This document shows, piece by piece, positions 1 to 64,000 of a stretch of 64,000 bases of DNA. The DNA comes from Candidatus Nitrososphaera gargensis Ga9.2 (GTDB lineage Archaea > Thermoproteota > Nitrososphaeria > Nitrososphaerales > Nitrososphaeraceae): positions 1,860,001 to 1,924,000 of the forward strand of contig NC_018719.1 in assembly GCF_000303155.1 (NCBI RefSeq). The letters run 5' to 3'. The notes under the pieces were generated by a model. The model was not told where the DNA came from. It saw only the letters and a list, made by a program, of their open reading frames with translations, and did not search any database. Numbering within the stretch: the first letter of the stretch is position 1; every line of letters begins with the position of its first letter. The position numbers were made by a program, and so were the translations under genes.

Positions 1-129
1 GGGGTGCCTGAAGAAATGAAAGGTGCCAAGATGGAGTCATTTTCTGATTCCAAGATCACAAAGCCCGAGTCGTACTATATTTCGATTGGCGAAATTGCCA
101 AGCAGATAGGGTGGAAGGGAGAGCAATAA
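1..129 (+). CDS. rpl13: 50S ribosomal protein L13, C-terminal end (partial)
   Basis: Open in frame 1 from the window edge to TAA at 127-129; only the last 42 residues are visible. The tail (PEEMKGAKMESF ... ISIGEIAKQIGWKG) matches the end of archaeal L13, a large-subunit rRNA-binding protein. The S9 gene begins 2 bases after its stop, the usual archaeal L13-S9 order, and this adjacency is the main support. The start lies outside the window. Confidence 0.85.
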   Translation, partial: GVPEEMKGAKMESFSDSKITKPESYYISIGEIAKQIGWKGEQ

Positions 130-131
130 TA

Positions 132-578
132 ATGACAAACAAGGTAGAGCTCTATCCGGGGCAGCGCAAATCAAGCAGGGCAGTTGCCACGATTGCAAAA
201 GGCTCCGGCAAGGTAAGGATAAACAACACCCCGGCTGAATTGATAACTCCCGATATTGCAAAGGAGATGGTGCTGACTCCGCTCACGCTTGTAGGCGACT
301 ACCGCAACAAGGTCGACATTGACGTGCAGGTGCACGGCGGCGGCTTTATGGGCAGGGCGTTTGCAAGTGCGGTCGCGATCTCTAGGGCGCTGACAGGCCA
401 AGAGAAGGGCGGCAAAGACCCGAAGGAGCACCCTTTCACAAAGAGCGTGCGCGAAGAGATAAGGAAAAAGATAACCGAGTACGACAGGCACCTCTTGTCA
501 GGCGACAGCAGGCAGACAGAATCCAAGAAATTCGGCGGCCCCGGTGCTAGGCGTAGAAAGCAAAAGTCGTACCGTTAA
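132..578 (+). CDS. rps9: 30S ribosomal protein S9
   Basis: 148 residues from ATG at 132, placed 2 bases after the L13 stop. Family hallmarks are visible: the N-terminal GQRKSSRAVA segment, the VHGGGFMGRA glycine-rich turn, and the basic end GPGARRRKQKSYR, which in S9 reaches the P-site tRNA on the small subunit. An in-frame ATG at 111 lies inside L13 and is unlikely. It is translated with L13 in one operon; in many archaea rpoN/rpoK follow, but here the next gene has its own promoter. Confidence 0.96.
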   Translation: MTNKVELYPGQRKSSRAVATIAKGSGKVRINNTPAELITPDIAKEMVLTPLTLVGDYRNKVDIDVQVHGGGFMGRAFASAVAISRALTGQEKGGKDPKEHPFTKSVREEIRKKITEYDRHLLSGDSRQTESKKFGGPGARRRKQKSYR

Positions 579-656
579 GCAAGCGGGCCTCTAGAAGAAT
601 GTACTGTAGTAGTACGTCACCTTATTTTTATAAAAATCTCTATTGCTCTGCCTTGT

Positions 657-929
657 TTGAAATACAGAAGCAGGGCGGATATCTGCACCGAGATCCTAAA
701 AATTGCAGATAGGGGCACTTCAAAGACAAAGATAATGTACGGCGCATATCTCTCCTTCACGCAACTCAGGGAGTATCTAAAGTTGCTCCTTGACAACGGG
801 ATGCTATCCTTTGACGAAAAGACCATGCAGTACAGGACTACCGAGACGGGACACAACTTTATCAAAATGTATGAACGCATAGACCAGATGTTTGACAGAA
901 AGCAGCAGACGGGTTCCGAAAAAGGCTAA
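657..929 (+). CDS. small winged-helix DNA-binding protein
   Basis: 90 residues. Helix-turn-helix and wing are recognisable (KTKIMYGAYLSFTQLREYLKLLLDNGML then a beta wing around QYRTTETG), the pattern of the short archaeal ArnR1-like winged-helix regulators. A T/A box (CTTATTTTTATAAAAATC) is centred near 630, 26-27 bases before the TTG at 657, so a leaderless TTG start is chosen. The stop interlocks with the convergent cyclase gene (shared bases 926-929). Similar in build to the gene at 48159-48458. Targets are unknown. Confidence 0.8.
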   Translation: MKYRSRADICTEILKIADRGTSKTKIMYGAYLSFTQLREYLKLLLDNGMLSFDEKTMQYRTTETGHNFIKMYERIDQMFDRKQQTGSEKG

Positions 930-1744
930 GCCTTGCCGTCCTGCGTCGTGTACACCCTGTAGAGCTTGCCAGTCTGCCTGTCGGTGTACTTCCACTCGTC
1001 AGGGTTGAGCTTCATTTCCTTGAACTTCGCCTTTATCGAGGGATGAAGCATCTTGTAGACATCTTCGCCGATCGAGATCCTGTTCGGGCCTGTCAGCAAG
1101 GTTATCTTGGCCGCGATGTTCATACAGTAGCCAAGTATGTCTATCAGCGAGCTCCGGTCGTGTCCATACTGCACGATCACGTTTTCGCCTTCGTCCATTC
1201 CTATCTTGACGTTCAATTCGGGATAGTCGTACTGGTTCAGGATCGGATTGATGCCATTCTTTACCACCGCCATCATCGACTTGGCGCACTGGACAGCTCT
1301 GTCGCACGCAAGCAGCTTGTTATAGCTTGCAGGGAAAAATGCAATGACCGCATCGCCCACGTATTTGAGCACGTAGCCTTCGTGGCTGTCAACCACCTGC
1401 GACATCTCGTAGGTAAACGCGCGTATGATTGTCGTCAGCTTGTCGGCCGGCAGGGTCATGCTCATATTAGTCGACCCCACAAGGTCGGCGTACATTATCA
1501 CAAGCGGGATCTTGCTGCTTACGTGGTTGAGCAGGTACTTTTGCCCTAGCTCCAGCGACACATCGTACTGGTAACGCCGCTTGAGCGCCTTCCAAAGCCT
1601 GTCCTGCGTCTGCGAGACAAGGGTTTCAGAATCGACTGTCTTGGGCTCTTGTGCGCTGGCTCCGCTGCTGCTCATCATCATATCGAACAACGTCTTGTTG
1701 GTCTTGTCCTGCTCTTCACCCTGCTCCTTCTTTGCCTCGGCCAA
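926..1744 (-). CDS. class III adenylate/guanylate cyclase family protein
   Basis: 272 residues. The single catalytic domain spans about residues 80-260. Both metal-binding aspartates are present (D87 in MYADLVGST, D131 in KYVGDAVIAFF), with a lysine at 127 in the place used to recognise the base, and the NIAAK motif near residue 210 standing for the usual NxAAR. The N-terminal 75 residues are polar, with no membrane segment or recognisable sensor domain, so the enzyme is predicted to be cytosolic. It would make a cyclic nucleotide from ATP or GTP; which one cannot be told. Cyclic nucleotide signalling is poorly described in ammonia-oxidising archaea. Confidence 0.85.
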   Translation of the reverse strand: MAEAKKEQGEEQDKTNKTLFDMMMSSSGASAQEPKTVDSETLVSQTQDRLWKALKRRYQYDVSLELGQKYLLNHVSSKIPLVIMYADLVGSTNMSMTLPADKLTTIIRAFTYEMSQVVDSHEGYVLKYVGDAVIAFFPASYNKLLACDRAVQCAKSMMAVVKNGINPILNQYDYPELNVKIGMDEGENVIVQYGHDRSSLIDILGYCMNIAAKITLLTGPNRISIGEDVYKMLHPSIKAKFKEMKLNPDEWKYTDRQTGKLYRVYTTQDGKA

Positions 1745-1805
1745 ACCTGTCTCGTGCCTATGTAGTCAATTGTTGCATTTAAACATGGATATATTAGGCA
1801 GGGCT

Positions 1806-2681
1806 ATGCCACTTCTGGCTGTGAGGGCGCCGTTCAAGGGTGAGGACTATTTTTGCAGGCGGGTAAACGCTGCCGCCCAAAAGGTGGAACAGACATATCT
1901 CGAAGCGATCGGGCCGGCGATAGCCATGCGCCAGACCAACGCTATGCTGGGCGATGGCACCGTGACGCAGGCAGACACCTTTGACCCGCAGAACGTACAG
2001 GTGTTCTACCAGCGACTGGCAAACTCACTGAAGGGCTGGGCGTTCACAGGCATCTTAAAATCGGCAAACGAGGACCTACACAGGCTTTACTGCCAGTTCA
2101 CAAAGGAGGCCGGCAAGTACTATATCAGCGGCTACTTTGGCGTCCAATTCCACGTTCTGCCGTACTACAGGGTTGACAGGCGCGTCATAGAAGTACAGAA
2201 GGAGCTTGCCAAGATAGCAGATGACGCGACCTCTCTTTTCAAGGATATGACAGGGGCGGCCGATAAGGCGCTTGCGGCCGAGCTTGAAAAGCGCGGCTAT
2301 GGCAACCTAGAGTTTCAAGAGCTGTTTACGAAAATATTCGATGACGAAAAGTTGGTGCAGGAGCTTGATGAAAAGGCGGCGGCCGTTGAAAAACAGTTCC
2401 CTGAGTTCGAGAAGATGGGCAAGAGAAAGACAGAGCTCTTTGCAGAGCTGAACGACCTGCTAATTGAGCTGTACCAGACATCGCCGGTTCTGATAGATTA
2501 CAATAGGCTCATGCATGGAGAGGAAGGCGTCACCAATTATTTTGACATCGAGGTGATCAAGAATAAAAAGACAAGGGAAGCACACCTTGACACTCCCAAG
2601 ATAAAAAAAGACTATGCAGACCTGATTGCAGGCGAGCTTGACAAGGTTGCAGACGCCCTGAAAAAGGCTAAGATCCCCTAG
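1806..2681 (+). CDS. conserved hypothetical protein
   Basis: 291 residues if started at ATG 1806. A T/A box (GCATTTAAAC, centre about 1780) lies 26 bases before this ATG, which favours it over the ATG at 1785 and over the long upstream extension that would overlap the cyclase. I do not recognise a family. The protein is largely helical and charged in its second half (EKRGYGNLEFQELF, KQFPEFEKMGKRKTELFAEL), without signal peptide or membrane segment. It overlaps the convergent MFS gene by 14 bases at the 3' ends. Confidence 0.75.
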   Translation: MPLLAVRAPFKGEDYFCRRVNAAAQKVEQTYLEAIGPAIAMRQTNAMLGDGTVTQADTFDPQNVQVFYQRLANSLKGWAFTGILKSANEDLHRLYCQFTKEAGKYYISGYFGVQFHVLPYYRVDRRVIEVQKELAKIADDATSLFKDMTGAADKALAAELEKRGYGNLEFQELFTKIFDDEKLVQELDEKAAAVEKQFPEFEKMGKRKTELFAELNDLLIELYQTSPVLIDYNRLMHGEEGVTNYFDIEVIKNKKTREAHLDTPKIKKDYADLIAGELDKVADALKKAKIP

Positions 2682-3852
2682 ACCGCGTCAGAGTCTGAAA
2701 ACCGACCAGTCCAGCTATGGCAACTGTAGAAGTCACAATGCTGTATAAGGCTGCAGCCGGCATGCCGGACAAATCAAGCAGGAACCCAAAAACAAGGTTT
2801 GCAACCAGAAACGAAGACCCGATGACCATGTTGTACAGCCCATAGGCAGTGCCGCGCATGTGGCTTGCGACATACTTTGGCACTACTGCCCTCTGGACAG
2901 TTTCGGCTATCCCGATGTAAAGGCCATAGACCACTGCAAGCAGGTATGCGTGAGCCGAACTTGTGGACAGGAGCATAAGCACCGTGCTTGCAAGAAAAAT
3001 GCCGTAAGAGATGGATAACACCTTCTCCTTTCCAACCCTGTCTGCCAGCATCCCCGCAGGGTATCCGATCAGGGTATGTGCGGTGTTTATCACGGCATAG
3101 ACCAAGACAACCATGCTATCCGCAACCCCAAGATCCGAAGCCCTTATGAGCACGAATGAAAAGTTGAACGCACCAACGCTGAACATTCCCATTATGACCA
3201 AAAGCGCGACTAACTTTTTTTCTGCCAGGACGTGTCGTATATTGCCGGCGATTGAGCGCTTGACCTCTGATGATGGCACAAACTTTTCCTTTACAAAAAA
3301 TATCAGGATAACTACTGCGATTGATCCGGGAACGAGCGAAAAGTAGAACACGCCGGCGAACCCTACAAACGGAAAGAGCGCAAAGGCAACAAGCGGCCCT
3401 ATTATCGCGCCCGCCTGATCCAGAGACCGATGGAGACCAAAGGCGCGGGCGACCTTTGCCTCAGGCACAGACTCACTTATCAGCGCGTCCCTTGGCGCAG
3501 TTCTTATCCCCTTGCCCACCCTGTCTGCCGATCGTACGGCAAATGCGTCTGCCCAGCCGCCTGCCAGCGCAAAGAACGGCTTGCTCGCAGCCGATAGTGA
3601 GTATCCAATTAGCACGAGTGGCTTCCTCTTTTGTACCCTGTCAGAGGTGACCCCTGACGCCATCCTGACGGTGTAGCCCAGCATTTCTGCCACGCCTTCC
3701 ACGAGCCCAAGGAGCGTCCTTGAAGCGCCGAGCGGCCCTGTCAAGAACAGCGGCAGGAGCCCAAAGACCATCTCTGATGATAGGTCGGTAAAGAAGCTGA
3801 CAAGCCCAAGATGCTTGACATTACTGAAGTCACTATCCTTTTTGGGTTCCAA
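2668..3852 (-). CDS. MFS transporter
   Basis: 394 residues with about 12 hydrophobic segments, the length and pattern of major facilitator superfamily carriers. The loop between segments 2 and 3 carries the family-like basic stretch (SDRVQKRKP), and a conserved GKGIRTAPRDAL motif follows segment 4, typical of a bacterial/archaeal MFS subgroup. The substrate cannot be read from sequence. ATG at 3852 gives an N-terminus that enters the first membrane segment at about residue 15. It is divergent from the gene at 3942, with promoters for both in the 89-base gap. Confidence 0.88.
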   Translation of the reverse strand: MEPKKDSDFSNVKHLGLVSFFTDLSSEMVFGLLPLFLTGPLGASRTLLGLVEGVAEMLGYTVRMASGVTSDRVQKRKPLVLIGYSLSAASKPFFALAGGWADAFAVRSADRVGKGIRTAPRDALISESVPEAKVARAFGLHRSLDQAGAIIGPLVAFALFPFVGFAGVFYFSLVPGSIAVVILIFFVKEKFVPSSEVKRSIAGNIRHVLAEKKLVALLVIMGMFSVGAFNFSFVLIRASDLGVADSMVVLVYAVINTAHTLIGYPAGMLADRVGKEKVLSISYGIFLASTVLMLLSTSSAHAYLLAVVYGLYIGIAETVQRAVVPKYVASHMRGTAYGLYNMVIGSSFLVANLVFGFLLDLSGMPAAALYSIVTSTVAIAGLVGFQTLTRSRGS

Positions 3853-3941
3853 GGATCAGCCCACCCTCGATTGGTCCATCTGTCGCCTTATAACAATAAC
3901 TTCTGACAGTGCTATAAGGTCGATTGTGCTATTGATATACT

Positions 3942-4400
3942 GTGTCTGATGAGAAAGTAGTAAAAATAACGAAGGATGGCTCTACGGCAACCTACAGGGA
4001 GACAGCTGTAGAGAAGAGCAAAGATGGCTCTACCCACATAATGACAAATGATAATGAAAATTTGAAAACTAAAGCATTGCGTGCCGAAAACGCTGTGGCC
4101 GATCTTGTCGATTCTGCGCTGGACAAGGCGACAAAGACAATAAAAACCAAAGCAAGCGAGCTCAGTAAGTCAGGGGCACTGGAGCCGGGCTACGCGGTGG
4201 GTAGAAAGGACTCGGCAGATATAGGGCGGCTTGGCCCGATGGTGACAGACCTCGCGGCCACGTTTGAGAATACAATTACCATGATCCGGAACCACCCATA
4301 TGACGAACAGGTTCGATTACTGACGGGCTACAAAAAACTGCTTGAAGAACAGATCAACGTGATTGATTCAAGAATCCACTTCATCAAAAGAGTCCGGTAG
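3942..4400 (+). CDS. hypothetical charged helical protein
   Basis: 152 residues from GTG at 3942. A box at CTATAAGG (centre about 3915) is 26 bases upstream, so a leaderless GTG is likely. The N-terminal 35 residues contain two similar DGSTxxYRE/DGSTHIM stretches (beta-rich); the rest is predicted helix. No family recognised. The small membrane protein gene at 4448 follows on the same strand. Confidence 0.7.
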   Translation: MSDEKVVKITKDGSTATYRETAVEKSKDGSTHIMTNDNENLKTKALRAENAVADLVDSALDKATKTIKTKASELSKSGALEPGYAVGRKDSADIGRLGPMVTDLAATFENTITMIRNHPYDEQVRLLTGYKKLLEEQINVIDSRIHFIKRVR

Positions 4401-4447
4401 GCTTCCTAGGGATAAATATTCAATAATCATGTTGGGTCATTAAACAT

Positions 4448-4609
4448 ATGGCAAGACCATTGAAAGCGCTAGACTGGCTTGTGATCGCAGCCCTCGTCAT
4501 TCTGGCTGCCATCATAATTTACATGCTGCGGCCGCTTATCGTGGTTCTTGTAATAGCAGCTGCAGCATACATCATGTACATGGGCAAAAGATTGACGCGG
4601 CTAAGTTAG
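4448..4609 (+). CDS. small two-segment membrane protein
   Basis: 53 residues from ATG 4448. The sequence is nearly all membrane: segment one around LVIAALVILAAIIIYML, a short RPL turn, segment two around VVLVIAAAAYIMYM, then a basic end (GKRLTRLS) probably in the cytoplasm. An A/T-rich stretch lies upstream (GGGATAAATATTC, about 4409-4421), with a box centre 30 or so bases before the ATG. It has no known function and is too short for routine gene callers. Confidence 0.65.
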   Translation: MARPLKALDWLVIAALVILAAIIIYMLRPLIVVLVIAAAAYIMYMGKRLTRLS

Positions 4610-4647
4610 TTAAAATCGTTCTAGCTGCGGCTTTTTGTTAGTTATCG

Positions 4648-5592
4648 CTAATCGTTTTGATGCATATACTCGTCGATGTTTAACCCTTCATGTATTTCTC
4701 CAGAAGATACGCCAAGAGAAGAGCCGCCCTTACGGCTGTGGCTCCGGTCGGCAAGGTAGACAATCCGCTGCGGCAAAGGTATCTCGATCCTGTTGGCATC
4801 AAGCTCCTTCTTTACTTGTTCCACCAGCTGCTTCCTCATGTTAAACCAAACAGAGAACGGGACCCAGCACCACACATTGATGTTGACCGCCGAGTCTCCG
4901 AGGCTGTCCACGTAGATGTCCGGCTCCGGCTCGATCAGCACAAGTGGCGTTTCTCTCAGACTCTTTCTGATCATCTCAACTACCTTTGTGGTGTCTTCTC
5001 TGTACGCAATACGCACGCTTATTTCGACCCGCCTTGCCGCTGCACCAGAAAAGTTCCGGATCTCAGAGAGGAACACATCTGAGTTTGGGAGCCTGACATA
5101 CGTGCCGTCGAACATGCGGAGCCGCGAAGAAAGCGTCGTTATCTCTACCACTATGCCGGCGACATCCGGCAGCTTGCCTGTTATGAGGACTGGGTCGCCT
5201 ATCTTCATTGGCTTGTCTACCTGCAGAAAGATGCCCGAGATCAGGTTTGAGAAGAGCGACTGTGTCGCAAAGCCGATGACGATGCCCGCTATCCCTCCTG
5301 CCAAGAATACACCGGATAGGTCGATGCCAGAGACGCCTAGTGCGGAGAAGAGCGCGATTGCTATTATCACATAGTAGCTTATCCTGCCGATAGTCTTGCG
5401 AGTATCTGGAGGAAGATGTGAGCCAAGGTATCTTGTTGTAACGATCCGGACGGAATGTGCTATCACAAAGCCGGCTACGATTATCACGATCGTCAGCAGA
5501 ATGGTAAGCAGCTCAACAGGTATCCCAAACACATCTATGGTTCCGGGTATCCCGAACCACGAAGAGGATACTGTTGCGTTTTCTGCCGACAA
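4648..5592 (-). CDS. mscS: MscS-family mechanosensitive channel
   Basis: 314 residues from the TTG at 5592. Three membrane segments precede the pore-lining helix GVFLAGGIAGIVIGFATQSLFSN, followed by the MscS beta domain (DKPMKIGDPVLITG, IVVEITTLSSRLRMFDGTYVRLPNS). It opens under membrane tension to release solutes during osmotic downshock. An ATG at 5655 would extend it by 21 residues, but the best promoter box (CCAATATAC on the minus strand, centre about 5618) is exactly 26 bases before the TTG, so the short leaderless form is preferred. The DUF432 gene is divergent from it. Confidence 0.9.
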   Translation of the reverse strand: MSAENATVSSSWFGIPGTIDVFGIPVELLTILLTIVIIVAGFVIAHSVRIVTTRYLGSHLPPDTRKTIGRISYYVIIAIALFSALGVSGIDLSGVFLAGGIAGIVIGFATQSLFSNLISGIFLQVDKPMKIGDPVLITGKLPDVAGIVVEITTLSSRLRMFDGTYVRLPNSDVFLSEIRNFSGAAARRVEISVRIAYREDTTKVVEMIRKSLRETPLVLIEPEPDIYVDSLGDSAVNINVWCWVPFSVWFNMRKQLVEQVKKELDANRIEIPLPQRIVYLADRSHSRKGGSSLGVSSGEIHEGLNIDEYMHQND

Positions 5593-5666
5593 ACGGCCAA
5601 GTATACAATGACGTAGTATATTGGTTTTAGCAGAAAGTTTACAAATGATGGTCATAATTCTGCACC

Positions 5667-6416
5667 ATGGAAGAGCTCTTTGGGCAGCACAGACTGCAGT
5701 CCAAAGCTACAAAGGACTACCAGCTTGTGTTTGGAGAGAACAGGATCGAGATAAGCAGTGTCGGCTCCTCGCTTTCTTACAGGCGCTACGCGGGGAACGA
5801 GCTTGCGACTGAGGCGATGATAGTTTCAAACGAGGACCCGGTGATAATTGGGGTCTTTCCAAACACGCCGCTTTTCACGCCTGCAGCTGTTGCCAAGAAT
5901 GTATACCTAAAGTTCAAGACGCCCGTGGTAGTCGACCAAAGGAGCCGGGTGGTTATCTATGCAAAAATGCCAATAGAGATAGGCGTGTACCGGCAGTCAA
6001 AGGACGAGGAGATGCTCATCGACTCTTTTTCGCGGGGGCGCCAGCAATATGCACTTTATGGCTCGCCTGAAAGCGGGGTTGTGTGCCGGTACATGGAGAC
6101 CGAAGTCAGCACAAACATTGACGACATCAGGCCTGCAAAATATGAGGAGGCGCTGGTGCGGATCGGAATCAAAAATGACATAGACAATGTCATCAAGGTT
6201 AGCAAGCTGATAATTCCCATGGATAGCGTTATACTGGATCATGCGCATGACGATTCCTGGCTGCCAGGAACCGTGGAGATGGATCTCAGCACGTCCTTCG
6301 GAAAGGATATCGTGCACGTGCGCCTTGCTAACACCAAGGTAAAGCGCTCCGACAAGACAAGCATCAAGGCAAAGAAAGAAGAGACGCTGGTCTTCCTTAT
6401 GGACGCAGGATACTAG
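5667..6416 (+). CDS. DUF432 family protein
   Basis: 249 residues, all-beta looking, no signal or membrane segment. The order of conserved blocks (RYAGNELATEAMIVSN, DPVIIGVFPNTPLFTP, VVYAKMPIEIGVYRQ) fits archaeal DUF432 proteins, whose function is unknown. A box centred near 5641 is 26 bases before the ATG (leaderless). It is divergent from mscS; I recall DUF432 genes beside mscS in other archaea, so a role in osmotic or envelope stress is a reasonable guess. Its stop interlocks with the convergent nitroreductase stop in the tetranucleotide CTAG at 6413-6416. Confidence 0.8.
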   Translation: MEELFGQHRLQSKATKDYQLVFGENRIEISSVGSSLSYRRYAGNELATEAMIVSNEDPVIIGVFPNTPLFTPAAVAKNVYLKFKTPVVVDQRSRVVIYAKMPIEIGVYRQSKDEEMLIDSFSRGRQQYALYGSPESGVVCRYMETEVSTNIDDIRPAKYEEALVRIGIKNDIDNVIKVSKLIIPMDSVILDHAHDDSWLPGTVEMDLSTSFGKDIVHVRLANTKVKRSDKTSIKAKKEETLVFLMDAGY

Positions 6417-7036
6417 ATTTCGTGTATAAGTTCTGACAGGTTCCTCTTTGGCTTGGCATGCAGCATCTTTTGTGGGTATCCAATGCAGAGCATGCACGAT
6501 GGCACAAGGTCGGTGCCAAGCGCCTGCATCACCTTCTGCTCGTCAATCATGCCAATCCATACCGAGCTCAGGCCCAGCGCATGGGCCGCCAGCTGAGCGT
6601 ACGCGGCCGCCAGCGTGGCATCCTGCACAGAGAACTTTTTGATAATGTGCGGCGGAAAATTCATCTTGACCCTTGACGGATCCATGCAAAACACGAGCAG
6701 CACCGGCGCGTCCACGTACGGCTGGTTGTTGGCAGCCTGTACAAGCTTTGCCTTGACGTCAGGATTCTTGACATGATAGATCTCAAACCCCTGAAAGCCG
6801 CCTGCTGTTGGAGCGGTGTCGGCCGCGGCAAATATCATTTCCAGCTTCCAGTCCTCCACCTGCCTGTCCTCAAACTTGCGCTGTGATCTGCGGTTTAGCA
6901 TCACGTTAAAGAGGTTGGTCTGGAGCGCGTCGTCTATCTCTGACGGGGCCTCCTCCTTCTTTGGGTACAGGTTGGTGCTCTGTTCGCCGGCATACATCCT
7001 TGAAAAAATGTCGCTTGGGTACATCCAGTATACCAT
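6413..7036 (-). CDS. nitroreductase family protein (FMN-dependent)
   Basis: 207 residues. The FMN-binding signature is clear: NRRSQRKFEDRQV near residues 50-62, TAPTAGGFQGFEIY, then the AAYAQLAAHALGLSSVWIG helix and the CIGYPQK end of the fold. Members reduce nitro groups, quinones or flavins with NAD(P)H, or act in cofactor chemistry; the substrate is unknown. It is soluble. A second ATG 4 codons in (7024) is possible given a box on the minus strand near 7056. Confidence 0.9.
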   Translation of the reverse strand: MVYWMYPSDIFSRMYAGEQSTNLYPKKEEAPSEIDDALQTNLFNVMLNRRSQRKFEDRQVEDWKLEMIFAAADTAPTAGGFQGFEIYHVKNPDVKAKLVQAANNQPYVDAPVLLVFCMDPSRVKMNFPPHIIKKFSVQDATLAAAYAQLAAHALGLSSVWIGMIDEQKVMQALGTDLVPSCMLCIGYPQKMLHAKPKRNLSELIHEI

Positions 7037-7120
7037 CGGGATGATCTCGCAATAAAGATTTTCTGTCCTGACAAGACTGAAATAGTGTCTTGGCCGATCA
7101 TATCATGGCTGTAATCATCA

Positions 7121-7303
7121 ATGGTTCAGACAAAAAAGATGGTCCTTGAGGTGGAGATAGAAATTGACGTCCCGGTGGATATTGTTCAGGACAAGAGCAG
7201 AATAAAGGCTGTCGAGGACGGTCTTGGTCGCAGTATTTCAAAGGGCCTCTATGATCAGGGGGTCTCGTTCTATATAAAGAAGATGAGCTCCAAGATCAAA
7301 TGA
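7121..7303 (+). CDS. small hypothetical protein
   Basis: 60 residues, MVQTKKMVLEVEIEIDVP start, then a helix and a strand (GVSFYIKKMSSKIK). It has the look of a small beta-alpha-beta protein but I recognise no family. It is transcribed away from the nitroreductase. Confidence 0.6.
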   Translation: MVQTKKMVLEVEIEIDVPVDIVQDKSRIKAVEDGLGRSISKGLYDQGVSFYIKKMSSKIK

Positions 7304-7355
7304 GAGAGGCATAGTTGGCATTATAGGTTCATGAGAGACCACAAGCTACACTCAA

Positions 7356-7703
7356 GTGGTTAAATATTGCGCCTCATGCCCCGATTTTACGAACATATTC
7401 CTGATAGCTTCTATCGTGCTTCTCACGGTAGGAAGCGGATACCTTGCAAGGGCCGGGATGCACTACTCTGACGCAGCACAGGACGACGTCATCATAAGCC
7501 AAGAGTTTGCCGCATGCGGCAGCTGCCTTGACAACAACCAGAAGATAATGGACGCGTACGTCGAATCCCTGCGAGGCAAGATGCAGGAAAGCCTGCAGGA
7601 CATGATCCTCAATGCTGGGATAGGGGTCGCCCTGTTTTGCATGGGGGCCGGCTTTTCAATGATCTACATAAAGTGGTACAGGAACACCGAACCTATTCTT
7701 TGA
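7356..7703 (+). CDS. small membrane protein with external cysteine pair
   Basis: 115 residues. There are two membrane segments (about residues 13-31 and 86-107) with an approximately 55-residue extracytoplasmic loop holding CGSC, plus CASC near the N-terminus. CxxC in an outward loop suggests a disulfide or metal site. GTG 7356 is the only in-frame start that keeps the first segment whole, yet an A/T box (GGTTAAATATT) overlaps the first codons, so the true start is uncertain. It is convergent with the thioredoxin-NHL gene (11-base overlap), itself a redox protein; a functional link is speculation. Confidence 0.6.
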   Translation: MVKYCASCPDFTNIFLIASIVLLTVGSGYLARAGMHYSDAAQDDVIISQEFAACGSCLDNNQKIMDAYVESLRGKMQESLQDMILNAGIGVALFCMGAGFSMIYIKWYRNTEPIL

Positions 7704-9198
7704 CAGCCAGTGTCCTGAGCACCTTCTTTTCAAGGTCGAATATTCTGACAAGGTGGTTGTTGGTGTCGGTGATGTAGAGCAGGCTGCCGCGCACTTCTAC
7801 ATCGCTAGGCTCATACAATCCAAGCGTGTCACACGATGGGTCATCAATGTTGCACATTGTTTTCATCTCTGGCCTGCCTACCAGCGTCGATATCCTCTGC
7901 TCTGCAAGGTCTATGAGCCGTACAGCGTGATTGTACGTGTCTGCCACATAGATCTTGTTGCTGCTCTCGCAGGCGACCCCAAGCGGGTGCTGCAGCCTCG
8001 CTTCTTCGAGGGGCCCGTCCTTGTGGCCAAACACGAACAGCCCTTCGCCCACCGCCGTCTGGACCACCTTGCGGCCAAGGTCTATCCTCCTGACCGCAGA
8101 AACTTCGCTGTCTGCCACAAATAGGTAGTTGCCGAAAACTGCAAGGCCGCTTGGCTGCGCAAACTGGGATTCTTCAAGCGAGCCGTCGACAATGTTTTCA
8201 TAGCCGCTGCCTGCAAACGGTCCTATCCTGCCTGTCTGTATATGGTAGGCCCAGATCTGGTGCAGGCCGGCCATCGCAATAAGGATAAAGCCGCTGTCGT
8301 GCGTAAGGTCCCAAGGCGAGCTCAGCTGCGTAACCTTGCCGTCCTGTGGCGACTGGATCCAGTAGCCTTGTTTGCCGTTGCCTGCGAGAGTCTTGACCAT
8401 CCTTGACTGGAGATCTATCTCTCTCAGCGCGTGGTTCTCGGTATCGGCGACATAGATCTTGTCATACCCCACCCACAGTACTCCCTGCGGCCGGAAGAAC
8501 CGGGCCTGCTCAAAGCTGCCGTCGCGCAGGTCTTTTGAGCCGCCTCCCACCTTGTGGATTATCTTGCCGCTGTCTGCATCGACGACAAGAATTCGATTAT
8601 GGTTCGAATCGCTTATTGCAAGCATTCTGCCGTCGGGCGAAAGCGACAGCTTGCCAGGGTACGACAGCACCCGCGAATGCGCTGCCTCGGGCCGCTTTAT
8701 TTCAATGGGCTCTGGCGCAAGCGTTCCCTGTTCCTTGTGCCTTTTAAGCAACACGCTGATGACATCGTCAAGGTACTCACGCTGACCCTCGCCGGATTGC
8801 TGGTATACGACGTTGCCCTTTGGATCAATTACTACAAGCGTCGGCCAGCCGCTTACGCCGTACGACTGCCAGATCTCCATGCCCCTGTCGACTATTACAG
8901 GATGGCTTATCTCGTACCGGCCAATGGCTTCTCTGATATTTTCTGCTTCTTGCTCGTTATAGAATTTTGCAGAGTGCACACCAATGACAACCACTGGCCT
9001 GCCACGATACTTTTTCTCTATCCACTCCAAGTCTGGCAGTGTGTGCATACAGTTGATGCAGCAATAGGTCCAGAAATCAAGAACTACTACATGCCCTTTC
9101 AGGTCGTCAAGCGAGAGCGGTCTGTCGGTGTTGAGCCAGACAAAGCCCTTTTGGAAATCCTTTGCCTTTGAATTAACGAGCGAGGGCCTGCGGAACAT
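7693..9198 (-). CDS. thioredoxin-like domain fused to NHL repeats (NHLRC2-type)
   Basis: 501 residues. Residues 15-155 form a thioredoxin/TlpA-like domain with the redox motif C47-I-N-C50 inside DFWTYCCINCMHTLPDLEW, as in NHLRC2 proteins. Residues 165-500 hold several NHL beta-propeller repeats (LSPDGRMLAISDSNHNRILV, PQGVLWVGYDKIYVADTENH, HPLGVACESSNKIYVADTYNH). There is no signal peptide, so it is cytosolic. The propeller probably binds a partner while the CxxC domain does thiol chemistry; the substrate is unknown. Length and domain order match bacterial and animal NHLRC2. Confidence 0.93.
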   Translation of the reverse strand: MFRRPSLVNSKAKDFQKGFVWLNTDRPLSLDDLKGHVVVLDFWTYCCINCMHTLPDLEWIEKKYRGRPVVVIGVHSAKFYNEQEAENIREAIGRYEISHPVIVDRGMEIWQSYGVSGWPTLVVIDPKGNVVYQQSGEGQREYLDDVISVLLKRHKEQGTLAPEPIEIKRPEAAHSRVLSYPGKLSLSPDGRMLAISDSNHNRILVVDADSGKIIHKVGGGSKDLRDGSFEQARFFRPQGVLWVGYDKIYVADTENHALREIDLQSRMVKTLAGNGKQGYWIQSPQDGKVTQLSSPWDLTHDSGFILIAMAGLHQIWAYHIQTGRIGPFAGSGYENIVDGSLEESQFAQPSGLAVFGNYLFVADSEVSAVRRIDLGRKVVQTAVGEGLFVFGHKDGPLEEARLQHPLGVACESSNKIYVADTYNHAVRLIDLAEQRISTLVGRPEMKTMCNIDDPSCDTLGLYEPSDVEVRGSLLYITDTNNHLVRIFDLEKKVLRTLAVKE

Positions 9199-9327
9199 AT
9201 ATAGCTGGTTTATCTCCTTTACGGAATTTAAACCATTAACGCGCTATCCTCAAGATGCTTCTCCGATAACGGGTCAGAAAATTATGTAGAACGTGTTTTA
9301 TGTTATGAATTCAGACTCTGCAAGGAA

Positions 9328-10407
9328 ATGCCAGAAAAGAGTCTGTTGTCTGTTCTGTTCATTGCCGGCATGCTGGGGGCATCACTGGCGGCTCTGCCGC
9401 TAATGCAAGCCCACGTTAGCGCTTCCAAAATGACAGACAACAACATTTCTATCGAAGAGTATGACAAGATGAAAAATTGCACGACAGACCTTGACAAGCG
9501 CCCCACGTCAATAGAATACCTGACGCACTTCAACTGCGGCAGGGTGTCTACTACAGAGGACGGCCAGACGATCAGAGAGTTCACTCTCATTGTTGAGGAA
9601 AACCAGACGGTTCCGGTATCACACGAAGGTCACACTCTGAATGCATGGACTTTTAATGGCACTGTGCCGGGCCCGACCATGAGGATGACTGAGGGAGACT
9701 TGGTGAGGATAACGGTCATAAACAGTGAGGACAGCGTGCACCCACATTCGCTGCACATGCACTCGATACACGAGGCGGCTATGGACGGGGTGCAGTCAGA
9801 TCCTATAGCGCCGGGCGACAGTTTCACATATGAATTTATTGCGCAGCCTTATGGTGTGTATCCATACCACTGCCACATTGACCCAATTGCAGACCACATC
9901 AATAGGGGGCTGTACGGCATACTCATCATAGACCCCAAGGAGCCGAGGCCGCAGATGACAGAGCTTGCCATGATGATGAATAGCTATGACCTTGATTACG
10001 ATTTGGAAGGACCAGTGACGATACCGACAGTACAGGAGCTAGAATCGGGCAACAGGACTGAAGAGGAGGAGCGCGGCAACGAGATCTACACTGTTAATGG
10101 AAAGGCGTTTGATTACATGCACTACCCAATAGAGCTCGAGGTTGGCAAGGACTACAGGATATACGTCGTGAACATGGTAGAGTTTGACCTTGTCAACTCT
10201 TTCCATGTACATGGCGCGCTGTTCGAGTACTATCCTTCTGGGACATCAGATAAACCTGCGTTTACAAATGACATCATTGTCCTTGGCCAAGGCGACAGGG
10301 GAATAATGGAGATGTCATACAAGTACCCAGGCAAATACATGTTCCACGCGCACGTGAGCGAGTTTACCGACCTGGGCTGGATGGGGTTCTTTAACGTGAC
10401 TGGCTAG
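9328..10407 (+). CDS. exported two-domain multicopper oxidase
   Basis: 359 residues with an N-terminal signal peptide or anchor (about residues 5-28). There are two cupredoxin domains. Domain 1 has HPHSLHMH (138-145), H181-C182-H183, H190 and L195, i.e. a type 1 copper site whose axial residue is leucine where nitrite reductases have methionine. Domain 2 has H293-V-H295 and H340-A-H342 but no cysteine. Four HxH motifs are enough for a trinuclear copper centre between subunits, so this looks like a two-domain laccase-type oxidase with type 1 copper in domain 1. NirK-like nitrite reductase is the alternative. It sits outside the membrane. A box near 9298 is 30 bases before the ATG. Confidence 0.88.
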   Translation: MPEKSLLSVLFIAGMLGASLAALPLMQAHVSASKMTDNNISIEEYDKMKNCTTDLDKRPTSIEYLTHFNCGRVSTTEDGQTIREFTLIVEENQTVPVSHEGHTLNAWTFNGTVPGPTMRMTEGDLVRITVINSEDSVHPHSLHMHSIHEAAMDGVQSDPIAPGDSFTYEFIAQPYGVYPYHCHIDPIADHINRGLYGILIIDPKEPRPQMTELAMMMNSYDLDYDLEGPVTIPTVQELESGNRTEEEERGNEIYTVNGKAFDYMHYPIELEVGKDYRIYVVNMVEFDLVNSFHVHGALFEYYPSGTSDKPAFTNDIIVLGQGDRGIMEMSYKYPGKYMFHAHVSEFTDLGWMGFFNVTG

Positions 10408-10472
10408 ATGCAAGGCATATACATAGAGAAAGGAAATAGAATAAATATCGTAGAATCTGATTTTATGGCAAC

Positions 10473-10736
10473 ATGGAATGCGCAGTCTATGATACATATG
10501 TTACAAAGAAAGATGGCAGGATAATGCACTTTGACGTCGTGGTGGAGGCAAGCACCCCGCACGAAAAGGCGATCGAATACGGCAAGCAGTACCTTGTCAC
10601 CGCCGGTCAGGCTGGACAAAAGATGACGTCAGAAGAATGCCAGTTCTGCCACATACAAGAAGCGCCTCCTTTTGTAGAGAAGGCAATCAGGCAGAACGGC
10701 TACTGGATACAAAAGATGGAAGGCTGCCCTCCATAG
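10473..10736 (+). CDS. DUF2024 family protein
   Basis: 87 residues. The start YDTYVTKKDGRIMHFDVVV, the middle KAIEYGKQYL and the C-terminal ECQFCHIQEAPP ... GYWIQKMEGCPP match the DUF2024 family, small soluble proteins of unknown function with a CxxC. A box (GAATAAATATC, centre about 10446) lies 26-27 bases before the ATG, so it has its own leaderless promoter although it follows the oxidase gene closely. Confidence 0.85.
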   Translation: MECAVYDTYVTKKDGRIMHFDVVVEASTPHEKAIEYGKQYLVTAGQAGQKMTSEECQFCHIQEAPPFVEKAIRQNGYWIQKMEGCPP

Positions 10737-10871
10737 GGGTTTTTCCTATTTTTAATTCTCAATTTGTAATTAATTGCAGATGCGAGATTCTTTTTGAAAC
10801 TACTTGGCATGACAGCCGACCGGCACAAATTATAATTAAGGCATAGGACTGCTGTTGCATTGCATAGTGCA

Positions 10872-12128
10872 ATGAACAACGACAGCGTGTGGGATCCTGA
10901 CAAGAGGCAAAAGATGCCCAAGATCGAGGACATCCTCAAGGCCAGAGACCTGTTGTCAGAGACTATCAGAAAGACGCCGCTCCAGAGTACCAGGACATTC
11001 TCGGGGCTTGCCGGCACAAACCTGTTTATGAAGCTGGAATGCCTGCAGGTGACCGGTTCTTTCAAGGTGCGCGGGGCGTTTGCCAAAGTGAGCAGGTTAT
11101 CGGACAAGCAGGCAGGCTATGGCGTGATTGCGGCGTCTGCAGGGAACCACGCGCAGGGGGTGGCCTACGCCGCCGCGATAAAAAAGATCCCGTGTACAAT
11201 CGTCATGCCGCAGAACGCGTCGCCGGCCAAAGTGGCTGCGACTAGATCGTACGGCGCTCAGGTGGTAAGGCGCGGGGCGAACTATGACGAGGCGTGGGAG
11301 GCCACACAAGAGATTGCCAGGACAGAGGGCAGGACGATAATTCACGCTTTTGACGATCCCGATATCATCGCCGGCCAAGGAACGATAGGTCTCGAAATCC
11401 TAGAAGACCTGCAGGATGTTGATAGGATATATCTGCCGGTGGGCGGAGGCGGCCTCGCCGCAGGGGTTGCAATCGCAGTCAAGTCGAAAAAGCCAAACGT
11501 CAAGATAATCGGCGTAGAATCAAAAGCGTTTCCGGCAATGAAAGAGTCTGTTGCAAAGGGCTCGCTTCAATCTACGAAGCGCGGCTACAGCATTGCAGAC
11601 GGCATTGCCGTAAAACAGCCAGGCAAGTTGACTTACGAGATCGTAAGCAAGTATGTAGACGACATTGTGCTCGTTGACGATGTGTCCATAGTCAAGACCA
11701 TGTTCCTTCTGATGGAGCGCGCCAAGTTGGTAGTCGAGCCTGCCGGTGCTGCAAGCCTCGCATACCTGATCTCAAATGGCGGCCACGCAGGAGGAAGGAA
11801 GGACAAGGTAGTCACTGTCCTATCAGGGGGCAACGTCGATATGTACCTGCTTGGGCAGGTGGTGGCAAAGGGGCTGATGCAGATGGGCAGGATGCTCAAG
11901 ATCTTTATCCTGCTCCCAGACAAGCCCGGCGCGCTCAAGGGCGTCGTGGACAGCATCGCAGAACTTAGCATCAACATTGTCGAGGTCGAGCACGACAGGC
12001 TCAGCTCCCACATACCTGCAGGCACTGCAGGCGTCTATCTGAGTCTTGAAATGGAGGATGAAAAGCACGCGCAGCGTCTGGTAGAATTCCTGAAGCAGAA
12101 GGAAATAGAGTTCAAGGTAGTCAGCTGA
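10872..12128 (+). CDS. ilvA: threonine ammonia-lyase with ACT domain
   Basis: 418 residues from ATG 10872. It is a PLP enzyme converting threonine to 2-oxobutanoate, the entry to isoleucine synthesis. The PLP lysine is K65 in TGSFKVRGAF; the glycine loop PVGGGGLAAGVAIA binds the phosphate; VVEPAGAAS closes the site. Residues about 340-418 form a regulatory ACT domain (FILLPDKPGALKGVVDSIAEL), as in the TdcB/IlvA forms that respond to amino acids. A box at AAATTATAATTAAG (centre about 10833) would start RNA near 10859, exactly at an in-frame TTG at 10860; that start would add 4 residues and cannot be excluded. Confidence 0.93.
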   Translation: MNNDSVWDPDKRQKMPKIEDILKARDLLSETIRKTPLQSTRTFSGLAGTNLFMKLECLQVTGSFKVRGAFAKVSRLSDKQAGYGVIAASAGNHAQGVAYAAAIKKIPCTIVMPQNASPAKVAATRSYGAQVVRRGANYDEAWEATQEIARTEGRTIIHAFDDPDIIAGQGTIGLEILEDLQDVDRIYLPVGGGGLAAGVAIAVKSKKPNVKIIGVESKAFPAMKESVAKGSLQSTKRGYSIADGIAVKQPGKLTYEIVSKYVDDIVLVDDVSIVKTMFLLMERAKLVVEPAGAASLAYLISNGGHAGGRKDKVVTVLSGGNVDMYLLGQVVAKGLMQMGRMLKIFILLPDKPGALKGVVDSIAELSINIVEVEHDRLSSHIPAGTAGVYLSLEMEDEKHAQRLVEFLKQKEIEFKVVS

Positions 12129-12201
12129 TTTGTCACTATGTTTACAATCTACAGAAAATAGTACCTTGTAGTAATTATACCATCATGACCTGTTAACCAG
12201 C

Positions 12202-12354
12202 ATGGCTTTGTTGGACGATGTAGAATTTCGGATCAAGGCAGAGACGATCTATTTCTGTCAACAGTGTAAGACTAAATTCCTATTTGTGCATGATGCGGCA
12301 TCTCACGCAGAGATGTTTGGTCATAAAAGGATGTCCGAGCTGCCGATGGGATGA
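12202..12354 (+). CDS. single C2H2 zinc-finger microprotein
   Basis: 50 residues from ATG 12202, with a box at GTAATTATACC (centre about 12178) 24-26 bases upstream. It contains one finger: C-Q-Q-C, then FLFVHDAASH and a second histidine at FGH, i.e. CxxC ... H ... H spacing near that of classical C2H2 fingers. Residues outside the finger are few. Proteins this small with one finger are common in ammonia-oxidising archaea and are probably nucleic-acid or protein binders; the role is unknown. Two similar genes lie at 18118 and 31100. Confidence 0.65.
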   Translation: MALLDDVEFRIKAETIYFCQQCKTKFLFVHDAASHAEMFGHKRMSELPMG

Positions 12355-12364
12355 TGAAACACCC

Positions 12365-13774
12365 TCAGCTGACGTAATTATATTCTCTGAACCCTGCCTT
12401 GTCTGCAGTGTTGCCGCCCAGTCTGACCAGCACGAACTCTTTGTGAGCGCGGATGACAGAGTCTTTGAATGTACGCTCGTTTCTATGAAGCCTCTCGTAC
12501 TCTTCCATAGAGAGTTTTTGCCTCGGGCCAATGTCTTCGTCAAGGTTCATCTTGCTCACGACTTCCTTGTACTGTGGCTGTATTATGCCGCTGAATACCA
12601 TCGCGCTGCTTCCGCTGCCATACGAGCCGAAGCCGATCCTCTTGCCTTCAAGATCTATTCCTTTCTTAAACTCGAATTCAAGCAGGCTTCGCAGGCCCAT
12701 ATACATTGACGCTGTGTAGAGGTTGCCAATAATGGCCGACGCTTCAAGAGAGCTGGCCATCTTTTTCTCGTACACCTCGTTGTAGAATGATGTCTGCATG
12801 AAGGCGCGCCTGAACTGCTCGTCTGCTTTCATGAATTCAGTATCAGCTAGGATGGACTCGATGGTTCCGCGCGGGTCCTTGGGCTGCGGCTCTTGCATCC
12901 CGATCTCTTTTATGACATGTTTCCAGCGCGGAAGGTGGCGCCACTCGTGTCTTAGCAGGTATGCAAGGGCCTTCTCGCCCATCTTCCTGTACGGAAGGTG
13001 GACTGCAAAATAGTCGATGTGATCCGTTATGGATTCGCCATCTTTGAGCTTGATAAGTCCTGTCTTGATCGCCTTTTCTTTGTAGAGATCAAAAGCTTTT
13101 CTGACAGATATCAGGTAAAGCAAGTTAGAGTAGCTGCCGTTTACAAGCGGAGTCTCTTTTCCAAACGGCCTATAAAAGTCATATTCATTCTTGATAGTCG
13201 TAGAAGGAACCTTAGGGTCATAGGCCATCAGGCGTGGGTTTTCTCGGATGAGCAGCGCCACTGCGCCGGCTCCCTGTGTGTATTCTCCGGTGGAACCCAT
13301 GTCGTACTTTGCAATGTCACTTACAATTACAATTGCGGCCTTGCCATTGTTCTCTTCAGCCCTGATCCAGTTTGCGTTGTCATAGAGCGCATATGAGCCG
13401 CTCACGCAGGCAAACTTGCACTCGATGCCGCCTGCGTGCTCAAACGAGCCTTCGCCATAGATCTGCTCCAGCATTCCAATGACAAAAGAGTTCATCGCCT
13501 TTGATTCGTCCAAGGACGACTCGGTGGCGACATACACCCGCCCAATGTCTTCGGGGTGCAGATGGTTCTTCTGCATCAGCTTCAGGCATGCGTTGGCAGC
13601 CATGCAGGCAGAATCCTGATTAGTGTCGGCTATAGCCATCTTTTTGATTCCTATACCGTACTCGAGTTTTTGCGGATCAATGCCTCTCGCTTCCGCAAAA
13701 TCCTTGTAGTCGAGGTAGAGTTTAGGGACGTAGATAGCCAGATCGTCGATACCTACTACTGGCATTACTGACAT
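12365..13774 (-). CDS. hydroxymethylglutaryl-CoA synthase
   Basis: 469 residues with the thiolase fold. The catalytic cysteine is C123 in ECKFACVSGSYAL, preceded by the general acid region (ATESSLDESKAMNSF). GAGAVALLI and YGSGSSAMVFSG in the C-terminal half are family features. The enzyme condenses acetyl-CoA with acetoacetyl-CoA to HMG-CoA, the second step of the mevalonate route to archaeal isoprenoid lipids. At 469 residues it is longer than the roughly 350-residue synthase of many archaea and closer to the eukaryote/bacterial length. It is monocistronic and convergent with the zinc-finger gene. Confidence 0.92.
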   Translation of the reverse strand: MSVMPVVGIDDLAIYVPKLYLDYKDFAEARGIDPQKLEYGIGIKKMAIADTNQDSACMAANACLKLMQKNHLHPEDIGRVYVATESSLDESKAMNSFVIGMLEQIYGEGSFEHAGGIECKFACVSGSYALYDNANWIRAEENNGKAAIVIVSDIAKYDMGSTGEYTQGAGAVALLIRENPRLMAYDPKVPSTTIKNEYDFYRPFGKETPLVNGSYSNLLYLISVRKAFDLYKEKAIKTGLIKLKDGESITDHIDYFAVHLPYRKMGEKALAYLLRHEWRHLPRWKHVIKEIGMQEPQPKDPRGTIESILADTEFMKADEQFRRAFMQTSFYNEVYEKKMASSLEASAIIGNLYTASMYMGLRSLLEFEFKKGIDLEGKRIGFGSYGSGSSAMVFSGIIQPQYKEVVSKMNLDEDIGPRQKLSMEEYERLHRNERTFKDSVIRAHKEFVLVRLGGNTADKAGFREYNYVS

Positions 13775-13827
13775 TCGTAGAGCGGTTAGTCATTTAAAGG
13801 TATTTCTAGTGAAAATTGACCCATACA

Positions 13828-13925
13828 TATCAATTTATTTGAGCAAGATACCGTGAGCCTCTTCTTGAGGCGGCTGCAAGGAACGTCCATCATGGCCCGG
13901 CCGGCGCCTCAATTGGCCACCAGAT
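13828..13925 (+). ncRNA. possible structured RNA in a 298-base gene-free gap
   Basis: Between 13775 and 14072 I see no gene. A T/A box (CAATTTATTT, about 13830-13839) is followed by a GC-rich stretch in which GAGG at 13867-13870 can pair either with CCTC at 13858-13861 or, as GAGGCG, with CGCCTC at 13905-13910. That is only modest evidence for a folded RNA; GC-rich DNA often gives such pairs. Confidence 0.2.
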
Positions 13926-14072
13926 TATTAAGTAGTCCTGCATCTCTGGCAGTCTCGAATTATAAATAATACACACTGCATGCGGTCAGCTCAATAATGT
14001 GTATTTCTGTCAAAAGATGCAGATTATGCAGTATATTTTATATTTGCATGACATTACTTAGAGGTAATAAGG

Positions 14073-14462
14073 ATGGGCCAAGAGGAGAGGGACTTTCTTC
14101 AAAAGCTGTGCGATTCTATCCTGAACTCTGACAAGGCCGTCAGATTTGCCGGTGTGATAAACAATGAGGGCAAGCTTTTGATCGGCAGGTACCGGGCCGA
14201 CATTCCAGTGCCCCTTATCAAGGCAAACACCGAAGGCGACACAAAGGCCACCTCGTTTTACAGCGCATACCAGGCGCTTGCCATCAACAAAAAATTCGAG
14301 CCGGACCTTGGGCAGATACGTTTCCAGATGACAGAATTTGACAAGGTGACTCTTGTGTCTGTCCCGCTGACTGCTACAAACGACAGGTTCCTCTGCATCT
14401 CTGTCGACGCGCCGACGTACCACGAAAGAGTCATCCCAAAGATTCTAGATATCATAGGTTGA
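14073..14462 (+). CDS. hypothetical protein, roadblock-like fold suspected
   Basis: 129 residues, ATG 14073 preceded by GAGGTAATAAGG, a fair ribosome-binding site, with a T/A box around 14038. The strand-helix pattern (VRFAGVINNEGKLLIGRY ... TLVSVPLTATNDRFLCISVD) resembles the Roadblock/LC7-like proteins that are numerous in ammonia-oxidising archaea, but I cannot prove it by eye. Soluble; no partner gene nearby. Confidence 0.7.
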   Translation: MGQEERDFLQKLCDSILNSDKAVRFAGVINNEGKLLIGRYRADIPVPLIKANTEGDTKATSFYSAYQALAINKKFEPDLGQIRFQMTEFDKVTLVSVPLTATNDRFLCISVDAPTYHERVIPKILDIIG

Positions 14463-14507
14463 TGAATCACCATCACATTTAAATTGTCAATGTGCTAGAT
14501 TATTCTT

Positions 14508-14580
14508 ACATCGACCAAACCGATGGGGAACAAACGGTCTGGTTGGAGCGCAGGTGAGAAAAACTGCGCTTCGCCAGACT
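14508..14580 (+). ncRNA. candidate small structured RNA with two competing stems
   Basis: A T/A box (CATTTAAATT, 14476-14485) would start RNA near 14508. Two folds exclude each other. In the first, ACCA(14514-17)/TGGT(14540-43) and ACCG(14519-22)/CGGT(14535-38) stack around a 1x1 mismatch. In the second, GTCTGG(14537-42)/CCAGAC(14574-79) encloses GCGCAG(14548-53)/CTGCGC(14564-69). A T-rich run follows at 14579. It lies between two convergent genes, so it could be a free-standing RNA or the terminator of the gene at 14073. Confidence 0.4.
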
Positions 14581-14599
14581 ATTATATCATTATTCTAGT

Positions 14600-14989
14600 T
14601 CAGTCAATTACCCTGATGTCCAGTTCGTCATACGTGTCCTTTACCGCAAGCAAAAACAGGTCGTCTTCATAGATCAGCAACCAATCTTTGACGCCAATGA
14701 CATGAAGCTTGCGCACGAGTATCTTGCCAGTATCGTTTATGGTAGTCATTATGTAGGCAAGTCGCGGTAGCTGCAGTTGCTTGCCCTTGATCTTGAACAG
14801 CGTTTCCTGCAGCTCGATGTCAAGCCGCCCGCCTTCGATGTTTATCTTGACAATGTCGCCATACTTGTTTTCCACTTTGGCCGTGACGTAGCTCTGCCCC
14901 ACGTCGAACTGTTCGATATGCAGCTTACCTTGTTGGATGCCGACGAGGTATCGGGTATCTCCCGGTACGGGTTTCAGATAGCTTGTCAT
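14600..14989 (-). CDS. hypothetical beta-rich protein
   Basis: 129 residues, mostly short beta strands (KLHIEQFDVGQSYVTAKVENKYGDIVKINI), no cysteine, signal or membrane segment. The family is not recognised. Its start overlaps the stop of the upstream surface-protein gene by 4 bases (ATGA-type coupling), so the two are probably translated together. Confidence 0.65.
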   Translation of the reverse strand: MTSYLKPVPGDTRYLVGIQQGKLHIEQFDVGQSYVTAKVENKYGDIVKINIEGGRLDIELQETLFKIKGKQLQLPRLAYIMTTINDTGKILVRKLHVIGVKDWLLIYEDDLFLLAVKDTYDELDIRVID

Positions 14990-16446
14990 AAAAGGCTTTT
15001 TTCATCGCAAGCCCGGCATTTTTTACTTGCAAACCTCTGCATCATAAGTACCGCACCAATGACTCCCGCAGCTGCCACCAGAGCGCCAGCAGGGAATTCT
15101 GGGACGACCACTATGCCTCTGGCAATGCCGTTCCTAGTCTGGTCGACTGGCTGACCATCCCTCACTATGCCAGTTATCTGCACTTCCATGCGGTAGTTCT
15201 CGTTGCTTGGAAAGTCTATTGTCTGCGTGCCTGTTCCACCCTCGGCCACAAGACCCGACCTACTGTAGACATCAGTGCCGTTGCTGTCCAGTATCTTGAG
15301 ATTATAGTTCACGTCGTCTGTTATCCTTTGTCCTGAAAAGCCGTCAGCAAAGGCCAATGTAAGGGTAGAGTCGGTGCCGGCGCTCAGCTGGCTTGGGGTC
15401 CATTCGACCAAGACGTTGACATTCCCGCTGTCCGTGAGCATCTCGCCTGTCGTCTGTGCGTTTTCACCAGTTGCCGGCGCAAGCGTAAACGTCATTTCCG
15501 AACTGCCATCAGGCACCTTCCCAGCCATGTTGAGAATGTCGTTCTTGTTCACAAGATAGTGCAGTATGAGCTCGTTCTCTGAAGAATACGGGTCGACTGC
15601 AAGCATCCTGCCAGATATTGGGTTGCCGTTGACTGTGGCGGCGAATGAAGTGGCGTCGCCTATTCCTGCAAGCGACTTGGGGATCTTGATCTCCTCGTGC
15701 ACAAAGATGTTTGTTTGCCGGAGTCTCGACGTGTCCCAGTCAAAAGGCATAGACCAAGAGAACTGCTGCCTTTGAGCGTCAAAGTTGAAATCCTGTACTT
15801 GATCGTAGTAAGAGATTATTGTAGTATCATACGACTGCCCTTGGTATTCTACACTTTGAGTAAAAATGTCGCCTACGCTGAGCCATGAATCGAACCGGGG
15901 AATCTGGTCAGGTGGAAAGAGGTTGCGGATGTTGTCGATGCCAAGGATGTCTATTCGGAGATGGTATATCCCGCCTTCAAGGAACATGGGGCCGCGGATG
16001 TTGACTGTTCCTCCAGGATCCGCAACCCACGCATTCAAGAACTGCTCCCGCGTTCCAAAAATCTGGACCGGCCCCTCTGCAGGCTGCACTTTTAGCTGGA
16101 GGAGGCCACTCTCGGTATGAAACGTGTCTGTAAAGATCTCTTCTGCGTTTTCGCCTATTCCTTTCTCCACGCTGATGATAAATGTTGTGAACCTGATGGT
16201 CTGGTTGTTGTTTGCGTCGTACAACCTTAGCAGCATGTATGCCTCATCCCTGCTCGCATCAGTCAAAATTGGCGGATTCACTCTTACGAGCAGTTCGGCT
16301 TGCCTATCACCAAGCGATGCACTGAACATTTCCTGCGTTAGGCCGTCTGCAAACGCCTCTTGGCGTGGGAGCCCAATTGCAATGATAGAAAAAACAAGGA
16401 CCGAGGCGAAACCAAAAGCTAAGATCTTTTGTCTGCCTGCCTGCAC
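14986..16446 (-). CDS. exported surface protein with C-terminal PEF sorting-type anchor
   Basis: 486 residues from GTG 16446. The N-terminus is a signal peptide (ILAFGFASVLVFSIIAIG ... EAFA). The body is beta-sandwich-like, with repeated immunoglobulin-type strands. The end has VVPEFPAG, a hydrophobic helix and a basic tail (ASKKCRACDEK), like the PEFG-CTERM sorting signals of this phylum. The start is fixed by a box (GAATTAAATATG on the minus strand, centre about 16472), 26 bases before the GTG; the ATG at 16521 lies upstream of that box and would put 25 unneeded residues before the signal peptide. The molecular role is unknown. Confidence 0.8.
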   Translation of the reverse strand: MQAGRQKILAFGFASVLVFSIIAIGLPRQEAFADGLTQEMFSASLGDRQAELLVRVNPPILTDASRDEAYMLLRLYDANNNQTIRFTTFIISVEKGIGENAEEIFTDTFHTESGLLQLKVQPAEGPVQIFGTREQFLNAWVADPGGTVNIRGPMFLEGGIYHLRIDILGIDNIRNLFPPDQIPRFDSWLSVGDIFTQSVEYQGQSYDTTIISYYDQVQDFNFDAQRQQFSWSMPFDWDTSRLRQTNIFVHEEIKIPKSLAGIGDATSFAATVNGNPISGRMLAVDPYSSENELILHYLVNKNDILNMAGKVPDGSSEMTFTLAPATGENAQTTGEMLTDSGNVNVLVEWTPSQLSAGTDSTLTLAFADGFSGQRITDDVNYNLKILDSNGTDVYSRSGLVAEGGTGTQTIDFPSNENYRMEVQITGIVRDGQPVDQTRNGIARGIVVVPEFPAGALVAAAGVIGAVLMMQRFASKKCRACDEKSLL

Positions 16447-16525
16447 ATAGATTACTTGCCTTTCTACATATTTAATTCTTAATCCAGCACCACACGTCAA
16501 TGATTTAATATCACGTGGCATCTAT

Positions 16526-17410
16526 ATGATAGGCAGAGAGGTGTCTAGGCAAAAAGTCGTTGCAGCAGCATCGATAGCTGCTGCAGCAATCGTCTTGGCA
16601 ATATTTGTAGCAGCAACCCTGCCAGATCGGGGTGACACGACAGTGGCCACAAACAACAGCTCTGCCGCAGGCCAACAGCAGGACGACGACAACAATAACA
16701 GCACCGAGCAGATAAGAAACATCATTTACAACGTGAAATTCGAGTGTGGCACAATATCCGGAGACGAGGGGCCGCTGAGGCCGGGCCACTATGACACCGA
16801 CATTGGCATCTTTAACAAGCAGGACTTTGCAGTAAAAGTCCAGTGGAGCGCTACAGCAAACGACAGCAGGAACACAAACTCGATCCTGAGGACATTGCAG
16901 CCGCAGAGCGTGACTGGAATAGTGTGCAAGGATCTGCGCCAGATCCTTGGAAATAACCAGAGCTTTGTCGAAGGGTATGTCATAATTAATGTGCCTGTAG
17001 AGCAGGGGTTGCTCGGGTCGCTGTCTGGCGGCAGCACCGTGCTTGGCCGCTCTTCTGACGACATCAATATTCTTGAAGTTCAGGCGTTCTATACTGCAAA
17101 CGCACTAGCCGAGCTTCCTCACCCGGTGTTAGTCGACAAGATAACGTTTGCAATAACAAATGATACAAGCGGCAAGATCCCGGCCGATATGATTGGAAAA
17201 ACTTTGGACATTACTGTGCCTTCAGAAATGAATGAAATATCCGATCCAGAAGCAAAGGTCAGGAACGTGCTGGCTGAAAAATATGCTCTCTCGGAACAAG
17301 AGCTTGTCGGCTTGCAGATAGAGGTACGGGATATAGGTATCGGCGTGGGCACAATGATAGACGACCATGCGATCTCGCTTTCAAAAATCACGCCGCAGGC
17401 AAGCGGATAG
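16526..17410 (+). CDS. membrane-anchored extracytoplasmic protein
   Basis: 294 residues. One N-terminal membrane segment (VAAASIAAAAIVLAIFVAA), then a low-complexity N/D/Q/S linker (residues about 37-62) and an extracellular domain with two cysteines (FECGTIS and GIVCKDL) that may form a disulfide. The end (AEKYALSEQELVGLQIEVRD) is helical. Domain unknown. ATG 16526 lies about 20 bases after a box at TTTAATATC and is divergent from the PEF-anchored protein. Confidence 0.75.
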   Translation: MIGREVSRQKVVAAASIAAAAIVLAIFVAATLPDRGDTTVATNNSSAAGQQQDDDNNNSTEQIRNIIYNVKFECGTISGDEGPLRPGHYDTDIGIFNKQDFAVKVQWSATANDSRNTNSILRTLQPQSVTGIVCKDLRQILGNNQSFVEGYVIINVPVEQGLLGSLSGGSTVLGRSSDDINILEVQAFYTANALAELPHPVLVDKITFAITNDTSGKIPADMIGKTLDITVPSEMNEISDPEAKVRNVLAEKYALSEQELVGLQIEVRDIGIGVGTMIDDHAISLSKITPQASG

Positions 17411-17464
17411 CAGCAAGCTTGTTCGCAAAAAAACAATATATTCTTCCCTTGGCTTCTCTCATGC

Positions 17465-18091
17465 ATGGCTAACTTTACCCTTCCTCCATTGCCTTACTCG
17501 TATGATGCACTGGAGCCACATATTGATGCAAGAACCATGGAAATCCATCACACAAAACACCACCAAGCGTACACCGACGGCCTGAACAAGGCGCTTAGCA
17601 GCTTAGGTCCGGAATGGCAGAACAAGAACGACGTTGTAGACATTTTGAAGAACATTGATTCCGTCCCGGAAAGTGCAAGAGGTGCCGTCAACTTCCACGG
17701 CGGAGGCTACAACAACCACACCCTTTTCTGGAACAACATGAAAAAAGGCGGTGGCGGAGAGCCAAGCGGCGAGCTGGCAGACGCGATCAAGAAGGCGTTT
17801 GGCAGCTTTAACGACTTTAAGACGAAATTCCAGACAGACACTGTCGCAATTCAGGGAAGCGGCTGGGGATGGCTTGTCAAGAACGCATCCGGCGGAGTGC
17901 AGTTTATCACCATGCCAAACCAGACAAGCCCGTGGACAAGGTGGAACAAGGAAAAGCTTACCCCGTTGCTAGGACTTGACGTATGGGAGCACGCATATTA
18001 CCTGAAGTACCAGAACAAGCGTGCCGACTATGTCACGGCCTGGTGGAATGTGGTCAACTGGGACGAAGTCGCCAAGAGGTTCAGGCAGTAA
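17465..18091 (+). CDS. sod: superoxide dismutase [Fe/Mn]
   Basis: 208 residues, full length. Metal ligands are H28, H85, D172 and H176 (MEIHHTKHH, YNNHTLFWNN, GLDVWEHAYYLKY). It turns superoxide into hydrogen peroxide and oxygen in the cytoplasm; there is no signal peptide. Whether iron or manganese is used cannot be decided by eye. A box (CAATATATTC, centre about 17437) lies 26-28 bases upstream of ATG 17465, giving a leaderless message. Important in an aerobic ammonia oxidiser. Confidence 0.97.
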   Translation: MANFTLPPLPYSYDALEPHIDARTMEIHHTKHHQAYTDGLNKALSSLGPEWQNKNDVVDILKNIDSVPESARGAVNFHGGGYNNHTLFWNNMKKGGGGEPSGELADAIKKAFGSFNDFKTKFQTDTVAIQGSGWGWLVKNASGGVQFITMPNQTSPWTRWNKEKLTPLLGLDVWEHAYYLKYQNKRADYVTAWWNVVNWDEVAKRFRQ

Positions 18092-18117
18092 AAAACCCTC
18101 TTTCCTTTTCTTCATTT

Positions 18118-18249
18118 ATGTTATACCGCGTGGTCTGCCCAGCCTGCAACAGTTCTTTTCCAAGCTATGAAAGATATATCGATCATGTCTTCAAAGATCA
18201 CGCTAATGAACCGGCGCTCCGCATGAAAGCCAGAATTGTGCGCGACTAG
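18118..18249 (+). CDS. single C2H2 zinc-finger microprotein
   Basis: 43 residues from ATG 18118, 26 bases after the dismutase stop. The finger is textbook: C-P-A-C, twelve residues, then H-V-F-K-D-H (CX2CX12HX4H). A short basic tail follows. The stop interlocks with the convergent YkgJ-type gene in CTAG at 18246-18249. It may be cotranscribed with the dismutase gene; no promoter box stands out between them. Confidence 0.7.
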   Translation: MLYRVVCPACNSSFPSYERYIDHVFKDHANEPALRMKARIVRD

Positions 18250-18980
18250 TTTTTCTTCTTCCGCACATCCACGAAATTGACTGTGCCATAGTTCTCCCGT
18301 GTCGTCCTGCTCACCGCCATGTTGTAGCTGTAGATCTTGGCAGAATATTCCTGCAGAACCGGCATCATACTGTCCATTGACTTGTCAAGATAAAAGCCAG
18401 GGCAGTCGCCTGTGAACTGGAACGTTGCGTGCACTACAGGCTGCCCCCTCGCGTCGGCTTCAAGCCACGAGGCGAATGGATATAGCCAGCAGACACCGGG
18501 CTTGTCAGGGTGGATGCCGCAGTAGCCCTTGTCATCCAGGAACCTACAGCGCAGCGGCGTTCCGTCTTGGTCCGGCCGCTCGTCCACTTTGCGCTTGAGG
18601 GAGATCATTGTAAGCGTGGTGATTATGTTTCCAAGCATTCCCTGCTCCTGCCAAGTTGAAACCAGAGTTTCATTTTTCAAAAATTCCGGCTCTGAAGCAT
18701 AGCCTATCTTTCTAGAGATCATCTTGATGTCGTCCTTTGTCAATGGCAGCCTGCCCTGACGCTCGCAGCAGTTGTGGCAGTCGGGCCAGAGGCACTTCCA
18801 GAGGACATAAAGGTTGTCCTTTGACAGCACCGGAATATGGAATACCACACCTCCAACATTCACAGGATTGTCGACTACGTCGTCGCGCCTGCCCGTCTGG
18901 AGGTCGTACAGTTTTGGATCAATCTTCCATTTTTGGGCTAGGAGGTCGAGTGCGTCCTTGACCGAGGTGTCTGCCTGCAC
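18246..18980 (-). CDS. YkgJ-type cysteine-cluster protein
   Basis: 244 residues. The family cysteines are present: CLWPDCHNCC near residue 65, then RCRFLDDKGYCGIH and PGVCWLYPF. These proteins bind a metal, zinc or an Fe-S cluster; the function is not settled. No membrane segment. Another member with the same motif order is encoded at 49878-50462. Confidence 0.85.
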   Translation of the reverse strand: MQADTSVKDALDLLAQKWKIDPKLYDLQTGRRDDVVDNPVNVGGVVFHIPVLSKDNLYVLWKCLWPDCHNCCERQGRLPLTKDDIKMISRKIGYASEPEFLKNETLVSTWQEQGMLGNIITTLTMISLKRKVDERPDQDGTPLRCRFLDDKGYCGIHPDKPGVCWLYPFASWLEADARGQPVVHATFQFTGDCPGFYLDKSMDSMMPVLQEYSAKIYSYNMAVSRTTRENYGTVNFVDVRKKKN

Positions 18981-19021
18981 TGTGATAAATTATAAACCCG
19001 GAGGTTTAAACGTACTCCACT

Positions 19022-19390
19022 TTGCTCAGCCCGCAACACGAGCGACCCGTGGAAGAGCAGCAGCCGGTTGTTAGAAGAAAGGGCAAACATGCATCGTCCA
19101 CGGAGAACCGCAGGATGGTATGGGAAAACGTGGTGTGGCCGCTGGTTCTAGAAGTCAACAGGTCATATTTCACGCTAAAAGAATACCACGTAAAAAGGGA
19201 CGCTTTTTGCAAGGAGAGCGGCGTCGCGCCTTCAAAGGTTGCTGGCGGCTTTGTTTCACTTTTGATAAAAAACATCATCACCAGAGACAAGAATATCTAC
19301 TCTATCCACTACCGCCTCATTCCTTATATGAGGAAAAAGGCTCCTCTTGAATACGGTCTTGTTATCAGGGAAGTCAATACAAAACGTTAG
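19022..19390 (+). CDS. hypothetical basic protein
   Basis: 122 residues from TTG 19022; an internal ATG at residue 32 (19115) is an alternative. Boxes near 18988 (AAATTATAAAC) and 19009 (GTTTAAAC) support RNA starts at about 19014 or 19035. The body (YHVKRDAFCKESGVAPSKVAGGFVSLLIKNII) looks like a helical DNA-binding fold, but no family is recognised. Confidence 0.6.
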   Translation: MLSPQHERPVEEQQPVVRRKGKHASSTENRRMVWENVVWPLVLEVNRSYFTLKEYHVKRDAFCKESGVAPSKVAGGFVSLLIKNIITRDKNIYSIHYRLIPYMRKKAPLEYGLVIREVNTKR

Positions 19391-19425
19391 AGTCAAATAT
19401 AGGGTATGCAGTCGGGTTTTTGGTT

Positions 19426-19547
19426 AGCCCGGTCGTCTAGTGGCCAATCTCCAAGGTTGAGGGCTAGGGATTCCAGGCTCTGGATCTTACTAGAAAAAGA
19501 AGAAAAGAAACCTGGAGACAGCAGTTCGAATCTGCTCCGGGCTACCA
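19426..19547 (+). tRNA. trnQ: tRNA-Gln (CUG) with two introns and encoded CCA
   Basis: Acceptor AGCCCGG (19426-32) pairs with CCGGGCT (19537-43); discriminator A and CCA are encoded (19544-47). The T arm is AGCAG-TTCGAAT-CTGCT. Anticodon stem CCAGG (19473-77) pairs with CCTGG (19511-15); the loop gives anticodon CTG at 19480-82 with a canonical 26-base intron (19484-19509) after position 37. The D arm also holds about 20 extra bases (roughly 19446-19465), flanked by GGCC/GGCT that can pair: a second, non-canonical intron. Removing both leaves a normal 76-nt tRNA. A box at CAAATATAGG (centre about 19399) lies 26 bases upstream. Confidence 0.93.
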
Positions 19548-19713
19548 TTTCCTTACATGAAAAGAAGCAATATTCTTGCTCCTTTTGAGCAAATAAGCAA
19601 GAATAAACCTTGTTCCATTTTTGCTGCTGTACGAGATCACAGTTCCGGTTCGAACTGCCTCTCGTCGTGCCTTTGCAGTTTTTCCGCCTTTTATACTTTG
19701 GAGCTGGTATATT

Positions 19714-21405
19714 ATGTTGGGTAGTAGAGACTATGCAAGGCTGATAATATCGGCAATGGCAGACGGCAAGCCAAAGTCAGCTCAAGATATCGTCAATGCT
19801 ACCAGCCTTGAAAGAAGCAAAGTCTGGACTGCACTATCTAAACTGTGGAGAGCGGGTCTTGTTCTCCGTACTGATAGACCGGTATCAGAAAACTGCAAAA
19901 AGTTCAGAGGCAGGCACGGGGCAACAAGCAACACCAGACTGTACCACCTGTACGTATTGAACGGAGATAGTACTGAGCCTCAAGATTACAGCATTGATGG
20001 CCGTAGGTTTGTGCGATTCAGCAGCGAGTATTCAGACAAGAGGGGCAGCAAGGGGGAGAAGAGCAAGGCACGGTTGATCTTGAACTTCCTCAAAGATAAC
20101 TCAGATAGGGCGTTTTATTCTACCGAGATATACAACGCGCTGAAAGACAGGGGAGTAAAGATGCCGGACGTAATGACTGCAGCAAGAAGGTACGAAAGAA
20201 AAGGTTTGCTGTACATCAGAGGATACCAGACGCATGATTCTTGCTCCCCTTTTGCAGAAGGCTATCTTGTAACTTGGATCGACAGCAGCAACAAAGATGA
20301 AACAAGCGCATTGAAAGACGCGGTGGCAAAGACAAACCAGGCACTTAGCAACAAGGCGTCCACAAATCCGGTGGTAGAAAGGGTGCTTGCAATAAGAAAC
20401 ACCACGATAGCCGAAAGCGAGCTTGGGAGGCTGGTGAGCTTTAACCTGATAAGAGACAAGCTTGGAACAACCGAAAACGAGGCCAACACGGCAGTTGCAA
20501 GAGCTATGCAGCTCTATCCCGGTATCAAAGAGGTCAAGCTGTTTGGCAATTTCAGGTACTATTACCACGAGTCTTCAATGAATGGCGAGGTTCTAAATGC
20601 AGCTTTGGAGATGGCAAAGAACTACATCAGAATGAGCAAGGGAAGGGCAAACCGCATTGGCCACAACTGGGAAGCTTGTGTTGAATGGTTCATTGATAAA
20701 TTCACTGTTGGAGCCGAATTCAGAATGCAGAATCACAGGAATAATGGCAACGACGGCAGGATGGACCCAAGGCGCATTACTCTCCATTTGATCAAAAGCG
20801 TGGGTGATAGAAGGCAGAATGCAGAGGTAGACAGGGTGTGGACGGTGACACCGTCGGTGTTTGCCAAGCCCATCACATACGTGCTGGAATGCAAGTGGGG
20901 CATTGTGAGAAGGAAGGACCTTGACGACTTTTTTAACGTGCTCAAGTGGAGCACTGACTTTGGCGTAGACACGCCGGAAGGAAGGCAGGTAAAAAATGGA
21001 GTAATCGGTGTATTTGCCGCAGGAGCCTTTGAAGATATCCACATAAAAGTAAATGGCAAAGATGGAACAGAAGGAGAAAAGATCACTCTCGCACAATATG
21101 CATCAAGATTGAATGTTCAGCTGCTGAGGGCCTCCGACTTTAACCAGAAGCTGCACGACAGGCAGGTGCCAAAAGAAGTCACCGTCCAGAAGATATGCAG
21201 GGCGGCAAGGAACGAAAATGATGTCAGAAGGATGCTAGATGCGATATGGGATAAACCTGAAAATGCGGTCAAGGTGTTGAGCGACGCAATAACGGCTAAC
21301 AGCGACGTGTACAGATTTGAAGAAGAACTTGAAGAAGGCAAGGGGAAAGAAAAAAGAGAAGTCCTTCCTACTGAACTTCCTTCAACTGCCGCAGCTGAAG
21401 TCTAG
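19714..21405 (+). CDS. winged-helix protein with PD-(D/E)XK nuclease-like domain
   Basis: 563 residues from ATG 19714; a box at TTTTATACTT (centre about 19693) rules out the longer form starting near 19621. Residues 1-55 form a winged helix (KSAQDIVNATSLERSKVWTAL); residues about 115-180 look like a second one (FYSTEIYNALKDRGVKMPDVM). Residues about 330-500 carry E371-V-D373 and E392-C-K394, the strand-D-strand-ExK pattern of restriction-type nucleases, followed by a helix (RKDLDDFFNVLKWS). The protein may bind and cut DNA; no methylase or helicase partner is nearby. It lies just downstream of the tRNA gene, a common integration site. The family is not recognised. Confidence 0.7.
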   Translation: MLGSRDYARLIISAMADGKPKSAQDIVNATSLERSKVWTALSKLWRAGLVLRTDRPVSENCKKFRGRHGATSNTRLYHLYVLNGDSTEPQDYSIDGRRFVRFSSEYSDKRGSKGEKSKARLILNFLKDNSDRAFYSTEIYNALKDRGVKMPDVMTAARRYERKGLLYIRGYQTHDSCSPFAEGYLVTWIDSSNKDETSALKDAVAKTNQALSNKASTNPVVERVLAIRNTTIAESELGRLVSFNLIRDKLGTTENEANTAVARAMQLYPGIKEVKLFGNFRYYYHESSMNGEVLNAALEMAKNYIRMSKGRANRIGHNWEACVEWFIDKFTVGAEFRMQNHRNNGNDGRMDPRRITLHLIKSVGDRRQNAEVDRVWTVTPSVFAKPITYVLECKWGIVRRKDLDDFFNVLKWSTDFGVDTPEGRQVKNGVIGVFAAGAFEDIHIKVNGKDGTEGEKITLAQYASRLNVQLLRASDFNQKLHDRQVPKEVTVQKICRAARNENDVRRMLDAIWDKPENAVKVLSDAITANSDVYRFEEELEEGKGKEKREVLPTELPSTAAAEV

Positions 21406-21607
21406 CCAGGTCCCGCCTTAGCGTTCTGTCATACAGCACAAGCAGGCCTTGGTTGACGGCATCGGTGTTGTCCGAAACAAGGCCGCGCTGCTTCAGCTCA
21501 AGCAAAATCTTTGCCGGTTCGCCTTCTATCTCTGTGTTGATTCTGACTCGGGTCCGCGGGTTGTCTGCAATTTGCGTTTCTTCTGTGGTTGCATCATTCA
21601 CCTCCAA
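21368..21607 (-). CDS. ribbon-helix-helix (CopG/Arc-like) DNA-binding protein
   Basis: 79 residues. A beta strand (TRVRINTEI) is followed by two helices (EPAKILLELKQRG and TDAVNQGLLVLYDRTLRRDL), the ribbon-helix-helix layout; such proteins act as dimers on short inverted repeats. Its 3' end overlaps the nuclease-like gene by 38 bases, tail to tail. An array of palindromic 8-mers begins about 245 bases upstream of its start, a plausible binding region. Confidence 0.7.
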   Translation of the reverse strand: MEVNDATTEETQIADNPRTRVRINTEIEGEPAKILLELKQRGLVSDNTDAVNQGLLVLYDRTLRRDLARLQLRQLKEVQ

Positions 21608-21852
21608 ATACTACAGCACTGTACGAATTTAAGGCAGGAAAATTGCGCCGGGTTTGTGAATTACCATATCTGTTCTAGAGCTATAGATTGGCATGATTCA
21701 TGTGTGAATTTTGCTATTAGCTAGCAAGAATCTTGTGTTTTTACTTACAAGAATGTTTATTAATTCTAATATCGATAATGATATTGCAAAATAATAACAT
21801 CAGAACTACCGAACGTAATTCTAATTGCAGGCAATGCCTGCTTCCCATACGT

Positions 21853-22174
21853 TGGTACCATGTCGGTACCAGAACAGGCGGTGCAGTAGCACCAAACCCA
21901 TCTTTAGACGAATCGATTTATTTTCAGTTAATCTGTGCAGTTTGCTTGATACCAGTGGTACCAAATCTGGCACCAGAAAAGGAATTTTGGTACTAGTGGT
22001 ACCACTTTGAGCATATGATCTGGCACCACTGGTGCCAAAATGGGTGATACCAGCGTCGTGTTTGGTACCAGAACAAGCTCTGGTATCAAAAAATGGCACC
22101 ATGGTGCCAACTTGCAGGACGATGGACATATCAGATTTGGCACCAGGCATAGCTGAGTGGCACCACTGGTGCCA
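21853..22174. repeat. array of 18 TGGYRCCA-type palindromic 8-mers
   Basis: Eight-base sites of the form TGG(T/C)(A/G)CCA, some with one change, start at 21853, 21864, 21887, 21947, 21956, 21968, 21988, 21997, 22021, 22030, 22045, 22063, 22081, 22094, 22102, 22138, 22158 and 22167. Five couples are spaced 8-9 bases, close to one helical turn: 21947/21956, 21988/21997, 22021/22030, 22094/22102 and 22158/22167. Several form larger palindromes, such as the 16-mer at 22094-22109. No convincing gene overlaps. This is the pattern of a multi-site protein-binding region: operator, iterons or partition site. Confidence 0.8.
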
Positions 22175-22736
22175 ATTAATTAGATCGGACATGGGAACCA
22201 TACGCGAGCCCTGTCTGATACATGCAAGAGCCGCCTGGCCCTGTCAAGATATGCTTGAATTGAATTGAAAAAAAGAACGTTGCTGCCAAAAAGCACCGGC
22301 CTTGTGCTTTTGGCGCTTGCTGCAGATATGCGGCAGAATGGCAATGATGTTGTGCGGACTTGACTTGTGACTCCAAAAGGTTTTGGTTACTGCCGGTGCC
22401 AGAGAGATATTCTCCCCGCATTCTCCATTTTCATGTCCAATTCTCTTTTACCTTATCATACATTTTCTGCTCTTTGCACACGCCTGTAAGTAAGGTTGTA
22501 GTACTTTATCATTCAAGCAATCATCGCGCACTACAATTTGCCTGAACCAGAGGTCTTGCCACAGGTGTGCTCCGCTGATGTTGGTTGCTAAATTTATGTC
22601 CTAATGTGTGCCATTCTACAACTCTCACTTTGTTCGTCGTGCATAAGTGGTGACACATCATGTCTTTAGCTCTACACACAACATGACCTCCAATATCACC
22701 AAAAAGTAAAAGTGCAAGTGCCATATCTGGAAAATT
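22175..22736. other. gene-free stretch
   Basis: No open frame here has gene-like features. It holds the inverted repeat at 22285-22314 and a weaker one (TTGTAGT at about 22494 with ACTACAA at about 22534). A minus-strand frame at 22521-22724 has no visible domain and an unusual composition; I do not call it. Confidence 0.5.
22285..22314. repeat. hairpin-forming inverted repeat
   Basis: GCCAAAAAGCAC (22285-22296) pairs with GTGCTTTTGGC (22304-22314) over 11 base pairs with one bulged A and a 7-base loop. It could be a transcription end signal or part of a small RNA. It lies 110 bases to the right of the palindrome array. Confidence 0.55.
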
Positions 22737-22928
22737 GTGAACAAAGTTAGGATATTTTCGCTGGCAATCGTAGTACTGGCTTCACTTGCCATAGCAGTGG
22801 CTTGGATGACCAGCATCAGAGATCATACAACGCCTATCGAAACCAATTCAACTTCTCTTAATATCATGCAAAAACCACGGAACTATTCCATAAATGTTAC
22901 CGACTCTGTCTCCTTGTTGGACAAATGA
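22737..22928 (+). CDS. short exported protein of the DSVSL-repeat group
   Basis: 63 residues from GTG 22737. Residues 3-24 are a signal peptide or anchor. The end, NYSINVTDSVSLLDK, resembles the units of the repeat protein at 23889 (NITDAASLADE, DTIALSDSVAV). It may be a truncated or minimal member of that group. An A-rich box (AAAAAGTAAAAG) is centred about 26 bases upstream. Confidence 0.55.
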   Translation: MNKVRIFSLAIVVLASLAIAVAWMTSIRDHTTPIETNSTSLNIMQKPRNYSINVTDSVSLLDK

Positions 22929-23058
22929 CCTCCAGGATAAAAAAAGTGACTCCTGGGCATATTATCGGATAATTTGTTACTGTTTTCCACTCTTTGGCAT
23001 TTTTTGTGAAAAATCTGACAGAACTTTCTTATACACCCTATAATGACCGATAGTGCAG

Positions 23059-23885
23059 ATGTTACAAATCAAGCGAGTATTGCTGCCTTCAATCATAGCG
23101 TTTGCATTGTTGTCGGCTGGCTCCTTCGGTTACTTTCTCGCTGCTAATAATTCTCCCCCCCCCCGAGCGTTAGCGACGCCAAGCTGACCGACTCTATCAG
23201 CAGTGCTTTGAAAAACGACGAAGTCGTTATTAGAGTTCATGATAGCGCAGGCAACATAAAATCCGAGCAAAAAGCCCACAACATAATCACGAGCGCCGGT
23301 GCCATTTACTTTTGCGTGCAGATGAACAGGTGCGAGAGCCACATTACAGGCGAGACCCCTAATGTAGTAAGCGTCGCAAATCCCACGTGGTGGGTCCAAT
23401 TCATAAGCGGCACTCCAAACTCCAACGAGCCAACTGCGGCAGATTGCACGGCGCCGTCAGGCGGTGGTGCGCTATCCGGTGTAGTGTCTGCTGGCAGATG
23501 TATTACCAGTTTTGGTGCCCCGCCAGCCCAGTATCAGGCAGGAGGATCGATAATCACTGTCAGTGCTACCACCGGAAGTGGGCAGTTGAGGGGCACAGGA
23601 ACATTCGATACCACAAATAATTTTGTGCAGTTAACGCCAGCTACTGTCTGCTCAATTGTAAACGACGGAACTGCACCCTCGTCCGGCACATGCCAGTTTA
23701 CAGATTCGACGCCAGTGCTTACGAACATGAGTGGCGGCACAATAACGATCAATGGCCTTGCCCTTGCAAGCGGCGATGGTTCTAACACGGCTGCAGGTCC
23801 GCTGATAATTGCAGAATCCGCCATAACTGCTGTGACTCTTAATCCCAACGATACCATCAGCGTCTCGTGGACAATAGTGACATAG
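23059..23885 (+). pseudogene. exported protein gene interrupted at a C10 tract
   Basis: ATG 23059 (box at CTTATACA, centre about 23033) opens a signal peptide: LLPSIIAFALLSAGSFGYFL. The frame then enters ten cytosines (23155-23164) and ends at a TGA 30 or so bases later. A second frame, open from the C tract to TAG 23883-85, encodes an extracytoplasmic domain of about 240 residues with four or more cysteines and repeated beta strands. Eight or eleven cytosines would join the two frames. It may therefore be a phase-variable gene, a true pseudogene, or a sequencing error in the homopolymer. The mature domain is not recognised. Confidence 0.7.
23155..23164. repeat. C10 homopolymer tract inside coding region
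   Basis: Ten consecutive C between the signal peptide and the mature part of an exported protein. The number is out of frame by two; loss of two or gain of one restores reading. Confidence 0.9.
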
Positions 23886-23888
23886 AAT

Positions 23889-24884
23889 ATTGGAACAAGA
23901 AAAGTAGCGCTGGCGGCATCGATAATTTTTTCGCTGATTCTTACCAGCTCCTTTGCATATGCCGTTTCCAATACTGTCACTCCAACCGACACTGTCGCCA
24001 TAAGTGACCGCGCGTCTCCTTTTAGCTCTGCCAGAGATACCATAGCCCTGTCAGACAGCGTCGCAGTACAATCAGCCACATCTTATACTGTCACTCCAAC
24101 CGACACTGTCGCCATAAGTGACCGCGCGTCTCCTTTTAGCTCTGCCAGAGATACCATAGCCCTGTCAGACAGCGTCGCAGTACAATCAGCCACATCTTAT
24201 ACTGTCACTCCAACCGACACTGTCGCCATAAGTGACCGCGCGTCTCCTTTTAGCTCTGCCAGAGATACCATAGCCCTGTCAGACAGCGTCGCAGTACAAT
24301 CAGCCACATCTTATACTGTCACTCCAACCGACACTGTCGCCATAAGTGACAGCATCACGCCGGTTCGTACAGTAAACATCAACATTACAGACGCGGCCTC
24401 TCTGGCCGACGAAGCAAGAGCCACTCTTGCGCAGGCTGAACCTAGAGGCGAGCAAGAAAGACGCAGTGGTAGAGGTCCTGTCGTTGACCTTACAACATAC
24501 TCTGAAGACTACTTCAGCGCCAATCCGCTGTCCAAGGTGCAGGTTCTGAGCACGAGATTTACCAACGCACACGGCCTTGACTTATTGGACATAATGTCAG
24601 GACAGCAGATCAACATAGTCGTCACGTTCAAGAACTACCAACAGGTCGAGCAAAACTATGCATTGATCATACAGGTCGAAGACTCGAACGGCATCGTAAC
24701 GCATATTGATTGGGTTGAAGGCAAGTTGGCATACGGCCAAACGACACAGCATACAAGACAGTGGATCACCCCAACAGAACAGGGGTTGTACAGAATCAAG
24801 ATATTCATCTGGGACGGCATATTCATCATCGCTCCGACACCACTGTCAGAGAGGACTGTAGAGAATATACACGTCAGTGAGTGA
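23889..24884 (+). CDS. exported repeat protein with a non-standard start codon
   Basis: The frame is open from 23886 to TGA 24882-84, yet has no ATG, GTG or TTG before 24537. The first residues after the upstream stop form a clean signal peptide (KVALAASIIFSLILTSSFAYA), so ATT at 23889 is the likely start (331 residues), perhaps by coupling to the upstream gene, whose stop lies 3 bases earlier. Three identical 38-residue units (TVTPTDTVAISDRASP..., ...DTIALSDSVAVQSATSY) and a partial fourth follow, then a beta-rich C-terminal domain (about residues 205-331) containing NIVVTFKNYQQVEQNYALII. It is probably an extracellular adhesin-like or coat protein. Confidence 0.65.
   Translation: MGTRKVALAASIIFSLILTSSFAYAVSNTVTPTDTVAISDRASPFSSARDTIALSDSVAVQSATSYTVTPTDTVAISDRASPFSSARDTIALSDSVAVQSATSYTVTPTDTVAISDRASPFSSARDTIALSDSVAVQSATSYTVTPTDTVAISDSITPVRTVNINITDAASLADEARATLAQAEPRGEQERRSGRGPVVDLTTYSEDYFSANPLSKVQVLSTRFTNAHGLDLLDIMSGQQINIVVTFKNYQQVEQNYALIIQVEDSNGIVTHIDWVEGKLAYGQTTQHTRQWITPTEQGLYRIKIFIWDGIFIIAPTPLSERTVENIHVSE
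23973..24350 (+). repeat. three identical 114-bp tandem repeats plus a 36-bp partial copy
   Basis: Units start at 23973, 24087 and 24201, with the partial copy at 24315-24350. They are in frame (38 codons each) and I see no base difference between them, which points to recent duplication or ongoing homogenisation. Confidence 0.95.
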
Positions 24885-25117
24885 ACATCCGCGATAACTT
24901 GAGTCTCGCAGATGCTGTTGCACTACCTTTACATTTATCAGTAGAAGTGTTGATACCTTTCTTGCTTCACTACTTCTCCTTTCTGCTTTTGCAGCCGATT
25001 CCACAAAAGATGTATTTTTTAGGGCTTTTAAGATGGTTAGACTTGGTACCTTTGTGTTGTAAACACCATTGTACTCCACGTCAAGTTTATAAGCAAATTT
25101 CTGTTAGTGTAGTGTGA
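24881..25117 (+). pseudogene. decayed relative of the exported repeat protein (uncertain)
   Basis: GTG 24881 overlaps the previous stop by 4 bases, and the frame begins NIRDNLSLADAVAL, like the repeat units upstream. It then becomes unconvincing, while another frame, ending at TAA 25060-62, reads like a signal peptide (TFLASLLLLSAFAADSTKD). Two half-readable frames suggest a broken copy. A short real protein is the alternative. Confidence 0.35.
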
Positions 25118-25161
25118 ACTACAGTGTCGAGCTATAGCGGGCTATCATTCCTTTTTTCTTC

Positions 25162-26769
25162 TTATATTTTTGGGCCTGCCTCGATTATCTCTTTTGACAC
25201 GTTGCCGAACTTTTCAAAGTTCTTGACAAAGAGTGCCGCCAGCCGCTTGGCTGCCGCATCATAACTGTCCTTGTCTGACCACGTGTTGCGCGGGTCAAGG
25301 ACTTCATCAGGCACTCCAGGGCACGATGTTGGCATGTCAAGGTTGAATATGGCGTGGTGCTTTACCGGGACACGGTCGATCTCGCCATTAAGGGCGGCAG
25401 TCACCATTGCCCTTGTGTAAGCAAGGTTCATCCTCTTGCCAACGCCATATGGCCCGCCTGTCCAACCAGTGTTGATCAGGTAGACGCGTGTGCCGTGCTC
25501 TGTCATTTTTTTGCCAAGCATTGCGGCGTATTTTGACGCATGCAGTGGCATGAATGGGGCGCCAAAGCATTGAGAGAACGTCTCTTTTGGCTCTGTAATG
25601 CCGCGCTCTGTGCCTGCAAGCTTGCTGGTGTAGCCAGACATAAAGTGATACATCGCGCCCTCTTTTGTCAGTTTTGCAATAGGTGGCATTACGCCAAATG
25701 CGTCAGCGGTCAGAAATATTATCACCTTTGGGTGGCCGGCGACGCTTGGGATCACTGCGCCATCGATATAGTCAAGCGGGTAGGCAACGCGCGTGTTTTC
25801 AGTCAGACTTCCATCGTCAAAGTCCGGCTCCCTAGTGCCATCACGCATCACGACGTTTTCCATTACAGAGCCAAAGCGGATCGCGTTCCAGATCTGGGGC
25901 TCTTTTTCCTTTTTCAGGTTGATGCACTTGGCGTAGCAGCCGCCTTCAAAATTAAAGATGCCGGCGTCAGACCAGCCGTGCTCGTCGTCCCCTACCAGCT
26001 GGCGATCCGGGTCTGCCGACAGCGTGGTCTTGCCCGTGCCAGACAGCCCAAAGAACAGCGCCGTGTCTCCAGCCTTGCCGACATTGGCGGAGCAGTGCAT
26101 TGGAAATACGCCCTTTCTTGGCAGGATAAAGTTCATGATGGAGAACATGGCCTTTTTGATCTCGCCGGCGTACGACGTCGATCCAATGAGCACCAGCTTT
26201 TTCTTGAAGTTGATAATGATAAAAGTCTCGGTTCTGGTGCCGACCTCCTCTGGGATGGCTGCAAAGTCGTCGCATGAGAGCAGGGTAAATTCAGGCTTGA
26301 AGTTCTCCAGCTCTTCTAGGGTCGGCCTTATGAACAGCTGTCGGGCAAAGAGGTTGTGCCACGCTCTGTTGTTGATAACCCTTATCGGCAGCCTGTTCTC
26401 GGGGTCTGCTCCTACAAAGCCGTCAAAGATAAAGAGCTCTTTGTCTTCTATGTGGCTCTTCATCCTGTTGAATATCTTGTCAAAGTTCTCCTCAGAGATC
26501 GGGTGGTTGATCTTGCCCCAGTCGACTGTGTCGTGCGTGACTTCGTCGTCGACAATGTATTTGTCATCAGGCGATCTGCCGGTGAACCTGCCGGTCTTGA
26601 CAGAGAGCGCCCCGGTGGAAGAAAGGATACCTTCCTTTCGATTGATAATTAATTCGACTAATAACGGAACTGACAGGTTGTGATGAACCCTGCCGAGCTT
26701 GATATCCATCTCTGCGAGCTGTATCATAGACTTTGTAGTTATAATCTTTGGGTTATCTTCTAGAAGCAT
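25162..26769 (-). CDS. pckA: phosphoenolpyruvate carboxykinase (ATP)
   Basis: 535 residues. Nucleotide and metal motifs of the ATP-dependent family are intact: [13 protein letters not shown] (P-loop), [11 protein letters not shown] (metal), and the RTETFIII and [13 protein letters not shown] blocks. It interconverts oxaloacetate plus ATP with PEP, CO2 and ADP; in an autotroph with the hydroxypropionate/hydroxybutyrate cycle it would feed gluconeogenesis. Cytosolic. Many archaea use the GTP enzyme or PEP synthase instead. Single gene with its own A/T-rich upstream region. Confidence 0.96.
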
Positions 26770-26857
26770 ATAACTTTAACATTAACTGCAGATTTAATCG
26801 ATTTAGTGAAATAGCCATAGAAGCAAGTTCTATACTTCGAACTACTCTTTCTTTTTC

Positions 26858-27061
26858 CTATGCAGACCGGGCGCGGGCAGTTTTTTTCTTGGCTACAGGA
26901 CCGGTGGTGTAGCGAGACTTGAGCGTCGAAATAAAGCGGTTGATTTCGTCAGGCGTCAGCAGCACCATTTCTACATCAGGAGACAAGCTTTGTGTGAGTG
27001 AAAGCTGGTAGCTTAAAAAGATTTTCAGGCTAATCACGCTCCATTTGAGCTTCTCAGGCAA
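26858..27061 (-). CDS. small hypothetical protein with basic tail
   Basis: 67 residues. It has a helical middle (LTPDEINRFISTLKSRY) and a lysine/arginine-rich end (VAKKKTARARSA). It follows the gene at 27103 on the same strand after 41 bases and may be cotranscribed. The family is not recognised and the start is uncertain. Confidence 0.5.
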   Translation of the reverse strand: MPEKLKWSVISLKIFLSYQLSLTQSLSPDVEMVLLTPDEINRFISTLKSRYTTGPVAKKKTARARSA

Positions 27062-27102
27062 GGTTTTAGCTGTCAGCTGCCAGAAAACGTGGGCGGGCGC
27101 AG

Positions 27103-27381
27103 CTATTGCTGCTTTAGCACCTTCCTTATGTTGCCGGCCTGTTTTGACAGAATTTCAAGAAACTCGGCAAACTCTTCCTCGGTGGCATTGCGCTTGAGCG
27201 CGCGCCTTGTCTGGTAGTGGAACGAGTTGTATATGCGCCCAATGGCTATGCCAAACGCAAAGTCGTCTTGGCTGCCGACAGGGATGTGGGCAAGGCTGTG
27301 CCTGATCTTTGAAATCTCGTCGATATTTGACACTGTCTCGTCTATCTTGCTAAGCACCGCCTTCTTTACTCTGGCGTCCAT
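27103..27381 (-). CDS. hypothetical helical protein
   Basis: 92 residues from ATG 27381; a box on the minus strand (ATTTTAATAGAG, centre about 27418) puts RNA start near 27392, so the ATG at 27402 is too early. The sequence is all helix (KIDETVSNIDEISKIRHSL, EEEFAEFLEILSKQAGNIRKVL). The RHSLAHIPVGSQDDFAFGIAIGRIYNSF block is distinctive, but I cannot name the family. Confidence 0.65.
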   Translation of the reverse strand: MDARVKKAVLSKIDETVSNIDEISKIRHSLAHIPVGSQDDFAFGIAIGRIYNSFHYQTRRALKRNATEEEFAEFLEILSKQAGNIRKVLKQQ

Positions 27382-27416
27382 CGGTCCCCGATGTAGGTTC
27401 ATGCTTATGCTCTCTA

Positions 27417-27776
27417 TTAAAATAATCCGTAGCGAGACGAGTTGAGATCTGACAGTAGGTTAAAGTGGACCTTGCCATCGGCGCCCTTGGCTTTTGCCCG
27501 CCGGTTGAGCCAGCCGACAAACTTTTGCTCAAGCGAATCTCCCCTGACGGCCAACAGGCCGCTTTCCGGCAGCTGCGCAAGCTGCCTTGCGACCTCCTTG
27601 TCGACAGACATGATGTAAAAGTTCCATCCAAAGGTCTGCTCTGCCGAGCTTATGTGAATGGCAGATTCCTCGGCATGAGCCATCATCAGGACCTCGCCCA
27701 TCAGATCCTCGATCGCCTTAGTGTCCGGCTCTGTTGAGGCAGCCTGCATGACTATGAGCTCAGGGTCGAACTCCAA
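27417..27776 (-). CDS. hypothetical protein
   Basis: 119 residues from ATG 27776, or 110 from ATG 27749, which better fits a box centred near 27787. No membrane segment. The C-terminal half (VGWLNRRAKAKGADGKVHF) is basic. Family not recognised; lies in a same-strand run with the methyltransferase. Confidence 0.6.
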   Translation of the reverse strand: MEFDPELIVMQAASTEPDTKAIEDLMGEVLMMAHAEESAIHISSAEQTFGWNFYIMSVDKEVARQLAQLPESGLLAVRGDSLEQKFVGWLNRRAKAKGADGKVHFNLLSDLNSSRYGLF

Positions 27777-27802
27777 CGCAGTGTATATAGAGCATACAGA
27801 GG

Positions 27803-28570
27803 CTATTTTTGCTCTTTTTTTATCATGCTTGTCAGGTCGATGTTAAAAAATGTCCTTAGTATCCCGACATAGGTCTGGACAGGCGGAGGGATCTTATCTT
27901 CGCACGCGACGCCCATATTCCATGCGTTTATCCATATCACCATGCCCTGCAGCATGTTGACAAACCGCCGGTAGTCGCTTGGCACTACTTCGAGCGCGTC
28001 AATGTACCGCTCTGCAAGAAGCCACGCGGCGGTAAAGTCTATGCAGTCAGTTCTGTAGATCGCCTTTATCTGCTGCCGAATAGACTTTGCGCGCTTGAAC
28101 GGCTTTTTGCTGACAAAAAACGGGAAATCCACCCTATCAGGCAGCGTCATGCCAAGCGGCGCCCATATCGTTATCACCCGCGTGTCGTCCCTCAGCTTCT
28201 TGAAACGCCTAGTCATTGCATCAACCATTTCCGGGTCGTTGAACCAAAAGAACAGCACAGTAGCGTCTGAAATGTCGGCCTTTCTGATGTCGGCGTTGAC
28301 TATTTCGGCGTTCTTGATGCCAGCGACCCGTTCTCGCGCCTTGGCAGCCGTCGCCTCGTTGAGCTCGATCCCGACAGACCTCTTTACGCCAAATTCTTCG
28401 GCCGCAATCTTGATCGCGTTGCCTTCGCCGCATCCAAGGTGGTAGAATACGTCGCTCTTTTTCAGCTTTGCAAACTTGAATATCCTTCTTATAACATTGT
28501 CAGGCAGCGAGACGGCTTCACCTGAGATTATCGCTTGCGGCAATGAGGATAGGAATTCTTCCAGTTCCAA
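27803..28570 (-). CDS. SAM-dependent methyltransferase, possibly protein-lysine type
   Basis: 255 residues. The class I methyltransferase core is at residues 25-150: motif I FYHLGCGEGNAIKIA, the acidic end of strand 2 SVGIELNEATAAKA, and FFWFNDPEMVDAM as motif IV. The short N-terminal helical lead and the VFYHLGCGEG start resemble the small archaeal protein-lysine methyltransferases (aKMT) related to DOT1, but the C-terminal 100 residues are different. The substrate is inference only. Confidence 0.75.
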   Translation of the reverse strand: MELEEFLSSLPQAIISGEAVSLPDNVIRRIFKFAKLKKSDVFYHLGCGEGNAIKIAAEEFGVKRSVGIELNEATAAKARERVAGIKNAEIVNADIRKADISDATVLFFWFNDPEMVDAMTRRFKKLRDDTRVITIWAPLGMTLPDRVDFPFFVSKKPFKRAKSIRQQIKAIYRTDCIDFTAAWLLAERYIDALEVVPSDYRRFVNMLQGMVIWINAWNMGVACEDKIPPPVQTYVGILRTFFNIDLTSMIKKEQK

Positions 28571-28666
28571 CTACTACCTGCTTGATTCCCGTCCGATAAT
28601 AAAAAGTAAAGTTTGGCCGCGACGCCGTACCAATTATTATAACCCCTTGCTCTACATAATGACATT

Positions 28667-28978
28667 ATGACCGTTCACGCGGAGATCAGCATCGTGCCGC
28701 TTGGAAGACACGACACTAGCATGAGCAAGGAAGTGGCCGCTGCATTTGATGCTATTCACAAAATAAAAAATCTCAAAACTAAACTTACGGCGCTTGGGAC
28801 CCAAGTCGAGGCCAAGAACCTTGACAGCGTGCTTCAGGCGGTAGAGGCTGCTCACGAGGCCGCCAAGTCTGCCGGCGCCAAGCGCGTAATATCCACAGTC
28901 AGGATAGACGAGCGCCTAGATAAGGCCCAGACGCTGCAGGACAAAGTAAAATCCGTAAAGCGCAAGCTGAAAAAATAA
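28667..28978 (+). CDS. MTH1187/YkoF-type thiamine-binding protein (DUF77)
   Basis: 103 residues, complete. The start HAEISIVPLGRHDTSMSKEVAAAFDAI and the helix-strand order match the MTH1187/YqgV family, small tetramers that bind thiamine or related compounds. A box (TTATTATAAC, centre about 28641) is 26 bases before the ATG, so the message is leaderless. The antiporter gene starts 12 bases after its stop and is likely cotranscribed. Confidence 0.88.
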   Translation: MTVHAEISIVPLGRHDTSMSKEVAAAFDAIHKIKNLKTKLTALGTQVEAKNLDSVLQAVEAAHEAAKSAGAKRVISTVRIDERLDKAQTLQDKVKSVKRKLKK

Positions 28979-28990
28979 TGGACCAAGATC

Positions 28991-30223
28991 ATGGCTGTAG
29001 AATCGACATTCCTGCATGTAATGATTTCACTTGGCATACTGCTTTTTGCCGCTAAGCTGATGGCAGAGCTGTTCCACAGGATCAGGCTGCCGGTGGTGCT
29101 TGGCGAGCTCTTGGCAGGCATCATAGTCGGCCCCTTTGCCATAGGCGCCCTGCCGCTCTTTAACGGTGAGCCGCTGGTAATCCTCGACGAGACAGTACGT
29201 CATATTGGCGAGATAGCAGCAGTGGTCATACTGTTCGTGGCCGGGCTGCACATTACCCCAAGAGAATTCATGAGGGGAGGGGCGGCCTCGTTCACCGTAG
29301 GCTCTCTGGGCGTCGTAGTGCCGTTTTTTGTAGGCCATTATGTGTTCACCGCCTTTGGGCTTGAAGCATTGCAGTCGATGTTGGTCGCGACGGCCCTCAC
29401 TGCCACCAGCATCGCCATCTCCATACAGGTGTTGACAGAGCTTGGCAGGATGCAGTCAAAAGAAGCCCGGCTCATTCTTGGAGCCGCCATAGTTGACGAC
29501 ATTCTGGCCATAGCCGCGCTTTCCGTGGTAACCACCATGGTGCAGACTGGAAACGTTGCCCCTGACGTCATAGAGATCACCATGCTCATCCTCTACATTC
29601 TTGGCATATTCGCCGCGCTGCTTGTCGGCGCGGTGTTCCTTGTCCCAAGGATACTGCACGTGGAGCGGTTATGGAAGTCAAAGGGCAGCATAGAAGGCAT
29701 GGTGACAGCAGTATTTTTCGCAGCCGCCGGCATTGCCGCGTTTGCGGGCCTGTCGCCTATAGTGGGCGCATTTGCAGTGGGCATGGCTGTTGCAAGCACA
29801 CGGGTCATAAAGCAGATAGAGGAATACGTGGGCAAGCTTGAGATCATTTTTGCGCCGCTGTTCTTTGCGATTATTGGCGCGCAGGTAGACCTGCGCGGAG
29901 TAAACCTTGGCGTCCTCTATATCACAGGCATAATAGTAGCAGTGGCCGTAGTGACAAAGCTTGTTGGCTGCGGGCTGCCTGCGATGATTTTCCTCAGGAA
30001 CAAGAACAAATCCATGAAGGTGGGCATAGGCATGGTTTCAAGAGGAGAGGTCGGATTGATAGTGGCAGGCGTGGGCGTGTCAGCCGGTGTGCTCTCTGCC
30101 GACATTTACACAGCAGTCATCATAATGGTTGCCGCGACTACTATAATCACCCCGATATGGCTCAAGATGGCCTATCGAAAAGACCCTCCAGAGCCGGCGG
30201 CAGTAGTAGAAAAACAACATTGA
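28991..30223 (+). CDS. cation/proton antiporter (CPA2, KefB/NapA type)
   Basis: 410 residues with about 12 membrane segments. VVLGELLAGIIVGPFAIG opens the transport core, and LGAAIVDDILAIAAL carries the adjacent aspartates (DD) of the ion site in NapA/KefB antiporters. No C-terminal TrkA-N domain is present, so it is the short form. It exchanges Na+ or K+ for H+ across the cytoplasmic membrane. It sits 12 bases behind the thiamine-binding protein gene, an odd pairing. Confidence 0.92.
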   Translation: MAVESTFLHVMISLGILLFAAKLMAELFHRIRLPVVLGELLAGIIVGPFAIGALPLFNGEPLVILDETVRHIGEIAAVVILFVAGLHITPREFMRGGAASFTVGSLGVVVPFFVGHYVFTAFGLEALQSMLVATALTATSIAISIQVLTELGRMQSKEARLILGAAIVDDILAIAALSVVTTMVQTGNVAPDVIEITMLILYILGIFAALLVGAVFLVPRILHVERLWKSKGSIEGMVTAVFFAAAGIAAFAGLSPIVGAFAVGMAVASTRVIKQIEEYVGKLEIIFAPLFFAIIGAQVDLRGVNLGVLYITGIIVAVAVVTKLVGCGLPAMIFLRNKNKSMKVGIGMVSRGEVGLIVAGVGVSAGVLSADIYTAVIIMVAATTIITPIWLKMAYRKDPPEPAAVVEKQH

Positions 30224-30257
30224 TTTTACATCCAAGCTTATAGACAACAAAACAACT

Positions 30258-30407
30258 CTAGATTTCAAAGCCAAGCAGGATGTCTAGCAGGATGAAAATA
30301 CTGACCGTGGCGCCAGTCATGGCGGCACATATCAACAAGATGGTCAACACGTTGCGTTGCACATTATGATAGATCTGTTTCCTTCTTAGGCGCTCAATTA
30401 TATTCAT
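30258..30407 (-). CDS. small single-segment membrane protein
   Basis: 49 residues from ATG 30407, below the usual size cut-off. It has a basic N-terminus (IIERLRRKQIYHNVQRN), then one long hydrophobic segment (VLTILLICAAMTGATVSIFILLDILLGF). Charge pattern predicts the N-terminus in the cytoplasm. Convergent with the antiporter gene. Function unknown. Confidence 0.55.
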   Translation of the reverse strand: MNIIERLRRKQIYHNVQRNVLTILLICAAMTGATVSIFILLDILLGFEI

Positions 30408-30502
30408 GGATTTTTATTACTTCTTTAATCAAGAGAACATGGTTAATCAGGATGATTGATGCTTTTGCTGTATAGGCTAGCTAGTGTAGAATTCTGATAC
30501 CC

Positions 30503-30667
30503 TTAGCTATCTTTATCCACTACTTCTTTTGTTCTTTTGGCAAAACTCACAAAACAATCATAGTCTTCTAACTTGAAGTATCCCATCACTAACTTTACTG
30601 TGGGATGTTCGATAGATTGGACGAGTGAGCTTATGGATTTTTGTTCTCTTGTAGAGAGAGTATATTT
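30503..30667 (-). pseudogene. protein-like open frame without a start codon
   Basis: The minus-strand frame from 30667 down to TAA 30503-05 reads like protein (SSLVQSIEHPTVKLVMGYF ... DYDCFVSFAKRTKEVVDKD) but has no start codon before an internal ATG near 30577. It is probably the end of a gene that lost its front, or a gene with an unusual start. The rest of 30408-31099 is A/T-rich and shows nothing else apart from the element at 30775-30840. Confidence 0.3.
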
Positions 30668-30774
30668 TTAGCACTTTTTGAAACAGTCGCAATAATAATA
30701 ACAATTTATGCGACTAAAATCAAAGTTCAGTTTTATTAATTAGTGCTATAGGACCTTTAGTTTGACAAATATAC

Positions 30775-30898
30775 AAGCCCTACTCGCCAGGAGGTGTGCA
30801 TGAGAGCTGATACAGAACCCGGCTTTCGGGCTTGGGTATCGATGCTTAGAAATTTGTCAACCATCCAGTTATGCAGTTCTCTGCATTGTTACATTTGA
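30775..30898 (+). other. candidate structured leader/small RNA with a 32-codon open frame
   Basis: GATAC (30809-13) pairs with GTATC (30836-40), enclosing CCCG/CGGG (30818-21/30827-30). A competing stem AAGCCC (30775-80) with GGGCTT (30828-33) is possible. A T/A box (TTTTATTAATTAG) is centred near 30736. The strongest ribosome-binding site in the window, AGGAGGTG (30789-30796), precedes ATG 30800, which opens a 32-codon frame to TGA 30896-98. It could be a small RNA, a leader peptide, or chance. Confidence 0.3.
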
Positions 30899-31099
30899 AA
30901 GTTAAAAAACGAAAATATGAATTAGAGAATTATTTTGAGAGCTGAGAAAGTCAAAGATCGGCCCTTGTAGTCAAATACAGTGGAGCCTGATATGGCGTAG
31001 TTAGCACCACAGGAAAAGAGTGTATCATGTACCCATAGAATGTGCCGCAACATTTTACACTGAAAGCTCATATCTCCACATTGTGTTAAGGAATAATCA

Positions 31100-31306
31100 G
31101 TGTTCAAGAAATCAGCCCGTCCGGATATTTGCCAATTATGCTATGACAAGATTCCAGCTAAGGAGCATCAACAACACCTTCTGGAATATCATAAAATAAG
31201 CATTGAAGCGATAAACAACAAAGAGCCTCTAAAGTACTGGTTTGGGAATAAAATACCTATATCAGTAAAACGAGAATCTATCAGAAACTTGCTCCAAGTG
31301 TCTTAA
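31100..31306 (+). CDS. small C2H2-like zinc-finger protein
   Basis: 68 residues from GTG 31100. It contains CQLCYDKIPAKEHQQHLLEYH: CxxC, then three histidines in finger-like spacing. The C-terminal half (KYWFGNKIPISVKRESIRNLL) is basic. Likely nucleic-acid binding by analogy. Third single-finger gene in this window. Confidence 0.65.
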   Translation: MFKKSARPDICQLCYDKIPAKEHQQHLLEYHKISIEAINNKEPLKYWFGNKIPISVKRESIRNLLQVS

Positions 31307-31341
31307 ATTAACGCTTGGAAGGTGCAGCAGCTACATCATGC

Positions 31342-31650
31342 TCACACTTCTACATATACAGTGCCATTTTCAACTGTCACCTTGTACTTGCCAAGGTCCT
31401 TCAGCTTTTGCGGGAACCAGATCATACTGCCTGTGGTGACGTCCCACTTGGCGCCATGCCAAGGGCAGGTCAGCTCTTTTCCATTCAGCTCGCCTTCGTG
31501 CAGCTCGGCACCGGCGTGGTTGCAGATGTTGCCAGTGGCATAGTAGTTGCCCCCAATGTTTGCTACCAGTATCTCCTTGCCGCCTGCAGTCACATGAGTC
31601 ATCTTGCCCTCGCCAATTTCAGAAGCCTTGCCGACCAGTACCTTTGCCAT
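31342..31650 (-). CDS. Rieske-type [2Fe-2S] ferredoxin
   Basis: 102 residues from ATG 31650 (a further ATG 3 codons earlier exists). The cluster motifs are intact: C-N-H-A-G (CNH) and C-P-W-H-G-A, separated by 16 residues, with the proline loop WFPQKLKDL after them. There is no membrane anchor, so it is a soluble electron carrier, perhaps for an oxygenase or a reductase, not the cytochrome bc-type subunit. No partner enzyme is adjacent. Confidence 0.93.
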   Translation of the reverse strand: MAKVLVGKASEIGEGKMTHVTAGGKEILVANIGGNYYATGNICNHAGAELHEGELNGKELTCPWHGAKWDVTTGSMIWFPQKLKDLGKYKVTVENGTVYVEV

Positions 31651-31684
31651 ACGCCACATTTTTTGAGGCAGCGGTATTTTAATT

Positions 31685-32812
31685 TCACTGCCCGGGGAAC
31701 ATTCTTGTTGTGAAACTTGCGAGCTTTTTCAGCGCGTCCGTGCGCTCCTCCCTTTCTATCTCGGCGCCTTCAATCGCACCATAAAGGTAGCGGATCGATT
31801 CATCATAGACCTTCCTTGCAATAGGGTATGGCACCCCGTCTTTGCCGCCGTGGGCAAAGCTGTATTTCACGGGGTCGCTCCAGGAAGCCTTGGCTCCGTA
31901 TATCAGCTCTGCAATGAGCGACAGCGCCCTGACAGTCGCACCGCCTACGCCCGGGATTGAAAGGAGCTCTTCATAGCTGCCCGGCTGGACGTCATAGATT
32001 CGCTTGAACAGGGCCCAGTCGAGCCTCCTTGGCATTTCATAGCCAGAAGTGTTGACGACATCAACAACCATATCGCCGCCAAGCCATCGGTCAAGCGTAT
32101 CTCTGGCAGCCAGCCTATAGACAGATGATTTCAGGTTGTTCGTGTCGCTCTTGGCAAGATCGACGCACACCTTCTGGTTTTCCTGCGATTGAGCAGCCGT
32201 CATATCAAGCGCGCAGGGATTCTTTTTTTCGCTGATTATCCCAGTGTGCGGCTCACGCACAAAGTTTTGGACATTGTCAGAGAACCAGTGGTAACGTCGC
32301 GCCATCCCGTTCTCAGCGTTCATGCCCTGCTGCACCACCGCCCAGTTGCCACACTTGTCAAAGAGTATGACGTGGTGGTAAAGCGAGTATCCGTCCTGCA
32401 CGGCCGCGGTATCCACCTTGGCAGCCATTCTGTTCGCGTATAGGAGCGAGTCTATTTTTGCAGAGGAAAGCCCGAAATTTTCTGCTAGCAGCAGTATGTC
32501 GGTCTTGGCTGATGTTGATTTCTTGCCCTTGCCGCCTGCAATCGATATGCCGTGGACGTCCAGCTTGAGCGCCTGCTTTAGCACGCCTGAAACGACGGTG
32601 GTGACACCGGACGAATGCCAATCAAAGCCAAGCACGCATCCAAATGCTTGAAACCACAGCGGATCGGACAGCCGCCTCAGGAACTCCACCTGCCCGTACT
32701 CGTCAATTATCACCTTGGACATTGCATGCGACATGCGGATCATCCGCCGGACGAGGTACGCCGGCGCACGGCCAGTGTGGAGTGGCAGGTTGATGAACGG
32801 AGCCCTTTGCAA
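31685..32812 (-). CDS. DUF763 family protein
   Basis: 375 residues from TTG 32812, 2 bases after the upstream stop. The N-terminus RAPFINLPLHTGRAPAYLVRRM is where DUF763 proteins normally begin, so the ATG at 32854 (inside the zinc-ribbon gene) is rejected. A helix-hairpin-helix-like stretch (LLSIPGVGGATVRALSLIAE) near residue 285 suggests DNA binding. The function of the family is unknown; it occurs in many archaea and thermophilic bacteria. Confidence 0.85.
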   Translation of the reverse strand: MQRAPFINLPLHTGRAPAYLVRRMIRMSHAMSKVIIDEYGQVEFLRRLSDPLWFQAFGCVLGFDWHSSGVTTVVSGVLKQALKLDVHGISIAGGKGKKSTSAKTDILLLAENFGLSSAKIDSLLYANRMAAKVDTAAVQDGYSLYHHVILFDKCGNWAVVQQGMNAENGMARRYHWFSDNVQNFVREPHTGIISEKKNPCALDMTAAQSQENQKVCVDLAKSDTNNLKSSVYRLAARDTLDRWLGGDMVVDVVNTSGYEMPRRLDWALFKRIYDVQPGSYEELLSIPGVGGATVRALSLIAELIYGAKASWSDPVKYSFAHGGKDGVPYPIARKVYDESIRYLYGAIEGAEIEREERTDALKKLASFTTRMFPGQ

Positions 32813-32813
32813 C

Positions 32814-33047
32814 TCACTCGCCCTTGAGAAAAAGCCGCAACTTTTCTTTTGCAAGCGGGTCTACAGGAGTGAACCTAAGGTGGAGGCCGCAGCACGGGCA
32901 ATGGGTGTTGCTGCACCTTAGGTAGACTTCGCACCTGCGGCAGTACCTCAACCCCTGCTGGTATGGGTTCTGAATCCTGCCTCCGCCGGGGACCAGCCTT
33001 ATGCATATGTTCTTGCAGGTCAATTTAACTATGCAGAGGCGGCGCAA
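32814..33047 (-). CDS. small zinc-ribbon protein
   Basis: 77 residues. Two CxxC pairs (YCRRC and HCPCCG) plus CSNTHC form one or two zinc sites in the middle third; the rest is basic. Translated together with DUF763 (2-base gap), which suggests a joint nucleic-acid-related role. Confidence 0.7.
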   Translation of the reverse strand: MRRLCIVKLTCKNICIRLVPGGGRIQNPYQQGLRYCRRCEVYLRCSNTHCPCCGLHLRFTPVDPLAKEKLRLFLKGE

Positions 33048-33074
33048 GGGCGCTTATAACTAGACCAGCACGGT

Positions 33075-33094
33075 GGGGGGAGGGAGGGTATGGG
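33075..33094 (+). promoter_or_regulatory. G-quadruplex motif directly upstream of a promoter box
   Basis: Runs G6, G3, G3, G3 separated by 1, 1 and 3 bases (33075-33094), the tightest quadruplex pattern in the window. It touches the T/A box TATATACATAA (about 33095-33105) of the DedA gene, and sits between that gene and the divergent zinc-ribbon gene. Confidence 0.7.
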
Positions 33095-33136
33095 TATATA
33101 CATAATATGCCCTGTGCCCCCATAGGAGGCAGTAAA

Positions 33137-33811
33137 ATGCGCGCTGTCGTTATTGTAGTGCTAGCATCAGCCGGGCTTTTGGGCAGCGTGCTAGATGCCA
33201 TAACAGGCATGATAGTGGAATACGGCTACCCTGCAGTCTTTGCGGCAGCGTTCATCGAGGTGATGTTCCCACCGATCCCAAGCGAGGTAATCTTTCCGCT
33301 TGTAGGCTTTGTCGCGCAGAGCAGCGGGTTTGGGCTTGGTAACGCAATTGGCATGGCGGCGACAGGGGCACTTGGCTCGACGGCTGGCGCAATATTGATC
33401 TATTTCGTGTCCATGAAAGTCGGGCGCGCAGCCATCGTGCGGTTTGGCAGGCGCGTCAGGGTTAGCGAGCGCGAGATCGAAAAAGCAGAGAGATGGTTTG
33501 CAAGGTATGGGCCTATCGCAGTGTTTACAGGGAGGATGGTGCCCGGCGTCCGGGAAATAATCTCAATCCCAGCGGGCATCGGCCGGATGAACTTCGTAAA
33601 GTTCGTCACCTACACGTTTGCCGGCTCGCTTGTGTGGTGTGTTGTCCTGACGCTTGTAGGCTATTATCTTGGCGAGGCGTGGAGCAGGTTTTCAGAGCAG
33701 ATCTCATCCACGTTTACAATCGTCAGCGTCATTGTTATTGCAGGCATTGTCGCCGGCATCGCTGTATGGTACGACAGGCGCAAGAAGGCGCCTGCAAAGA
33801 GCAGCGACTAG
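33137..33811 (+). CDS. DedA family membrane protein
   Basis: 224 residues from ATG 33137, chosen because AGGAGG lies 7 bases upstream (33124-33129). It shows the family pattern: EYGYPAVFAAAFIEVMFPPIPSEVIFPL with the acidic and proline residues of the re-entrant helix, and the later FTGRMVPGVREIISIPAG motif with its arginines. DedA proteins are linked to membrane-potential maintenance and lipid-carrier recycling. About five membrane segments. The stop interlocks with argF in CTAG. Confidence 0.92.
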   Translation: MRAVVIVVLASAGLLGSVLDAITGMIVEYGYPAVFAAAFIEVMFPPIPSEVIFPLVGFVAQSSGFGLGNAIGMAATGALGSTAGAILIYFVSMKVGRAAIVRFGRRVRVSEREIEKAERWFARYGPIAVFTGRMVPGVREIISIPAGIGRMNFVKFVTYTFAGSLVWCVVLTLVGYYLGEAWSRFSEQISSTFTIVSVIVIAGIVAGIAVWYDRRKKAPAKSSD

Positions 33812-34767
33812 ACGGCAGCGACTTTCATAAGAAGGCAGAGCAGTGCCTTTTGCACGTGCAGCCTGTTTTCGGCTTCCTGCCACACCACCGACGATCTACT
33901 GTCGATCACGTCGGCCGTCACTTCCATGCCTCGCTTTGCAGGCAGGCAGTGCATGAATATCGCGTCCTTTTTCGCAAGCTTCATGATGTCAGAGCTGACC
34001 TGGTACTTTGGCAGAAAGGTCGCCTCCCTAGTTGCGCGCTCGCCCTCCTTGCCTATCGACACAAAAGTGTCTGTCACCACAATGTCGGCGTCCTTTGCAG
34101 CCGCAGCCGGGTCTTCGGTTATCGCAATGTCGGCGCCAGTCTTTATGCCCTCTGACTTGGCCAGCTTCACCACTTCTTCAAGCGGCTCGTAGCCCTTTGG
34201 GCAGGCGGCAGTCATGCTGATGCCGGTCTTGGCACAGCCAAGCAAAAGGTCGTTGCACACGTTGTCCCCGTCCCCGAGCCACGCAAGGCTCAGCCCCTTC
34301 ATCTTTTTCTTGTGCTCCTGTATCGTCAGAAGGTCTGCAAGAATCTGGCATGGGTGGAACTCGTCAGAGAGACCGTTAATGACTGGAATAGAGGCATACT
34401 CGGCAAGCGTCTGGACATCCTTGTGGTCGTATACGCGCGCCATTATGCAGTCCAAATATAGCGACAATGTTTTGGCCGTGTCCTGAATGGTCTCGCCCCG
34501 TGAGAGCTGGATGTCGCTTGCGCTGAGATACACGGCGTCCCCGCCGAGTTGGTATGTACCAACTTCAAAGCTCACCCTCGTGCGTGTAGAGGGCTTTTGG
34601 AATATCATGCCAAGCGTTTTTCCGCGCAAAAGAGGCCGCGCCTTGCCTCTCTTTTGCTCGCGCTTGAGCTTGGCTGCAAGTGTCAGAATCGAATTGATTT
34701 CCTGCGTGCTCAGGTCGGCGATGCTGAGTACGTCCTTTTTACTTAAGGAGGTCTTCAATGTCTTCAT
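33808..34767 (-). CDS. argF: ornithine carbamoyltransferase
   Basis: 319 residues. The carbamoyl-phosphate site STRTR (in KPSTRTRVSFE), the HPCQ motif (DEFHPCQILADL) and the ornithine motif HCLPA are all present. It makes citrulline from ornithine and carbamoyl phosphate in arginine synthesis. No other arg gene is adjacent. Its ATG overlaps the end of ftsY by 29 bases, so it is probably translated from the same message as ftsY. Confidence 0.96.
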   Translation of the reverse strand: MKTLKTSLSKKDVLSIADLSTQEINSILTLAAKLKREQKRGKARPLLRGKTLGMIFQKPSTRTRVSFEVGTYQLGGDAVYLSASDIQLSRGETIQDTAKTLSLYLDCIMARVYDHKDVQTLAEYASIPVINGLSDEFHPCQILADLLTIQEHKKKMKGLSLAWLGDGDNVCNDLLLGCAKTGISMTAACPKGYEPLEEVVKLAKSEGIKTGADIAITEDPAAAAKDADIVVTDTFVSIGKEGERATREATFLPKYQVSSDIMKLAKKDAIFMHCLPAKRGMEVTADVIDSRSSVVWQEAENRLHVQKALLCLLMKVAAV

Positions 34768-36211
34768 CTGTTAGGTATATTACCTTGTCTTCTTGCTCAC
34801 CAGTGCCTTTATCTTCTTTGCGCTTCTTTTTCTCTTCCTCTTCTTCCTCCAGCCTTGCCCTCTCCTCCTCTTCTCTTGCCCGCTCTTCTTCTTCCCGACA
34901 GCGCTTTTCTTCCTCCTCTTTCTTCTTGCGATCATCGTCGGTCTTTTTCTTGCCGCCAAAGAGGCTGAACCTGCTCTTCTTTTCCTTTGGTGGTTCTTCG
35001 ATCTTTGGTGACAGTGGAGGCTCCTCTTGTTCTTTTTCTCTTTCAGACTGGGGCGGAGGCAGAGTGTATTCTACTATCTTTGGTGCGGGCTTTGGTTCCT
35101 CGCGGATTACTGGCTTGGGAGCAGACTTTTCTTGAACCGGTGGCTGCACCGGTGGGGCAACAATGGCAGGGCGCGGCTTTTCCACGGGCTTTGGCGGCGG
35201 GAGTTCTTCTTCCTTTTCCTCAACCACCGGCGCTTCTGGAGCTTTGGCCGGCTCTGGCGCTCTCGGCATCGACATCAGGTTTTCAACGCTTACCTCGCCG
35301 ACGCTTCCAAACAGAGACTCGATGAACTTGTCTGGGTCAAATGGGATAATGTCATCATAGCCCTGCCCGACGCCAATATAGGCGATCGGCTTTGAAGTAA
35401 TGTGCGCGATCGAAATCGCGGCTCCCCCCTTTGCGTCCGCGTCTATCTTGGTCAATATCGCGCCATCAAAATTAGTATACTGGAAAAACTCCCTTGCCTG
35501 GTTTATGGTGTCGTTGCCGGCAAGCGAGTCGCCTATGAATAGCTTTACATCCGGCTTGACCACCCTGACGATCTTGCCCATCTCGTCCATCAGATTCTTT
35601 GAGGTCTGCATCCTCCCTGCCGTGTCCATCAGGACCACATCAATAAAGTTCTTCTTGGCGTGCTCGTATGCGTCGCGCCCTACGGACGATGGGTCGGCCC
35701 CATACCTCTGCTTGACTATCTTTAGCGACAACCTGTTCGTGTGCTGCTCCAACTGCTCTATCGCACCCGCCCTGTGTGTGTCGCCTGCAGCCACGACCAC
35801 TGTAAAGCCGGCCTTGCGCAGCAGGTTTGCAACCTTGGCCACCGTAGTGGTCTTGCCTGTTCCGTTGATGCCAAGGAAAACAATGACAAACGGCCCCGCC
35901 TTGGCGTCCTTTTTCGCCTTTATCTTTTCAGTCAGGTCGAGCCTGCCTGCTCGTGCAAATATCTCGGCGACTGCGGCCTGCAGCTTTGATTGGACTACTT
36001 GGGTCGCATCCTGATTTTTTTCGAGCTTTAGCCCGAGAAGCTCATTTTTCAGCTTTTTAGACAGGTCGTCGACCACTTCCTGCGCCACGTCGCTTTCCAA
36101 AAGCGCGATCTGGAGGTCCAGCAGCGCGTCGTCAAGGACCTGCTCCGTGAGCTCTTTTTGGCCGATCCCTTTTGCCGCACTTGAAAATGCCTTTTTCAGC
36201 TTGTCAAACAT
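34739..36211 (-). CDS. ftsY: signal recognition particle receptor FtsY
   Basis: 490 residues. The N domain (1-90) and GTPase G domain (about 100-301) are complete: G114-INGTGK-T (P-loop), DTAGR (196-200), TKID (254-257), the closing VGQGYDDIIPFD. It docks ribosome-SRP complexes at the membrane. Unusually, there is no N-terminal acidic domain; instead a 189-residue tail (302-490) follows the G domain, first proline-rich, then a KKKTDDDRKKKEEEE-type charged coil. It lies behind prefoldin alpha (19-base gap), a conserved archaeal neighbourhood. Confidence 0.96.
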   Translation of the reverse strand: MFDKLKKAFSSAAKGIGQKELTEQVLDDALLDLQIALLESDVAQEVVDDLSKKLKNELLGLKLEKNQDATQVVQSKLQAAVAEIFARAGRLDLTEKIKAKKDAKAGPFVIVFLGINGTGKTTTVAKVANLLRKAGFTVVVAAGDTHRAGAIEQLEQHTNRLSLKIVKQRYGADPSSVGRDAYEHAKKNFIDVVLMDTAGRMQTSKNLMDEMGKIVRVVKPDVKLFIGDSLAGNDTINQAREFFQYTNFDGAILTKIDADAKGGAAISIAHITSKPIAYIGVGQGYDDIIPFDPDKFIESLFGSVGEVSVENLMSMPRAPEPAKAPEAPVVEEKEEELPPPKPVEKPRPAIVAPPVQPPVQEKSAPKPVIREEPKPAPKIVEYTLPPPQSEREKEQEEPPLSPKIEEPPKEKKSRFSLFGGKKKTDDDRKKKEEEEKRCREEEERAREEEERARLEEEEEEKKKRKEDKGTGEQEDKVIYLTDEDIEDLLK

Positions 36212-36230
36212 TGGCTTTCAACCAAAAGCT

Positions 36231-36698
36231 TTAGCCGGGTTGCTGCTGTTGGGCGGCCCGTATCATCTGGTTGATCTGCGCCTGCATCTGTTCCATGCGC
36301 ATGGCTATCTCTTGCCTCTGCGCATCTAGCTGCCTTGCCGCCACCTCGTACTCCTTTATTCTGGATTCAACGTAATTGAGGGCGTCTTCGCGGCTCTTTT
36401 CAAGTGCAACGCCGGCACCAAGGTTCACAACCACCTTCTTTATCGGCGGCACTGTGGTCTTGACGTAGACCCCAACTCCAACTGGCATCAGCGACTCGAT
36501 TTCAGACTCGGAAGTGATGTTCTGAATGGTAGTCGAAGCCAAGCGGGCTTCCTCCATTAACCTGCTTACCGTCACTTGGCGCGTCATGATATCGTTCATG
36601 TACGCTTCAAGGATCCTTGACTGCTGAACCATCTCGTTGATCCTCTGCTCCACTGCAGCCAATTCATACTGCCTGGAAGGATCGCTGGCTGAACTCAT
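36231..36698 (-). CDS. pfdA: prefoldin subunit alpha
   Basis: 155 residues. Two long coiled-coil helices (about 10-60 and 105-150) flank the beta hairpin region (ESLMPVGVGVYVKTTVPP, KKVVVNLGAGVALEKS), the alpha-subunit layout. With beta subunits it forms the hexamer that holds unfolded proteins for the thermosome. In many archaea it lies directly before ftsY, as here. Confidence 0.95.
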   Translation of the reverse strand: MSSASDPSRQYELAAVEQRINEMVQQSRILEAYMNDIMTRQVTVSRLMEEARLASTTIQNITSESEIESLMPVGVGVYVKTTVPPIKKVVVNLGAGVALEKSREDALNYVESRIKEYEVAARQLDAQRQEIAMRMEQMQAQINQMIRAAQQQQPG

Positions 36699-36733
36699 AT
36701 CAGCCTCACTGCGTCTGTTAGATTTTTAAAGCT

Positions 36734-37756
36734 TTAGATTCTGGACACCTTCAGCATGTCGGCCATCCTGACCTCCATGCCGTAGCGCTCTTCCTCGCTC
36801 TTCATGTGCTGGTATATCTTGAGCATGTCCATCCCATGCCTGACCATGCGGAACTTGCCTGCTATCTTTAGCTGGATGAACTTGAAGACAAGCGAATAAA
36901 TCTTGAATTTTTCAAGCACCGCCTCCCTATAGGCCCGCATGTCGTGCATGTTCCTGATGAACAGCTCGGCGCACCAAGTTGACGGGATTATGCCTTCGCC
37001 CAAGAGCGGGTAGACTGTGCCTATCGACTCGCCTACGCCTACTGACTTTTTGCCGTCAGTGAATGGCTCGCAGCTTGCCGGTGGTGTGAGCCTTACAGGC
37101 CGGCCGACTTTTTTTATCACTTCGCAGTCGTACTTGTTCAAGAATTCATCTACAAAGTGGTTATGATTCTTCATAAAGTCGCCGGCTCCAATGTGGGCAT
37201 AGCCGTTGCCAAGCGGAAAGTACCAGAAATACCCGGACATTGAAGGAAATGACTTTAGGTAAAAGTCGTCAAAGGGCTCTTTGCCCGGTTGGTAGCGGAC
37301 CTTGTATTGCACGCAGGGTATCCACATCTCGTTGCCCACCCTTGGCAGGTAGTTGCGATGAAAGCCGGTCGAATCGATAATGATGTCAAAGTCCGGCTCA
37401 AGCTCGTCTTTTCTGGGAGCCCTGCCAAACTTAATTTCCGTCCCCTTTATCATGTCCTGTATCAGCCGCAGCTTGTCGTAGCTTACCATGCCGCGGAGCT
37501 TGATGTCTACGCTGTCTTTGCTTCCGAGGTCTACTATCATGTGCTGGCCGTCATGCAGGACATAGTCGTCGAAATTGAGGCCGCAGTTTTTCGCAAGTCC
37601 GGCCATCACATTTTCGCACGTCGCCCAGGCGCATACTGCATCGTGTTGGTCCTGCGGCATCCGCTCAAAGCCCACCACTTGGTTGTCGTGATCGTCGCTC
37701 AGCCTGTTCATGAGGTACGCGCCGGCAACTCCGATCCCGACAACTGCGATCTTCAT
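36734..37756 (-). CDS. FAD-dependent oxidoreductase, geranylgeranyl reductase family
   Basis: 340 residues. N-terminal dinucleotide fold (IAVVGIGVAGAYLMNRL); family motif YFWYFPLGNGYAHIGAG in the middle; second FAD contact GESIGTVYPLLGEGI. Archaeal members saturate the double bonds of geranylgeranyl chains in membrane lipids or of related isoprenoids. The glycine signature is GIGVAG, slightly off the usual GxGxxG. The substrate may instead be a quinone or another polyprenyl chain. Confidence 0.85.
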   Translation of the reverse strand: MKIAVVGIGVAGAYLMNRLSDDHDNQVVGFERMPQDQHDAVCAWATCENVMAGLAKNCGLNFDDYVLHDGQHMIVDLGSKDSVDIKLRGMVSYDKLRLIQDMIKGTEIKFGRAPRKDELEPDFDIIIDSTGFHRNYLPRVGNEMWIPCVQYKVRYQPGKEPFDDFYLKSFPSMSGYFWYFPLGNGYAHIGAGDFMKNHNHFVDEFLNKYDCEVIKKVGRPVRLTPPASCEPFTDGKKSVGVGESIGTVYPLLGEGIIPSTWCAELFIRNMHDMRAYREAVLEKFKIYSLVFKFIQLKIAGKFRMVRHGMDMLKIYQHMKSEEERYGMEVRMADMLKVSRI

Positions 37757-37827
37757 CTTCTTTGGTTATATCCTGCCAAGGGATGCCATAAAAACATAAC
37801 ATTATCTAACGGCTGAGCCTAGTTCTG

Positions 37828-38040
37828 ATGTTGTCGTCGTCAAAGAAAAAGAAGGCAATGCAGATGTCCGGCTTTGCCCGCATAGGCATCAGCCTTTTGA
37901 TAATTGGCGCGCTGCTGGCCGCGTTTGGCCAGTATAACGGAAGGGAGGCAGTTGCGATCTTTGGCGTGGTGATGGTGGCCTGTGGTTTTGTACTATACAT
38001 GGCCGCGTCTATTGTTGCAAAGAGGAGGGCCCACGTGTAA
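37828..38040 (+). CDS. small two-segment membrane protein
   Basis: 70 residues. Basic N-terminus (SSSKKKKAMQM), two membrane segments (IGISLLIIGALLAAFG; VAIFGVVMVACGFVLYMAASIV) and a basic end. Both ends are predicted cytoplasmic. Start ATG 37828; divergent from the reductase. Function unknown. Confidence 0.7.
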   Translation: MLSSSKKKKAMQMSGFARIGISLLIIGALLAAFGQYNGREAVAIFGVVMVACGFVLYMAASIVAKRRAHV

Positions 38041-38089
38041 AGTAGTACAACACATTTATCTTGATATGGCCTTTAGTGTTGTTGGCGTC

Positions 38090-38430
38090 ATGGTCAAGAT
38101 CGCCGTTGGCGAGGATGACGTGATAATAACGCTTGACACCAAGGAAAAGCTCTTGGCTGTAAAGCGCAAAGTGGCGATACCCAAGGAAAGTATTGTTTCC
38201 CCTTCAACTGAAAGGGCAAAGCCGTCGTAGCTTTCATTCAAGACGGGCACGCATGTTCCAAAAGGTTCATGGCAGGGACGTTCTGGACCAGAAAAGGCAA
38301 GGCGTTCTACTACGTCAGGGATTTTTCAAAGTGCATCACCCTGCACCCGAAGGATCATGAATACTCCAAGGTGGTTGTAGAAGTTGACGACAAGGAAGCC
38401 GTTGCAAAGGAACTGAAAAAGGCGCTGTGA
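38090..38430 (+). pseudogene. broken PH-like domain gene (nonsense and frameshift)
   Basis: ATG 38090 starts VKIAVGEDDVIITLDTKE..., which stops at TAG 38228-30 after the residues AKPS. The same frame continues with LSFKTGTHVP, then at the four A (38260-63) the reading passes to another frame giving MAGTFWTRKGKAFYYVRD ... AVAKELKKAL to TGA 38428-30. Changing TAG to TGG and adding one A would give a single protein of about 113 residues with the look of bacterial PH-like domains. Two separate lesions favour a recent pseudogene over sequencing error. The last part could still be made from ATG 38269. Confidence 0.7.
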
Positions 38431-38440
38431 TTTCTTCTAT

Positions 38441-41356
38441 CTATTCCATATACACTGCTGGCTTGAACGGCCTTGCAGATCTCGCTTTTGACTTAGGGTC
38501 ATATTTTGAAGCATCCTCTTCAGAGTAGACCACGATCTGCGCCTTGTTGATGTCAGCGGACAGCAGCGACGCAGCGTCCTTTATGGCAGCTGCTTCGTCA
38601 AACGCTGTCAAGTTGAGCCTCCTGTTACGTGCCTCAAGTGGTGTTGACAGGATGTCTTCCATCATTTTCTGCACCATCTTGGGGTCAGTTTTTGCCTTTG
38701 CAGTTTCAGGGTTTGCGATCAGCTGCTTCATTATTTCCCCAAAGTTGGTCTTGCCGGCCAAGATGTTTGCAAGTATCGCCCGGTAGACCTGCGCCTTCCA
38801 CCCAGCTGAAGTATATATTGCGACCTTGGAGGGCGTTATCTTTGTCACCTTTACAATGTTCTGAAGATCAGTAAGCAGGCTTGAAATCAAAAACTCTGAC
38901 TCTTCTGCGACCGGGTCTATCTTGTCCTCATTGATTGCTGGCCAGCCTGCAGCAGTTATTGACTGATCATTGTGGTTACCCATGCGCTCCCACACTTCTT
39001 CTGCAGTAAAAGGAGCAAACGGCGCAAGCATCCTGACCTGAACATCAAGGAACTCTGCAAGAGTGCCGGTGACGTTTTCGCGGCCCTTGGCAGCAGTTCT
39101 TTTCAAATACCACTGGAGGTCCTGCTCTAGCGAGTACAGGATGTTATGTATTGCTTCCCTCACCCTCAGCCTGTCCATCGACGCCGCTGTCTCAGCTATT
39201 GCGCGCTGGAGCCGGCTGGCAAGCCACCTGTCTTCCAGCTCTGCGCCGGCGGCTGCCTGTTGATTTTTGCATTTCTCAGCCATTTCAAAGATGCCGAGCA
39301 GTTTTGACCGTATGCCCCTGACAGTATCAAATGAAAAGTCGGCATCCTGCAGTATCTCGGCCGACACCAGCATTGCAAGCCGGATGGTGTCTGCGCCGTG
39401 CTCCCTTATGGCGGCTCGAAGCGGGATGATGTTGCCAAGTGACTTGCTCATCTTTTTGCCCTCCATCAGCACAGAACCATTGACCACTATTTGCTGCGGC
39501 CACTTTTCTTTTTCAAATATCGCGACGTGGTTGAAGATAAAGAACGTAAGGTGGTTTGGCACAAGGTCGCGCCCAGAGTGGCGCGAGTCTACAGGATAAA
39601 AGTAGCTGAACTCTTTCCTTATCTGCTCTACCGTCGAAGCGGGCACCTTGCATTCTTTGGCGACCTGATCGGCGTTGCCGATGCCAAGCAGGACATAGTC
39701 AAAGAACGCGTCAGTGATGCTGTTGTCATTATCACTCAGCATTTTATTGTTAACGTATTTGGCAATGACATAGTATGCCATGTAAATGACCGAGTCTGAA
39801 AGGCTCTCGATTATCCACTCTTGGTCCCACGGCAGCTTGGTGCCAAGGCCGGACTTTCTTGCGCACGCCCGCTCGCGCAGCCAGTCTATTACATAGTCGA
39901 ATTCCTGCCGTATGTCCTGCGGCACAATATCCATCTTGGACGCGCATTCGTGCGCCAGCCTCTTCCATTCCTTGTCGCTATAATTCAGGAACCACTGGTC
40001 GCTTAGCAGCTTGACTACGCATTCCGCGCCGCATCTGCACCTGACAGGCTTGTTAACAAGTTCATACATCGTGTCTGCAGCACCGGACTGCACGATGTCC
40101 TGCTTGACCTCGTTCTTTGCCACGGCGACTGCCATGCCCGCAAACCTGCCTGTGTTTTCCAGCATTTTGCCCTTGTAGAACTCATGGGAGTAGAGGTCGC
40201 TTGTCGCCTTTTCGAGCTTGGCGTCATTCTGGCCGGTCGCGCCCACCTGCTCGATCGCTTGCCCTGCTGGCACGCCGGTGTATCCTTCTGACTCGATTAT
40301 TATTATTGGATCGACATTTATGGAAATGCCAAACTCTTGCTGTGTCTTTTTGTCCTTTTTCAAGTCTTCAAGCGCCTGATAGTCGTACGGCGCGTGTGCC
40401 GGGACTGACATGACAATGCCGGTGCCACTGTCAGCCTCAACAAACGACGCAGGGTATACTGGAACCGTTGCATTGTTGACAGGGTTGATGGCGCTCTGGC
40501 CTATGAGCTCTTTTCCCCTAACCATCTTCATAATTTCGACATTGTGGTTGAGGAATTCCAGTTTTCTTGCCGCCTGCCTGCTCACAATCCACTCTTCGCC
40601 ATCTACTCTTGCTTGAACGTAATCGATGTCAGGGTTGACCCACATGTTGGTGACTCCAAAGAGCGTCTCCGGCCGGAGCGTCGCTGCCGGCAGGATGATG
40701 TTGTTGTTGCCGTCACCTGATCTGAATTTGACGACGGTATATTCGTTGAAATCCGGCTCGACGTCGCCCATGGTGTCGTGCTGACTCACAGGGTTCTGGT
40801 CACGAGGACACCAGCCGACCGGGTGCGACCCCTGCACAATCAGCCCCTTTTTGCGCAGCGTGTGGAACTGCCAGGAGATGAACTTGGAATACATCCTGTC
40901 AATGGTAGTGAACTCGCGCCGCCAGTCGATCGAGTATCCCATCTCCTTCATGCCGGCCTTGATCTCATTGTGGAAGTAGCTTGCTATCTTGACCGGCTCG
41001 ACAAACGTGGAGATGACATCGTCAGACAGCTTGTAGATTCTGTGGAACGTGTCCATCAGTTCGGCATCGCCGGCGGCCACCCTGCGCGACATCCCAAGGA
41101 TCGGTGTCCCGGTGTAGTGGAATCCCATCGGGAATAGGACGTTGTAGCCCTTCATCCTCATGTAGCGGGCGTGCGCGTCGGCAAGCGTGTATGTCCTGCC
41201 GTGGCCTATGTGCTGGGGAGAGTTTGGGTACGGGTAGGCCACGGTGACGAAATACTTTTTTCTGCCATCTTTTGGGTCGGCCTCAAAGAGCTTTTGCGCC
41301 TCCCACCTCTTGATCCATTTTTCTTCTATGAATCCCCAGTCAATCAAGAATGTCAT
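38441..41356 (-). CDS. leuS: leucyl-tRNA synthetase
   Basis: 971 residues, the archaeal/eukaryotic type. HIGH motif as HIGHGRTYTLADA, the CP1 editing insertion (residues about 200-400, TLRPETLFGVTNMWV), and KMSKS in GKKMSKSLGNI. It charges tRNA-Leu and edits mischarged isoleucine or related products. It is followed 5 bases upstream by alaS on the same strand, so the two synthetases are likely one operon, with alaS first. Confidence 0.97.
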   Translation of the reverse strand: MTFLIDWGFIEEKWIKRWEAQKLFEADPKDGRKKYFVTVAYPYPNSPQHIGHGRTYTLADAHARYMRMKGYNVLFPMGFHYTGTPILGMSRRVAAGDAELMDTFHRIYKLSDDVISTFVEPVKIASYFHNEIKAGMKEMGYSIDWRREFTTIDRMYSKFISWQFHTLRKKGLIVQGSHPVGWCPRDQNPVSQHDTMGDVEPDFNEYTVVKFRSGDGNNNIILPAATLRPETLFGVTNMWVNPDIDYVQARVDGEEWIVSRQAARKLEFLNHNVEIMKMVRGKELIGQSAINPVNNATVPVYPASFVEADSGTGIVMSVPAHAPYDYQALEDLKKDKKTQQEFGISINVDPIIIIESEGYTGVPAGQAIEQVGATGQNDAKLEKATSDLYSHEFYKGKMLENTGRFAGMAVAVAKNEVKQDIVQSGAADTMYELVNKPVRCRCGAECVVKLLSDQWFLNYSDKEWKRLAHECASKMDIVPQDIRQEFDYVIDWLRERACARKSGLGTKLPWDQEWIIESLSDSVIYMAYYVIAKYVNNKMLSDNDNSITDAFFDYVLLGIGNADQVAKECKVPASTVEQIRKEFSYFYPVDSRHSGRDLVPNHLTFFIFNHVAIFEKEKWPQQIVVNGSVLMEGKKMSKSLGNIIPLRAAIREHGADTIRLAMLVSAEILQDADFSFDTVRGIRSKLLGIFEMAEKCKNQQAAAGAELEDRWLASRLQRAIAETAASMDRLRVREAIHNILYSLEQDLQWYLKRTAAKGRENVTGTLAEFLDVQVRMLAPFAPFTAEEVWERMGNHNDQSITAAGWPAINEDKIDPVAEESEFLISSLLTDLQNIVKVTKITPSKVAIYTSAGWKAQVYRAILANILAGKTNFGEIMKQLIANPETAKAKTDPKMVQKMMEDILSTPLEARNRRLNLTAFDEAAAIKDAASLLSADINKAQIVVYSEEDASKYDPKSKARSARPFKPAVYME

Positions 41357-41361
41357 TTCTC

Positions 41362-44085
41362 TTATTTTGCAGCCTCTTCTTCAGCCAGCAATAACGCTTC
41401 CTTTATTCTGTCCTTTGACCTGCCGCCGCCCTGCCCAAAGCGGTCGTCACCGCCGCCAGAGCCGCCGAGCTTGGCAGAGACCTGCTTTGCAACCGCGCCG
41501 GCCTTGACCTTCTTGCGCGCGGCTTCGCCGGCAAACACAATGACCCTGATGCCCTGCCCCTTTGACACGAGCGCGACGTACAACAACTGCTTGTCAAGCT
41601 CGATCGCCTTTTCGCCAACAGCAATGTGATAATCCTCGTCAAGCTCTTCGTCGTAGGTGCTATGCAGGTGGACGCCAGAGCCAAGCTTCTTTGCTTTGTC
41701 CGAAATGTCCTTTGCTATTGGGCCTGCAACTACCCTCAGCATCGTCCTCACCTTCTTCTTTGCCGCTTCGGCTTCCTCCATCGACTTGTTGAACGACTCG
41801 ACCACTTTTTCTCTGCTGGAGCCCAGCTTCTGCGCTATGGATGCCAGCTGGCTGTCCAGCTGCTGCATATAATTGACCGCCGCCTCGCCGGCGACAAATT
41901 CCAGCCTGACGACTCCGTCCTGGATCCTCTCTGACTTGACAATCTTGACCAGCCCGATCTCGCCCGTGCTTTTTACGTGCGTGCCCCCGCAGGCTTCGAT
42001 ATCCCATCCCTCGATGTTGACTATTCTCACATTGCTTGTCGGGACGACGCCGCCTTGGTATATTCTGAAGGTGAACTCTTGCTCGGCCTCTCCCCGGTCG
42101 TAGGTCTTGATTATGACTGGATGGTTTTCCCTGATGACGCGGTTTGCCGCATGCTCGATCTTTTGTACTTCCTCCTTGGCAAGCGCGGAATGGTGCGTGA
42201 TGTCAAGCCTGCCATAGCCCTCCTCCTTGAAGGCAGAGTTCTGCCACACCCAAGACCCAAGTGTGTTCCTTGACGCAGAGTTGAGCACGTGCGTCGCGGT
42301 ATGGTGCTTTGTGATAAGGTCGCGTCGGCGTGCATTCACCTTTGCGTGCACGCTCTGGCCCTCTGCAAGCTTGTTGTTATTGCCCTCTATCCTGTGAATA
42401 ACAATGTCTGCCTGCTTGGTCACTTCGACCACCTTGGTGTCCTCGATTTCGCCGGTGTCCGGCTCCTGCCCTCCGCCCCTTGGGTAGAACGCCGTCTGGT
42501 CAAGGATGACATACTTGCTGTCCACGACCTTGATGACCTTGGCGTGGAATTCCCTCATTGTTTCGTCTTCATAGTAGAGCAGCTTTGTAGGCGGCAGTCC
42601 TTCAAGGCCGCGGATGGGCTTTGCTGTCTGGCCTGCTGCCAGGTTGGTATGGAGCTCGGCTAGCTTTGTATAGAACGTCGATGGGACGCCCTGTATTACC
42701 CCCTGCTCTACCAAAAAGTCAGGGGTTATGCCATCTGAATCGTAAAGCCTGATAAGGTCGTCCACTGACAGCTCGCCCTTTTTGCTTGTCTTGAGCAACA
42801 TGGCTACAGAGTTCATGCGCTCACGGGAGCTGGTGTACCTGCCTGCCTCTAATTGCAGGATTGTCCTGACGTCCTGCCGATACTCTTCAAGCTCAGGGTA
42901 CATTTGTTTCAGGTAGTCGACGTGCATGTCGGCAATGTCTTCTACCCTGACGTTCTTCCATCCAAGCCTCTCAAGCATCGACAGCGCTCTGCGCAGGATC
43001 ACGCGGAGGTTGTAGCCGCCTCCCACGTTTGACGGGAGCGCGCCGTCAGAGATTGCAAACAGCAGCGTCCTAACATGGTCGGCTACTGTGTAGATCGCTT
43101 CATGCGGCGCGACCAGCCTTGCAAGTTTTTCTTCATCGATCTTCATTTCCCTTGCAATGAGCGATCGTAGCTCCCGGACGCTTGTCGTGTGATCAAGCTT
43201 GGAAGACACTGCTTCGAAATACCTTGACAATACGTCGCCGCCATTGTCTGTGCCTGTGATGTCCCTTAATTTGTCCACTACTGGCCCAAAGCAGCAGTCA
43301 TAGCTTGTTGGCGTCCCCATTGTTATCCACGAAAAGCGCTCAAGGCCAGCTCCCATGTCTATTATCTTGTTTGGCATGACGCGGTAGTCGTTCTCGTTGC
43401 CCTCAAATTCGGTGAACACTGCATTACCAAGCTCTAGACCGCGTACGAAATATTCAAGCGAGTAGCCAAAGGCTCCAGCCCCCATCCACACGTCTTCGAC
43501 AAATGTTATTTCCTCCGGCTTTATCCCAAGCCCTTTTGTAAGCATGCCATAGTCAAGGTCGATGCACTTGTCCTTCCAGTAGCCGCCAGGCGCATCGGCG
43601 TTGCAGGTCTGGCCTATCATGCAAAAGCCGGTGTAGTGCCTACCAGACAGACCGACGTTTTCAATGTCATTGAACCGGAGGCACATCTGCGGAACCACGA
43701 GAGGGTTTGCAGGCAGCTCAAACACAACCTGATTGCCGACAACACGCTGGAAATCAACTATCGATGCTATCGTAAAGTAGAGGTCTTCGCGCCACCGGCA
43801 CACGACAGGGTAGCGCCGGACTATGGTGTGGTCGTTTGCGCGGAAGAACTTGTCCACTTCTTTCCACGCGCTGACATAGTCGAGCCGCTTGCTTGTCGGC
43901 GGCTTGCTGATAAAGCTGTAATTCTCGTGATCTGGGCAGAACTGCCTCCCGTCGTTAAGCGTCCAGAAGAATTTTTCGCACTTGCCGCACTTCCTGCGCG
44001 CAAAGCCCATCTTGTCAAATAGTGATACTTTGTAGTACCTATCCGGATTCGATGAAAATAGCGCTGCCAGTTCCTTCTTGCCCAA
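41362..44085 (-). CDS. alaS: alanyl-tRNA synthetase
   Basis: 907 residues, archaeal form with a zinc-binding N-terminal extension (RRKCGKCEKFFWTLNDGRQFC). Catalytic core at about 60-320, editing domain with HHTATHVLNSA and CGGTHVKSTGEIG, and the C-terminal C-Ala region ending in a glycine-rich stretch (KLGGSGGGDDRFGQGGG). It charges tRNA-Ala and removes mischarged serine or glycine. Ends 5 bases before the leuS start. Confidence 0.97.
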   Translation of the reverse strand: MGKKELAALFSSNPDRYYKVSLFDKMGFARRKCGKCEKFFWTLNDGRQFCPDHENYSFISKPPTSKRLDYVSAWKEVDKFFRANDHTIVRRYPVVCRWREDLYFTIASIVDFQRVVGNQVVFELPANPLVVPQMCLRFNDIENVGLSGRHYTGFCMIGQTCNADAPGGYWKDKCIDLDYGMLTKGLGIKPEEITFVEDVWMGAGAFGYSLEYFVRGLELGNAVFTEFEGNENDYRVMPNKIIDMGAGLERFSWITMGTPTSYDCCFGPVVDKLRDITGTDNGGDVLSRYFEAVSSKLDHTTSVRELRSLIAREMKIDEEKLARLVAPHEAIYTVADHVRTLLFAISDGALPSNVGGGYNLRVILRRALSMLERLGWKNVRVEDIADMHVDYLKQMYPELEEYRQDVRTILQLEAGRYTSSRERMNSVAMLLKTSKKGELSVDDLIRLYDSDGITPDFLVEQGVIQGVPSTFYTKLAELHTNLAAGQTAKPIRGLEGLPPTKLLYYEDETMREFHAKVIKVVDSKYVILDQTAFYPRGGGQEPDTGEIEDTKVVEVTKQADIVIHRIEGNNNKLAEGQSVHAKVNARRRDLITKHHTATHVLNSASRNTLGSWVWQNSAFKEEGYGRLDITHHSALAKEEVQKIEHAANRVIRENHPVIIKTYDRGEAEQEFTFRIYQGGVVPTSNVRIVNIEGWDIEACGGTHVKSTGEIGLVKIVKSERIQDGVVRLEFVAGEAAVNYMQQLDSQLASIAQKLGSSREKVVESFNKSMEEAEAAKKKVRTMLRVVAGPIAKDISDKAKKLGSGVHLHSTYDEELDEDYHIAVGEKAIELDKQLLYVALVSKGQGIRVIVFAGEAARKKVKAGAVAKQVSAKLGGSGGGDDRFGQGGGRSKDRIKEALLLAEEEAAK

Positions 44086-44168
44086 TTTTTTTGCTGCTAT
44101 CTTGTCTTGAGATACGGTATTAATGCTTTCGTCAACAAGAGACAGATAAAAGAAGGAAAAAAGGTCGG

Positions 44169-44516
44169 TCAGGCTTTGAGCGAGTTTTCGATGAACTTTA
44201 GGTACGCCTCTTTTGGGGCCGCGCCTATCGTCCTTGCAACCTCTTTGCCGCCTTTGAACAGGATAAGCGATGGGATCGACTGGACTCCATACTTCATTGC
44301 GATCTGCTGGTTCTCATCCACGTTCAGCTTGGCTACCTTGACCTTGCCGGCCAAGATCTTGCCGATCTGCTCTACTGCTGGCCCTACCATCCTGCAGGGT
44401 CCGCACCACTCTGCCCAAAAGTCCACGAAAACGGGCAGGTCCGACCTAAGCACTTCGGCGTCCCAAGTCTTTGTAGTAACGTGGGTGACGCTGTTGCTGT
44501 CTGTCTTGCTTTCCAT
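44169..44516 (-). CDS. trx: thioredoxin
   Basis: 115 residues from ATG 44516, chosen because a box on the minus strand (AAAATATAAAATAC, centre about 44545) lies 26-29 bases upstream; the ATG at 44555 overlaps that box. Active site W-C-G-P-C in DFWAEWCGPCRM, with the cis-proline loop SIPSLILF. A cytosolic disulfide reductase. Confidence 0.95.
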   Translation of the reverse strand: MESKTDSNSVTHVTTKTWDAEVLRSDLPVFVDFWAEWCGPCRMVGPAVEQIGKILAGKVKVAKLNVDENQQIAMKYGVQSIPSLILFKGGKEVARTIGAAPKEAYLKFIENSLKA

Positions 44517-44551
44517 AGGCAGAATTGTGCAGAATGGTATTTTATATTTTG

Positions 44552-45031
44552 TCAAATGGCAAAGCCGCAGTGCCCCAGCGCTTCCTCTGCCAAACGCTCG
44601 ATCGTGCCGTTCCTGTTAACCACATAGTGGCGGTACTCAAACGAGCCGCTGACAAAGTTCAGCTGGACATCATAACTATCGCCCAAGCTGGTCACGGTCA
44701 GCTCCTTTACCGCAGACGTTTTGTTGTTGTCTTCTTCTTTGATGCATTGCTCCGCCCACCTATCATACTGGTCCTTGGTGATAACAAACTGCTTGTTGCC
44801 CTGCTCGCCTGATAGCACTATGTCAAAGTACATCACATATTCTGCCGCCTGCGTGGGCGATGCAATATCAAACAGCGACTGCGCGTTTGGGTGGTATTCG
44901 TCTATTATCGTCGACCCTGCGCCAGAGAAATAAAATGATCGGTAAAAGTAGCCTGGCGGCCCTTGGCCACAAGGGATCCGATACACTGTCTCTTTTGGTT
45001 CAAGGTATGCAAAGACCACCTCAAGTGGCAC
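44552..45031 (-). CDS. hypothetical protein
   Basis: 159 residues, mixed alpha/beta, with two or three cysteines (IPCGQGPPG, EQCIKEE, GHCGF). No signal peptide or membrane segment. The family is not recognised. The stop lies inside the thioredoxin promoter region, so transcripts of the two genes may overlap. Confidence 0.65.
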   Translation of the reverse strand: MPLEVVFAYLEPKETVYRIPCGQGPPGYFYRSFYFSGAGSTIIDEYHPNAQSLFDIASPTQAAEYVMYFDIVLSGEQGNKQFVITKDQYDRWAEQCIKEEDNNKTSAVKELTVTSLGDSYDVQLNFVSGSFEYRHYVVNRNGTIERLAEEALGHCGFAI

Positions 45032-45206
45032 CCAGCCCTCTCTTCCGACTCCGCCGCAAACCTGCCTTGCAATTTCCCTAACATATTCGACACTAAAGCC
45101 TTAAACCGGAATGAATTTGGGCAGTCCAAATTTCCCAGAGGTGGTCCCATTGTACGGAAAAGCAACTTCCAGGGGGCCTCTGCTATCATAGATTGCAAAA
45201 CCTGTA

Positions 45207-45275
45207 ATGGTTGCAGTTGCTGCTGCAGTAGCAGCAGCTGTAGCTATTATCATTATCGCTGTTTTATTCGATTAG
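45207..45275 (+). CDS. possible 22-residue membrane peptide
   Basis: ATG 45207 opens a 22-codon frame made almost only of V, A and I (AVAAAVAAAVAIIIIIAVLF), a perfect single membrane span. It overlaps the end of secE by 4 bases on the other strand. There is no clear promoter or ribosome site. The sequence may be an Ala-rich chance product of GCAGCAG runs. Confidence 0.25.
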   Translation: MVAVAAAVAAAVAIIIIAVLFD

Positions 45276-45463
45276 CCGAACCGGCCGCTGGTGCCGACTG
45301 CGACAAACTCGGCTATGAGCTTGATTACAAAGGCGACGCCGCCTACCGTGAGCATGCCCAGAACAACGAGCCGCAGATGCTGTGAATAGTCCTCCCTGCT
45401 GGTCTTTTTTGCCAGCCTGAGGGTCTGGATCATTTCTGAAATCTTGCGCTCGATGAGTGACAA
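45272..45463 (-). CDS. secE: protein translocase subunit SecE/Sec61-gamma
   Basis: 63 residues. The amphipathic helix (IERKISEMIQTLRLAKKTSREDYSQHLR) precedes a single membrane span (LVVLGMLTVGGVAFVIKLIAEFV), exactly the SecE/Sec61-gamma build of archaea, clamping the SecY channel. In many archaea secE sits with spt5 and ribosomal genes; here it stands alone beside an Lrp regulator. Confidence 0.9.
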   Translation of the reverse strand: MSLIERKISEMIQTLRLAKKTSREDYSQHLRLVVLGMLTVGGVAFVIKLIAEFVAVGTSGRFG

Positions 45464-45511
45464 GTCATGGTTGGAGGGGCGCCTGCGTTATATAAAACAT
45501 CTGTCGCTTTC

Positions 45512-45985
45512 TTACCTTGAAAGCGACGACTGCTGGACCGTGTAGAGAGGCTCTTTCTCGGTCCTCTGCATCTCGACGAACGTCTCAGTATTCTGTATTC
45601 CTTCTATCTTGCCGATGCGCTCTATGACGACATTGTGGAGCTCTTCCAGCGTATGTGCGCTTACGCTCACTATCATGTCGAACCTGCCGGTGACTTCTGA
45701 GAGCGACCTGACCTCCGGTATCTTCATCAGCTCAGAATGGATGGGCTCCTTCAGCTTGGGGTCGCGGTTGATTCCGACTGTAGCCTTGACGTTTATGCCG
45801 AGCATGTTTTCATTAACAACAACCGTGAATTTCTTGACCAGGCTGCGTTTTGTCAAGCGCTTTATCCTACTGTAAAGGACGGAAGCATTAACATTTAGTT
45901 TCTTGCTCAGCCTTGGCACAGAGATGCTCGCGTCACGGGTGAGTTCAGACAATATCCGCATATCAAGCTCGTCAAACTTGTGCAT
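45512..45985 (-). CDS. Lrp/AsnC family transcriptional regulator
   Basis: 157 residues. N-terminal winged helix (ELDMRILSELTRDASISVPRLSKKLNV) and C-terminal RAM ligand domain (VKATVGINRDPKL ... VRSLSEVTGRFDMIVSVSAHTLEELHNVV). Usually controls amino-acid or central metabolism genes. 48 bases before secE on the same strand. The effector is unknown. Confidence 0.93.
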   Translation of the reverse strand: MHKFDELDMRILSELTRDASISVPRLSKKLNVNASVLYSRIKRLTKRSLVKKFTVVVNENMLGINVKATVGINRDPKLKEPIHSELMKIPEVRSLSEVTGRFDMIVSVSAHTLEELHNVVIERIGKIEGIQNTETFVEMQRTEKEPLYTVQQSSLSR

Positions 45986-46303
45986 ATCCGTCTAACGTAG
46001 CGAGCCTGTGTTAATAAATGTAATTCTAACTGATTCCATGTCTAAAAAGCAATTCCTTAGGTTGCAACGCGGCGAATCCTGAAAAACTTATGATGCAGCG
46101 AGCAACAACATGTGCAAAGATCCACTCAACATGTTCGGTCTAGGCATAAAACGCAAGACGGCAGCAGCTATTAAGGCCCCATTTTTTATTGAAATCATTG
46201 CCACATTGTATTCCCAATTGTAGGACTTATCGTGCCACAGAATCTGATGCGAGATGCTTTAAATATCAAACAGCTGCATCTAACCACTATACGCCGGAAA
46301 AAT

Positions 46304-46634
46304 TTGCTTGATAAGGACACATCAAGTGTATAGCTTCTATCGGGAGAATAGTTTGCATACTGGCGGCATTTGTCCTTGTTATTGGAATTGCCGATTATGT
46401 GATTGTAATAGGTCCGGGTGAGGATTCTGTTATAGGCTGTTCATCAATATCTTTGCACACAAGATTTTAGAAGGATTAATTGTCCAAGGGCAAGTCAGTT
46501 TCCAGCCATATACCGCAGCTATATTGATCCCGATCAGTGTGCTATTTTGGACATCATTAGGGGCAATATTTTACGTAATTGCCCGCTCTGCCGGAATGGG
46601 AGAAACCAAAGTAAGAGAAATGGAGAGCGACTAA
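46304..46634 (+). pseudogene. decayed membrane-protein gene
   Basis: Protein-like sequence is split over frames. IASIGRIVCILAAFVLVIGIADYV...GPGEDSVIG (one membrane span) leads, after a missing base near 46437, into LFINIFAHKILEGLIVQGQ..., AAILIPISVLFWTSLGAIFYVIARSAG (second span) and GETKVREMESD before TAA 46632-34. The start is also lost: TTG 46304 is in yet another frame. At least two lesions, so not functional as written. Confidence 0.6.
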
Positions 46635-46662
46635 CTCATCGTCATGAAAAAATAGCACAAGT

Positions 46663-46788
46663 TCACAGCATAGGATAATACGTGGCAGTAAGCCATTGAG
46701 TTAGCTTTGTAGCTTCTACTAAATTTTGACGGTTAGAGGAAAATAACTCCCTACCTTTGGAGAAAACCATCCATAGTCCAATAATCAT
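46663..46788 (-). pseudogene. short membrane-protein fragment
   Basis: A minus-strand frame of 41 residues from ATG 46788 with one hydrophobic stretch (IVIMIIGLWMVF just around the start) and a soluble tail (GRELFSSNRQNLVEATKLTQW). The hydrophobic part begins upstream of the ATG, so this looks like the 3' end of a truncated gene. A small real protein is possible. Confidence 0.3.
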
Positions 46789-47046
46789 AATAACAATAGG
46801 TTGTCTGCTATGCCGCTCTGCAGGAGAAGACCGTCACAGGCGGTACATGCATACATAGGAGGAACAAGCACTAATAGTTTGTGAAAGTTCAATGCTTGTC
46901 TATCTCAGGTTATCTTCATGAAATATTTGGATACCAGAATATAATGTTCCAGACAACATGACATATTCATCATGAAAAAATCGATTAGAGCTCGTCGTAC
47001 TCGATAACATTATATAATTTGCAAGCCGGGTTTCTTGTGTATAGAG

Positions 47047-47550
47047 ATGTTCAGCAGGGGAGGAATCAAGCCCGGCGAGTATGTTTTCGTAGTGCAAAAG
47101 GAGGGGAACTTTAGCAGAATAATTATAGGCCGCATTCAGTCGGTGAACGGCAGCAGGGTACACGTCGTCGGCACGCATGTCAGGCCCATCGGTCTCATTG
47201 AACGGATACAGGCAGGAAGGGCTGGCGGGCGACCTATGGAGATAATCAACAACCCCGACCCCAACAACTGTATCTTTATGCTCATTGACAGGGTAGAGAC
47301 TGGCAGGTTCAACGAAGAAGTGGATCAGGCCACCTCCCGGGTCATATGGATAAACGAGAACAGGTACCTTGTGCTGGATGGCTGGATAAAGGAGAATTTT
47401 CCAGAAATTTTTGCAGCCGCGCTCTCAGCCGAGACTGCCGAGGCAAGGGCTCAGGCGCGCCAGACGCTCATTGAAAAGATGAACTCGCTTTACGAGCGTG
47501 ACCTAAAGGATCACGTTTACGCCGTTGCAAGAAGCGCCAAGATACTGTGA
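47047..47550 (+). CDS. hypothetical protein
   Basis: 167 residues from ATG 47047; a TTG 12 bases earlier is possible. A box at CATTATATAATT (centre about 47014) is 27-33 bases upstream. The N-terminal half is a small beta domain (GEYVFVVQKEGNFSRIIIGRIQSVNG, HVVGTHVRPIG), the C-terminal half helices (AALSAETAEARAQARQTLIEKM). No family recognised. Confidence 0.7.
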   Translation: MFSRGGIKPGEYVFVVQKEGNFSRIIIGRIQSVNGSRVHVVGTHVRPIGLIERIQAGRAGGRPMEIINNPDPNNCIFMLIDRVETGRFNEEVDQATSRVIWINENRYLVLDGWIKENFPEIFAAALSAETAEARAQARQTLIEKMNSLYERDLKDHVYAVARSAKIL

Positions 47551-47598
47551 TAATACGAGATCGCAAGACATAAGTTTGAGCTGGCTCCAACTGTACTT

Positions 47599-47916
47599 GT
47601 GTCGTTTTTCGGTTCTTCAAGTGGCGGCCCCAGCTTTGACAAGAAAAAGTACGAGCACCTGACGCTTGCCATCAAGCAAACTGTGCTAGAGCGTGCGCGC
47701 AACCGCTGCCAAAAGTGCGGAGTAAAATTCACACCGAGCGTCCAGCCTCAGTTTGAGCACATTAACGGCTCGAAAAAGGATAATCGGCCGATAAACCTGC
47801 GCGCATTGTGCCCGGAATGCTTCAAGGAGGTCGAAGAAAAGGAAAGGAAAAACAAGGGCATGTTTGGCGGTATGCGGAGCGTCCTCAGGCGGATACCTGT
47901 CGATCTGGACAAATAG
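47599..47916 (+). CDS. HNH-type zinc protein
   Basis: 105 residues from GTG 47599. Two CxxC pairs (RCQKCGVKF and LCPECFKEV) bracket EHINGSKKDNRPINLRAL, the H-N-N order of the HNH nuclease fold. The first histidine of a full catalytic set (usually H-H) is replaced by EH, so it may still cut DNA or only bind it. No toxin, phage or restriction gene is nearby. Confidence 0.75.
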   Translation: MSFFGSSSGGPSFDKKKYEHLTLAIKQTVLERARNRCQKCGVKFTPSVQPQFEHINGSKKDNRPINLRALCPECFKEVEEKERKNKGMFGGMRSVLRRIPVDLDK

Positions 47917-47982
47917 GCGAGCTGGCCGGCCGGCTGGCAGAATAGTCTATAAATATCATCATCTAGAATTACTGATCCTGAA

Positions 47983-48153
47983 ATGGGCAAAGTTGTGATG
48001 CAGCTTGTCTGCGACACATGCGGTAAGGTGCTTCTGGAAAAGCCTGGTGTGAGCGAGGAAAGGTTCCCGATAACAAGCGAAGAAGCCCAGCAGCTGGACA
48101 AGGATCACAGAGGGCACGAATGCCACATCGAGGCAGTAGAAAAAGACCAGTGA
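47983..48153 (+). CDS. small zinc-binding protein
   Basis: 56 residues from ATG 47983, with a box at CTATAAATATC (centre about 47954) 26-29 bases upstream. CDTCGKVL at the start and HRGHECH near the end can provide C, C, H and C/H metal ligands. Acidic in between. Function unknown; convergent with the winged-helix gene. Confidence 0.65.
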   Translation: MGKVVMQLVCDTCGKVLLEKPGVSEERFPITSEEAQQLDKDHRGHECHIEAVEKDQ

Positions 48154-48158
48154 CTGAC

Positions 48159-48458
48159 CTAGAGTTTTAGACCAAAAGAATCTGCAATTTCTGCGAATTG
48201 CTGGTACCTGCGCAAATAGTCCCTGCCACGGGAAGTAATGGTATAGATGCGCTGCCCTTCCTGTACCTGCTCGTCTATCAGGCCTGCCTCCATCAGCTTT
48301 AGCGCCACATTTGCAAGCCTGCTGTACGACAGGTTAGCCTTCCTCAATAGAGCTGTCAGGTTGACGCCTCCCGTCCCTGACTCGTCTGCTATCCGCAGTA
48401 CGTCCCCTACAATCTTGACGCTATTGCGGTATACATCGCCCATTCCAATCTCTAGCAA
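48159..48458 (-). CDS. small winged-helix DNA-binding protein
   Basis: 99 residues. Helix-turn-helix (VNLTALLRKANLSYSRLANVALKLMEAGLI) and wing (GQRIYTITSRGRDYL) are clear, as in archaeal ArnR1-like regulators. It belongs to the same type as the gene at 657-929. Target unknown; divergent from no gene, so probably not autoregulating a neighbour. Confidence 0.82.
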   Translation of the reverse strand: MLEIGMGDVYRNSVKIVGDVLRIADESGTGGVNLTALLRKANLSYSRLANVALKLMEAGLIDEQVQEGQRIYTITSRGRDYLRRYQQFAEIADSFGLKL

Positions 48459-48529
48459 GCAGGCAGTTTGTAATAAGCATTACGTAGGTAGCAATACAGA
48501 CAGAAAATATAGAGATGGATTGGACTTTT

Positions 48530-49294
48530 TTATCCAATCTCATAGACTACTGCTACAGTTGCAGTTACTGTTTGCTCGCCAGGTATTATAGGGGTTGCCA
48601 CGCTCTTTGCAGCAGCATCTGTTGCAAGCGATAGCGAAAGCGGTGTCACTGGAGGATTGCCAAGATCAAAGAGGCTAGCTGCCTTGACCCCTGTTATTTC
48701 CACGTCCAGCGCCCGAGCCAGAGCTTCTGCCTTGTCCCTTGCGTTATCAACTGCCTGCTGTGTCAGGTCTGCCCGTATATTGTCCAGCTTTTCTTCAGAT
48801 ATTGTAAATGACAGGCTGTCCACCCTGTTTGCGCTGGCTCTAACCGCTGCGTCAATCCATTCAGATACGTTTGACAGGTTCGAGCTCTCTACCATTATTG
48901 AATTGGTAACTGTGTATCCAGTCAGCTCTTGTGCGCCAAATTCGGTATAGTTGTAGTTTGGAGATATGCTAAAGTATGCAGTGCGCGTCTCGTTTTCCTG
49001 TACGCCGGCATTCTCCAGAGCAGCGATCACTGAGTCCATTTTCTCAGAGTTTTTCTTCAGAGCGGCGCCGGCAGTTTCGTCGACCGTCTCTACCGCAAAA
49101 GCGGCTGTAACCCTGTCAGGCTTGACTCTTTCTGTCGCCGTGCCAGTCACAACTATGGTGTTGTTCGCATCAGGTATCGCGGAGGTGGATTGTGCGGGAT
49201 CATAAGAGGGCGACACTTGAGCAGAAACAGCGCTTGCCATCATTGCAATGACAGTGAGTGCGACTAATGGTAGTATTAAGAACTTGGAGTTCAT
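48530..49294 (-). CDS. SIMPL (DUF541) domain exported protein
   Basis: 254 residues. Signal peptide (LILPLVALTVIAMMASAVSA), then the SIMPL domain: TIVVTGTATERVKPDRVTAAF at the start and AVDNARDKAEALARALDV in the second half, both family marks. These proteins sit outside the membrane and can form ring or cage assemblies; the function is unknown. Confidence 0.92.
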   Translation of the reverse strand: MNSKFLILPLVALTVIAMMASAVSAQVSPSYDPAQSTSAIPDANNTIVVTGTATERVKPDRVTAAFAVETVDETAGAALKKNSEKMDSVIAALENAGVQENETRTAYFSISPNYNYTEFGAQELTGYTVTNSIMVESSNLSNVSEWIDAAVRASANRVDSLSFTISEEKLDNIRADLTQQAVDNARDKAEALARALDVEITGVKAASLFDLGNPPVTPLSLSLATDAAAKSVATPIIPGEQTVTATVAVVYEIG

Positions 49295-49401
49295 GAAGCA
49301 GAGTCGCTGATTGCACTTTTAGGCGATGTCATACTATCAAATAGATGATTTATCTTCTTTATCATCTTCACTTTTTTATTATAGTAGCACCCACAACTTA
49401 T

Positions 49402-49881
49402 TTGCTATTGAGCAGCAAGCCATCATATTGGTTCAAAGACTTTGTTGGAGTGGGCTACCGCTATCACGACGTCTACATGAATGTCTTTCCACTCTTTGAG
49501 GATAAGATAGCTGCTTTCCGGCTCTGGAAAAAGACGATCGAGTGGTGGCCCGATGACGCGATAAAGCTCCGCTTTGTGGAGCAGGATGACAGCTACTGGT
49601 TCATACTTTATGGCGGCTCCAATTACACCGGTGACAACACCGGCTTTGTGAAGAAGGTGCCAGTGTCTGAAAATTATGAGCGGTTCAAGGTAGGCTATGA
49701 AAAGAAGGCGATTTTGCGGTTTGGTATTTACAAAGAAAACGTCAAGAAAAAAAAGGACGGGAGCAAGTTCGACCTTGAAGTTCTAAAAAAGTCAAAGTCA
49801 GTCTACGACATTGCTTTTATGAAATACGACGAGCTTGCCCAAGATAGCATAGAGTGGCAATGCATACAGGAAAACAAATGA
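49402..49881 (+). CDS. hypothetical protein
   Basis: 159 residues from TTG 49402 (TTG 49408 also fits). A box at TTTTTATTATAG (centre about 49377) is 25-26 bases upstream, which excludes the ATG at 49345. The sequence is aromatic-rich (SYWFKDFVGVGYRYHDVY, KTIEWWPDDAIKLRF). No family recognised. It is coupled to the next gene by an ATGA overlap. Confidence 0.65.
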   Translation: MLLSSKPSYWFKDFVGVGYRYHDVYMNVFPLFEDKIAAFRLWKKTIEWWPDDAIKLRFVEQDDSYWFILYGGSNYTGDNTGFVKKVPVSENYERFKVGYEKKAILRFGIYKENVKKKKDGSKFDLEVLKKSKSVYDIAFMKYDELAQDSIEWQCIQENK

Positions 49882-50462
49882 TGATAAAAAAGTTCAGCTG
49901 TGTTCAAGGGTGCTCGGACTGCTGCATCTACAGGGAATACTACCCTTCTATCGAGTATGGCAAGATCGGGGTGCTCTTACTGCCTGAAGAAAAAACAGCA
50001 ATTAAGAAGCTGGCCAAGAAAATGAGTGTGCAAGTGAAGATAATCCCGCGGCTTGCCGTTGGAAAAGAATTCCCAGAGAAGGTAATCGCGTACCAGATGA
50101 TGGGCAAGAACGACGATGGCGACCTCTGCCCGTTTCTGGATGTTGAGAGCGGCGAAAGATCGCCTCACGGCGGCTTCAATTGCAGGATCTATCCAGAACG
50201 TCCGCTTGCATGTAGGGCCTATCCTGTCATCGATGCAGGCAGCACTGCTACTGTTGCAACGCTTGACGGCCACTGCCAATTCTGCAAAAAGTTCTCTACG
50301 ACAAGGGCAGAGAACAGCTGCCTGCAGCAAGAAGTTGAAGCGCTGGTCAGAATAAAGGCAAACGTCACCGCCGGCAAAAGCAAGGTATGGCGCTATGCGA
50401 CTGCTACCGGCAGAGCAGGAGGAGACGCCATGCTGCCAGAAGGCTGGGTCGCCGAATCTTAA
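49878..50462 (+). CDS. YkgJ-type cysteine-cluster protein
   Basis: 194 residues from ATG 49878, which shares ATGA with the previous stop. Cysteines SCVQGCSDCCIYREYYP, LCPFLD, NCRIYPERPLACRAYP and HCQFC follow the order of the YkgJ zinc/iron-cluster family. Cotranslated with the upstream protein, so they may act together. The stop interlocks with the convergent gene (TTAA at 50459-62). Confidence 0.85.
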   Translation: MMIKKFSCVQGCSDCCIYREYYPSIEYGKIGVLLLPEEKTAIKKLAKKMSVQVKIIPRLAVGKEFPEKVIAYQMMGKNDDGDLCPFLDVESGERSPHGGFNCRIYPERPLACRAYPVIDAGSTATVATLDGHCQFCKKFSTTRAENSCLQQEVEALVRIKANVTAGKSKVWRYATATGRAGGDAMLPEGWVAES

Positions 50463-50677
50463 TAACCATGCTTGCGGTACAGTATCTGGTTGCCCTTTTT
50501 TACAAGCACGATCCTGTTCTGCGGTATGACTTGCAAATTTTCAGATAGCGAGACAAATTCCGGCAGACTGACCTCGACAATGTTTTCAAAATCTCGGTAG
50601 CTGACAGAGTATAGAGCGGCGTCATCCGCATATAGCGCCTTGCTAAAGATTTCTTCAAGCCGGCCCTTGCGCGCCAT
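50459..50677 (-). CDS. small protein, DUF504-like (tentative)
   Basis: 72 residues. The order of a helix (RLEEIFSKALYADDAALY), a strand and the VIPQNRIVLVKKGNQILY end recalls the DUF504/MJ1316 RNA-end-recognition family, where a conserved IP-x-x-RI motif precedes the last strands. The similarity is partial; I would treat the name as a lead only. Confidence 0.55.
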   Translation of the reverse strand: MARKGRLEEIFSKALYADDAALYSVSYRDFENIVEVSLPEFVSLSENLQVIPQNRIVLVKKGNQILYRKHGY

Positions 50678-50725
50678 AGCATGATCCTGTATACTGGTTA
50701 TATATCATGTTGAGCCAGCGGCAAC

Positions 50726-51022
50726 ATGGCAAGAGGAAGGTCTACTACAGGCAGGAAGACCACAAAGAGGAGAAGCAGCAGTCGAGCCCGAAATGGCGCC
50801 GGCCTATCTCCTAGAACAAGGAAGGCGATAGAAACCCTCCCGACTCATGCGCAGCAAATTTACAGAAAAGCGCACAAGAACGCGCTAAAACAGTACAAGA
50901 GCCCATCAAAGAGGCGAGGAGGCGGACGCCAGAGCAGGGAGCAGGTTGCGCACAAGGTGGCGTGGTCTGCCGTTAGAAAGGCAGGATACAGGAAAGAAGG
51001 AAGCAGGTGGGAAAAGGACTAG
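50726..51022 (+). CDS. ChaB family protein
   Basis: 98 residues. A very basic, serine/arginine-rich head of about 30 residues precedes the ChaB domain: LPTHAQQIYRKAHKNALKQY, SREQVAHKVAWSAVRKAGY. Family proteins are small and poorly understood (named for a link to cation transport regulation in bacteria). The basic head suggests nucleic-acid contact. The stop interlocks with leuD in CTAG. Confidence 0.85.
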   Translation: MARGRSTTGRKTTKRRSSSRARNGAGLSPRTRKAIETLPTHAQQIYRKAHKNALKQYKSPSKRRGGGRQSREQVAHKVAWSAVRKAGYRKEGSRWEKD

Positions 51023-51522
51023 GCCGACGATGGCTTGTAGTTCATTAGCCCGCCTGCCTCGACAATTTTTGCAATCAGTTCCGGGAATGGCTTCATCTGG
51101 TATTGCTCGTTCTTTGTGATGTTGGTTATCCTATTTTGCTCAAGATCGATCTCTAGCTCATCCTTGTCGGATATTTTCTTGACCGTCGACTCGTCGATCT
51201 CTATCGGCAGCAAATAGCCCCCGTCCACCGCGTTTCTGTAGAATATCCTTGCAAAGGAAGGCGACAGTATAGCCTTGATGCCTGTCTGCGAAAGTGCTAT
51301 CGGCGCATGCTCCCTGCTAGAGCCGCAGCCAAAGTTGTTACCGGTTACGAGGAAGTCGCCCTGCGACACTTTCTCAGGGAATTTCGGGTCGATGCCTTCC
51401 ATCGCGTGCTTTGCCAGTTCTTTGTGATCGTGAATCTTCAAGTATGGTCCGGGAATTATGACATCGGTGTCGATGTTGTCCCTGTCGTACTTGTGGACCC
51501 TGCCTCTTAATGTTTTGTTCAA
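51019..51522 (-). CDS. leuD: 3-isopropylmalate dehydratase small subunit
   Basis: 167 residues. Swivel domain with DTDVIIPGPYLKI at the start and the GNNFGCGSSREHAPIAL motif that contacts substrate. With LeuC it isomerises 2- to 3-isopropylmalate in leucine synthesis. Start overlaps the leuC stop by 4 bases (ATGA), so both are made together. Confidence 0.95.
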   Translation of the reverse strand: MNKTLRGRVHKYDRDNIDTDVIIPGPYLKIHDHKELAKHAMEGIDPKFPEKVSQGDFLVTGNNFGCGSSREHAPIALSQTGIKAILSPSFARIFYRNAVDGGYLLPIEIDESTVKKISDKDELEIDLEQNRITNITKNEQYQMKPFPELIAKIVEAGGLMNYKPSSA

Positions 51523-52799
51523 TTATTATTTTTCACATCCCTCGGGTCTGTTATCTTGCCCATGACTGCAGAAGCCGCGACCACTATTGGCGATGCAAGG
51601 TACGTCTTTGATTCGACATGGCCCATCCTTCCTGGAAAGTTGCGGTTGGTCGTGCTGATGCACACTTCGCCCTTGCCAAGCACTCCCATGTGAGCGCCGC
51701 AGCATGCACCGCAGGTAGGCGGACCTACGACGGCGCCGGCTTCCATAAAGATGTTTATCAGCCCCTCCTTCATCGCCTTTGCGTAGATGGACTGCGCCGC
51801 CGGAAGTACTTCGGTCCTGATCTTGACTTTCTTGCCCTTCAATATCTTGGCCGCTTCTCTTAGGTCCTCCAGCTTTGCTCCGGTGCACGAGCCGATGTAC
51901 GCCTTGTCAAGCTCTGTCCCCTGCAGCTCCCTTGCGGCAGAAATGTTGCCAGGCGAAAACGGCTTGGCTACCGTCGGCTCGAGCTTTTCTATGTCATAGG
52001 TAAAGACTTCAGAGTAGTGCGCGTCAGGGTCGCCGTTCACTGGCGAATATTTCGCGTCGGTTCTTTCGCGAAGATAAGCATACGTTGTTTCGTCCGGCTC
52101 GACAATGCCATTCTTGGCTCCCGCCTCCGTCGTCATGTTTGTAAGCGTAAGGCGCTCTTCCATAGCCAATTTCTTGACCACGCTACCGGCAAACTGCATC
52201 GCCTTGTAGTTGGCGCCGTCTGTCCCAATGTCGCCTATTATCCGGAGGATAATGTCCTTTGCCATGATGTGGGCAGGCTTGGTGCCCTCTATCTTGAAGA
52301 GCATCGTCTCCGGCACCCTGAACCAGATCTGGCCGTTCATGAGCACGTATGCGATGTCAGTGTGTCCAAGGCCGGCTGCAAAAGCGCCCATCGCGCCAGT
52401 GGTGTTTGTGTGGGAGTCGCCCCCAACGTAGACTTCGCCGGGCAGTACCATCGCCTCCTCGTGCGAAAGCGTATGGCAGATCCCATACTGGCCAAGCCCG
52501 TACTTGAAGTGCTTGTTAATCCCATACTTTTTTGTGAAATTGGAAAGCGTAATAATGTTCTCTGCAGATACCCTGTCTGCTGCAGGCACAAAGTGATCTT
52601 CAGTCACCCACACTTTGTTGGGATCCCAGATGTGATCCAGCTTTATCCCCTTCTTCTCCCATTCGCTGAACACCTTGATTACGCCGGGACCCGAAACGTC
52701 ATGCATCATTACCTTGTCTACTTTGGCGAACACAACGTCGCCAGGCGACAGCCTCTGCTTGCCGGCCGCGCGGGCAAGTATCTTTTCAGTGATTGTCAT
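51519..52799 (-). CDS. leuC: 3-isopropylmalate dehydratase large subunit
   Basis: 426 residues from ATG 52799 (another ATG 3 codons earlier). The three [4Fe-4S] cysteines are in GSCTGAK and in the CGACCG cluster near residue 360; HTLSHEEA and DSHTNTTGAMG belong to the aconitase fold. Forms the dehydratase with leuD. The archaeal form may also act on related substrates (citraconate or homoaconitate). Confidence 0.95.
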   Translation of the reverse strand: MTITEKILARAAGKQRLSPGDVVFAKVDKVMMHDVSGPGVIKVFSEWEKKGIKLDHIWDPNKVWVTEDHFVPAADRVSAENIITLSNFTKKYGINKHFKYGLGQYGICHTLSHEEAMVLPGEVYVGGDSHTNTTGAMGAFAAGLGHTDIAYVLMNGQIWFRVPETMLFKIEGTKPAHIMAKDIILRIIGDIGTDGANYKAMQFAGSVVKKLAMEERLTLTNMTTEAGAKNGIVEPDETTYAYLRERTDAKYSPVNGDPDAHYSEVFTYDIEKLEPTVAKPFSPGNISAARELQGTELDKAYIGSCTGAKLEDLREAAKILKGKKVKIRTEVLPAAQSIYAKAMKEGLINIFMEAGAVVGPPTCGACCGAHMGVLGKGEVCISTTNRNFPGRMGHVESKTYLASPIVVAASAVMGKITDPRDVKNNN

Positions 52800-52902
52800 T
52801 CCTGCCAAAACAGTTCACGTTATAGTATGAGAACTGTGCCTGCATGATGGATTAAAACCTTTGCAGAAAGCACAATAAAGAGTACGATTTACGTCATGGT
52901 GC

Positions 52903-53649
52903 TTGGTCGAGATTCTGCCGATACGCACAGAAGTAAAGAGGGGCAGGTTTGACCTGTACGAGAGCCTGCAGGAGTTTGACTATAGGGACGACGACATTCT
53001 GGTAGTCTCTAGCAAGTTCGTGTCAATGAGCGAAGGCGCAGTCGTCAACCTCTCCAGAGTTCGGGTCAGCAAGAAGGCACGGGTGCTCGCGGCCAAGTGC
53101 TATATGGAGCCCAAGATGGCCGAGCTTGTGCTAAGAGAGTCCGACCATGTCATCAGGGGCGTGCCAGGATTCCTGCTTGCAATCAGAGACGGCATGATAG
53201 CGCCAAACGCTGGCATCGACAAGTCAAACGTCCCAAAAGGCTATGCAATTCTGTATCCACGTGACCCTTTTGGCACCGCAGAGAGGCTGAGACAAAAGTT
53301 CCAGACAGAACGAGGGATCAGGGTCGGAGTCGTGATCGCAGACAGCCGCCTCATGCCAACTCGCATAGGCACCACGGGAGTCGCAATAGCGTGTGCCGGT
53401 TTTGAGCCGGTTGAGGACCTGCGAGGCAGGCGCGACCTCTTTGGCAACGTACTAAAGTACACGTTCAAGGCAGTTGCCGACGGCCTCGCAACTATGGGAG
53501 TCGCAGTGATGGGTGAGAGCGACGAGTCGACACCGGCTGCAGTCGTGAGGGGAGCCAAGGTCATATGGTCTGAGAAAAAATTCTCATGGAAGGACATGGC
53601 AGTCTCACCCTCTCAAGACATCTACCTCAGAGGGATCCACAGGGCATGA
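52903..53649 (+). CDS. cofE: coenzyme F420-0:L-glutamate ligase
   Basis: 248 residues from TTG 52903; the nearby ATG 52896 is out of frame. Hallmarks: EILPIRTEVKRG at the start, DILVVSSKFVSMSEG, and GVVIADSRLMPTRIGTTGVAIA. The enzyme adds glutamates to F420-0 using GTP, the last step of F420 synthesis. No other cof gene is nearby. Shows that F420 is made by this organism, likely for flavin-type dehydrogenases. Confidence 0.95.
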   Translation: MVEILPIRTEVKRGRFDLYESLQEFDYRDDDILVVSSKFVSMSEGAVVNLSRVRVSKKARVLAAKCYMEPKMAELVLRESDHVIRGVPGFLLAIRDGMIAPNAGIDKSNVPKGYAILYPRDPFGTAERLRQKFQTERGIRVGVVIADSRLMPTRIGTTGVAIACAGFEPVEDLRGRRDLFGNVLKYTFKAVADGLATMGVAVMGESDESTPAAVVRGAKVIWSEKKFSWKDMAVSPSQDIYLRGIHRA

Positions 53650-53717
53650 GAATGTTAGATATCCCCCTTGCATAGAGTTTTAATATGTCATGATATGGAA
53701 CAAGAGCTACGAAGTAA

Positions 53718-54269
53718 ATGCCCGAATTCCTTACCAGCTACCCAAAGACGATAAGCATTGTAAAGGGGTTGCAGGACTTTATCCGCAAGGAAGAGATCGA
53801 GCTTGACCACCTTTCCCTGATGGTCAGGACAAAGAAGGACGAGATTATCAACGCGCTGATATCTGAGGGCTTCAAGCGAGTCAAGCTGGAGAACAGAAAG
53901 CCCACACAGATCGGGCATGGCTTTTCTAAAAAGCTGGCCAAGCCTTGGGAGATGCATGTCAGGCTGCTTGAAATGCAGCAAGGCTTGATCGCAATCCATG
54001 CAGAGGTCGAGATATCACGGAAATACATACAGCACATCCGCTCCGTAAGGGCGCCAGTCATATATGAAATCGAGTCGATCCTGAAGAAGCACAAGATCGA
54101 ATACCAGATCTGGCATGCGAAGCTAAAGCAGTACATCACGACCATCATAGATAACCACCAGATAACGCTGAACGCGCCGAGGCTGCCGCCGCTCCCGTGG
54201 AAGCACATGGCCGGCTCTGTTGTGACCCTGTCGCTGATCTATCTGGCAAAGTTCATCGGCTTCTTTTAG
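53718..54269 (+). CDS. hypothetical protein with C-terminal membrane tail
   Basis: 183 residues from ATG 53718. Mostly helices (IRKEEIELDHLSLMVRTKKDEI, YIQHIRSVRAPVIYEIESIL), ending in one hydrophobic span (MAGSVVTLSLIYLAKFIGFF) that would anchor it with the bulk in the cytoplasm. The family is not recognised. The gene at 54305 follows on the same strand. Confidence 0.65.
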   Translation: MPEFLTSYPKTISIVKGLQDFIRKEEIELDHLSLMVRTKKDEIINALISEGFKRVKLENRKPTQIGHGFSKKLAKPWEMHVRLLEMQQGLIAIHAEVEISRKYIQHIRSVRAPVIYEIESILKKHKIEYQIWHAKLKQYITTIIDNHQITLNAPRLPPLPWKHMAGSVVTLSLIYLAKFIGFF

Positions 54270-54304
54270 CAAAGACTTTATTTCTTTTTCACCAATTCCA
54301 CGCG

Positions 54305-54832
54305 GTGCCAGAAACAGCCAGCTTCCAGCACTACGGCATATCCCCTTGGGAGATCGAGGTGATCTTTGACACGCTCAGGCGCTCCTTTGAAGTGGAAGAG
54401 AGACAGTTGCAGCCGGACGACCCGCAGTACGTCAGCATGATCGAGATCGGCTTTCCGGCGGCATACGGCGAGCCTTTCTTCCAGGCGTTCACGATGGACA
54501 GCTGGTTCAAAATAAAGGGCGTGATAAAGGACGTCAAGCGCAGGCGCGGCAAAAAGGGTGTCAAGACGTTCATCAGGTTCGCCGGCTTTGGCAACGAAAG
54601 TGTTGATCTCGTTTTCCCGTTGCTGTCAAAGGGAGACAGGCAGTTTGAGATGGGCATCGAAAAGATAGAGTACATGGTGGACATTGTGCCGGTGCAGCTA
54701 AAGACGATTCCGCCCAGAGCAGAGGAGATATGGTACTCGTACGACGAGGCCAGCTTCAGGTGGAGCCCCGCGGTTGCAAAAAGCAACTGCGTCAACTATT
54801 TTTTCAAGAACGGCGAATGGAAAATGAAATGA
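54305..54832 (+). CDS. hypothetical protein
   Basis: 175 residues from GTG 54305; a box (ACTTTATTTC, centre about 54279) lies 26 bases before it, so the longer form from 54197, which overlaps the previous gene, is rejected. It is an alpha/beta protein with a basic loop (KDVKRRRGKKGVKTFIRFAGFG). No known domain. It abuts the convergent gene's stop with no gap. Confidence 0.65.
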   Translation: MPETASFQHYGISPWEIEVIFDTLRRSFEVEERQLQPDDPQYVSMIEIGFPAAYGEPFFQAFTMDSWFKIKGVIKDVKRRRGKKGVKTFIRFAGFGNESVDLVFPLLSKGDRQFEMGIEKIEYMVDIVPVQLKTIPPRAEEIWYSYDEASFRWSPAVAKSNCVNYFFKNGEWKMK

Positions 54833-55273
54833 TCACTTTAGCTGGTTTATGACCGGCGAGCTATGCACGGCCTTGCTGAGCTCCTTGTACTTTTTGTCAA
54901 TGAACTCGAGCGACTCGGTCAGCTTTTTTGACTTGCCGTACTTGAACCTTACAAGCTCTCTATGTCGCCAGTAGTGCTTGCCCTCAGATATTGACAGTGT
55001 GGTAAAGTAGTCTGGGCCCTTCAAGCCGTCCGGCAGCTTGACGTTGTACGGCAACAGGTATTCGATGCTGAACCATTCGTCGCCGTCTGGGTAGTCGTTG
55101 CCGGTGGAGACATCGAAGTAGAGATGTAGGACATCTTCGACTGTCAGGCCGTCTTCTTGGATGTTTGGGTGCTTGACGCTTGAGCGGTGGTAGTCCATCC
55201 TCAGGAGCTCGGGCTCAAAGTAAGCCTTGATTATCGCCCGGCGAAATACTTCGTTTACCTCCTTAAGGTTCAA
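54833..55273 (-). CDS. hypothetical protein
   Basis: 146 residues from TTG 55273. The promoter box is a perfect palindrome, AGATTATATAATCT (about 55296-55309), 26-30 bases upstream, so the ATG at 55321 lies before the transcript and is rejected. Contents: acidic centre (LYFDVSTGNDYPDGDEWFSIEY) and a basic end. No family recognised. Confidence 0.6.
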   Translation of the reverse strand: MNLKEVNEVFRRAIIKAYFEPELLRMDYHRSSVKHPNIQEDGLTVEDVLHLYFDVSTGNDYPDGDEWFSIEYLLPYNVKLPDGLKGPDYFTTLSISEGKHYWRHRELVRFKYGKSKKLTESLEFIDKKYKELSKAVHSSPVINQLK

Positions 55274-55487
55274 AGAGAGATGTAGCAATGTGTGAAGATT
55301 ATATAATCTTTTTAGGTCCAAGTCTGCAAATTTTGCAAGGTATTGTGAGGCGCATGTGAATGTGCGCTTGCAGCAAACTAGTTTTATATCTCTTGACGGC
55401 GTCTCCCATGCGACATTGTTGACCTAACTAGTGTAGCTTCATTTTACATACTAACCGATATGAGGTCGCCCGGTTGCAATACCTTGA

Positions 55488-55934
55488 TTGCCTATAAGGA
55501 ATAGGAGAAGGTACAGCCGTAGAGGCGTCAGTACCATAGTCACCTCTGTCATGCTTGTCGCGGCTGTTTCAATCATAGGCGTCGCCTTGGTGGCATGGTC
55601 AAATTTCAGCTTTGCAATGCAGCAACAAACCATAGCCAACCAGACTAACAGCAGGATAAATCTCATTAATGAAAGTTTTATCATTGAGGATGTATGGTTC
55701 TACATTCAAAGTGGCAATTATGCCAACGTGACTATCCGGAACACCGGAGATCTTGCGATCAAGGTTACTCATGTTTACATAAACAATACTCAAGCTTGGA
55801 ATACTGGCAAGGTTATTGCCGCGGGCACTGTTGAAGAGATAAAGGTCCCGACTAGTTGGGGACCCGATAGACTCCAGTCAATATGGGTCAAGACCGAAAG
55901 AGGCTCAGAAGCAAAGCAGGTCTGGAAATCTTAG
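55488..55934 (+). CDS. type IV pilin-like/archaellin-like exported protein
   Basis: 148 residues from TTG 55488. The N-terminus is a class III signal: basic RNRRRYSRRG, then a hydrophobic helix VSTIVTSVMLVAAVSIIGVALVAW, as in proteins cut by the archaeal prepilin peptidase and built into filaments. The rest is one beta domain (VTIRNTGDLAIKVTHVYINN). Cut after RRG would leave a mature pilin. The next gene has the same head 12 bases later, so they form one unit. Confidence 0.8.
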   Translation: MPIRNRRRYSRRGVSTIVTSVMLVAAVSIIGVALVAWSNFSFAMQQQTIANQTNSRINLINESFIIEDVWFYIQSGNYANVTIRNTGDLAIKVTHVYINNTQAWNTGKVIAAGTVEEIKVPTSWGPDRLQSIWVKTERGSEAKQVWKS

Positions 55935-55946
55935 AGAGGAGATTGG

Positions 55947-57731
55947 ATGACAAAGATAAACTGCAAAGGATGCAGAGGTCTCAGCACGGTAATTGGGGCT
56001 GTATTCATGATACTCATCACTCTAGGGGCCCTGAACGTTGTGCTGTGGACCATGCAGCAGCAGGACAGGGTCACTCAATCGATCATTGAAAAATCAAGCT
56101 CGGAACTTAACAGGCTCAACGAAGAGATCGACATTACCGACGTAAGGGTGACTAGCAACAAGAAGCTGAACATGACAGTCGCCAATACCGGCGGCGCAGC
56201 CGCAACGATCAAGTCGATTTATATTGTTAATGAAACATCAAAGGAGCAGTTCAGGTACGACCTCAACAAAGTTGTCGATGGAAGAAAATCTGTTAACATT
56301 GGCAATGAGTTGCCCTTGTCTATCAAGAACAATACCAAATATTCTATCAGAGTTGTCACTGAATCAGGAAATACTGCGACGACCAACTTGACGCCGATTT
56401 CTTCTGTAGCGCTGCCGATGGCACTCTATGTCATCCCACCAACATTCACACCGGGAGAGAATGTTACGGTGCTCTATACAGTGACGAATAACTTGACTGA
56501 TTCGCAGTTGACTGGACCTGTCAAGCTGAATCTGACCTATACTGTTGACTGCAGCCCTCTAGGAAGCGCAAGCTGTAATGTAATAAAACATGTGCAGCCG
56601 CCATCAAATATTACAACAATAGCAAAAGGCAGTACAGCGCTATTCAAGTGGATCTTTGAAGTGCAGATACCGGATGAAAAGTATATCAACTTTAACGCTT
56701 CCTTGGCTAATGCAAAGCAGGGCAATTGGGTTCGTGAAAGGGCGTATTCAAAACTGATCGAGGAATCCCAAATATCAGCTTCCACGACACAAGTGATTTA
56801 CACATCCTTGGTGCAAAAGCCAGAGATATTCCTGATCCTTCCAAGTCCATTTGGCGAGAACACAGAAAAAGGATTGTGGGGCGTGGTTGTTTCAAATCCA
56901 ACAAAAGTCCCCATGACGGTTTCTAGGATTGTGATAAATGCCTACACCTCAAAGCCCGCTCAAGGAGGTGTTAATTCTTTCATTATAAAAAGTGGCAATA
57001 ATTGTGAAACCGCAATTTATCCAGGTACGGGCGACTCTCCACAGTGGACTTGTCCGCATGAGAATATGATTCAATGGAAAAATACTGCAAGTCCCGAGAT
57101 AGTAGATCCGTTAAGCTCTAAATCATTTCTGGCAAGGGTACAATCGGATGATCCTACAGAAGAACCTGCATTTATGGTATCTGTTACAGTCTTTACTAAT
57201 ATGGGACAATTTACAAAGACTGGCTACTCTTCAGGCGCAGCCGCCAGTACCAATGCTATTGCGAACGTATTCATGTCTAAAACAGGTAGTGCTTCGAATG
57301 CCTATCAAGATGGCAACATCCTCACACACATAAACGGCATTGCATCAGGATCGACTATAAGAGTAAACATGACGGTGGTTGATTTTGATAAGGCAGGTGA
57401 CAAGTACATAAAATCCGGAACAAAACTAATTATCAATGTGCCAACAGATTTTACAGATGTCGTGGTTATAACCCCGCTATCGGGTTTTAGCTCAGCAATT
57501 GTCACACCATATGATGATGGTTCGACTCAGATCGTCGCAGAGTTATCAGAACACGTAGGGAACGATAATAACGCTGTTGAAGCCAAGGTGCTGTCTTTCA
57601 CCGCGAAAGTTCCTATAGTAACTTCTAAGAAGGTTTACATAATGTATGCATTGCTTGATGGTCAATCTAATCCAAATGATTTTTCAGTGGGCGCCCTTGC
57701 AGAGATGCCTTTACAGGTAACGCCCAGCTAG
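55947..57731 (+). CDS. large pilin-like exported protein
   Basis: 594 residues from ATG 55947, with GGAG 9 bases upstream. Same class III head as the gene before it: CKGCRG, then LSTVIGAVFMILITLGALNVVLW. After that come a coil (SSSELNRLNEEIDITDVRV) and several beta domains with many threonines and asparagines, many in N-x-S/T sites for glycosylation. It is far longer than a normal pilin, so it may be a tip or minor pilin that acts as an adhesin. No pilus ATPase or platform gene is in the window. Confidence 0.75.
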   Translation: MTKINCKGCRGLSTVIGAVFMILITLGALNVVLWTMQQQDRVTQSIIEKSSSELNRLNEEIDITDVRVTSNKKLNMTVANTGGAAATIKSIYIVNETSKEQFRYDLNKVVDGRKSVNIGNELPLSIKNNTKYSIRVVTESGNTATTNLTPISSVALPMALYVIPPTFTPGENVTVLYTVTNNLTDSQLTGPVKLNLTYTVDCSPLGSASCNVIKHVQPPSNITTIAKGSTALFKWIFEVQIPDEKYINFNASLANAKQGNWVRERAYSKLIEESQISASTTQVIYTSLVQKPEIFLILPSPFGENTEKGLWGVVVSNPTKVPMTVSRIVINAYTSKPAQGGVNSFIIKSGNNCETAIYPGTGDSPQWTCPHENMIQWKNTASPEIVDPLSSKSFLARVQSDDPTEEPAFMVSVTVFTNMGQFTKTGYSSGAAASTNAIANVFMSKTGSASNAYQDGNILTHINGIASGSTIRVNMTVVDFDKAGDKYIKSGTKLIINVPTDFTDVVVITPLSGFSSAIVTPYDDGSTQIVAELSEHVGNDNNAVEAKVLSFTAKVPIVTSKKVYIMYALLDGQSNPNDFSVGALAEMPLQVTPS

Positions 57732-57901
57732 CTTCCGTCTACATCATACCTCATGCCACCAAGTAGATAAAAAGACAATATGACACTAACTTCATCCATT
57801 CATTAAGATTAACAAAAGAGAAAGTTTAGGTTCCTTTTACAAGGATGGTCTGCCAAGTCGGTTGATGGAGTATTTTAAGAACTATTCGTCATAAGTAATG
57901 G

Positions 57902-59099
57902 TTGGAAGTTCGGAAAACGGTAACATGCCGTCTTTTTCAGTTGACAAAAAGAAAACTAGCATTACTTGATGAAGTGTACGCTGTATGGCAGGATATGATC
58001 AAGAAGAGGAAGCCATATGCAGAGAACCGCAAGATGCATCCAGAAATATACTCGATGTATGCTGCCATGGCATCAAGAGCAGAGCCAAACGACCCTCTTT
58101 ATCTAAATGAACAAGCATTCAGCATAGTTAAAACGAATAACAAGTTTGCAAAGTATTTTCTGGACATCAGGATTGCAAAGGGAGTCAGGATTTACTGCCC
58201 GCTACGAACCAAGCATGACATCAATGGCAAGTTTAATGACTCCAAGCTCGTCAAGCGCGATGAGCATTACGAACTTCATCTCTCTATCTCGAAAGAAATT
58301 GGGATTAACGCTCATCCCTCTGCCATACTCGCTGTGGATATGGGCGAGAGGAACATTGCGACTGCTGTGCTGCTCGTCAGTGATCCTCGTTCTGCCAAAA
58401 TTCCAACCAAAGTAGGTAGACCCATGTTCATGAGCAGAAAGGTTAGAGGCTTGAGACGGCACTATGCGTACCTTCGCAGAGTGCTTGGACAAAAGAAACT
58501 GCTCCACATGATCAAACGGATAAAGGATACTGAAAAGCGCAAGGCAAATGACATGCTACATAAAATCAGTAGAGCTCGTCAACATCGCAAAGCAGAACAA
58601 TGCTTTGATACTACTTGGCGACCTGTCTGGAATACGAGATAGGTCAAGAGGTAGAAGGATGAACAGGATAGTTGCAAACATGCCATTTTATAGGCTGGCG
58701 CAGTACATCACGTACAAGGCCAGCTGGGAAGACATCCCAGTGATTACGACAAAGGAATGGTACAGCAGCAAGATATGTCACAAATGCGGCAGTGACAATA
58801 CAAGCAGACCACATCAAGGGCTGTTTGTGTGTCATGATTGCGGCTACTCTTGCAACGCTGACTACAACGGAGCAGTCAATCTTGGAAATAGGTTGGCAGA
58901 GCATGTCTTTGCCAACGGCGTGATCGGATTCTCTGCGCTAGAGCAGGACGACTTTTTGGATTCCGCAAGTCAACCTAAGACTTGGCAGAACCTACAAGGA
59001 TTCCCTTTATTTCCTGATTGTCGAGCAGCGCATCGATCAGTTTCTGTTGCTCTTCTTCTGGAAGCTCGTTTGACATTTCGAGTGAGTCGATTGCCCTGA
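57902..59099 (+). pseudogene. tnpB: TnpB (IS200/IS605-type RNA-guided nuclease), frameshifted
   Basis: Starts at TTG 57902. Residues 1-222 lead through RuvC-I (D146 in LAVDMGERNIATAVLL). One extra A (58571) then shifts the frame; from there reading continues as ELVNIAKQNNALILLGDLSGI, zinc finger CHKCG...CHDCGY and RuvC-III aspartate (codon 58860-62, in CNADYNG). The RuvC-II site has glycine (58617-19) where most TnpB have glutamate, but a glutamate precedes the zinc finger (58755-57). No tnpA is present. The frame runs on into the neighbouring gene, so its 3' end may be lost. Confidence 0.85.
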
Positions 59100-59376
59100 G
59101 CTTCCAGTAGCTGGTAAGAGCATGCTCTACGGTCGTTTGAGCGTCAAAAACAACTTTGCCAAAGGCAGTGAGAAGGTACTTGCCGCTCTTTTTCCTAACA
59201 AGTCCTGCCTTTGTCATCCTAGACAGCCTCGAATAGTATTGCTTGCGCGTGAGCTTTGTCTTGCTCTTCAGGCTTTCGCTGTCAATTGTTCCTTGGGCAA
59301 TGGTCTTGAAAAGTTCCAATGATTTGTCATCGGCAATAGTCCTAAGGACTGTCGCCGGCGTCTGCGCCTTAGCCAT
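58975..59376 (-). CDS. winged-helix transcriptional regulator
   Basis: 133 residues. Winged helix at about 10-75 (LKSKTKLTRKQYYSRLSRMTKAGLVRKKSGKYLL) and a helical end (LTSYWKLRAIDSLEM, EEEQQKLIDALLD). Closely similar in plan to the N-terminal 130 residues of the regulator at 60859. Overlaps the tnpB remnant by 125 bases on the opposite strand. It lies 115 bases downstream of ubiA on the same strand. Confidence 0.8.
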   Translation of the reverse strand: MAKAQTPATVLRTIADDKSLELFKTIAQGTIDSESLKSKTKLTRKQYYSRLSRMTKAGLVRKKSGKYLLTAFGKVVFDAQTTVEHALTSYWKLRAIDSLEMSNELPEEEQQKLIDALLDNQEIKGILVGSAKS

Positions 59377-59491
59377 ATTCTATATCGAATGATATTTGCG
59401 TGCTTATTATAGCTTTATTCTCTATCAGGTGGAGATATGCGACAAAAGTCTCCAATAATGGGAACGACTAAGAGTACAAGAACACACTATA

Positions 59492-60478
59492 CTAAATGAA
59501 CAGCAACCCCCCGATTACAAAGCTTGTTTGCAACACCATGTGCAGCGGGAACCATTTCTTGTGTTGTTTGCGCATCAATTCAGCGTCCTGTAGCACTCGC
59601 GATATTTTTGTCATCCTTGCCACTGCAAGCAGCCCCACGACACTAGTAGCTATCGCGGTAGTCATGCTCATGCCATCAGCCGCCAGAGCATAAAGCGTCC
59701 AAGATATGGCAGGCATGCACGCCAAGAGAATTATTAATGTCGTAAGGGTGCTTTTTCCTCCAAGTACAATAGGAATTGTGCGCCTTCCTGCTGCCCTGTC
59801 TCCCTTGACATCACCTAGATCGTTGACTATAGAGCCAACAAATATCATGATCCCAAATATTGCCATAGCGTGGATTGGCACGATAGGCTCGCTGAATGCC
59901 AGCTCTGTCCCATAGCTTGAAGTGATTCCAAGGAGCACGCAGAGCATGTAGAATATGGCAATCGTCAGGTTCTTGATGACAAACCTTTTCATCAGAGCGA
60001 CTTTCGGTGCAGAATATAGGATGCCAATAAGCAACATCGGCGCTACTAGCATAATGCTGGTCAGATTGGATGTACTTGCGGCTAGCACGACTCCTGTTCC
60101 ATTTGTGAGCACTATGAAGGTCCAGACCTGGCGTCTTGAAACCTTGCCAGAAGGTATTGGCCGACTTTTTGCATTGGTTCTGTCAAGATCTGCATCGACA
60201 AGATCGTTCAGTATATACATTCCTACGGCCACAAGTAGTGAGATAAAAGGCAGTGGGAGGACCCCACGAATCGCCTCCAAGATTTCTGTCTCGGAACCTA
60301 TCGCACCAATAACACCGGGTACGCAAAATATGCCAGCCAAAGTTGCAAGGGAGTAGAGGAGACCAAACTTTCTGCGGGAATTAAAGAGGATCAGCTGGGA
60401 ACGTACAAAAGAAGCTTTGACTTGCGAATTGATATTTTCCTGCGGTTGTTGTTGTCCTCCTTCTATTATTGCGGTCAT
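59492..60478 (-). CDS. ubiA: UbiA family prenyltransferase
   Basis: 328 residues, about eight or nine membrane segments. Both aspartate motifs bind the prenyl diphosphate: NDLVDADLDRTNAKSRPIPSG and NDLGDVKGDRAAGRRTIPIVLG. In archaea this family makes digeranylgeranylglyceryl phosphate, the second ether bond of membrane lipids, or prenylates quinones. The paralogue type cannot be settled here. It lies between two related regulators. Confidence 0.93.
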   Translation of the reverse strand: MTAIIEGGQQQPQENINSQVKASFVRSQLILFNSRRKFGLLYSLATLAGIFCVPGVIGAIGSETEILEAIRGVLPLPFISLLVAVGMYILNDLVDADLDRTNAKSRPIPSGKVSRRQVWTFIVLTNGTGVVLAASTSNLTSIMLVAPMLLIGILYSAPKVALMKRFVIKNLTIAIFYMLCVLLGITSSYGTELAFSEPIVPIHAMAIFGIMIFVGSIVNDLGDVKGDRAAGRRTIPIVLGGKSTLTTLIILLACMPAISWTLYALAADGMSMTTAIATSVVGLLAVARMTKISRVLQDAELMRKQHKKWFPLHMVLQTSFVIGGLLFI

Positions 60479-60858
60479 AGCATTCCAAGGATGCTTGCCA
60501 TCTTTTTTGCATAGAGTTTCTTATGGAGGAAAGTTCTGACATTTATTGTCTGTTTTTCCACAATATTATAGCTGGGCTTCCTAGCTACGAAGATAGTTTT
60601 CATAAGAAATAACGCGACTAAGCAGCTAAAGCTTATTGCAGGGCTAGGCCGTCAATTGCTGTATTCTTACGGTCAGCATATAGCTCTCCGCCTAGAACTA
60701 TGATAGTTACCCATGCCAAATATTTGTAGAAATAACATATTTCATCATAATTATTCTATTTTTTCCCTTAAAGATATCAAATGGATGTCCTTACTAAGAA
60801 ACAATTTATTCTCCATAACTGGAAACTTATTAAAACTTAAATATCTCAGAGGCGACTC
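60479..60858. other. A/T-rich intergenic stretch
   Basis: 380 bases between divergent ubiA and the regulator gene. No open frame or clear RNA is visible. The right end holds the box CTTAAATATC (centre about 60839), which serves the gene at 60859. Confidence 0.6.
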
Positions 60859-61764
60859 TTGGATAGATATATGCCAGAGACAGCTACTATAGGAGAGATT
60901 TTTTCTATTTTAGCAGACAGACATTCACTAAATATAATAAAAATGGCATATTCTGGTTTCAGGGCTTCTGCAGAAAGCTACAAAGGCAACCTGAGCAAGA
61001 AACAGTTTTACGTACGATTAAAGCGGCTCCGCGATTTAGGCTTGATTGAGAAACGCGATTCAGTTTATAGGACTACTACGTTTGGCTCCCTAATCTACAA
61101 TGGGCATGTCAAGACGCTTGAAGATATTCTGGCCAACTATTGGAACCTCAAAGCGATCGACGTCTTGAAGTCAAGGCAGGACTTTCCCTTGCAGCAGAAG
61201 GAAAAAGTCATAGATGAAATAATCCGAAACAGCAGCTTGAAGAGCATCGTAAATGGCACACACCTATCAGGGTTCTCTGTCGTCAAAGACTATAACCGGC
61301 TAGTCTTGGAAGTAACAAAATTGCTCGAAAGCGCAAAAAACGAAGTATTCATGGCCACTCGCTACTACGATCCTCATTTCTCAAAGTTAATGTTCCACAA
61401 GATTGCCAACGAGGGCCTAACAATGCATCTGCTAGATGGTCTCCCAGACCAGATCAGCCTTGAAAACAGGCTTAATGCAATACTTCGAGTCCCGCCAAAC
61501 AGGGAAACAGCAGAGATGGTAAACAACATAATCAAGTCCCACAGGTTTGACCTGAGGAAAGCAAACCTATCAGCCAGCTTTATGGTGGTCGATGGCACCA
61601 CAGTCTGCTACGAAACAACTAACTATACCAGCCCAGAGCAGTTTACGCTTGCGGTTTCGCACTATGATGACCCGTACCTTGCACAGCGCTTCATATCATA
61701 CTACCATATGCTGGCAAAAGACGCCAAGGTTCCACAGCTTTTAGCAAGCGTTCGCGAAAAATAA
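60859..61764 (+). CDS. winged-helix regulator with C-terminal FilR1-like domain
   Basis: 301 residues from TTG 60859 (ATG 60871 also possible; the promoter box suggests RNA start at about 60865). N-terminal winged helix (NLSKKQFYVRLKRLRDLGLIEKRDSVYRTT) and helices, then from about residue 140 an alpha/beta sensor-like domain (EVTKLLESAKNEVFMATRYYDPHFSKLMF ... LSASFMVVDGTTVCYETTNY). The layout resembles methanogen FilR1-type regulators with a phospholipase-D-like sensor domain. The ligand is unknown. Confidence 0.8.
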   Translation: MDRYMPETATIGEIFSILADRHSLNIIKMAYSGFRASAESYKGNLSKKQFYVRLKRLRDLGLIEKRDSVYRTTTFGSLIYNGHVKTLEDILANYWNLKAIDVLKSRQDFPLQQKEKVIDEIIRNSSLKSIVNGTHLSGFSVVKDYNRLVLEVTKLLESAKNEVFMATRYYDPHFSKLMFHKIANEGLTMHLLDGLPDQISLENRLNAILRVPPNRETAEMVNNIIKSHRFDLRKANLSASFMVVDGTTVCYETTNYTSPEQFTLAVSHYDDPYLAQRFISYYHMLAKDAKVPQLLASVREK

Positions 61765-61771
61765 AATTGTA

Positions 61772-62647
61772 TTATTTTCTGCCATCCAAGGATCTCATCC
61801 ACGTTACCAGTGATGAGATGAATTTCATTCTGGATTCTTCTGTGTAAGTCGAGGATTGAATATAGAACATTGCATCATAGAACCAGTGATCGCAGTCAAA
61901 TATCTCGATATTCTTTCTTTTTGTGCGCAAGAGTTTGAAGAATTCTTCAGAGACCTGAAGATACACGTTCCTATCTTCTTTTCCATGCAAAAGCAGCACC
62001 GGCAGATCGCCGACATCTGATAGCTCTGCCAGCTTGTTGTTCTTTACGGTAATTACATCTACAAGGTATCTGTATGAATATCGGAAATTTATTATCGGAT
62101 CCTTCATCATCCATGCAACCCTGTCGCCGCCGATCCTGACATAAGTGGGAAAAGCCTTTGTGATGTCAAGACGCTTGCTCGGGACAAATATCCTGCCAAG
62201 GAGCAATAACAAAGACTGGATTGTATTGGGCTCTGCGTCAAATCTTCTTTTCATATTGCGGACCCGAATGTACGGGCAGAGCAGGATCAACCCGTCGATG
62301 GAACTCTTGAACAGGTGTGCATACCACAGCGCAAAAGTGCTGCCCATGCTGTGAGCTAGCAAGAACACCCTTGACGATCTTTTTTTCAGATCTCTAACTA
62401 TCTGATCTATGGACTTTATGCACATATCAAAATCAAGGTCGCCCTTTTCGCCATCAGACCTGCCGTGACCCGGCAGATCCATGCTGGCAACATTGTATCC
62501 GGCCTCTGACAGTTTGATGCCAATGTATGTAAAGATCCGGGCATCGCAGCAAAGTCCGTGTATGCATAATACAGTATCATTTTTGGGCTCCTTTGAAAGA
62601 GTTTCAATGACGTTTATCTTGCCGCTTGCCGTCTCATAGAAGGTCAC
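61772..62647 (-). CDS. alpha/beta hydrolase (monoacylglycerol-lipase-like)
   Basis: 291 residues. Oxyanion loop CIHGLCCDARIF; nucleophile serine in LLAHSMGSTFAL; acid in LLHGKEDRNV; histidine in FDCDHWFYDAM. These are the catalytic triad and loop of monoacylglycerol-lipase-like hydrolases. No signal peptide. Tail to tail with the regulator gene after 7 bases. The substrate is probably a lipid ester, but this is inferred only from the fold. Confidence 0.88.
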   Translation of the reverse strand: MTFYETASGKINVIETLSKEPKNDTVLCIHGLCCDARIFTYIGIKLSEAGYNVASMDLPGHGRSDGEKGDLDFDMCIKSIDQIVRDLKKRSSRVFLLAHSMGSTFALWYAHLFKSSIDGLILLCPYIRVRNMKRRFDAEPNTIQSLLLLLGRIFVPSKRLDITKAFPTYVRIGGDRVAWMMKDPIINFRYSYRYLVDVITVKNNKLAELSDVGDLPVLLLHGKEDRNVYLQVSEEFFKLLRTKRKNIEIFDCDHWFYDAMFYIQSSTYTEESRMKFISSLVTWMRSLDGRK

Positions 62648-62751
62648 AAACTATGCACCCTAGTGCTTGCACAACTCGGAAGTTCAAATAGGTTTCTGCA
62701 TTGAGGTTTTTCTGCCACGCTGTGACTGTCAAGATTGTCAGTGGCAGACAG

Positions 62752-63561
62752 CTATTTTCTTTTTCTTCCAACTGCGCTAAATAGCCTCGCGTATGTCACA
62801 AAACTTCCTTTTTTCTTTGCAAGCTCTTTCAAACCTTTGTACATGTTTGCAAACTCTCGCTCGCTTTGTAGCCCATGCTTTAAGATCCGCGGCTTCAAGC
62901 TATCTGCAAGTTGCCATCCAAGGGAGCTGTACGGCTCGCAACCCATCAAGATGCAAGGCGAATAGCACTCTATGGTTGTATCAAGGGACTCATCCATCAG
63001 AAGTTTGTACAATTTTCTTCCTGCCAGAGGATCCGCACCAGTCTTTTTGATCAGCGCAACATAGACCTCTCTGAGACTATTGAAGGCCTTGTTCTCAGGA
63101 TACGATAACCAGGAGCCTGGCGCGTGGTCCAGCTCTTGGATTATTATCGCTCCCCCTCTTTTTGCCAGCTGGATCATGGAACGCACCGCCTTCTTCGTAT
63201 CGTTCAGATGGTGAAAGACAAACCTAGAATAGACGATATCAAACCTCTCTTTTCCATCAAGCCTGCTTTCGCAAATATTGTCATGTACAAACTCCATGTT
63301 GTGTTGGGGACTGACCGTCCGGCAGTACTGAAGGTATCTATCGTCCATGTCCACGCCTAGCACACGCCCTGCCACGCCTACCATTTCAGCCATCAATCTG
63401 CTGACAGAACCCGAGCCACAGCCAATATCAGCGCAGCTCATACCCTTCTTCAACCCGGCAGCCAAAAGCGTCTGTCTTGTCAGAGGCTCGAAGAGTTTTG
63501 CCTGTGTTTCAAGCCTTTTTATCTCGCGGTCATGATCGCCCAAGATATAACTTTCTGTCAC
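62752..63561 (-). CDS. SAM-dependent methyltransferase
   Basis: 269 residues. Motif I CADIGCGSGSVSRLMAEM, strand-2 acid VLGVDMDDRYLQYC, motif IV FDIVYSRFVFHHL. The C-terminal part is helical (FNSLREVYVALIKKTGAD). This resembles the UbiE-like small-molecule methyltransferases; the acceptor is unknown. It lies 104 bases upstream of the hydrolase on the same strand and may be cotranscribed with it. Confidence 0.88.
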   Translation of the reverse strand: MTESYILGDHDREIKRLETQAKLFEPLTRQTLLAAGLKKGMSCADIGCGSGSVSRLMAEMVGVAGRVLGVDMDDRYLQYCRTVSPQHNMEFVHDNICESRLDGKERFDIVYSRFVFHHLNDTKKAVRSMIQLAKRGGAIIIQELDHAPGSWLSYPENKAFNSLREVYVALIKKTGADPLAGRKLYKLLMDESLDTTIECYSPCILMGCEPYSSLGWQLADSLKPRILKHGLQSEREFANMYKGLKELAKKKGSFVTYARLFSAVGRKRK

Positions 63562-63835
63562 TGCGCTCCCCCCTACACTTAGGCAAGAAGCTTTAGCCTT
63601 GCCCTCACAGTGGGAAATATTTCGTAGGTTCTCTTAACCTTTTCTCAACTCTCCATGTGTGCCTGCTTCAGGACAACAAGCAGATATAGAGTTAGGCAAA
63701 GCATTGGCGAGCTTTGCTGGGCACCTACAAGCGCAGCAACTTCACAGGAACGTGACACCGGCTGCCTTGGCTTCGACGAAGTCAATATAGCCATATACAG
63801 AACATATAGAAATTGTTCTTAAGATCGTTTTGTAC

Positions 63836-64000
63836 ATGCATTTCGTGACAACCACATTTGCGACAGATTCTTTTAAGGTTGTGAACGTTTCCCCAATTTC
63901 TGATCAGTTCAAGCGCCTTCAGGTGATCTCGTGTGACATCAGCAACGTGGGCAGGAAGTCTTTTAATGTCCTTATTGACGGCATTATCAGCGAAGTAACC
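63836..64000 (+). CDS. hypothetical protein, N-terminal part
   Basis: 55 codons from ATG 63836 are open to the window edge. The start MHFVTTTFATDSFKVVNVSP and the later FNVLIDGIISEV look beta-rich. No family can be named from this piece. An A/T box (AACATATAG) is centred near 63804. Confidence 0.5.
   Translation, partial: MHFVTTTFATDSFKVVNVSPISDQFKRLQVISCDISNVGRKSFNVLIDGIISEVT

What the first reader, a model, noticed from the sequence alone, without database searches (positions are those of the whole stretch)
21853..22174. Eighteen 8-bp palindromic TGGYRCCA sites packed in 320 bases next to a ribbon-helix-helix gene
The sites include paired copies at 8-9-base spacing and extended palindromes; no gene explains them. 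Ribbon-helix-helix proteins are known to bind arrays of short repeats in plasmid partition and in operators (for example the omega/ParG type). Together with the adjacent 79-residue ribbon-helix-helix gene and the winged-helix/nuclease-like gene beside a tRNA, this could be the control or partition region of an integrated element, or a multi-site operator for the neighbouring surface-protein genes.
Basis: partly seen in the sequence, partly recalled or inferred. Interest (0 to 1): 0.8.

Follow-up and report, generated by a model that had tools for sequence, protein, structure and literature searches.

The report
Palindrome array in tRNA-integrated mobile element
A dense cluster of short palindromic DNA sites lies inside a small mobile element that inserted at the end of a tRNA gene in an ammonia-oxidising archaeon; the same cluster recurs in other mobile elements of the genus, and this element carries no classical integrase but a previously unnamed nuclease-like protein whose relatives sit beside tRNA genes throughout their group.

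Summary
The array is real. 21853-22174 holds 12 exact TGGYRCCA sites, 18 allowing one mismatch (chance about 0.1 and 1). It lies in a 5.6-kb integrated element (about 19548-25150) at the 3' end of a tRNA gene. Seven sister genomes show the empty site; a decayed direct repeat of the tRNA end flanks the element. Arrays of the same motif, in 9-bp-spaced pairs, recur at six other loci in four Nitrososphaera genomes, five of them in integrative or tyrosine-integrase elements. In one orthologous pair all eight sites switched from TGGTACCA to TGGCACCA/TGGTGCCA together, pointing to a dimeric binding protein. I read the array as a cis platform for maintenance or control of these elements; the binder is unknown. 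The adjacent RHH is not the general binder: two array-bearing genomes lack it and RHH-bearing relatives lack arrays. Most surprising is the neighbouring 563-aa protein (three winged helices, PD-(D/E)xK-like motif). Every relative with a readable 5' flank lies just after a tRNA gene (about 15 anticodons) or, in two copies, a 16-nt tRNA 3' fragment, with GTTYRAAC usually 98-102 bp downstream. This suggests a tRNA-targeting element family that does not use a tyrosine recombinase.

The parts
19426..19547 (+). Intron-containing tRNA gene, the integration target. ARAGORN calls Phe(gaa) with an intron; by eye more like Gln(CTG); identity uncertain.
   Evidence: sequence; intact tRNA in all empty-site relatives
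19537..19554 (+). attL-like copy of the tRNA 3' end: CCGGGCTACCATTTCCTT
19548..19655 (+). Fixed-length cis module between tRNA end and gene; GTTCGAAC at 19648-19655, about 100 bp after the tRNA end
19714..21405 (+). 563-aa protein: three winged helices plus PD-(D/E)xK-like motif (E320, D373, E392-x-K394); conserved mobile-element protein
   Evidence: tRNA adjacency of homologues
21368..21607 (-). 79-aa ribbon-helix-helix-like protein, convergent with the nuclease-like gene
   Evidence: no Pfam match, RHH assignment from sequence pattern
21611..21625 (.). Palindrome CTACAGCACTGTACG (perfect CTACAGTGCTGTAG in G015) at the RHH start: candidate autoregulatory operator
   Evidence: sequence
21853..22174 (.). 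Array of 12 exact and 6 one-mismatch TGGYRCCA sites, 9-bp-spaced pairs
22410..22466 (+). 57-bp conserved 'T' motif, found near every array in the genus plus one lone copy in this genome
23053..23885 (+). Putative secreted protein gene, split in two frames at a C homopolymer
23971..24350 (.). Perfect 114-bp tandem repeat, 3.3 copies, inside the element
25137..25153 (+). attR-like decayed copy of the tRNA 3' end: GCGGGCTATCATTCCTT
19548..25150 (.). Whole integrated element, about 5.6 kb, between the tRNA and the PEPCK gene

Best explanation
The array is a non-coding module of a 5.6-kb mobile element integrated at the 3' end of a tRNA gene. SHOWN: the element, its empty sites, its decayed direct repeat, and recurrence of the same paired-site array in other integrative elements of the genus. 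INFERRED: each TGGYRCCA is the site of a symmetric (dimeric) protein, and 9-bp-spaced pairs let dimers sit side by side, building a nucleoprotein platform that maintains or controls the element (origin/partition-like most likely, about 0.35; multi-site operator next). INFERRED, separately: the 563-aa winged-helix/PD-(D/E)xK-like protein, not a tyrosine recombinase, directs insertion at tRNA 3' ends.
For: Empty sites: relatives run from the tRNA 3' end straight into PEPCK in seven genomes. Among the 101 genomes searched, paired-site arrays occur only in four Nitrososphaera genomes; the other five matching genomes showed single unrelated or tandem-repeat hits. Second array in the own genome. Arrays B, C and D lie beside conjugation genes or tyrosine integrases, in loci that fit NitVie-E3, NitVie-E4 and NitGar-E3 (PMC6563490). 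The T motif lies near every array. 9-bp pairs in all seven arrays; all eight sites of array B switch together between G014 and G000; array A sites keep register between G000 and G015 over about 210 bp. tRNA-linked protein family.
Against: No binder identified: VirD4 and ICE ParB occur only in G000 and G014 among array-bearing genomes, the RHH only in G000, G015 and in part in G020. No ParA-like or replication-initiator gene was seen in the 5.6-kb element (ORFs inspected by eye). A concerted switch could also come from gene conversion or expansion of one 17-bp unit. Array-bearing elements may be remnants. The integration role of the 563-aa protein is genomic association only; its nuclease domain is modelled with low confidence and was not recovered when modelled alone.
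Confidence: 0.62

Rival explanations
1. The array is a multi-site operator bound by the adjacent 79-aa RHH protein, which represses the element's genes.
For: RHH gene 250 bp away and conserved with array A in both G000 and G015. RHH dimers (MetJ type) bind arrays of 8-bp palindromes (own knowledge).
Against: G013 and G014 have arrays but no such RHH. Related RHH genes beside the Bathyarchaeal cassettes have no array. The RHH gene has its own different palindrome CTACAGYRCTGTAG at its start.
Confidence: 0.15
2. The array is a transfer or loading site (like Streptomyces clt/TRS) for a conjugative dsDNA translocase with a C-terminal winged helix.
For: In G014 array B follows directly on the VirD4-like ATPase gene, whose C-terminus matches winged-helix families. 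Thaumarchaeal ICEs lack recognisable relaxases (PMC6563490).
Against: G013 and G015 have arrays but no such ATPase. Sites are palindromic, while translocase loading sites such as KOPS/TRS are directional (own knowledge).
Confidence: 0.12
3. The array is a selfish intergenic repeat (REP/BIME-like) with no protein partner, carried passively by mobile DNA.
For: Repeats are short, palindromic and vary in number.
Against: Only two arrays in 2.8 Mb, conserved register between species and concerted site change.
Confidence: 0.08
4. The 5.6-kb element was inserted by an ordinary tyrosine integrase acting in trans or since lost; the 563-aa protein is accessory cargo.
For: Insertion at the tRNA 3' end with a short direct repeat is typical of tyrosine integrases (PMC6563490, PMC8371274). 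Related arrays C and D do sit beside tyrosine integrases.
Against: Cargo would not lie beside the tRNA in every homologue with a readable 5' flank, across archaeal classes and about 15 anticodons, at near-constant distance with a fixed cis module. No integrase was seen among the neighbouring ORFs, though those flanks were short and judged by eye.
Confidence: 0.3

Closest known systems
Thaumarchaeal integrative-conjugative and cryptic integrated elements (Krupovic et al. 2019, PMC6563490)
   Same: Arrays B and C lie in loci that match the descriptions of NitVie-E3, NitGar-E3 and NitVie-E4; tRNA 3'-end insertion; short att repeats.
   Different: The window element has no recognised integrase. 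The passages of that paper read here do not mention the arrays (supplements not seen).
Type II (pNOB8-type) archaeal integrase elements (PMC8371274, PMC3293823)
   Same: Recombination gene lies immediately after the intact tRNA, same strand; tRNA 3' end duplicated.
   Different: The gene is not a tyrosine recombinase (no similarity by hhalign; no Pfam or NCBIfam integrase match).
Homing-endonuclease element HeimM2 beside a tRNA gene in Heimdallarchaeum (PMC8813620)
   Same: Nuclease-based mobile element next to a tRNA gene.
   Different: There a homologue of rRNA-intron homing endonucleases; here an unrelated multi-winged-helix PD-(D/E)xK-like family at many different tRNA genes.
Plasmid partition or operator arrays bound by RHH proteins (omega, ParG, MetJ)
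   Same: Clustered short palindromes near an RHH gene.
   Different: RHH and array do not co-occur across elements; no ParA-like gene seen.
Streptomyces clt/TRS 8-bp repeats with TraB
   Same: 8-bp repeats adjacent to a translocase with a C-terminal winged helix in array B of G014.
   Different: Palindromic sites; translocase absent from two array-bearing genomes.

Membership tests
tRNA-integrated mobile element | Insertion at the tRNA 3' end, empty site in relatives | tested here: met
tRNA-integrated mobile element | Direct repeat of the tRNA end at the far border | tested here: met
   Decayed: CCGGGCTACCATTTCCTT / GCGGGCTATCATTCCTT; its score alone is within shuffle range, so it rests on the empty-site alignment
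Type II (pNOB8-type) tyrosine-integrase element | Tyrosine recombinase gene next to the tRNA | tested here: not met
PD-(D/E)xK nuclease superfamily | E ... D ... (D/E)xK motif | tested here: met
   Conserved E320, D373, E392-x-K394; E392 is S in one of 11
PD-(D/E)xK nuclease superfamily | Nuclease fold | tested here: inconclusive
   Low-confidence domain; Foldseek hits are to tandem winged helices, FokI only at E=0.025
Homing endonuclease element | Cleavage of element-free alleles and repair-mediated copying | not testable with these tools
   needs biochemistry
Plasmid partition locus | Array of binding sites | tested here: met
   binding itself is inferred
Plasmid partition locus | ParA-like ATPase in the same element | tested here: not met
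   None seen among ORFs of 19548-25150; judged by eye and partial Pfam scans
Plasmid partition locus | Cognate DNA-binding protein co-occurring with the array | tested here: not met
   RHH, ICE ParB and VirD4 each missing from array-bearing genomes
clt/TRS transfer locus | Translocase with C-terminal winged helix adjacent | tested here: inconclusive
   True for array B of G014, absent in G013 and G015

The most novel reading that the evidence does not exclude
The 563-aa protein is the founding member of a new class of site-specific integration protein: a multi-winged-helix PD-(D/E)xK enzyme that recognises the T-arm (B-box-like) sequence common to all tRNA genes, with a matching GTTYRAAC site in its own cis module about 100 bp away. 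It thereby moves between many tRNA genes without a tyrosine, serine or DDE recombinase. In Nitrososphaera such an element carries the TGGYRCCA platform.
Probability: 0.35. Interest if true: 0.88.

Novelty: new variant of a known kind. Interest (0 to 1): 0.72.

Why it matters
If the integration reading holds, tRNA genes are being colonised in archaea by a recombination system other than tyrosine integrases, and element surveys that key on known integrases may miss it. The array gives a compact, testable cis site shared by several elements of ammonia-oxidising archaea, and the concerted TA to CA/TG switch offers a natural specificity-change experiment for its binder.

Tried and rejected
ARAGORN without introns and Rfam gave nothing in the window. 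Search of viral contigs with the 17-bp palindrome gave 20 contigs with one site each and no arrays. The triple-site pattern also hit tandem repeats in G035 and G063 and a different TATGGCACCATA-type repeat in G008 and G014; set aside as unrelated. VirD4 and ICE ParB rejected as general binders. Direct repeats of tRNA 3' ends downstream of other homologues were mostly not above chance, so right borders elsewhere are undefined. Nuclease domain modelled alone was not usable. First thought that the T motif was an IS end was dropped: with DUF6788, prepilin peptidase and RHH genes it looks like an ICE segment. No tyrosine-recombinase similarity in the 563-aa protein.

Full report
WHERE WE ARE. The window is G000:C1:1860001-1924000 of a single 2,833,868-bp contig. 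Size, gene content and the literature fit Candidatus Nitrososphaera gargensis; G014 resembles N. viennensis and G015 N. evergladensis.

THE OBSERVATION. Resampled sequence of the same composition gives means of 0.08 and 0.98. The sites come as 9-bp-spaced pairs (TGGCACCA-C-TGGTGCCA), with one pair at 8 bp and others further apart.

IT IS NOT UNIQUE TO THIS LOCUS. A two-site pattern scan found exactly one other array in the genome, at 1524281-1524424. A three-site scan of 101 relatives found comparable arrays in three other Nitrososphaera genomes: G013, G014 (three loci) and G015. Hits in five other genomes were unrelated singles or tandem repeats. The array loci fall into three contexts. A (window and G015): tRNA, nuclease-like gene, RHH gene, array. 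B (G000 and G014): within integrative-conjugative elements with a VirD4-like ATPase nearby (directly adjacent in G014, 6.4 kb away in G000), beside a 9.3-kb block that is about 86% identical between the two genomes. C/D (G013 and G014): near a tyrosine integrase, which in D and G013 adjoins tRNA-Arg(tct). B and C fit elements described as NitGar-E3/NitVie-E3 and NitVie-E4 (PMC6563490). A 57-bp motif (T) recurs near all of these and once alone: a few hundred bp away in A, C and D, about 7 kb away in B.

SIGNS OF FUNCTION. Array A keeps its sites in register between G000 and G015 over about 210 bp. Most striking, all eight sites of array B are TGGTACCA in G014 and TGGCACCA/TGGTGCCA in G000. A coordinated change of eight symmetric sites is what a changed dimeric binder would leave; gene conversion or re-expansion of one unit is the alternative.

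WHO BINDS? The 79-aa RHH has good homologues only in G000 and G015, with a partial one in G020, so it cannot serve arrays B, C and D of G013 and G014. ICE ParB and VirD4 are found only in G000 and G014 among array-bearing genomes. No candidate is common to all four genomes among those tested. The binder may be host-encoded, may differ between elements, or some arrays may be relics.

THE ELEMENT AROUND THE ARRAY. In seven sister genomes the sequence runs from the tRNA 3' end directly into the PEPCK gene. In the window 5.6 kb lie between (19548 to about 25150). The borders carry CCGGGCTACCATTTCCTT and GCGGGCTATCATTCCTT, a decayed direct repeat of the tRNA end. G013 and G015 have other, unrelated 2.8-kb inserts at the same tRNA. 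The insert includes the nuclease-like gene, RHH, array, T motif and small genes. No tyrosine recombinase was found.

THE UNEXPECTED PART. Homologues of the 563-aa protein occur in scattered Nitrososphaeria and Bathyarchaeia genomes: 17 of 398 phylum-wide and 20 of 257 class-wide. [quoted passage not shown] The tRNAs include Val(cac), Val(tac), Leu(gag), Leu(tag), Leu(caa), Met(cat), Ser(cga), Arg(tct), Ala(tgc), Ala(ggc), Gln(ttg), Phe(gaa), Trp(cca), Asn(gtt) and Thr(ggt) by ARAGORN; intron-containing calls are less certain. Two more (L105, L207) have a tRNA that ARAGORN missed but is evident by eye. With roughly 46 tRNA genes per 2 Mb, a same-strand tRNA within 250 bp upstream would be expected for about 0.3% of genes (my estimate). 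Two copies in G442 lie at non-tRNA places, yet their shared unit begins exactly at AATCCCACCCCCTGCA, a tRNA 3' fragment, as if the mobile unit carries its own core. In Bathycorpusculum the homology between cassette-bearing and cassette-free alleles stops 2 bp after the tRNA CCA.

A FIXED CIS MODULE. Although the gene start varies, a GTTYRAAC-like site lies 98-102 bp after the tRNA end in 16 of 18 loci and in most of the later ones, with weaker or shifted matches in L202, L204, L211 and L104. In most loci it is a 7 or 8 of 8 match; the 7 of 8 matches alone are not significant per locus (p about 0.1), so the evidence is the constant position. It resembles the T-arm GTTCRAANC. The top Foldseek hits of the model are tandem winged helices of TFIIIC and RNA polymerase III subunits. 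These matches are generic (TM about 0.15), so T-arm recognition is a lead, not a result.

THE PROTEIN. Alignment shows conserved E320, D373 and E392-x-K394 with the order expected of PD-(D/E)xK nucleases. The model (mean pLDDT 72) shows three winged helices; the nuclease region is poorly modelled. No Pfam, NCBIfam, PHROG, PADLOC or PDB match beyond weak winged-helix hits.

VERDICT. The array is a genuine, probably protein-bound cis module of Nitrososphaera mobile elements; its exact task is open, maintenance (origin/partition) being my first choice. The tRNA-linked protein family is the more remarkable finding. Whether it catalyses integration is unproven.

Noticed in passing
22410-22466; G000:C1:516098, 1517064; G014:C1:261670, 815817, 2160488; G015:C1:2022815; G013:C30:5508: A 57-bp motif (core TTTTCATGTCCAATTYTCTTTTACCTTATCATACATTTTCT) strongly conserved near every array, plus one lone copy beside DUF6788, prepilin peptidase and RHH genes. 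Function unknown.
   Followed up: partly
22260-22410: Conserved stretch between array and T motif in contexts A, C and D with apparent covarying hairpins (GCCAAAAAGCAC...GTGCTTTTGGC); may be a structured RNA or DNA element. Not folded.
   Followed up: no
23053-23885: Putative secreted-protein gene split by a run of C; possible phase variation or a sequencing error.
   Followed up: no
23971-24350: Perfect 114-bp tandem repeat, 3.3 copies.
   Followed up: no
L214 and L220 (G442 C183 and C134): Two truncated copies of the cassette at non-tRNA places that begin exactly with a 16-nt tRNA 3' fragment.
   Followed up: partly
L043 5660-8362: VirD4-like ATPase with a C-terminal winged helix directly upstream of array B in G014; a candidate translocase-loading pair.
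   Followed up: partly
L046 and L047 (G014:C1:2098739, G008:C21:17664): A different palindromic repeat family, TATGGCACCATA with AT-rich spacers.
   Followed up: no
L044, L045, L048: Copies C and D in G014 and the single copy in G013 have exchanged flanks, suggesting rearrangement through the integrase-array segment.
   Followed up: no
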